From positions 1-25,817 of the IMG/VR virus record IMGVR_UViG_3300010883_000392: a stretch of DNA of 25,817 nucleotides; one strand, written 5' to 3'. Both the position numbers and the translations under genes were made by a program. Under the pieces are notes generated by a model. The model did no database searches. It had not been told where the DNA came from and saw nothing but the letters and a program-made list of their open reading frames with translations. This stretch comes from a virus. Positions 1-25,817 of the stretch are shown here, piece by piece. Every line of letters begins with the position of its first letter. The stretch's first letter is position 1.

Positions 1-742
1 GGGCGCTATATAGCTCTTTTAAGTTTTCATGTAATTCAATTAGTGGTTGTGGCCCAGATGACGTACCTCCGAATCCCTTAATTACGGCGCCAAATGGGCG
101 CACAAGAGAATAATCAAATTTAGGCACTTGATTGCCAAAATAATAGCCATTCAACAAAATTCTGACCGACTCAACCCACCCTTCTCGCGAGTCTTCAACA
201 AAATGAGTTTGATCGCTGTATTGGGGTTCAGCGATTTTTACAGTTCCTGCTCCCAGAGTGTCAAATCCAACTCCAATGCCAACCATTAGTGCATCCATAA
301 TCCAAGAAAACAAATAGCCACCTTTTGATGACAACTCCTTTGTGGAGCGAAACGCACAGTTAAAAAGCCCCGCCGCGGTTCGTTCCTCGATAAACTTTGT
401 GCCCATCATCCATAGGCCGCGTCCCGGGGGAGTCCATTTCAAGTTAAATAGGCGTTCATAGGCGTCCTTCGCAGTTCTCTGTGCTTTAGCATCATTCCAT
501 TCTAACCCAAGCATGAAAACATGCTGTTTTTGCATGTTAAACATTCCCTCAATGACCCGCCGGCAAGTATGATGCCATTCTTCGGTGCCTTCGGCGTCGG
601 GGTCAAACTCATTAAGCCTTCTAGAATAGGTTCTCTTAAAAGTAATATATCCCAGAGGGCCCCAAGGTACCTGTTGTTCTCTATATTGATCAATAAATGT
701 ATCCGATAATTTAAACTTTCTAATGCTGTCAATTGTTCTCAT
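1..742 (-). CDS. nrdJ: Class II (adenosylcobalamin-dependent) ribonucleotide reductase, N-terminal part, cut by window edge
   Basis: The gene starts with ATG at 742 and stays open to base 1, giving 247 residues of a longer protein. The product reduces ribonucleotides to deoxyribonucleotides for phage DNA synthesis, using B12 as radical generator. The translation closely resembles the monomeric Lactobacillus leichmannii ribonucleoside-triphosphate reductase: PWGPLGYITFKRTYSR at about residues 26-41 matches that enzyme's PWGPLGWVTYKRTYSR, and RPFGAVIKGFGGTSSGP at about 215-231 matches RPYGAEIHGFGGTASGP. The cysteine in LFNCAF (about 129) sits where the enzyme's first redox cysteine lies. The catalytic loop and the C-terminal cysteines would be beyond the window. 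The helicase stop lies 7 bases upstream, so the two genes are probably cotranscribed. An AAGGA sequence precedes the start. Confidence 0.9.
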   Translation of the reverse strand, partial: MRTIDSIRKFKLSDTFIDQYREQQVPWGPLGYITFKRTYSRRLNEFDPDAEGTEEWHHTCRRVIEGMFNMQKQHVFMLGLEWNDAKAQRTAKDAYERLFNLKWTPPGRGLWMMGTKFIEERTAAGLFNCAFRSTKELSSKGGYLFSWIMDALMVGIGVGFDTLGAGTVKIAEPQYSDQTHFVEDSREGWVESVRILLNGYYFGNQVPKFDYSLVRPFGAVIKGFGGTSSGPQPLIELHENLKELYSA

Positions 743-749
743 GTCTTGT

Positions 750-2132
750 TTATTTCCTTTTTATTTTAAACTTTTCATATCTATTTTGTAGAATGTCTCT
801 CTGTTCTTTTGCTGTTACCGGTACCGGGTTCATCGGTAGCATGGTATTAGCGATACTTGTGGTTATTTTGGGTAGCAGTTTAATGCAAACATTTGAAGTA
901 TCCATGAACATATCATAAATAATACCGTCAGGTCCGTTTCTATTCTTTGCGATGAACATTTTTCCTTGATTTTTTTGCTTATCCTCAATGGTACGCGATA
1001 TAGTACAAATAAAATCAGCTACAAAACATTTGTTAAATGCTTCAGAAATTTGTTCCATTGTGATCACTTCCGCATTTAACCCCGAGCGATTCGTTTGTGA
1101 GGCAGTCCAGACAGGGCACTCATGTTCTTGAGAGATGGCTCTTAATTCTTCATAAATTGATTCAAGCTCATTTCTTTTTTCTTTGTAGGCCACAACAGGC
1201 CTTAGTAGATCGGCATAATCTACAATAATTAAGCCGGGCTTAATCCCGCGCTTTAATAATTTAGATATATGACTTTTAATAGTGTTTGTTGAAGCTGATT
1301 TTGTTGGGTATTCTTTAACAATGAGCTTACCTTCTATATCTTTAACAACGTCATAAATTTCATTCTTAAAACTCTTTAAATCAGAAAGTGGGTAACTTGT
1401 GATGCAGCTGTCATATCTAGAAGCAACCACCGTGTCCTGCAACTCCAAAGTATAGTGTATCACAGCCTTTCCTTCTTTGAGCGCCTGGGCACCAAGATGC
1501 ACCAGAACCATAGATTTGCCGGCGCCGGTCGGAGCGATAACAACGCCCAGTTCGCTCTTACCAAGGCCGCCGCTACAAATCTTGTCAACATCGTTCCAGC
1601 CGGTACTTACAGGATTGCGATACTTGGGCTTGAAACGCTCTTCAAAATCTACCAGATAATCATATCCAAAGTTATTTTCAGAACCAAGTTTAAGTGCATC
1701 ATTGATAGTTTTAGATATCTCATCGAATGAACACGATTGGAGCAGATTTACTGATTCGATCATTGCTTCCTTCAATTTTTGTTTTCGACAAAATTCAAGA
1801 GATATTTCCTTAATATATTCCGAGTCTGTTACTTCTGCCAGATCAATCCTGCGGCAATAGTCTAATAATTGACTCTGAGCTACCTCATCCTCGTTGTCAA
1901 ACTCGGTACGGAAAATAGCCAACAAAGCGTGCCGGGAAGGATGCTTACCATATTTATTTCTATACTTAACCAACTTTCCAACAAACATCTTGAGATATTC
2001 TAATTCTAAGAAATTGATATCTAGAACTTCAGTAATTTGATCAGCGAACGTTCGGTCTTCTAAAATAAGCTGAACGAGGCCTTCTTGGAAAGTTTTACCA
2101 TATCGACTAAAGTCTATTTTTTCTGCTAGCAT
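750..2132 (-). CDS. 41: DnaB/T4 gp41-type replicative DNA helicase
   Basis: This is a 460-residue RecA-fold helicase expected to form the hexamer that unwinds DNA at the phage replication fork. Walker A is APTGAGKS (200-207) and Walker B is LIIVDYAD (301-308). ASQTNR (344-349) matches the family's motif 3, and the KNRNG segment (396-400) matches the motif 4 region. Residues 1-150 form an alpha-helical N-terminal domain, as in gp41 and DnaB. The ATG at 2132 has a GAGAGG ribosome site just upstream. A sigma70-like promoter lies directly before it, in the gap after the exonuclease gene. The reductase gene follows after 7 bases. The length is normal for a gp41 homologue. No partner loader or primase is visible in this window. 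Confidence 0.92.
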   Translation of the reverse strand: MLAEKIDFSRYGKTFQEGLVQLILEDRTFADQITEVLDINFLELEYLKMFVGKLVKYRNKYGKHPSRHALLAIFRTEFDNEDEVAQSQLLDYCRRIDLAEVTDSEYIKEISLEFCRKQKLKEAMIESVNLLQSCSFDEISKTINDALKLGSENNFGYDYLVDFEERFKPKYRNPVSTGWNDVDKICSGGLGKSELGVVIAPTGAGKSMVLVHLGAQALKEGKAVIHYTLELQDTVVASRYDSCITSYPLSDLKSFKNEIYDVVKDIEGKLIVKEYPTKSASTNTIKSHISKLLKRGIKPGLIIVDYADLLRPVVAYKEKRNELESIYEELRAISQEHECPVWTASQTNRSGLNAEVITMEQISEAFNKCFVADFICTISRTIEDKQKNQGKMFIAKNRNGPDGIIYDMFMDTSNVCIKLLPKITTSIANTMLPMNPVPVTAKEQRDILQNRYEKFKIKRK

Positions 2133-2154
2133 GTGCCTCTCATTCTGTGAGATA

Positions 2155-2182
2155 ACTATAACATCTACGGGCGTAAAGTCAA
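2155..2182 (-). promoter_or_regulatory. Sigma70-like promoter before helicase gene
   Basis: On the minus strand the sequence shows TTGACT (2182-2177), a 16-base spacer and TATAGT (2160-2155). It lies in the 66-base gap between the exonuclease stop and the helicase start, so it probably starts an early helicase-reductase transcript. The hexamers match 5 of 6 consensus bases each. Confidence 0.65.
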
Positions 2183-2198
2183 GTTAAAAGTTAATTGT

Positions 2199-3188
2199 TT
2201 AGACTGCGACGTCAATACCTTCGTTCGCGATCTTGTTTAAGTGAACCTTCAATTCTTCCCAATTTAATTCACCAAATCCATCGTCAATCATCATTCCCAG
2301 TATCGCCGTTTTATTGAAATTAAAATCAAAATTTTCTACCGACTCTTTGACCAAGATCTTTGATTGAACCGACATCTGCGGGGAATACAATTGCATCATT
2401 TTATAATTGTGCTCGATTAAGTCTTTACTATCGACAATATTATTATAGACTTTCAGCTTACTATCTTGGAGTTGATCTTCGCAATGCTCGATCACATCGT
2501 CAATGGTGAACACCTTTTCTTCCGACAAAAACTTCAAGCGTTTTCCCACGGTGCCAAAACCAACACCTTTAACCCCCGGTAAATTATCAGAAGTATCGCC
2601 GATGATGGCCCGGGCTAAAGCCATGTTGGTAGGGTGGACACCCGTTTGTTCAATAATTCGGTTAGTATTCAAAAATTCATCTTTTATAGGGCGCCAGAGG
2701 ACTGTTTCTTTGTCACAAAGTTGCATAAAATCCTTATCATTGGAAACTATGATCTTTTGCCATCCATTGTAGTGTTCTAAATTACACACATGAGAAATCA
2801 CATCATCAGCTTCAACTTGTTCGATCATCGTTTGAATGATCGGCATTTGATTAAGGTATTCAATTAAACGGCGCTGCTGCCAGATCTTGTTTTGTATCTC
2901 TTCGTCGGCTGTAAGATTGTGGGAAGCCCTATTAAGACGGATCGGTTTACGGCCGGCCTTATAATTCTTGTCCATGGTCTTGCGTTTTCGTGAACCATCG
3001 GGGCCGTCCCACGATATAATGATATTATCGGGCTTTGTTATCCGGACTAGTTTCTGTAGGATCTTTAACGACCCCTTCAAGCCCCCAATTGGTTGCCCAT
3101 TGGCAGACAAGCTAGGGTCTACAATGTATGCTCGTATATACATGTTTAGTGCGTCGATGACTAGCACTCTTTTGTTTTCATTCTTCAT
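2199..3188 (-). CDS. FEN/T4 RNase H-type 5'-3' exonuclease
   Basis: This 329-residue protein belongs to the PIN-like 5' nuclease family (T4 RNase H, T5 FEN, Pol I 5' domain), which removes RNA primers and 5' flaps during lagging-strand synthesis. The metal-binding acids are all in place: D12 in VIDALN, D61 in SWDGPDG, the VEADDVI cluster (125-131), the SNDKDF cluster (149-154), and GDTSDNLPGVKGVG (197-210). The last segment includes the start of the helix-hairpin-helix DNA-binding element. The first 11 bases overlap the end of the VOC gene, which implies translational coupling. The order helicase/exonuclease/UvsX places it in the replication-recombination cluster. T4 RNase H (305 aa) is of similar size. 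Confidence 0.88.
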   Translation of the reverse strand: MKNENKRVLVIDALNMYIRAYIVDPSLSANGQPIGGLKGSLKILQKLVRITKPDNIIISWDGPDGSRKRKTMDKNYKAGRKPIRLNRASHNLTADEEIQNKIWQQRRLIEYLNQMPIIQTMIEQVEADDVISHVCNLEHYNGWQKIIVSNDKDFMQLCDKETVLWRPIKDEFLNTNRIIEQTGVHPTNMALARAIIGDTSDNLPGVKGVGFGTVGKRLKFLSEEKVFTIDDVIEHCEDQLQDSKLKVYNNIVDSKDLIEHNYKMMQLYSPQMSVQSKILVKESVENFDFNFNKTAILGMMIDDGFGELNWEELKVHLNKIANEGIDVAV

Positions 3189-3474
3189 AATTAATTAACT
3201 CGTAAATATTGCCCCAGGGATCTTTTTTGTACACAGAGTTGGAGCCATCCCTGTGTTTTTTAACTTTGTCATCTTTGTCAAACTCTTCTACTTCAAAAGC
3301 AAAATGGGCTGGGTGTTTACCCTTCATAACAAAGGCCATTTTAATATTTTCAAACTGGACTATGGCCCAAGCCTCATCGCTGTATAATATTTCAGCATTA
3401 AAATCAGATTCATACCATTTGGCTGCTAACAACGGATTGTCTACAACCAGAGCGATGTGATCAACTTTCGTCAT
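3178..3474 (-). CDS. Small VOC-superfamily (glyoxalase/bleomycin-resistance fold) protein
   Basis: The 98-residue product has one full VOC-type beta-alpha-beta-beta-beta unit pair. VDHIALVVDNP at the N terminus carries H6, PAHFAFEV carries H57, and the C-terminal DPWGNIYELINY carries E92. In this superfamily such His/His/Glu residues bind a divalent metal. The substrate cannot be inferred; lactoylglutathione lyases, fosfomycin and bleomycin resistance proteins and dioxygenases share the fold. It is an unusual neighbour between uvsX and the exonuclease. It has its own sigma70-like promoter and overlaps the exonuclease start by 11 bases, so it leads that transcript. AAGGGC before the ATG may be the ribosome site. 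The fold assignment is fairly safe; the function is unknown. Confidence 0.75.
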   Translation of the reverse strand: MTKVDHIALVVDNPLLAAKWYESDFNAEILYSDEAWAIVQFENIKMAFVMKGKHPAHFAFEVEEFDKDDKVKKHRDGSNSVYKKDPWGNIYELINYEE

Positions 3475-3500
3475 GATTCGAGCCCTTTTCTTACCATCAT

Positions 3501-3529
3501 ACTATAACCCAAGAACGAGTAATAGTCAA
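3501..3529 (-). promoter_or_regulatory. Sigma70-like promoter before VOC/exonuclease pair
   Basis: The minus strand reads TTGACT (3529-3524), 17 bases, then TATAGT (3506-3501). It sits in the 61-base gap after the uvsX stop. The same hexamers occur before the helicase gene, which supports a shared early promoter class. Confidence 0.7.
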
Positions 3530-3535
3530 GGAGTT

Positions 3536-4663
3536 TTATTCAGGATCGGCATAAAACCGATCTGCTGAGCCTTCGCGACGATCAAACTTCTGAACGACTT
3601 CTTCATCCATTAGTTTAATAACGTTGTTTTTGAATTCCTCATCTGTTTTAAGGATCTCGGCCCATTTAGATGGCTGGAACTTCTTCTCATAGCCGTTGGG
3701 CATCTTCAGGGTATACCACGCGCCGGCGCTGGTCATGTGTTCGGAACTCTTTACAGCGTCAAACCAGCTTTCCTCGTCACGGATACCAATGTCTTCAGTG
3801 CCCCAAAGAATCCGGAAGGCACAGTTTCTGCCTTGTGTCCCAAAGCGCGACTTTTCAAGTTTAACCTTTACCTCAGAGCCGATTCGGAAGCCCTTCTCAT
3901 CCTCAATAAAGGCCGACTTTGCTTTTCGCCCTGTCAACCAAATCCGGAGAGAATATGAATAGTGCATTGCTTTGCCCCCGGGAGTCATATAGGGGGTGGT
4001 CATCGCAATGATGCGGGCATTGGGCCCACTTGGGATATTAGTCTTAAGCTGGTTCAATACCAAAAATGTGGCTTGCTTGTCAGCAATGGGAATAATCAGC
4101 TTCGACATTCCCTTGGCTAAGATGCGTGCCTTCACCGCCATTGAAGACTGGGGGTTGAAATCTCCCTCGACATCTGAAATCGATGGTGTGAGCGCTAATG
4201 AGTCCCAGATAAATAATAACTGTTCATCAGTGGCTCCCAGCAGTTCTTCCACGGTTTCTAACACAAACTCTACAGATGACGCCTGAACGTACATTAAGCG
4301 CTCTAGGTCGCATCCTGCTCGCTCCAAGAAGCCTGGGTCGATGGCAGACTCAGAATCGAAGTAAACGACCATCTTGCCCGTTTTCTGGGCGTTTGCGGCC
4401 ACTTGTGCGGCCATGTAGGATTTGCCTGTTGATTCTAATCCAGCAATCTCTGTTACTTTACCGACTGGGATGCCGGCAACCTTTCCTTTGCATACGATGG
4501 AGTCTAACCATCGGGATCCTGTTGGGATCCACTCCTTCACTTCTGTGGGATTTTCGCCCGTCAAATCGTGGGCGACATTGCGGCCGGCCTTCTTATTTAC
4601 AAGACTCATCAGATCTTGCATAGATACGCGACCTGCTTTTGTTTCTTTGGCTTTTCGTGCCAT
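3536..4663 (-). CDS. uvsX: UvsX/RecA-family recombinase
   Basis: This 375-residue ATPase should coat single-stranded DNA and drive strand exchange, both for repair and for T4-style recombination-dependent replication. Walker A is GLESTGKS (75-82). FDSESAIDP (102-110) aligns with the RecA segment holding the catalytic glutamate, and LLFIWDSLA (149-157) is Walker B. The DNA-binding loop 2 region starts with NQLKTNI (204-210) and continues through TPGGKAMHY (227-235). The N-terminal 40 residues are basic, as in many phage recombinases. The ATG at 4663 has a strong GGAGGG site and a near-consensus promoter directly upstream. Single-strand binding protein and nuclease genes nearby fit one recombination cluster. 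Confidence 0.93.
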   Translation of the reverse strand: MARKAKETKAGRVSMQDLMSLVNKKAGRNVAHDLTGENPTEVKEWIPTGSRWLDSIVCKGKVAGIPVGKVTEIAGLESTGKSYMAAQVAANAQKTGKMVVYFDSESAIDPGFLERAGCDLERLMYVQASSVEFVLETVEELLGATDEQLLFIWDSLALTPSISDVEGDFNPQSSMAVKARILAKGMSKLIIPIADKQATFLVLNQLKTNIPSGPNARIIAMTTPYMTPGGKAMHYSYSLRIWLTGRKAKSAFIEDEKGFRIGSEVKVKLEKSRFGTQGRNCAFRILWGTEDIGIRDEESWFDAVKSSEHMTSAGAWYTLKMPNGYEKKFQPSKWAEILKTDEEFKNNVIKLMDEEVVQKFDRREGSADRFYADPE

Positions 4664-4686
4664 GTGCCCTCCTATGAGCTGTTTTT

Positions 4687-4715
4687 ATTATAACATTTGA
4701 CAAGGGTGTTGTCAA
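4687..4715 (-). promoter_or_regulatory. Consensus sigma70 promoter of uvsX with overlapping inverted repeat
   Basis: The minus strand has a perfect TTGACA (4715-4710), a 17-base spacer and a perfect TATAAT (4692-4687), with the uvsX start about 24 bases below. A perfect 7-base inverted repeat, TTGACAA and TTGTCAA separated by 5 bases (4697-4715), covers the -35 box. This arrangement could be an operator, but no repressor is known here. Confidence 0.85.
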
Positions 4716-4720
4716 GCAAA

Positions 4721-4760
4721 AGCGGCAGACTTTTAACCGGTCTGCCAGCGGCTTTGTTTA
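4721..4760 (-). terminator. Hairpin repeat copy 1, after the 35-aa lipoprotein gene
   Basis: On the minus strand GGCAGAC and GTCTGCC form a perfect 7-base-pair stem around a 9-base loop, extended by GC/GC with a bulged base and followed by a short T-rich stretch (TTTTG). It begins at the lipoprotein stop codon and ends just before the uvsX promoter, so it probably ends transcription from upstream. The 40-base block matches 4884-4923 at 39 of 40 positions. Confidence 0.6.
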
Positions 4761-4865
4761 CTCTGCTGTATCGGCAGAGCTAGCGGTGTCAACCGCGGTG
4801 TCTTCATCCTTATCCCCGCAAGCCATCAATAGGGCCGCGGCTAGGATTGGTAGAACTATTCTCAT
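4758..4865 (-). CDS. Very small predicted lipoprotein (35 aa)
   Basis: A 35-codon gene starts with ATG at 4865 behind a clear AAGGAG ribosome site. Residues 1-15 are a short signal peptide (one Arg, then a hydrophobic run), ending in the lipobox LMAC with C16 as the lipidated residue. The mature part would be about 20 residues, starting CGDKDED and rich in Asp, Thr, Ser and Ala. GD residues after the cysteine could affect membrane sorting in a Gram-negative host. Function is unknown. Outer spanins (Rz1-like) and superinfection-exclusion lipoproteins are both small lipoproteins, but neither is proven here. It lies between two copies of the same hairpin, downstream of the 82-aa membrane protein. 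Confidence 0.75.
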   Translation of the reverse strand: MRIVLPILAAALLMACGDKDEDTAVDTASSADTAE

Positions 4866-4883
4866 TTTCTCTCTCCTTAAAAT

Positions 4884-4923
4884 AGCGGCAGACTTTTAAC
4901 CGGTCTGCCAGCGGCTTTATTTA
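4884..4923 (-). terminator. Hairpin repeat copy 2, after the 82-aa membrane protein gene
   Basis: This is the second copy of the 40-base hairpin block, differing from 4721-4760 at one base. It starts at the second of two tandem stop codons of the 82-aa gene and is followed on the minus strand by TATTTTAAGGAG, the ribosome site of the lipoprotein gene. It may act as a partial terminator or as an RNA-stabilising hairpin between the two genes. Confidence 0.5.
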
Positions 4924-5172
4924 CTACTCGTTTGTGGTTGTGGAGGTGGTTGTATCACTTCCCGGGGTATCACCCACCGCAGTAGTCTCGGTTGTGGTGG
5001 TAACGGAAGAAACCTCAATAGAATTAGTTGTTTCCTCCGTGGTGGTGTTGTCCGACACCGTTGTTGGGTCTACAGAACAAGTTCCATAAGCGGTCGCGAC
5101 CATAAGGACGCCTCCGACAACAGTAACGTGTACCTTCCATTTTGCCCATGCGGACTTCATCCAATCTAACAT
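4924..5172 (-). CDS. Small membrane protein with Thr/Ser-rich tail (82 aa)
   Basis: The N terminus (MLDWMKSAWAKWKV) is amphipathic and tryptophan-rich. It is followed by one hydrophobic span, about residues 15-30, and then a roughly 50-residue tail made mostly of Thr, Ser, Val, Glu and Asp. The tail has runs such as TTTT and is probably disordered and exposed outside the cytoplasm. A cysteine (C32) follows the hydrophobic span, but the preceding Y-G-T is not a good lipobox. The ATG has a very strong AAGGAGATATATT site. It ends in tandem TAG TAA stops, followed by hairpin copy 2 and the small lipoprotein gene. I do not recognise a family. A role in the host envelope is the simplest inference. 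Confidence 0.7.
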   Translation of the reverse strand: MLDWMKSAWAKWKVHVTVVGGVLMVATAYGTCSVDPTTVSDNTTTEETTNSIEVSSVTTTTETTAVGDTPGSDTTTSTTTNE

Positions 5173-5210
5173 AATATATCTCCTTGTATGTTATCGAAAA
5201 GGGGCGCCCT

Positions 5211-5227
5211 ATTATAAGCCGGGGCGC
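5211..5227 (-). promoter_or_regulatory. Possible weak promoter before the 82-aa gene
   Basis: TATAAT is present on the minus strand (5216-5211), but no good -35 lies 16-18 bases upstream; the nearest candidate, TTAACA, is 22 bases away. A direct repeat GGGGCGC (plus strand 5201-5207 and 5221-5227) brackets the -10 box, which might matter for an activator. The claim is weak. Confidence 0.3.
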
Positions 5228-5240
5228 GACGGCATCGTTG

Positions 5241-6014
5241 TTAACCGGCCATCAATTCATCAAAGGCCTTGTCAACATCGCTACCTTCATTCTTTTTGCC
5301 ATAAGATTCTGTTTGCTTAGAGCGTCCCTCTGCTGAGGAATCGCTAGAAAGCTGTTCATCAAGAATGGTATCAACCTGTTCGGGCGTCAGGCGCTCAAAC
5401 AAGCCGTCAAAATCGGGTATATTTTGAAGAAGTGCGGGGATAGCGTCGGCGTCGTCCAGAAGGGGGCTCGTATTACGACGCATCTTCAAGTTGGTTTGTG
5501 GATATGCACCGGGACGAGTTGGCTTCGTATAAGTAAGGGTAATATCGGTTCCTTCAGCAGAATCAGTGACATCACCGTATTCTGGATCAAGAATATAACC
5601 CAAAAGCAACTCATACGCAGTCTTGCCGTAGCCGTAGACCTTGACGCCTTCTTCTTCGCGGCCGCGTACCACTACCGGAGAGAAATAACGTTGACGAACA
5701 AAAAGTGATTTAGCAAGCTTCTTACTCTCCTCATCGTTCTTCTCAGTACCCTCGCGCCATAAAGATGACGCGAATTCGCATATAGGGCATCGCTCACCAA
5801 AGTTTCGCTTTGGACACACGACACCGCCTCTATGATCTCCCACATTATAGTGGAAGTACATTTCTTTCAACGGATCACCATCGTTTGTTGGCACGATCCG
5901 AATATCTTGGTCTCCCTCCTCTGGCTTAAACCAGTGTGAAGAACCATTATCTCTAGTTCCCTCACCACGCAATGTGGCGAGCTTTTGTTTCATTAGTTCC
6001 ATGTTAATAGACAT
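5241..6014 (-). CDS. 32: T4 gp32-type single-stranded DNA-binding protein
   Basis: The 257-residue product should coat single-stranded DNA at the fork and organise helicase, UvsX and polymerase. An N-terminal segment with basic residues is followed by an OB-fold core (about 28-200) with a zinc ribbon: C67 in VVCPKR, then C76 and C79 in ERCPICEF, with a nearby His (H55 or H61) as likely fourth ligand. The C-terminal tail from about 225 is Ser/Glu/Asp-rich and ends in a short acidic helix (SDVDKAFDELMAG), as in gp32, where this tail recruits partners. I chose ATG 6014 because AAAAGGAG lies just upstream; the frame continues to 6065, but that extension has no ribosome site. T4 gp32 is 301 aa. 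Confidence 0.88.
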   Translation of the reverse strand: MSINMELMKQKLATLRGEGTRDNGSSHWFKPEEGDQDIRIVPTNDGDPLKEMYFHYNVGDHRGGVVCPKRNFGERCPICEFASSLWREGTEKNDEESKKLAKSLFVRQRYFSPVVVRGREEEGVKVYGYGKTAYELLLGYILDPEYGDVTDSAEGTDITLTYTKPTRPGAYPQTNLKMRRNTSPLLDDADAIPALLQNIPDFDGLFERLTPEQVDTILDEQLSSDSSAEGRSKQTESYGKKNEGSDVDKAFDELMAG

Positions 6015-6067
6015 TACTTTTTTCTCCTTTTGTTTTGATAAAGTATACTGAGCTTTCCTCAGCATCT

Positions 6068-6096
6068 AATGTATTACTCTTGAGCTAGCTTGTCAA
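6068..6096 (-). promoter_or_regulatory. Sigma70-like promoter of the gp32 gene, inside an inverted repeat
   Basis: The minus strand shows a perfect TTGACA (6096-6091), 17 bases and TACATT (6073-6068), which matches four of six consensus bases. It overlaps the stop of the FtsZ/tubulin-like gene. A perfect 8-base inverted repeat (plus strand ACTCTTGA 6076-6083 and TCAAGAGT 6093-6100) covers the -35 box, resembling the layout at the uvsX promoter. Confidence 0.65.
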
Positions 6097-6937
6097 GAGT
6101 TTTTTGTTGTATTACGTTGGTATGGGCAACGCAAAACCCAAAGTCTGATTCAAAGGGCGACTCATATATTGCATAAGACACATTTTTAAATGCATTCCTA
6201 GGTTTATCCTTGAGGTGCCCAATAATTTTTTTATGTAAATCTCCGTCCTTTTCTAATCTTTCAGTTGATATACAGATATAATAACATACGTCGCGTGAGT
6301 TGTCAAGATCAAAATACCAGTTTTCTTTAAGATTATATGGATCAATACGCCCGAGTGAGCGGATCCTTTGAATATCAGAAGTTGATTCTAAATTGCCAAT
6401 AATTGGGTTTGTGTGGTCAAATAAATTTTTATAATGCACACAATAATAGACCGTTTTATTGATGGTTTCGAAATACTTTTTAATCGGCACTGAACCAATA
6501 GATTCTTCAAGCGTCGGATTACTAAGGATTGTAAAGGAGTTGAAAAGGCCCGATCGGGTATATTCTTGCAAAATACCGAAAATTGCTCTTTCTTGAAGTT
6601 TGGTGGTGCCAAGCAGTAAGTCAATATCTGGCTCAATATAATAAATGTCTACCTTTTTGTTTTTCAAATATTGTAGAATGGCCAGTGTTGCATTTGCAGT
6701 TCGTGCACTGCCACAAACAAACACTTGGACATGATTATTTATTGAGGAGAAGAACTTCGTTAGATCTGGAACACTGCTTTCATAGTCTTCTAATTTTTCT
6801 TGGTATTTAATTTTGCGCTTGTATTTAGTGCTGCGTGTTACATTGTCAGAAAGAACATAAATATCATATTCTTTATTATTTGCAAAGCAATTGGCGACAT
6901 TTGTGCCGGCCGTGCCGATGCCAACTAGTGAAATCAT
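6074..6937 (-). CDS. Divergent FtsZ/tubulin-superfamily protein
   Basis: The 287-residue protein opens with MISLVGIGTAGTNVANCF, close to the first nucleotide-binding loop of FtsZ (VIGVGGAGNNAVNRM). VFVCGSARTANATL (72-85) lies where FtsZ has the GGGTGTG signature loop, but that glycine run is lost. YYIEPDIDLLLGTTKLQERAIFGI (99-122) then follows the FtsZ pattern of strand, linker and Arg-containing helix, and ILSNPTLEESIG (137-148) matches the IPND region. GNLESTSDI (181-189) sits at the catalytic T7 loop (N-V-D-F-A-D in FtsZ). Residues 215-275 read like the FtsZ C-terminal domain. The start overlaps the polymerase stop by four bases (ATGA). A filament or a degenerate GTP-binding scaffold are both possible. 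The family call is by eye; weakened GTP binding is inference. Confidence 0.68.
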   Translation of the reverse strand: MISLVGIGTAGTNVANCFANNKEYDIYVLSDNVTRSTKYKRKIKYQEKLEDYESSVPDLTKFFSSINNHVQVFVCGSARTANATLAILQYLKNKKVDIYYIEPDIDLLLGTTKLQERAIFGILQEYTRSGLFNSFTILSNPTLEESIGSVPIKKYFETINKTVYYCVHYKNLFDHTNPIIGNLESTSDIQRIRSLGRIDPYNLKENWYFDLDNSRDVCYYICISTERLEKDGDLHKKIIGHLKDKPRNAFKNVSYAIYESPFESDFGFCVAHTNVIQQKTLDKLAQE

Positions 6938-8118
6938 AGCTCCAGCCCCTTAAGGTCGTAATAATTCTTGCCGGCATTAATATTGCCGCGGAAATAACCA
7001 AGCAAGTTGTTTTCAAATATGTTCTTGATTAAGGGCACCAAATCACGTTCCTGATCATGCAAATCAATAACTATCTCATCATGCACAATATGAGAGATAA
7101 AAGACCTTTTATCATTTAAAAACTCATCTATTTCAATGGCGCGGTCGAGAACCAAATCCGCTGTCGTGCTTTGGATAAGATAATTAAAGGCCTTGCGTTC
7201 ATCGACCTTTATTTTTCGGCCCATGGGTGTGGATACGTAGCCCTCATCGTAGTATTGCAACAGGATTTTGTTTCTGTTATAAAGCTCGCTTTTGATTGTA
7301 TTTGACTCTGGGTTATAGAGCCAAGCAAAAAACTTCTCTTTGGCTTCTTCACGAGAAATAACGCCACCAAACACATTCTTGGCATTCCACTGATGGATAT
7401 CCCACTCAGGCTGGGGTTCCTCACCTAGGGCCAGGACCGTTCTCAACTCGGCACCATTATAATCAAGACTCAAAAACCAATCGTTTTTTGGCTTGAGTGT
7501 TTTCCGATAAACTTTTCTCATTGTAAGTATCGGCAGAGAATTACTGAAAGTGGTCAGGCGGCCAGTTACGGTGCCAAAAAGATTGTAATCAATATGCTTG
7601 GGGCCGTTTATAAGACGATTGATTTGCACCCTATCTCTGGTGTTGGTTAACATTTCTCTGCAATCTTTGTTGCTAATATCAAAGTCCCGATATTTCATTT
7701 TATACAGAAGCCTGTGTGTTTTAGCTAAGTGCTCATAATTGCTAGGCTTTTCACAGTTCTCAAATACAAATTTTGTAATCTGATTCTTTGTTTCACAGAA
7801 TTCTAAAAGGAAGTCTTCAGGAACCAAATCATAAAAGCACAATTCTCTCAAATTAATCCTAGCGATTCTAAAAGACTGTAAATATGCCTTAAATTTTGAT
7901 TGGTTAGCCGCCAATTTTGCCGCTAGTGGCTCCGGACAAGCCGCTACTAGGTTTTTTCCGCCAGTGCGGATCCAAGCGTATTCCACCTCATTATTTAAAA
8001 TAGCGCCTGAGTGCCGCCATGTCTTCGTTAATTCTTGTGGGAACTCATCAAAATGAAGTTTGCCGTTCGCATAAATGCCAACACATTCAGATTTATCGTC
8101 TAGACTTTGAAAGTACAA
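6934..8118 (-). CDS. Family A DNA polymerase, polymerase domain without visible proofreading motifs
   Basis: The 394-residue protein carries the Pol I/T7-type polymerase core. GTVTGRLTTF (182-191) corresponds to the T7 GAVTGRATH segment. Motif A is LSLDYNGAELR (216-226, catalytic D219). Motif B is a shortened SREEAKEKFFAWLYNP (255-270). YLIQSTTADLV (313-323) follows, and motif C is HIVHDEIV (343-350, D347). The first 100 residues may be a remnant of an exonuclease-like fold but lack DxE motifs. T7 polymerase is 704 aa, so a whole domain is missing. The start is TTG at 8118 behind GGAG, overlapping the upstream 409-aa gene by 26 bases. A separate proofreading subunit is known for the Far-T4 phage RM378, to my recollection; none is seen here. 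Confidence 0.85.
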   Translation of the reverse strand: MYFQSLDDKSECVGIYANGKLHFDEFPQELTKTWRHSGAILNNEVEYAWIRTGGKNLVAACPEPLAAKLAANQSKFKAYLQSFRIARINLRELCFYDLVPEDFLLEFCETKNQITKFVFENCEKPSNYEHLAKTHRLLYKMKYRDFDISNKDCREMLTNTRDRVQINRLINGPKHIDYNLFGTVTGRLTTFSNSLPILTMRKVYRKTLKPKNDWFLSLDYNGAELRTVLALGEEPQPEWDIHQWNAKNVFGGVISREEAKEKFFAWLYNPESNTIKSELYNRNKILLQYYDEGYVSTPMGRKIKVDERKAFNYLIQSTTADLVLDRAIEIDEFLNDKRSFISHIVHDEIVIDLHDQERDLVPLIKNIFENNLLGYFRGNINAGKNYYDLKGLEL

Positions 8119-9322
8119 TGGGCTCTCCGGTTTCTTTTTGTCTTTTCATAATATAACTGAGTGAGCCGTTATAGTCAAATGGATGATTGATAATTCTTTC
8201 AAAAGCGATGGACGCACGGGATGCTCCGAGCGAGTCATATATTGAAAGTGAATCTCTCATTATTGTTTTTTGTTCGCTTTCGCTAAACTTTTTTGGCTCT
8301 TCATATACTCTTATTTGAAAAAGAAATTGTAAAACTTTTTTATCACTGAATGTGCGGGAAAGGGATTGTTCGCTATAGCTTTCCGGGATGACGTAAGTTG
8401 TTTTTGAACGGCCGTTGCACGTCTCAACGACCGGGATCTTATCAAGTCTAACCAATTTATACAGTTTGTGCAAGTATTTTCTGAATTTTTCGTAGTAAAG
8501 ATAATCTGTGCGCGTGTAGCCAATATTTAGAATGCGGCCGGTTGTGGACAACCTATAGGCGGCGCCGTACTCTAACATTTCATTCGAACCAATATCCGCT
8601 ACAATTCGCCATGGTATATTCTTGTCTACCATGAAACCATAGCTTCTGCATGCATTTAAAAAATACTTCCAGTGGGGAGAGTTAACAAAATTTTCAATTT
8701 TCTGATGATCATTATAATAATCCAAGTCTGCTATTTCTATAGCCAAGCCGCTAGCATTAATCGGGCAATATTTACTTTTAACAAAGGCTGAAAAAGTGAA
8801 CGGGTGGGCTGGCGCCGTCCTTTCTAATAATATTTTTAAATGATTTATGAATTCTTTAAAATTTTTAACATGAATTTTGTTTTTAGAAAAATAACTTTCT
8901 ACTGCTGTTGTGTAGGTGTCTTGATGCTTGTTGAATAGGTCAATGGGGCTAACGAAAGACTTGTGAACTTGTAGATCACTCAAATATGGATGGCCGGCCT
9001 CTAGTTTGCCGGTTGCAACTGCTTTTTTGAATTGTTGCTTTAGATCTTGAAAAGCATCAACAACAAAGTTAATAGCTTCCTGTTCAGGACCATCGGTACT
9101 GGTGGAATTTAATGATTTTAAACGGGCGGTCGACTGGTTGTCCAAGTACATAGGTATGAAATCTGCAGTCACTCGCCCATATAGAAATTTTTCACCAAAA
9201 TTAAAGTCAACTAAATTCAAGTATTCCGCAGCGTCAATAATGACATCATAATTGTAAATAAATCTTTTATTGAAAGTCAGGAAAGCACCATCATCGTTGT
9301 CGGTTATGTATAAATCTGCCAT
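8093..9322 (-). CDS. Unrecognised 409-aa protein, probably virion-associated
   Basis: I cannot assign a function. The protein is 409 residues with no signal peptide, membrane span or enzyme motif that I can see. The most structured-looking part is residues 155-250, a helix (KEFINHLKILLERT) followed by FTFSAFVKSKYCPINASGLAIEI and then NIPWRIVADIGS. I have the impression that similar segments occur in structural proteins of marine T4-like phages, but I cannot verify that. The C terminus is basic (KSRR). It starts 9 bases after the long baseplate gene, with an AGGAAA site, and its end overlaps the polymerase TTG start. Position in the tail operon favours a structural role; a polymerase accessory role is the alternative. 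Confidence 0.6.
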   Translation of the reverse strand: MADLYITDNDDGAFLTFNKRFIYNYDVIIDAAEYLNLVDFNFGEKFLYGRVTADFIPMYLDNQSTARLKSLNSTSTDGPEQEAINFVVDAFQDLKQQFKKAVATGKLEAGHPYLSDLQVHKSFVSPIDLFNKHQDTYTTAVESYFSKNKIHVKNFKEFINHLKILLERTAPAHPFTFSAFVKSKYCPINASGLAIEIADLDYYNDHQKIENFVNSPHWKYFLNACRSYGFMVDKNIPWRIVADIGSNEMLEYGAAYRLSTTGRILNIGYTRTDYLYYEKFRKYLHKLYKLVRLDKIPVVETCNGRSKTTYVIPESYSEQSLSRTFSDKKVLQFLFQIRVYEEPKKFSESEQKTIMRDSLSIYDSLGASRASIAFERIINHPFDYNGSLSYIMKRQKETGEPIVLSKSRR

Positions 9323-9331
9323 TTTATTTTC

Positions 9332-12300
9332 CTATGTTGGTGTATCGTCAGGTGAAGGACCGGTCACCTCAAAGTCGGCTCCTGCATCTTTTAATTGTCC
9401 GGTCACGTGAGAAAAGCCTTGATCTGAAATGTACACTTTGCACTTTGCATTTGATTTTTCATTGGCGCCTTTTCCCGATTGCGTAGACTTTTTAGATTTG
9501 CCATCTTTATCAGCGGCCGCAACCCAGACGGCCGTGAGCCTTGTTTCGCCATGGCCGGGGGCGAAATCGTGTTCAGCCTTTATGACCATATAGTATCCAC
9601 CGACGCCCAAATCAGACAAATCAAACTTATCAACGTCATAGGCTCCCATGCTGGGTGCAAAGCCCTGCGGATCAACAAATATGTAGTTTCCCGGGAATGC
9701 CGCTACATTGGCGTAAGAAGTGATATGTACATCGTACAACTCTCTTAGTTGTAACAAGCCATCATAGCCGTCTTGTTCGTAGCGCACCATTGCCAGCGAG
9801 GGAGGGCTATCGGTTTTTTGTAGTGTGATGTTTTTAATAATTCCACGATTTTTACCAAGAACATAGTGCATGATACCTCTGCTCTCATCGTCGGAACGAA
9901 TACCATTCATGAGGTTTAGGGGCTGTGTTCTTCCGGCATGAAAAATAAAATAATTCATCTCTCTAGAGGGGCCAGGATTTGGTTTATTATAATACGCCTG
10001 GCCTTTGATGTTTAAAACGGGGAGACTAAGCGCTGAATTAGTGTTTAACCTGTTAAACTTGTTTTTGCTGCCCACGATCTGACTCGTGATCTCATCAGTC
10101 TTTGTATATTTTGGATAAGATGTTACCACAGATTCATAAAGCCTAACTTTTTGTTTAATTGAAAAGGGATAACAAGAATCTTCATTTAAGTAATTTTTTA
10201 TCAAATCGTTAAACAAGTCTTTCAAAAACTGGGTTAGTGGGTAGATCGCTTGATTCTTTTTGAGCAATTTGCTGGTTAGCCACTCAGAGAAATATTTTAC
10301 TGAAATCGGGATATCCGCAAAATTAACATAATAGGGTTTGCTGGTCCCGTGATCAACAATCTCAAGGGGTCCTAAAACTACTCTAAATTTTTTGAACTCT
10401 CGGGCAGCTTTTTTTAAACTATCAACTTCTATTTTTTTCAACGCAGGATCAATTCCGAGACTTTTATAGGCATTACCTCCGGATCCCGCGAGGCCTTCGG
10501 CGGTTTTTGTTAAACTGTTATCAAGGCTGCCCATAATAACGTTTAACATATCTCCAAGGAAAAAGAAGGGTAGCTGTATGCTGTCCATACCCGCTAAGGT
10601 CATTGCGGCCGCTAGCTGGTTTTTGTCGTCTTTTGATTTCTGAAGTTGTGATGCCATTGCGGCCTCAAGATCCGCACTCAAATTAAGACTAAGTTCTTCG
10701 CTACCTTTAGCGACCTTCCCGGCTAGTGGATAGGCCGGTCCTTGGGCCAAAACAGCTTTCAAATCTTCTCGTGTGAAGTTAAGAACGTGCACATAGCCGG
10801 CTTTGAACATTTGTTTAAATATATGTGAATGCATAGCTTGTTTATCTTTATCAACTTCTTTAACATCTTCACTTTTAACTTGATTAAGCAGTTCTTTGGC
10901 TTCGGCCGATTCTGTACATTTAACAGACTCATTTACAGTTTGAAATGCTAATTTTCTTGCTAACATTTTTATATTTGTGGGAACATGAGAGAAAATATTC
11001 ATTTTTGTCTTAGAGTAGTATTCTTCCACATAAGCAAGATATTCAATTGAAAAAGTTACACGCCCTAACTCATCAAATCCAAATTCATGTGTAACGGGTG
11101 ATAAATTGACACTAACAAAACTATCATCTAGGGCAGTTTTTATGCGTTTGGCCGGTGAGTTGCTGTTGCCTTGACTGGCCCAGCCAAAAACTGCTTTGAG
11201 TCTAAAATTTAGATCGTCATCAGCTTTAAAATTTTTAACTTTGACGCTTTTGCCAGTTTTTAAAGCTAAATCAATATATCTAAAAGTAACATTCTCTTTT
11301 TCAGTGTCTCCTTTTATTATCCTTGGCTTTAGCAGTTCATCAAAATCAGCAGCGTGCAATTTTAAAACTGCTTTAATGCAGCGTTTTTGCGCAAACATAT
11401 CTTGGCCATCAAAAACCAGATTAAACGAACTAATTCCGATCCCAAAGCCCCGCTTGTCTTTATTTTTTAACAAATCTGCAATATCGGCGCGGGAGGCATT
11501 TGAATCAAACGGTATTTCAACTTCTTTAACTGCGCGGACACTGTTAGCGTCCTGTATGCGATATAAACGGATTAAAGGTTGCATGGACGAAATCTCGGCA
11601 GGCGTAGCGTCAAAAAAGTCTCCTTGGGTACTGTACTGTGTTAGTTTGTTCATAAAACCAAAAGACTCTCCTTCCGCTATCAATGGGGCATTCGCCACAA
11701 GGCCACCTTCGCCACCGCCTCTATATGGTAATCGTCGACGAATCTTGGGCTCTCCGTCGTCATCTGCATCTTTCACAGTCGTATCATCTAAAGTCCTGCT
11801 ATAATTCGCTAATGTTGCTATCTGCCCCAATAAGATGCATTGTTCCTTATATTCAATAATAGGAACGGCAAAGAACTCATCGCCAGTCATAGCAAGGATG
11901 CCTTCGCTGGCAGCGGTGCGCTGTTCAGGAGTGCCGCCGCGGTGTCCGACGAGGGACTGGCCGGAGAGATTGCCGCGGCTGGTGTCCAGATCTTGGTTCT
12001 TTTTCTCATCAAGCTCTTTTGCGCATTTATCCAGCTGGGTTCCAGACTTGCCCATATTCTTTAGTTTTGCTAGCAGTCCAACCAGCCGCTGAAGTGGGGC
12101 CCGGTCTCCGCCGGCGGATCCGATATTCCTGGCTGCATTATATGCAGATCTGCGCATTGCTTCGATATTTTCAACAGATCCCTTGGCTTGAGCTTTTCCG
12201 GCGCCGGTTTCAACTACGGCGGCCTTTCCGCCGCCGGCCGCACCGAGCAATCCGGCGCTTCCCGCTTTATAACCGGAACGGTTACCGCTTTGAGAGCCAC

Positions 12301-12787
12301 GAGTCCAAGCTTCGGCCGCGTCACCCAGGATAGGAAGATTTGCAGGATAACCCGGGTTATTTACGGCATCCATGGTTATTTCTGCGTTGCCTTTGCCGGT
12401 AATAAGTTCAATTGCTTTGGTACCCCTACTCGCGACGGCCCGGGCTGGCCGGCGCGCCTCAAAGTCCGCGTCCACTTGTCCGGAAAGAATATTTTGGAGT
12501 GAGTTCTGCTCGTCTGTGTTGAGGGCTACGGTACCAAACAATTCAAAAGCTTCATTAACTGTGAATCCGCCAATGTCTTGATCTCCAATGGCGTGTATTT
12601 GGGCGACTACAGCATTGTATTTTCTGGCCTCTTTTGCAAAACATCCGGCCGATTCGTGAATTGCCGCACAATTTTTATTCAACAGCGCAGTATATTCTTT
12701 TGAAGAGCTAGCTAACGCTGGATTGCTGCTGTCAATATTTGCTTCGCTTAGGGCGCCCGCTGAAGTGCACTTTATTGCATCTGGCAT
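9332..12787 (-). CDS. Large (1151 aa) virion protein with a baseplate-hub-like C-terminal region
   Basis: This is the longest gene in the window. Residues 1-300 are rich in Ala and Gly (strongest about 150-230) and look flexible. From about 300 onward the sequence turns into alternating beta-type segments (for example IRLYRI and GISSFNLVFDG around 405-460). The last 200 residues include YNYFIFHAG-like and GGYYMVIKAEHDFAPGHGETRLTAVWVA-type segments that resemble the C-terminal part of gp27/gpD-type baseplate hub proteins. Proteins ending this way often sit at the tail tip, so a hub role is my inference. The tail is acidic and proline-rich (SPDDTPT). No lysozyme or peptidase motif is evident. 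It follows the LysM baseplate gene by only 3 bases. Confidence 0.6.
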   Translation of the reverse strand: MPDAIKCTSAGALSEANIDSSNPALASSSKEYTALLNKNCAAIHESAGCFAKEARKYNAVVAQIHAIGDQDIGGFTVNEAFELFGTVALNTDEQNSLQNILSGQVDADFEARRPARAVASRGTKAIELITGKGNAEITMDAVNNPGYPANLPILGDAAEAWTRGSQSGNRSGYKAGSAGLLGAAGGGKAAVVETGAGKAQAKGSVENIEAMRRSAYNAARNIGSAGGDRAPLQRLVGLLAKLKNMGKSGTQLDKCAKELDEKKNQDLDTSRGNLSGQSLVGHRGGTPEQRTAASEGILAMTGDEFFAVPIIEYKEQCILLGQIATLANYSRTLDDTTVKDADDDGEPKIRRRLPYRGGGEGGLVANAPLIAEGESFGFMNKLTQYSTQGDFFDATPAEISSMQPLIRLYRIQDANSVRAVKEVEIPFDSNASRADIADLLKNKDKRGFGIGISSFNLVFDGQDMFAQKRCIKAVLKLHAADFDELLKPRIIKGDTEKENVTFRYIDLALKTGKSVKVKNFKADDDLNFRLKAVFGWASQGNSNSPAKRIKTALDDSFVSVNLSPVTHEFGFDELGRVTFSIEYLAYVEEYYSKTKMNIFSHVPTNIKMLARKLAFQTVNESVKCTESAEAKELLNQVKSEDVKEVDKDKQAMHSHIFKQMFKAGYVHVLNFTREDLKAVLAQGPAYPLAGKVAKGSEELSLNLSADLEAAMASQLQKSKDDKNQLAAAMTLAGMDSIQLPFFFLGDMLNVIMGSLDNSLTKTAEGLAGSGGNAYKSLGIDPALKKIEVDSLKKAAREFKKFRVVLGPLEIVDHGTSKPYYVNFADIPISVKYFSEWLTSKLLKKNQAIYPLTQFLKDLFNDLIKNYLNEDSCYPFSIKQKVRLYESVVTSYPKYTKTDEITSQIVGSKNKFNRLNTNSALSLPVLNIKGQAYYNKPNPGPSREMNYFIFHAGRTQPLNLMNGIRSDDESRGIMHYVLGKNRGIIKNITLQKTDSPPSLAMVRYEQDGYDGLLQLRELYDVHITSYANVAAFPGNYIFVDPQGFAPSMGAYDVDKFDLSDLGVGGYYMVIKAEHDFAPGHGETRLTAVWVAAADKDGKSKKSTQSGKGANEKSNAKCKVYISDQGFSHVTGQLKDAGADFEVTGPSPDDTPT

Positions 12788-12790
12788 ATC

Positions 12791-13123
12791 CTATAACCCC
12801 AACGCTGTTGACACTTGTTCTAAATTAATAGGTATATCAAGGACATCGCCTTTGCGAATGTGAGCCTCTGTGGGATATCCGTTATACCATGCAATAATCC
12901 ACCACAATTCTGGATTTCCGTAATACTTGTTTGCAAGATTATAAAATCTATCGCCGTATTTCCATATGTGAGTATCTACAGTCAAGGAAGAGCGGGCTAA
13001 TACTCCGGGGTGATTTAAGACAGCGGTGGCAAAATGCTCAATGAACTTATTGTCACGTGTGTGCTTTCCGGTTAAGTATTTTTTTCTATTAATGAAAATT
13101 TGGTCTCTATCATATCTTGACAT
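12791..13123 (-). CDS. 53: T4 gp53-like baseplate wedge protein with LysM domain
   Basis: The 110-residue product is basic at the N terminus, then has a LysM-type domain at about residues 50-98. The diagnostic stretch is THIWKYGDRFYNLANKYYGN followed by PELWWIIAWYNGYP, ending in a KGDVLDIP strand. This pattern is typical of short LysM proteins in the baseplates of contractile tails, such as T4 gp53, where the domain mediates protein contacts rather than cell wall binding. Size is smaller than T4 gp53 (196 aa). It lies between the 390-aa tail protein and the long hub-like protein, with gaps of 19 and 3 bases, so it belongs to the same transcript. Confidence 0.8.
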   Translation of the reverse strand: MSRYDRDQIFINRKKYLTGKHTRDNKFIEHFATAVLNHPGVLARSSLTVDTHIWKYGDRFYNLANKYYGNPELWWIIAWYNGYPTEAHIRKGDVLDIPINLEQVSTALGL

Positions 13124-13142
13124 TATTTAAATCCTAAATCTC

Positions 13143-14315
13143 TTAATCACCGGAATAAGATCCTTGTGCGCGCTCCGACGATTCAATAAGAACGTCTAAA
13201 TCGCCCATGGCGTCACCGCCAGCATCAGTGTATCCGGCATCAATCGCGGATTGGCCTGCAACCGCTGAAGCAACGTAGGCTGCGTTATCGCCTGTATATT
13301 TACCCGCCGCTAAACGGCGCTTATCACGGCCTAGGCGCCCCTCACCCCCGAACAGGCCCTTGGTGCCGAACATACCACCGTATCTTGATTCCGCGTTGAG
13401 CCTTGCTTGCTCAACTTTTGCTCTGCGCTCTTCGCCGCGCTCTGCCTGATCCCATGTTTTGCCATCAAATTCAGATTTCATGTTTCTTACATCAAAGGTG
13501 GTGACACCGTAAGGGAACGCCTCACCTTCGCCAGCGCTGAACTTGTCGTTTTTGTCCCAACCAAGAGGGTGCTCGTGAATGGGTGTAAACCCAACGACAA
13601 CCTCAATAACTTTTGGAAGAATAGTGTTTTGTACAGTCTCATTAGTAACTGCGTCTAGTTTTTCAAAAACTCCGGATTCCCTATTCTCTAAGTTGTGGTT
13701 AATCGTAAGGCTTGAGATAAAGCCCAATTGACCATGTTGTGGTTCGGGGCCTTTAGAACTATACGATTGATAAAATGTAGATTTTGCTTGTAAATTTCTG
13801 AAGCTAGCCTGATCTGAAGTTCTGCTTATGCCTCTGGTGTCCTGCAAAAGGTTCATGACCTTAAGTCTTACTAGCGGACCTTGAGAGATTGTCTGGGCTT
13901 CTTGTACCTCTGAATAATTTGGATATAAAAATTGAACCAAGCTTTGCACTTTACCAAGATTTTCAAATGCCTCGCTTTCACTTGCGGCCGGAACAACAAA
14001 GCTTAAATTTATTGTTCTGTCTGTTTGTACGAAATTATGGATCTTGTCAGCGCGGCCGAAAACAGCCTCAGATTGCCAATTTGGCGTGTAAGATTCATTA
14101 TACGAAGTTATGAACGCTTTGAAAAACACACTTGTCTGAGAAGCTTCGTGCATAAAAGAAAGATAAAGCTTTTTATTGTTTGCAAGACCATCGGATCCGT
14201 CTGCATACCATACATTGTCTTTCCTGCCAACTCTATTCTTTTTATATTTATGAGAATCAAAAATCTGATTGAAAAAATCAGCTGCGGATGGTCCGGTTGT
14301 TTTGTCGTCTGCCAT
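13143..14315 (-). CDS. Baseplate or tail-tube-junction protein (390 aa), exact equivalent unclear
   Basis: The 390-residue protein starts 5 bases after the tape measure stop, where T4 carries genes 48 and 54, whose products join baseplate and tail tube. The best conserved-looking part is residues 66-136: FKAFITSYNESYTPNW, then AVFGRADKIHNFVQTDR, LSFVVPAASESEAFENL and QFLYPNYSE. A tube-like beta fold fits this segment, as does the later SSLTINHNLE and IEVVVGFTPIHE. Residues 285-390 are charged, Ala/Gly-rich and probably extended. No enzyme motif is visible. By position and pattern it is a baseplate-tube junction component; direct homology to gp48 or gp54 is not shown. Confidence 0.6.
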   Translation of the reverse strand: MADDKTTGPSAADFFNQIFDSHKYKKNRVGRKDNVWYADGSDGLANNKKLYLSFMHEASQTSVFFKAFITSYNESYTPNWQSEAVFGRADKIHNFVQTDRTINLSFVVPAASESEAFENLGKVQSLVQFLYPNYSEVQEAQTISQGPLVRLKVMNLLQDTRGISRTSDQASFRNLQAKSTFYQSYSSKGPEPQHGQLGFISSLTINHNLENRESGVFEKLDAVTNETVQNTILPKVIEVVVGFTPIHEHPLGWDKNDKFSAGEGEAFPYGVTTFDVRNMKSEFDGKTWDQAERGEERRAKVEQARLNAESRYGGMFGTKGLFGGEGRLGRDKRRLAAGKYTGDNAAYVASAVAGQSAIDAGYTDAGGDAMGDLDVLIESSERAQGSYSGD

Positions 14316-14320
14316 TTACA

Positions 14321-16825
14321 TTATGTCCTTGAGGTCGCGGCGCGTGATGCGCGATCGTCTTGAGCTTTGGTCACAATTCGTTTAATAGACTCATTGCCAA
14401 TTTTAACTTCCGTTACGATTTCTTTAGGCCCACTATTAATATAGGTGTTACTTGAAGAATTGCTGGCAATATTTGTGCTAGCGGCTGTTGTGGCTGCTGC
14501 ACGTGCTGTTGCGGCTGGTTGGGCGGCGGCGGCCGTTGCCATTGTATCGGTCATAACACCGTTATTGGAAACTTCGGATTGTGCCTTAATTGCTATACCT
14601 ACATCCGCCATTGCGCTGCCTAAAGCTAACGCTTTTGTTCTTGAGACTGTTTCAATAGCTGCGGCAATTTTTTCAATATTGGCCGCGGCGCCGGGATCCG
14701 TTAAAGCGTTAAAAAACGCGACGGCTGCTTCTACAATTGTCTTAAATATATCGCCTATATACGAGATTACAGCTTCAAACTTTCTAAACGGAGTCATCAG
14801 GGCGTCAAATGCTTGTTCTAACATACCACCAGTAAACATGTCAAAGAAACTTGGTGAATTCTTTTTGCTAAAAGCCTTCATAAGTGCAGCAACGCCAGCA
14901 ACAAGGCCCACGACTGCAGCAGCAGTGCCAGAAATAGGCAAGGTAACCGCTATGAGTCCCACAACGAGGCCGCCAAGAACGCCTTTTAAAATGTTGATCA
15001 TGTCTTTGCTTGCTTCGGCGCCCGCGGTAAACGATTTAAACCATTCTATAATAGAATCTCCGCCGATGACATCCCACAAGAATGAAAGGACGTCAACGAA
15101 GCCATCAACAGCAAGACCAACACCTTCAAAAGCTATTGAAAGCAGCGAGACTTCATCCTTGCCAACCTTAATCCAATCAAGAAGCATCACCAATGCCACT
15201 ATGGCGCCCGGGACAATGCCAAAAGTAACCAGCAATGCGGCGCCCAATAGTTTAAACATTGTTATGTTTTCAGATATAAAGGTCAGTATTCCCCTGAAGG
15301 CATCAATCAAAGGCGTGAGTATCGGTATCATTTGCCTGAACACGGCATTTAGTTGTTCCTGAAACGATGCTAGCGTTTTGGCTCTCTTGGCTTGCTCTTC
15401 AAAGTCCTTCGTCACCATCTTGGTTTCTTCTGAGACTGAATCCATGCTTCCGCTTAGGGCCATGGCCAGATCGCCAACACTTTCAAGGCCCATTGCATCT
15501 TTATAAAAATTCTTCTGATAGTATGACATTTCATCAAATGATAGCCCTGTGTCTAAGATAGAGTCTCGGATCATTTCAAATCTAGCGGTTGGATCTGTCT
15601 CCATCATAAGATCCATGGCATTTACAAAGTTGCCACCAAGCGCAGCGTTTAGCTTGCCTGCTTGTCGAGCGGCGCCTTCAAACGTGTCAAATTGATTGAC
15701 AATGTTCAACAATTTGTTGATTTCAAGACCAGTAACCTTGGAAGCAGCCGCTAGGTCTCTAAACGCCTCATCGCCATTTTCACCCAATTTCGCCATGGCT
15801 TCGCCAGCTTCTAAAAACTGAGCAGATAACCTTTCAGGTGATACTCCAAGTTCCTCAGCAAATCCAGATAAATCTAACATAGCTTGGCCGGCTTCGTCAG
15901 CACTCATACCCAAGGCTTTAGTTGAAAGTTGTACTGATTTGGAAAAAGCCTCATTTGATATGCCAAGCTTATCCAGCACAGCGCCGGTTTTAATCAAACC
16001 TTCTCTAGTTGTTTGGTCTTGATATGAAAAATCAGTAAAATTGTTAAATAATGAGGTAGCGGAGGCGCCCATATCTGCCGCTGAAGCCGTGAACTTGCGG
16101 CCTTCCTCATAAGTATTGGATATTGACCGTGCAAAGTCCTCATTGGCGCCTGTAGCCTTCATAAAGGCGTTCTCCACATCACCCATCTCAACTGCCAACT
16201 TTGCTATAGCAGTAGCAAATTGCATTGCAAATTGGGGGGCGCCGGCTTTTATAAACCCTTTAACTCCGCCATTAACGCCTTTAAATTTATCGCCGATACC
16301 TTTTAAGTTTTTGGCGTTTAACAAACTGCCAATTTCTGGGGCGGTTCCCGAAAATAGCGTAGAGAAGCTGTCGGCTAGGCTGTCGACCGCGGTATTATGT
16401 TTCTCTAATGCCTTTTTCTGTTTCACTAACAATTTTTCCGCTTCATTCATCTTCTTGATTGCCCGGGCGCCCGCATCGGTGCTAGCATCTTCGGCTTTTG
16501 CTAATAATTTTAATTTTTCAATTTGAATCTCAATTAATTCATTTTTAGCCTCAATCTTTTTAGACCCTTCCCCCATTGTTGCTATTGACTGTTTCATCGC
16601 AGTCTCTTGCGAGACTAAAGCTGCAATAGTTCTTTGGCGGGCGTCAACCTCTTTCTGGGCTGCAACTACGACACGCTGTTCAGCGGCTGTGGCGGATTGG
16701 TTCTGTGCGGCTACTAGTTCAAGTTGTGAATTGGTAAGATCTTGTAGCTTTTGATTTAGCTCGTCAACGGCGCCGCCTTGAGCGGCTAATGCGTCTATAA
16801 GCTGTTGTAGTTGTTCTGGGGTCAC
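14321..16825 (-). CDS. 29: Tail tape measure protein
   Basis: The 834-residue protein sets tail length and is ejected with the DNA. Residues 1-150 are a long coiled coil rich in Gln, Ala and Glu. The region about 235-470 (FARSISNTYEEG to LAMALSGS) is the helical core typical of tape measure proteins. Two hydrophobic stretches follow at about 515-550 (LLGAALLVTFGIVPGAIVAL) and 605-650 (GGLVVGLIAVTLPISGTAAA), probably used for membrane passage. The C terminus is Ala/Thr/Ser-rich and basic. The start is GTG at 16825, with AAGAGG nearby. It follows the frameshift-type chaperone gene, as in most tailed phages. At the usual 1.5 angstroms per residue the tail would be about 125 nm. Confidence 0.9.
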   Translation of the reverse strand: MTPEQLQQLIDALAAQGGAVDELNQKLQDLTNSQLELVAAQNQSATAAEQRVVVAAQKEVDARQRTIAALVSQETAMKQSIATMGEGSKKIEAKNELIEIQIEKLKLLAKAEDASTDAGARAIKKMNEAEKLLVKQKKALEKHNTAVDSLADSFSTLFSGTAPEIGSLLNAKNLKGIGDKFKGVNGGVKGFIKAGAPQFAMQFATAIAKLAVEMGDVENAFMKATGANEDFARSISNTYEEGRKFTASAADMGASATSLFNNFTDFSYQDQTTREGLIKTGAVLDKLGISNEAFSKSVQLSTKALGMSADEAGQAMLDLSGFAEELGVSPERLSAQFLEAGEAMAKLGENGDEAFRDLAAASKVTGLEINKLLNIVNQFDTFEGAARQAGKLNAALGGNFVNAMDLMMETDPTARFEMIRDSILDTGLSFDEMSYYQKNFYKDAMGLESVGDLAMALSGSMDSVSEETKMVTKDFEEQAKRAKTLASFQEQLNAVFRQMIPILTPLIDAFRGILTFISENITMFKLLGAALLVTFGIVPGAIVALVMLLDWIKVGKDEVSLLSIAFEGVGLAVDGFVDVLSFLWDVIGGDSIIEWFKSFTAGAEASKDMINILKGVLGGLVVGLIAVTLPISGTAAAVVGLVAGVAALMKAFSKKNSPSFFDMFTGGMLEQAFDALMTPFRKFEAVISYIGDIFKTIVEAAVAFFNALTDPGAAANIEKIAAAIETVSRTKALALGSAMADVGIAIKAQSEVSNNGVMTDTMATAAAAQPAATARAAATTAASTNIASNSSSNTYINSGPKEIVTEVKIGNESIKRIVTKAQDDRASRAATSRT

Positions 16826-16846
16826 AGATTTTACCTCTTACTAAAC

Positions 16847-16854
16847 TAAATAGT
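16847..16854 (-). promoter_or_regulatory. Late-type element ACTATTTA before the tape measure gene
   Basis: The minus strand reads ACTATTTA, 21 bases before the GTG start, the same octamer found before four other structural genes. A short leader with a ribosome site would follow if this is a -10-like late promoter. Function is inferred from position and conservation only. Confidence 0.5.
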
Positions 16855-16879
16855 TTTATCCAAAAAAGATAGCTATGCT

Positions 16880-17218
16880 TTATTTTTGAGTTTGAAACGG
16901 GGAAAGTTGGGCCGGCATACTTGGGGAATTATCCGAAGTCAGTGTATGGGTGTTAGAACTCTTGGAATTACCACCACTTTTGCTTGCTTGCTCGATGGCC
17001 TCTTTTTCCATTTCAAGTTGTTTTATTAAACGCTTGGTAAACCAATCTCTAAGGCCGATCGGAAGATTGTAGGCCTCAGAAAATGACCAGCCTCCTGAAT
17101 ACTTTAAAAAGAAGAACTGCTCATAAATGCTTTCCATGTATTCATCGGTCAGGCCAAAAAAAGTCCGCACTAAGCGGAACCTCCATGTCCTGCTCGTAAT
17201 TACAGTCACTGCATTCAA
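16880..17218 (-). CDS. 51: gp51-like tail assembly chaperone part, probably made by frameshifting from the gp26-like gene
   Basis: This reading frame overlaps the gp26-like gene by 77 bases in another frame. The useful part starts at the T run (17155 downward): FGLTDEYMESIYEQFFFLKY, GGWSFSEAYNLPIGLRDWF and a helix with EMEKEAIEQ, then a Ser/Thr/Gln-rich tail. The only upstream ATG (17218) has no ribosome site, and the frame before the T run (TSRTWRFRLV) does not look like protein. This suggests the 91 residues after the T run are made as an extension of the gp26-like protein, giving a fusion of about 370 aa. The place directly before the tape measure gene is that of gpG/gpGT chaperones and of T4 26-51. 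Confidence 0.65.
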   Translation of the reverse strand: MNAVTVITSRTWRFRLVRTFFGLTDEYMESIYEQFFFLKYSGGWSFSEAYNLPIGLRDWFTKRLIKQLEMEKEAIEQASKSGGNSKSSNTHTLTSDNSPSMPAQLSPFQTQK

Positions 17219-17993
17219 AATGTTGTGTTAAATCAATGTTTGGGGAGGCGCCGCGATAAGCTAACCTTAAATGGCGAGAATCAGTAGATGGCATATTCTG
17301 CACAAGATAGTTAATTGAATCAATGTTGTTATCTCCATTGACTGCTACAATTAAACTAGACAACTGACGTGTAATTCCACGGTCTTTTCGTTGTTTTTTA
17401 TCCATCTCTGCGCCTGAACTAATTGTTTTCTCATCATAACCTCTTAAAAGGCCAAATGTGACAACAACGTTGGTTCTAGGAAGAGTAACGTCAAAAGTGC
17501 CATTACTGTTGTTGGTTATGTCCATTGTGTTTTCGCCATCACCAGTATAGACTGACGCATCATTTAAGTCAAAAGAATACGACTGATTTTCACCACATTG
17601 TGGACATGTAACCTTGGTTGTATAATCGTTGCCATATCCTGAGACGCGGGTTGCAATAATAATTGCGTTTCTATCGCCTACAAACAACGAATCGGGGTCA
17701 ATTCCCTTGTTTACAATTAAGCTGCCAATTACTCTATCAAGGGCGACACCTTTTTTAAGTAATGTTCGCGAAGTAAGCATATCTTCTTCTTTCGCCGTCA
17801 TTTGCTTAATTTCAATAGAAGACTCTCCACAAAGTGGGTGCCCTTCTGGGTAGTATTTACCCTGTGATGGTAATTCCACAAATTCTGTTGGAACTACAAA
17901 TGAGAAACCACCCGAGCCTTCGTTCATTGCCTGAACAGGGGGGGAAGTATCTTGTTGTTGAACGCCTCCTAAGCGATCTTGATTTCTAGACAA
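17142..17993 (-). CDS. 26: T4 gp26-like protein (T4_baseplate family) with zinc ribbon; probable tail assembly chaperone
   Basis: The 283-residue protein contains VVPTEFVELPSQGKYYPEGH (33-52), IEIKQMTAKEEDMLTSR (60-76) and FVGDRNAIIIATRVSGYG (104-121), a pattern I associate with T4 gp26-like proteins (T4_baseplate family) of T4-like marine phages. Two CxxC pairs, C130/C133 in TCPQCG and C261/C264 in ECSDCN, probably share one zinc ion. The start is TTG at 17993 behind GAGAGGTG, with no better in-frame start. The stop follows a seven-T run by four codons, so part of ribosomes may shift into the 51-like frame. It shares the tail tube transcript and precedes the tape measure gene. Confidence 0.8.
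   Translation of the reverse strand: MSRNQDRLGGVQQQDTSPPVQAMNEGSGGFSFVVPTEFVELPSQGKYYPEGHPLCGESSIEIKQMTAKEEDMLTSRTLLKKGVALDRVIGSLIVNKGIDPDSLFVGDRNAIIIATRVSGYGNDYTTKVTCPQCGENQSYSFDLNDASVYTGDGENTMDITNNSNGTFDVTLPRTNVVVTFGLLRGYDEKTISSGAEMDKKQRKDRGITRQLSSLIVAVNGDNNIDSINYLVQNMPSTDSRHLRLAYRGASPNIDLTQHFECSDCNYEQDMEVPLSADFFWPDR
17156..17162 (-). other. Candidate programmed frameshift site (seven T)
   Basis: On the coding strand the gp26-like frame reads GAC TTT TTT TGG CCT GAC CGA TGA. A +1 or -2 slip on the T run enters the open frame GGC CTG ACC GAT GAA, whereas a -1 slip meets a stop two codons later. A GGAGG sequence lies 17 bases upstream of the run and might act as an internal stimulator. Confidence 0.6.
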
Positions 17994-18022
17994 TGTACAC
18001 CTCTCGTTTTATTAAATTGTCA

Positions 18023-18607
18023 TTATATGTTAAAGAAACTTTTTCCACCGCCGGCTACCGCGACTGAGGGGTTAGCGGTTTCAACGCGGGCCCAATCGTA
18101 CATAAGCTCAACAGTAGTGGTAGTAAGCTCATCGTCACCATAGGATAATTGGCCAAGCTGAACGTCTTTAACAAATGCGTTCCAGAGTGTCCAAGTTTCA
18201 AGCGGCTTGCCATCAGAATCAATCTGAGTGATAATGACGGTACCAAGAGCACCAGCAGCCTTGGCTTTAGAAATAGAACCAAGGGAAGTTGCGTTAGCAG
18301 GGGGAGAATAACCGGAGAGCCTAACAATGTCGGAGAACGTTGCAGTGACATCTGGACTAACAGGGTCTACCATTTCAATGGAAACAGTGTTCCATGTAAC
18401 AGCGCCGGGGTAATAGAACTTGTGGTTTAGGTAAGCGTGCTCTACATTTTCAACAGTAAAACTGGGCTTTGCGCAGGTCTTGGCGTACCATGCAATGGCA
18501 CCACCTTGTTCAGCTTGAATTCCTTGGAATTCAACTGTAAATCTGAAATTTCTCTTTGGATCTTTGAGGGTTACGTCCTCGCCGAAGTTTGTTGACCAGA
18601 ATGGCAT
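18023..18607 (-). CDS. 19: Tail tube protein (T4 gp19 family)
   Basis: The 194-residue product should stack in hexameric rings to form the inner tail tube. NFGEDVTLKDPKRNFRFTV at the N terminus, AKPSFTVENVEHAYLNHKFYY (47-67) and VTWNTVSIEMVDP follow the gp19 pattern of a beta-sandwich with a long loop. LETWTLWNAFVKDVQLGQLS and the final TTTVELMYDWARVE form the conserved second half. T4 gp19 is 163 aa, so it is slightly long. The start ATG at 18607 has AGGAGA 11 bases upstream. A hairpin and the octamer ACTATTTA lie between the sheath stop and this start, giving it a separate late transcript that continues into the gp26-like gene. Confidence 0.9.
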   Translation of the reverse strand: MPFWSTNFGEDVTLKDPKRNFRFTVEFQGIQAEQGGAIAWYAKTCAKPSFTVENVEHAYLNHKFYYPGAVTWNTVSIEMVDPVSPDVTATFSDIVRLSGYSPPANATSLGSISKAKAAGALGTVIITQIDSDGKPLETWTLWNAFVKDVQLGQLSYGDDELTTTTVELMYDWARVETANPSVAVAGGGKSFFNI

Positions 18608-18633
18608 TGTTTAAGTTCTCCTGTTTATAACAA

Positions 18634-18641
18634 TAAATAGT
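18634..18641 (-). promoter_or_regulatory. Late-type element ACTATTTA before the tail tube gene
   Basis: The minus strand reads TACTATTTATT, 26 bases before the tail tube ATG and immediately after the sheath hairpin. It shares the octamer ACTATTTA with four other structural gene leaders. Confidence 0.5.
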
Positions 18642-18644
18642 AGG

Positions 18645-18662
18645 GGGGAAATATTTTTCCCC
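18645..18662 (-). terminator. Hairpin after the tail sheath gene
   Basis: GGGGAAA and TTTCCCC form a perfect 7-base-pair stem around AATA, a few bases after the sheath stop. No T tract follows, so it may protect the 3' end of the sheath message rather than act as a strong terminator. Confidence 0.5.
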
Positions 18663-18669
18663 TTATAGT

Positions 18670-21618
18670 TTAGTCATCAAATGATGCGCCTGTGTTGAGG
18701 ATTACGAAGTCAATTGCAATGAATTCGATAGCTCTAGCGGGCTTAATCATAATCTTAGCATACATAATGTTTTGATCGATAAGATCTGGTGTCGTGGTTG
18801 ACTCATCAAGGATAAGTCGGTAATCTGTGATACCATATCTCGTCTTAACATTTGCAAGGAAGGGCTCTACGAGACCTTTGAAACGGTTCCAAGTTGCCTG
18901 CACATTTTGCTCAAAGAGAATTTGTGTGGACAAGATAGAAATTTGCTTCTTCAAATAAATCACCAAACGGCGGACATTAACTCTGTCAAGGGCCGATTGG
19001 CGCTCTTGGAGTGTTTTCTGGCCGAACAACACGATGCCGGAGCTTGGGAAAGAAGCAATCGGGTTAATGTTATACTCGTACAGTGTGTCGCGACTCTTAG
19101 ATGTTAATCTTTCGCTGACGTTCACAATTGGGATCCCTGCGGCGCCGTCTGTAAGACCGCCCCGATTGAATCCTGCTGGTGCGAACCAGACATCTGTCTT
19201 GGCCTCGGAACTTCCGAGTACACCAAGGATAGCAACTGTGGGTGGAATCCATACAAGCTGGCCAGTATTCTCGTCGCGAGTTTGGACCCATGGGTAGAAG
19301 GTTGTTCCGTAAGAGGAATCAATCCTTCTGTCTTTGAGTCCTAAAGCAGCTTGATCTGGGTTTGTACCAATTCTACTAGACTTGTCAGAGTAGTATTGCT
19401 CGTGTGGTGGAATGTAAACGTCGGGAAGATCAATAAGTGCTAGCGCGTCGGCGCGCTCATCACATATGTCAACCATGTGCTCAGTTAAAGACTCTTGTGT
19501 GAGGCCTGGCGCTGTAAGCAGGTTCATATCAATCATCTCAGGATCAGTCACAGTGTCAACGGCGCGGCGCCATGTGTGGTATACATAGTTGGTGTCTTCT
19601 GTAGATGTGGAAGACATGAATGCGTTGTAAAGTGGATCTGGTCTGGTGATATCCCAACCGTCGGCGCCGCCCCAGAAGGGTACCGTAAATCGGTTATAGC
19701 CTGCATCCAAAACATCAGTGTAAGATGCACTGGTTACGGAAGCCTCGGCTTTACGTGAACCGGAGTTATAGTAATATGCAGAACCAGATGTCTCAATATC
19801 ATCTAATGAGAAGATATAAGACCATGCGTTAATGCCTTTAGTAAGAAACACGCCGGTTGTCGGATCGTCAGGAAAGTTTGCGTATGGCAATCTATGGAAG
19901 TCTGCAATGCTTGCGTCAGGCCTTGTGGAAGACGGGCTGCGAGTAGTGTTGAATCCAAAGTACGCGTTTGTGGGGTCTCTTAAGCCGCCGTCAGAAGCCG
20001 AAACTCTGATAGAGGAGCTTGGGAACAGCAGCGAGCCACTTAAGCAGTTAGAGGTCATGTCTTGTTCACCATCACTTGAACCAGAAAGCAATGGATTAAA
20101 CCCGTCACGCACACCATTTCTGTCGCCACCCATGAATTGTCTTGGATCCAGAATGAACGAGGTGTCAATCACACCAATTTCTGAGCCGGTGATGCCAGTA
20201 ACACTAGCCGGCTTGGGAGGACCGTAGTAACCAAACGGTATGAGGGTTGAATCGGTTGCGCCGGCTTCAACATCTCCGTCAAGTTCAACATAAAAGTACT
20301 TAGACTTGTTTGGATAATCACCATAAGTTTTGAGCATCTTGTTGGTTGCATCCCACTGCACGAATTGAGTGCCAATCTTGCGGCCAATATAGCTGGGAGA
20401 TTTTGGATCTAAACTACAGTTGTCAAACCTTTCCATGACCTGAATTTTGTTATCAGTATCTCTAATATCCCTAACAACAACCGAGAAGGTGCCATAAGGA
20501 TTTGAAGTGGTAGAGGATTGGCGAATTTTTTCAATTGATACCTTGCAGTTCTTATGCAACCATTCGCCATGGCCGCGGCCAACAAGGCGGAACAACTTTT
20601 GAGCGTTTTGTGGCTCGTAAGATGCGGCGGCGCCTTGATCTTGGGCGATAAACCAACCGGCGACTGCTTCACGGGAGCCCTGTGCTTTCATGTTAGCAGG
20701 GCTGTAATCATTATCTAGAGCACCACCTTCACCAATCGGAAGCAGAACACCGAATGTCGTAGTCAGGCTGTGTAAGCCTTTTCTGCGTAGTGCTTGTTCG
20801 TAAGACTCGCCAAGCCAGTAATCTTTTCTTGCAGATGCGGGATAGAATGTAGTTGTGTTATTGTTAGCAATTTGAGGGTTGGTATTTAATCTTTTACGAA
20901 GAAATGTTTCTTGTGTGTCATCAAAACCAAATGTAACGCTTTCAGCAGGCTGTGTACCCGATATATATAAGTTATACAGCCCATTTGAATCTGACGCAAT
21001 AACCTTACCAACACCCTTAGTACCAAGATCGGTTGCAATACCTCCAAACGTAACAATATTACCACTTAAGAAGAGTTTACCTTTGTTTAGATAAAATGTC
21101 GCTGCATGTGTGCCTTCACCAATATTGGCTGAAGAACCTGAGCGAAATATGAATAGGCCGAAGGCGCCGCCATTGGCTGTCAATGCTGTAGTGGGCGTTG
21201 CGCCCTCATATGTAGCCGCGGAACTACCACTAGTTGGTTTTCCTGATGTGGCCCAACCTGCCGCGGCATCGCCGCCAACAGATTTACCCGTTGAGGTTTG
21301 TTGGCCCAGAAGACGAATGAATGTCAGAGGAGCAACATTCGCGCGAAGAAAGGCTTTGGCTGCATAGGTGCCGTACATCGGCGATTGATAGTTACCATCA
21401 CGGTAGATATCACCACCTCCGGCGCCGGCAACGGTATCTCCAAATTCTGTTACAAAATCCGAATATGAACTTACTTTGACTGGGGTCATTGCAAGGCCGC
21501 GGCGTGAGCGCCCAATTACAACCGGTCCAATGGCATCTGCACTCTTAGGTATAAAGGAGTTATCAATCTCATTGATAAAGACTCCGGGAGATACAAACTT
21601 AAAACTTTTCACTGACAT
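18670..21618 (-). CDS. 18: Contractile tail sheath protein (T4 gp18 family), enlarged
   Basis: The 982-residue protein should form the contractile sheath. The N terminus (VSPGVFINEIDNS, then GPVVIGRSRRGLAMTPVKVSSYSDFVTEFG, about 9-60) and the C terminus (RRLVIYLKKQISILSTQILFEQN, then AKIMIKPARAIEFIAIDFVI, about 880-975) are typical of gp18-like sheaths. In between lie several hundred residues rich in Ser, Gly, Thr and Asn, which I take as extra domains on the outer sheath surface. T4 gp18 is 659 aa, so about 320 residues are added. The ATG at 21618 has GAGAGGGAC upstream. It has its own late-type element and is followed by a hairpin, fitting a highly expressed single-gene unit. Confidence 0.92.
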   Translation of the reverse strand: MSVKSFKFVSPGVFINEIDNSFIPKSADAIGPVVIGRSRRGLAMTPVKVSSYSDFVTEFGDTVAGAGGGDIYRDGNYQSPMYGTYAAKAFLRANVAPLTFIRLLGQQTSTGKSVGGDAAAGWATSGKPTSGSSAATYEGATPTTALTANGGAFGLFIFRSGSSANIGEGTHAATFYLNKGKLFLSGNIVTFGGIATDLGTKGVGKVIASDSNGLYNLYISGTQPAESVTFGFDDTQETFLRKRLNTNPQIANNNTTTFYPASARKDYWLGESYEQALRRKGLHSLTTTFGVLLPIGEGGALDNDYSPANMKAQGSREAVAGWFIAQDQGAAASYEPQNAQKLFRLVGRGHGEWLHKNCKVSIEKIRQSSTTSNPYGTFSVVVRDIRDTDNKIQVMERFDNCSLDPKSPSYIGRKIGTQFVQWDATNKMLKTYGDYPNKSKYFYVELDGDVEAGATDSTLIPFGYYGPPKPASVTGITGSEIGVIDTSFILDPRQFMGGDRNGVRDGFNPLLSGSSDGEQDMTSNCLSGSLLFPSSSIRVSASDGGLRDPTNAYFGFNTTRSPSSTRPDASIADFHRLPYANFPDDPTTGVFLTKGINAWSYIFSLDDIETSGSAYYYNSGSRKAEASVTSASYTDVLDAGYNRFTVPFWGGADGWDITRPDPLYNAFMSSTSTEDTNYVYHTWRRAVDTVTDPEMIDMNLLTAPGLTQESLTEHMVDICDERADALALIDLPDVYIPPHEQYYSDKSSRIGTNPDQAALGLKDRRIDSSYGTTFYPWVQTRDENTGQLVWIPPTVAILGVLGSSEAKTDVWFAPAGFNRGGLTDGAAGIPIVNVSERLTSKSRDTLYEYNINPIASFPSSGIVLFGQKTLQERQSALDRVNVRRLVIYLKKQISILSTQILFEQNVQATWNRFKGLVEPFLANVKTRYGITDYRLILDESTTTPDLIDQNIMYAKIMIKPARAIEFIAIDFVILNTGASFDD

Positions 21619-21669
21619 TATGTGTCCCTCTCTTTGGTTTAATGTTCTTTATGCTTGCGCAATCAAAGA

Positions 21670-21677
21670 TAAATAGT
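21670..21677 (-). promoter_or_regulatory. Late-type element ACTATTTA before the sheath gene
   Basis: The minus strand reads TACTATTTATC, 51 bases before the sheath ATG and just after a hairpin that follows the gp15-like gene. The longer leader differs from the 20-26 bases at the other four sites. Confidence 0.5.
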
Positions 21678-21693
21678 ATTTTTAATCCCAAAG

Positions 21694-21709
21694 ACACTTC
21701 AGGAAGTGT
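21694..21709 (-). terminator. Hairpin after the gp15-like gene
   Basis: ACACTTC and GAAGTGT form a 7-base-pair stem (a 4-base loop if the last pair stays open), starting right after the gp15-like stop and followed by CTTTGGGATT. The T tract is poor, so this is a weak terminator candidate closing the neck transcript. Confidence 0.4.
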
Positions 21710-21710
21710 T

Positions 21711-22586
21711 TTATGAACCAAAAAAGTCTTCGGTGCCGGGGAGAGGCTCAGATTCGCGTGGATATGTAAGTTCCACAATACTCTCCTCTACAGCAACGAT
21801 TGGACGGTCATCGTTTTCGCCTTCGCCCATTAAGTAACCCAGCACTCTAATATTTATTTCAGATGAGAACATTCTCATCTCTTCTTCAAGGTTAGATACA
21901 TTGTTATTGTGTGTAAAACTCTGATCTATAAAGGACTCATATGAATGGCCATTTCTTTTCATTGTAAAAGAGTTGATTTGGCCGGTTCGGGTGATGAAAG
22001 GCGCCATCATTTCGTTCATCTGTTGCTGGTATTCGCATTTAATAACAATTTTGTATTCTACGTTAACATATACCGGGATTGGTATAGAAAGAGTTTGGAC
22101 AACAATCTTCTTATTAATTCTTGGAGAATATTGTTGTCTCTTACCAACTGTTATGTTCCTAGAAGCCTGAACAACGGCAAAATTTCTAGTTTTATCCTGT
22201 TTTATCTTTTTAGCTAGCACCATGCGGCCGACTCTTCCATTTCTATCTTTAGAATATAAATGTGCCTGATAAGAACCTTTACGTTCTGGATCTTTTGTGA
22301 TGCCAGTCCTTTCGACACTTATTATGGGGAGTTTAAGGGCGCCGGCATCGTCTCGCATCTCTTTTTCGTTCTTAATCTGGAATGAGCGCTCTGGTGTTTG
22401 CCACAAAACAGGCACTTTTACGAAACCTTCGTTTGTGGTAGCACTCAGAGACAGATCTTCTTTAAGCCATGAGACTAAAGAATAATCAATGTTCTCAATA
22501 TCGGACACTAGCATGCCAATTTCTTTCAATGACAAGTTTTTTGTGTCCACTGGGAGTTGTGCAAAATCAAAGTTATCAGGAAGCAT
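21711..22586 (-). CDS. 15: T4 gp15-like tail terminator / sheath stabiliser
   Basis: The 291-residue protein shows the gp15 layout: an N-terminal helical part, then GFVKVPVLWQTPERSFQIKN where T4 gp15 has FIRVPITYASKEHFMMKL. KLPIISVERTGI follows (T4: LPRINLHLVDFSY), then PIPVYVNVEYKIVIKCEYQQQMNEMMAPFI (T4: PIKMIYELSIFTRYEDDMFQIVEQILPYF). Near the end, EINIRVLGYLMGE takes the place of SLTFEVNGWMYPP. The role would be capping the finished tail and joining it to the neck. I chose ATG 22586, which overlaps the gp14-like stop by 11 bases with AAAGGGA upstream. An extension to 22652 in the same frame lies inside the gp14-like gene and lacks support. Confidence 0.72.
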   Translation of the reverse strand: MLPDNFDFAQLPVDTKNLSLKEIGMLVSDIENIDYSLVSWLKEDLSLSATTNEGFVKVPVLWQTPERSFQIKNEKEMRDDAGALKLPIISVERTGITKDPERKGSYQAHLYSKDRNGRVGRMVLAKKIKQDKTRNFAVVQASRNITVGKRQQYSPRINKKIVVQTLSIPIPVYVNVEYKIVIKCEYQQQMNEMMAPFITRTGQINSFTMKRNGHSYESFIDQSFTHNNNVSNLEEEMRMFSSEINIRVLGYLMGEGENDDRPIVAVEESIVELTYPRESEPLPGTEDFFGS

Positions 22587-23070
22587 CGAATAATCCCTTT
22601 CTTGCTCTTCTACAACGAGCAGCAATCTCGAATTCTTTGCCAACTTGGCCAAATAACAGTTTTGGCTCTTTCAAGCTAACTATTTCATAGTAGTAATCAC
22701 CGTACAAAACAAAATCCCCCTCTCTTACATAGAGATCCTGATCTTCTTCAAGGCGCCTTTTGTGAAAATGGGCCATAATTTCCCAAGATTTATCAATTCC
22801 GGCGCTTTCCATATAATCAGTAGAATAATCAGTAAATTCAATCAAGGCATAAACGCGGATGGGAGCCAAGTAGGTCTTCTTGATTGCTTCGCCGTAAAGT
22901 TCATTGAACTTTGTTGCCCTAAGATCAATAGAGTAGTACAAGATCTGTTGCCCTATAACCTTCTCGACCAACTCGTCGTTAATTTGTTTGACAAGATCAC
23001 GCTCTTTTTTACCTAAAAAGAGGGGTGGAGGTGGTGTTTCCGGTTTTGACCATTTGCTATCGTCTGACAT
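22576..23070 (-). CDS. 14: T4 gp14-like neck (head completion) protein
   Basis: The 164-residue product begins with a proline-rich segment (PETPPPPLF). It then reads LVKQINDELVEKVIGQQILYY, KFNELYGEAIKKTYLAPIRVYALIEF and, near the end, YVREGDFVLYGDYYYEIVSLKEP and LLFGQVGKEFEI. The last part parallels the T4 gp14 segment [22 protein letters not shown]. Such proteins sit under the portal and connect head and tail. T4 gp14 is 256 aa, so this is short. The start lies 10 bases after the gp13-like stop with a GGAGAG site, and its end overlaps the gp15-like start. The 13-14-15 order supports the call. Confidence 0.68.
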   Translation of the reverse strand: MSDDSKWSKPETPPPPLFLGKKERDLVKQINDELVEKVIGQQILYYSIDLRATKFNELYGEAIKKTYLAPIRVYALIEFTDYSTDYMESAGIDKSWEIMAHFHKRRLEEDQDLYVREGDFVLYGDYYYEIVSLKEPKLLFGQVGKEFEIAARCRRARKGLFDAS

Positions 23071-23080
23071 TTACTCTCTC

Positions 23081-24358
23081 CTATCCTACAAAAATGGGCA
23101 ATGGCGAGCGCCTTAAGGTTTCCTCTGCCGCGGTGCTCTTTTCTTGGTCTTTCTTGGCCAATTCGGGATATTCCACTTCTTTCAGAAGTTCCGTTAACTT
23201 ATCCCTGAGACTTTCTTGTTCTTCTTTTGCTTGACTAAGTAATTCAGAATGATTCAGCGTAACACTATCGCCCGGGATCGGTAATGTTTGGAATTTGCCG
23301 CGGATTTGACCCAACATTTCCTTAGAAAGAGCTAAAGCATATTTTCTAATCCACTGTTTACCAATAGCATTAATATTTTCGTAAGGTATATTGTCAAACG
23401 GAAGTGTATTGAGATTATTAATTCCCTCAATACCAGTATCTGTTTCGCCTTCTTCTTCAAAGACGCTTGTTTTAATTCTAAATCTGAACCAAATGCGATC
23501 AAGGTACCCAGCAAAATTATCGGAGCCACGTGGGCATGGGTATATTCTTAATTTGTTATTAATAAGCTCATATGAGTAGTGTGAGGTCCTAGTATATAAA
23601 GAATCCTCGTACATGATTGCTTGCAATTTGTTTTGCCAAGTGGGGATGACCTCAAAAGTTGAGTCATCGGCGAACTGACCGTATGTTGAAGCATTGCCAA
23701 CAACGCCAACACCACCATAGTACCCATAAAAGCGCCACATAGCAACTGGCGAACGATAATAAACTTTATCGATGATAATGCGCTTATCAGTTACCTTGCC
23801 ACTGTAATCAATTGCAGCGCCATCGTCATTTACACCCGATGCCGAGGAACTAGAGATAATTGTTTGTAAATCATAATCTTGTTGGTTTTTAGTAGTGGTA
23901 AATGACGCCGAATAAATAGTTGTTGTGCCACCAACGCCGGCCATCATGGTCATTCCGTCAGCAATTCTGTTTGTATAGTTTGCTTCAAATCTTGGGAATC
24001 TTAAGCTAGCGCTGAGTGGACCAGATGTAAGATTGCCTTTATGATTGAATGTACCAGTAATATTGCCGAGAGCATCTGACAATACATTTTTACCTTGATG
24101 AAGGTTGAAGATATATGAATATTCTAAAACCGCTTCTTCATAAGCGGCATAAACATTTGAGGGAGTAAGCTCAATATCGACGACATCGCCGCCGAGTTTC
24201 TTATAAACATAGGCAACTTGGTCAGTGGCACCACTCAAAAAGGCAACTGAGCCTGTGTAAATTCCGAAGGGCAGCGAATCTGATACCAACGCGGCCGAGC
24301 CGGTGGATGTTAACACTATGGCGCTTGTTTGTGATTTTGGACTTAAGTTTGTAGGCAC
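23081..24358 (-). CDS. 13: T4 gp13-like neck protein
   Basis: The 425-residue protein has VYKKLGGDVVDIELTPSNVY followed by AAYEEAVLEYSYIFNLHQG (about 50-89), a helical segment often seen in head-tail connector subunits. Its C-terminal third holds INAIGKQWIRKYALALSKEM and LGQIRGKFQTLPIPGDSVTL, then a Glu/Lys-rich helix. I associate this pattern with gp13 neck proteins of marine T4-like phages. The middle is Ser/Thr/Gly-rich. The frame opens with TTG at 24364, but TAGGAGG lies only two bases from it and six bases from the in-frame GTG at 24358, so I take GTG as the start. The gene leads the neck transcript behind an ACTATTTA element. T4 gp13 is shorter (309 aa). Confidence 0.65.
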   Translation of the reverse strand: MPTNLSPKSQTSAIVLTSTGSAALVSDSLPFGIYTGSVAFLSGATDQVAYVYKKLGGDVVDIELTPSNVYAAYEEAVLEYSYIFNLHQGKNVLSDALGNITGTFNHKGNLTSGPLSASLRFPRFEANYTNRIADGMTMMAGVGGTTTIYSASFTTTKNQQDYDLQTIISSSSASGVNDDGAAIDYSGKVTDKRIIIDKVYYRSPVAMWRFYGYYGGVGVVGNASTYGQFADDSTFEVIPTWQNKLQAIMYEDSLYTRTSHYSYELINNKLRIYPCPRGSDNFAGYLDRIWFRFRIKTSVFEEEGETDTGIEGINNLNTLPFDNIPYENINAIGKQWIRKYALALSKEMLGQIRGKFQTLPIPGDSVTLNHSELLSQAKEEQESLRDKLTELLKEVEYPELAKKDQEKSTAAEETLRRSPLPIFVG

Positions 24359-24378
24359 ACACAAATCCTCCTACTAGG

Positions 24379-24386
24379 TAAATAGT
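24379..24386 (-). promoter_or_regulatory. Late-type element ACTATTTA before the neck genes
   Basis: The minus strand reads AACTATTTACC, 20 bases before the GTG start of the gp13-like gene, with TAGGAGG between them. It is one of five such elements in structural gene leaders. Confidence 0.5.
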
Positions 24387-24422
24387 TGATCATAACCAAA
24401 GATAAACACTTATATAAGATAT

Positions 24423-24707
24423 TTACGAAGTCTTCTTAGTTGTCTTGGTTTTTGTGGTCTTGTGTGGTGTTGCCGCTTTTTTAGTAGTCGCAGTTTTGGC
24501 AGTTTTTGCTTTCAAAGTTGGGGTTGGTGCCGCCTTTGGCTTTTCAACTGCTTTTGTAGCTGCTTCAGTAATCGCTGGAGTAACTTCAACTTTTACCTCA
24601 GCTATTTCCGTTATCGGGGCTTCGGTGACCTCTTGTTCTGTTTTGATGGCCGCTTCGTGGCGCGCCTTGTCTCTGTTTTTAAACATCAATCTTTTACGAG
24701 GATGCAT
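24423..24707 (-). CDS. Small Lys/Ala/Thr-rich basic protein, histone H1 tail-like (94 aa)
   Basis: The 94-residue protein begins MHPRKRLMFKNRDKARHEA, then has a central part rich in Glu, Val, Thr and Ala with TEA repeats, and a C-terminal third of Lys, Thr, Ala and Pro (KTAKTATTKKAATPHKTTK). This resembles the disordered tails of histone H1 and bacterial H1-like proteins, so DNA or RNA binding is possible but unproven. I chose ATG 24707 because AAGGAG precedes it. The frame is open to 24794, but that extension runs through the late-type element and lacks a ribosome site. It lies between a probable virion surface gene and the neck genes, so it could be a minor capsid or packaged protein. Confidence 0.7.
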   Translation of the reverse strand: MHPRKRLMFKNRDKARHEAAIKTEQEVTEAPITEIAEVKVEVTPAITEAATKAVEKPKAAPTPTLKAKTAKTATTKKAATPHKTTKTKTTKKTS

Positions 24708-24731
24708 AATAATTTCTCCTTTTGACAAATA

Positions 24732-24739
24732 TAAATAGT
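24732..24739 (-). promoter_or_regulatory. Late-type element ACTATTTA before the basic protein gene
   Basis: The minus strand reads AACTATTTATA, 24 bases before the ATG at 24707. On the plus strand the same site contains TATAAATA, the exact T4 late promoter core, but pointing away from the gene. Confidence 0.5.
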
Positions 24740-24816
24740 TAGAAATTAGCAAAAACGAAAATCTGGAAAAATAAGCGCCGAAATATTTTAGCAAATTGCC
24801 ATTTTTAAAAAGAAAA

Positions 24817-24840
24817 CCCCCCTATCAAAAGACAGGGGGG
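24817..24840 (-). terminator. Strong rho-independent terminator after the 308-aa virion protein gene
   Basis: On the minus strand CCCCCCT pairs with AGGGGGG, with further inner pairs around a TTTT loop, followed by TTTTCTTTTT. It lies about 44 bases after the stop of the 308-aa gene. The remaining bases between 24708 and 24883 hold the late-type element and nothing else I can identify. Confidence 0.9.
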
Positions 24841-24883
24841 AAAATTTATGATAAGCAAAAACTTAAATTATTATTTTGTTAAT

Positions 24884-25810
24884 TTACTCCATTGTTAAGT
24901 CAACAAGAGCGTATTCAGTTGTAGCATTAACTTGCATAACTTCACCAACAGTTCTGGCAACACGTTGCGCAGCACTATCAGCAATACGAGCGATAACTGC
25001 TCCCGCAGTACCGGTACTAATTGTGTGACACACAGAATCACCGATAACGACAGTCCCGGAGACAAGAACAGCAGCAGGGCCGCTTACTTGGTTCCAGAAG
25101 TAGTAGCTAGCAGTAATTGCGATTGGTGGGACACCAACAGTTTGACCGGTCATTGGGGTAGTTCCGGGTGCAGTTTTAAGCTTTTCGTACTTGCTGTGTG
25201 CTAAAGAGACTTTTGAGGTTCCGCTAGCTACAAGAGCAATAACAATTGGATCATGAAGTGTCATGACACAGTTTGGTGAGGTACCGTGCGTGTGCGCAGG
25301 GTGGGACTTGATTTTATAACAGTGGCCGAGGCCGGTACCGGCGTTCACATACAGATATCCACCTGCATACTCATTCTCTACAATGTTTGTGCCGGCTGTA
25401 ATGATGGTAACCGTAGTATCACCAATCGCAGCAGCGAGACAGTTGAGGTTGAGGTGGTTACTAGCGTGTGACTTGTCACGAGTACAAGTTATTTTACCAG
25501 CAGCAAGTCCAGAACCGCCATTTCTACAATAACGATATGTTCTATCATTGTATTTTAAGATCGATCCGATTGGAAATTGTGCAGATGTTGCCTCCGCAAA
25601 AGGATTGACTGTAGTACCATCAGCACCTTTAGCATTTCTACCGACAACCAAAGTGGTGTCTGCTTGAGTGTCAGCACCAGTATCAGCCGTATAACCGGCT
25701 TTCTTCCTCAACACCATGTTGAGCAAGTTAGTGCTTGTGAGGTTAAGGTCCCTCTTTAAATTCTCTATTAGGGCTTGGGTTCTTGCCAAGCCTACTCTTT
25801 TACTTCCCAT
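24884..25810 (-). CDS. Probable virion surface or head decoration protein (308 aa)
   Basis: The 308-residue product opens with GSKRVGLARTQALIENLKRD and LNLTSTNLLNM, a helical start I recall from abundant structural proteins of marine phages, though I cannot check it. The rest is beta-rich with many Ala, Gly, Thr and Val. PIGSILKYNDRTYRYCRNGG (about 76-95) looks like a capsid-attached beta domain. A His/Cys-rich part (CYKIKSHPAHTHGTSPNC, about 164-181) could bind metal or form disulfides. There are no enzyme motifs and no signal peptide. Its own strong terminator suggests high expression. Only 7 bases lie upstream in the window, so the promoter is not visible. Function as a decoration or head protein is inferred. 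Confidence 0.65.
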   Translation of the reverse strand: MGSKRVGLARTQALIENLKRDLNLTSTNLLNMVLRKKAGYTADTGADTQADTTLVVGRNAKGADGTTVNPFAEATSAQFPIGSILKYNDRTYRYCRNGGSGLAAGKITCTRDKSHASNHLNLNCLAAAIGDTTVTIITAGTNIVENEYAGGYLYVNAGTGLGHCYKIKSHPAHTHGTSPNCVMTLHDPIVIALVASGTSKVSLAHSKYEKLKTAPGTTPMTGQTVGVPPIAITASYYFWNQVSGPAAVLVSGTVVIGDSVCHTISTGTAGAVIARIADSAAQRVARTVGEVMQVNATTEYALVDLTME

Positions 25811-25817
25811 AGTTTAA

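Follow-up and report, generated by a model that had tools for sequence, protein, structure and literature searches.

Our comparative analysis identifies in a contractile-tailed phage a tail gene, lying between the genes for the tail tube and the tape measure protein, that very likely encodes a chaperone pair of the G/GT type through +1 ribosomal frameshifting. The window, by which we mean the whole stretch of 25,817 nucleotides that was analysed (positions 1 to 25,817 of IMG/VR virus record IMGVR_UViG_3300010883_000392), carries on its minus strand a T4_baseplate/gp26-like gene, here called G, whose end is overlapped in another frame by a conserved C-terminal domain, here called T. The frame relation and its conservation, the slip codons, a constraint at the level of RNA and the paralogy of T4 gp26 and gp51 are shown by comparison. 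All of our evidence is of this kind; the shift itself, its efficiency, the role of an upstream hairpin and the chaperone function are inferred.

The tail locus

The features of the locus are collected in Table 1. Both in the window and in annotated relatives, G sits between the tail tube and tape measure genes. It matches PF12322 with 57.7 bits (curated cut-off 24.5, E 1.8e-15; 57.1 bits in a second profile search) and carries two CxxC pairs. The presumed tape measure ORF has no Pfam or PHROG match; a tape measure protein is annotated at the same place in relatives.

Table 1 Features of the tail locus in the window
Feature	Position	Strand	Basis
Tail sheath protein, 982 aa	18670..21618	(-)	PF17482; PHROG 23 E 3.6e-63
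Tail tube protein (gp19 family)	18023..18607	(-)	PF06841 E 2.6e-7; PHROG 4542 E 4.6e-26
G, T4_baseplate/gp26-like gene, 283 aa, TTG start, zero-frame product	17142..17993	(-)	PF12322, PHROG 150
GGAGG, Shine-Dalgarno-like, constrained, role unsettled	17180..17184	(-)	GAG codon conservation
Hairpin CCGC-UUAGU-GCGG, candidate +1 stimulator, just 5' of slip site	17165..17177	(-)	synonymous constraint, folding vs shuffles
GTG in T frame, possible non-conserved independent start	17168..17170	(-)	sequence, relatives
Slip site TTT TTT TGG	17154..17162	(-)	TTT at P-site codon in 50/50 dereplicated close relatives
Zero-frame stop TGA, ending G if no shift	17142..17144	(-)	sequence
T, C-terminal domain, +1 frame only (GLTDEYMES...), 91 aa + stop	16880..17155	(-)	T-frame conservation from first post-slip codon
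Presumed tape measure gene, 834 aa	14321..16825	(-)	position and length

The TTG start of G and the AGGTGT upstream of it (17991-18002, minus strand) are identical in 45-50 of 50 dereplicated relatives; given this near-invariance, TTG is probably the true start of the gene. Sheath families are matched by approximately the last 310 residues of the 982-residue sheath, its N-terminal two thirds being extra or divergent. Elsewhere in the window, DNA polymerase A is possibly split between two overlapping minus-strand ORFs, of which the first translated (9322-8093) has no Pfam match and the second (8118-6934) holds the polymerase domain. An ORF of 1151 aa without a Pfam match (9332-12787) lies between the baseplate-like genes and the DNA polymerase.

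Translation probably enters a second frame at the T run

Read in frame, G ends GAC TTT TTT TGG CCT GAC CGA TGA, which places the slip motif 18 bases before the stop codon and the run of seven T at 17162-17156 (minus strand). A second ORF, in a +1 (or -2) relation to G, extends from 17218 to 16880, so that the joint reads FF-GLTDEYMES...; taking TGGC as one step yields a fusion of 370 aa joined as ADFF-GLTDE. In the window the slip context is C UUU UUU and a stop follows immediately in the -1 frame, so that a -1 slippery heptamer is lacking.

All 80 of the closest IMG/VR relatives (62-88% identical) share the junction GC(G/A)GA(C/T)TT(T/C)TTTTGG and the same frame relation. Among 50 dereplicated relatives, the T frame is interrupted by a stop within the 42 codons before the slip in 41, and within the 42 codons after it in none of the 46 sequences that could be tested; the two other frames contain stops in every one. 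Mean pairwise amino acid identity in the T frame of these relatives is 0.89 after the slip versus 0.41 before it, and 69% of the differences after the slip fall on the third position of T-frame codons. Furthermore, GLT is kept in the T frame from the first post-slip codon (G in 96, L in 96 and T in 90 of 103 dereplicated +1 loci), while the zero-frame residues that follow W vary (WPDR, WTN, WFN, WSN). The openness of the T frame, the step in identity and the position of GLT at the slip therefore indicate that ribosomes pass into the T frame at the T run. By comparison, the G/T frame junction at the seven-T run is real.

Slip motifs and the T domain

Loci from IMG/VR and GenBank were collected by similarity, and the counts given here are consequently not frequencies; dereplication left 103 +1 loci. 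With a T-domain profile built without T4, 291 of 293 records were classed: 257 as +1 with a shifty codon, 17 as -1, together with L095, whose -1 site lies further upstream than in the other -1 loci, and four as having a separate T (L196, L201, L234 and L235). The remaining classed records are truncated, are T4-type genes or, in the case of L226, have an internal stop in G. Distant relatives with 25-37% identity in G share the G/T arrangement.

TTT TTT TGG is the motif in 72 of the 103 dereplicated +1 loci, followed by TTT CTT TGG (16) and TTC TTT TGG (5), the rest consisting of a few UUU-C, UUU-A or UUU CUA forms. Among named phages, TTT TTT TGG is found in Microcystis phage Mel-JY01 and Rhodothermus phage RM378, TTT CTT TGG in Flavobacterium phage immuto, TTT TTT CAC in Bacillus phage SP-15, TTT TTT AGT in Listeria phage LIS04, TTC TTT CGT in Streptococcus phage GXN1 and CTG TTT CGC in Streptomyces phage BRock. 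UUU-Y or CUU-U is present in all classed +1 loci with the exception of one UUU-A (LIS04), and elsewhere in the same genes only 18% of Phe codons are of the UUU-Y kind. If the P-site tRNA moves by +1, tRNA-Phe on UUU meets UUU or UUC and a tRNA reading CUU meets UUU, which gives good pairing everywhere except at this single UUU-A. The PRFect paper (PMC10885494) ranks CCC and UUU directly below CUU for +1 slipperiness ahead of a stop codon.

GenBank annotations of the gap between G and the tape measure gene contain clipped T fragments or miss T altogether (L081:4833-4943, L084:4845-4964, L091:3912-4034, L089:3758-3940), and would be better given as joined coding regions.

The family of T itself is only weakly indicated. 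It matches DUF6760 (PF20546) with 17.9 bits against a cut-off of 27, and 15 of 34 T members do so at E<=0.1 (best 0.001). A structure model of T alone is a helical hairpin (pLDDT 71), for which a structure search returned no significant fold match. DUF6760 and T4_baseplate genes are neighbours in prophages and extracellular injection systems. Scans of bacterial genomes found no relatives of the two G proteins searched, so that prophages and extracellular injection systems fall outside our comparison, and a search of plasmids for relatives of G found nothing.

A constrained hairpin before the +1 site of the window's clade

In the clade of the window, four codons close to the slip are nearly fixed, contrary to how the gene uses codons elsewhere: GAG in 50/50 (34% elsewhere), CCG in 47/50 (13%), GCG in 49/50 (15%) and TTT in 50/50 (78% elsewhere). 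Together, they yield GGAGG and a CCGC-N5-GCGG stem that is separated from the slip codons by two bases. When the 24 nt before the slip site were folded and compared with 100 synonymous shuffles, the mean MFE was -6.98 versus -1.88 kcal/mol in the window clade (0/100), with a smaller excess of -3.98 versus -2.47 in the other +1 loci (0/100); segments further upstream in +1 loci show less excess or none, and there is little consensus folding directly 3' of the +1 site. At -1 loci no excess of hairpin folding was seen at the site (-1.08 versus -1.03 in shuffles). In its fixed geometry, the full stem is present in 31 of 33 window-clade relatives, compared with at most 3 in 500 shuffles; outside the clade it occurs in 26 of 70 +1 loci, where shuffles average 12 and never exceed 22, which is moderate support. 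Other +1 clades have hairpins at this position too, of unrelated sequence (L083, L089, L186, L264 and L275).

On E. coli 70S ribosomes, an upstream hairpin has been shown to enhance frameshifting by +1 and to weaken that by -1 (PMC6321510), and the absence of the hairpin from -1 loci is what this behaviour would predict. From this match we infer that the hairpin may be a +1 stimulator. GGAGG alone lies 20 nt from the P-site codon, a path that shortens to approximately 7 nt with the hairpin formed; it may extend the hairpin stem, and its role is unsettled.

Relatives with T in the -1 frame and loci with a separate T

In 18 loci, L095 included, mostly of jumbo phages, U UUU UUC/U precedes a T domain that lies in the -1 frame. 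The carriers are PA5oct, Atu_ph07, 121Q, CBB, RAS14, an uncultured phage (LR756511) and IMG/VR kin. Sites for -1 and +1 occur at the same protein position, the ..FF end of G, and on the tree of G most -1 loci form one clade apart from the +1 loci. The deep branches of this tree are long and its root is unknown, leaving the direction of change between +1 and -1 unsettled.

The four loci with a separate T represent two events on the tree of G. In L196 and L201, T has an ATG of its own, a few bases beyond the stop of G, the sites reading TTC TTG TAT and TTC CTT TGG with the +1 frame closed. In L234 and L235, an ORF resembling a GIY-YIG homing endonuclease lies exactly at the G/T junction (L234:3203-3886); G ends TTC TTC TGG, and T, with its own start, is preceded by a repeated part of the G tail. 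In all four, where T has been freed with a start of its own, either the shifty site has disappeared or the frame behind it is no longer open.

T4 gp26 and gp51 as a probable duplicated pair

T4 gp26 and gp51 both match PF12322 over the full length of the profile (8.8e-64 and 3.9e-52). Together they form one clade on the tree of G (support 100/99), where deep branches are long, and comparison shows them to be paralogues sharing the G domain. In T4-type phages (eight gp51, seven gp26), gp26 stops at an end resembling ..FFELL, where the slip site would lie, and gp51 runs approximately 50 residues further. This tail, which gp26 lacks, can be aligned with T in register (hhalign P=5.5e-5, probability 66%), a result of modest strength. 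A held-out T model recognised two of the eight gp51 sequences below E 1e-3 (tails from Proteus and Acinetobacter phages; 1.5e-4 and 2.4e-4; Z=15) and the T4 gp51 tail itself weakly (E 0.02, Z=15). The shuffle control was mixed, in that a shuffled tail outscored the T4 gp51 tail in one of two models. Profile comparison of the full-length fusion with gp51 was colinear through the tail, again weakly (probability 22%, P=9e-4).

Because the paralogues share the G domain and only gp51 has the tail, gp26 corresponds to G and the whole of gp51 to G-T. On comparative grounds, it is likely that gp26 equates to the product made without a shift and gp51 in its entirety to the shifted fusion, rather than the two being equivalent frame for frame. 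Comparison likewise suggests that in T4 the frameshift has probably been replaced by gene duplication, after which only one copy retained the tail and the slip was lost. T4 gp51 is required for assembly and yet is absent from the particle (PMC3004832). The paralogy of gp26 and gp51 is implicit in Pfam, and we found no link from it to G/GT in the open-access literature searched; subscription papers were excluded and prior mention is possible.

Alternative explanations

T could instead be translated from a start of its own by translational coupling (GTG 17170 or ATG 17137), without any fusion. In support of this, GGAGG (17184-17180) lies 9 nt before the in-frame GTG in the window, most close relatives retain the ATG of EYM (17137-17135), seven codons past the slip, and in four loci T does begin at an ATG of its own behind the stop of G. 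However, the GTG is replaced in relatives by CCG, CTG, ACG, CGG or CAG, and the EYM ATG by ATA or ATT in L021, L022, L024, L042, L047, L058 and L080; the T-frame GLTxEY ahead of that ATG is conserved; and shifty codons are present at the junction in every classed +1 or -1 locus, the split loci having lost them or keeping them only ahead of a frame that is closed. A fusion-free origin of T is thus very improbable, although some independent initiation in the window, at the GTG behind GGAGG or at the EYM ATG, may occur and is not excluded. A shift of -2, as in phage Mu, fits the frame arithmetic and would allow perfect re-pairing on the TTTTTTT of the window. Against it, at UUC UUU UGG, UUC UUU CGU, CUG UUU CGC, UUU CUU UGG and UUU CUA a -2 movement lands on UCU, UGU, UUC or NNU, whereas +1 re-pairs well at these same variant sites, and almost nothing is left of this possibility.

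Slippage of RNA polymerase is another means by which the frames could be joined, as minority mRNAs with six T would put T in frame, and a run of seven T is in principle enough for such slippage. Sister loci with T runs of only four (TTCTTTTGG) or three (TTTCTTTGG, CTGTTTCGC) nevertheless carry the same T domain in an unchanged frame relation, and we regard polymerase slippage as virtually ruled out. A closer alternative accepts the +1 shift and assigns the hairpin and GGAGG to mRNA stability or to control of a coupled start. The hairpin constraint is indeed strongest in one clade, and GGAGG lies so far from the P site that it could act directly as a Shine-Dalgarno element only if the hairpin shortened the distance. 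Set against this, other +1 clades have hairpins of unrelated sequence in the corresponding position and -1 sites have none, in agreement with PMC6321510; on balance we lean away from this alternative and retain the hairpin as a candidate stimulator of the +1 shift.

A preliminary description, made from the sequence alone, had proposed a +1 or -2 shift at the T run, a role like that of G/GT and a link to T4 26/51. Comparison supports +1, slippage at the T run, the role and the T4 link; it disfavours -2, since the slip sites of several clades do not allow re-pairing after a -2 shift. Its claims that the downstream frame resembles protein only after the T run and that the fusion has about 370 aa held, as did its statement that -1 meets a stop at once, which is true of the window although jumbo relatives do have a -1 site. 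Two claims held only in part: the downstream frame was said to lack a ribosome site, which overlooked GGAGG before the (non-conserved) GTG, and to be gp51-like, which fits only the last 50 or so residues of gp51, the whole fusion being the counterpart of gp51. The alignment of homologues that it recommended found the T-run site and frame relation conserved among the closest relatives, with motif variants farther out. An independent downstream gene, one of the outcomes that it considered refuting, is confined to the four split loci. The other, a sequencing error in the T run, is excluded by hundreds of loci with the same junction. Overprinting without function was also dropped as a candidate, the T-frame conservation being too strong.

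Comparison with known systems and a model

As in lambda G/GT, the gene lies between tail tube and tape measure, a near-terminal frameshift would give a short product and a long fusion, and the downstream domain has no gene of its own; in lambda, however, the shift is -1, whereas here it is +1 (UUU-Y), with a PF12322 G bearing two CxxC pairs and an upstream hairpin. T4 gp26 and gp51, the hub assembly chaperones, share the PF12322 domain, and the C-terminal tail of gp51 is aligned with T, but they are two separate genes without a frameshift, divergent in T4 and in tandem (51 then 26) in RB43-type phages, and in the T4 order no longer lie beside the tube and tape measure genes. E. coli prfB (+1 at CUU UGA) offers the same combination of a P-site slip on CUU/UUU-U, a slow A-site codon and an upstream RNA duplex; it differs in that here the sense codon UGG takes the place of a stop, there is no autoregulation and the hairpin replaces a Shine-Dalgarno duplex close to the P site. 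The -2 tail chaperone frameshift of phage Mu is alike in function and position, and unlike in direction and slip chemistry, -2 failing for several clades here.

In the model that we favour, most ribosomes would terminate at TGA (17144-17142) and release G. A minority would pause with peptidyl-tRNA-Phe on UUU (17159-17157) and the slow zero-frame codon UGG (17156-17154) in the A site; the tRNA would re-pair one base forward, UUU to UUU, and GGC (17155-17153) would be read next to give the 370-aa G-T fusion. The hairpin, re-forming behind the ribosome and possibly acting with GGAGG, may favour the forward movement. By analogy with lambda G/GT, and without binding data, many copies of G and few of G-T would cover the tape measure protein, with the T tail recruiting tube or hub subunits. 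The same pair would be made by a -1 shift at U UUU UUC/U in the jumbo-phage relatives, and by duplicated genes, 26 (G) and 51 (G-T), in T4-type phages.

Implications

Missed or clipped T domains in many phage genomes give our findings a practical side. Furthermore, these loci constitute a natural set in which the direction of slip has switched within one homologous gene and an upstream hairpin accompanies +1, as in synthetic constructs (PMC6321510). T4 has long been listed as an exception without a G-T frameshift, and its gp51 is essential and functionally unassigned; reading gp26 and gp51 as G and GT, each from a gene of its own, offers a testable answer to both puzzles. It is a bolder reading, and one that we consider likely, that a single ancestral G/G-T pair has been kept across contractile-tailed phages while the means of making the long form has changed: +1 with an upstream hairpin, -1 without one, split genes (in one case via a homing endonuclease) and duplication into 26/51. 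If true, this would account for the listing of T4 as lacking a G-T frameshift and for the role of gp51.
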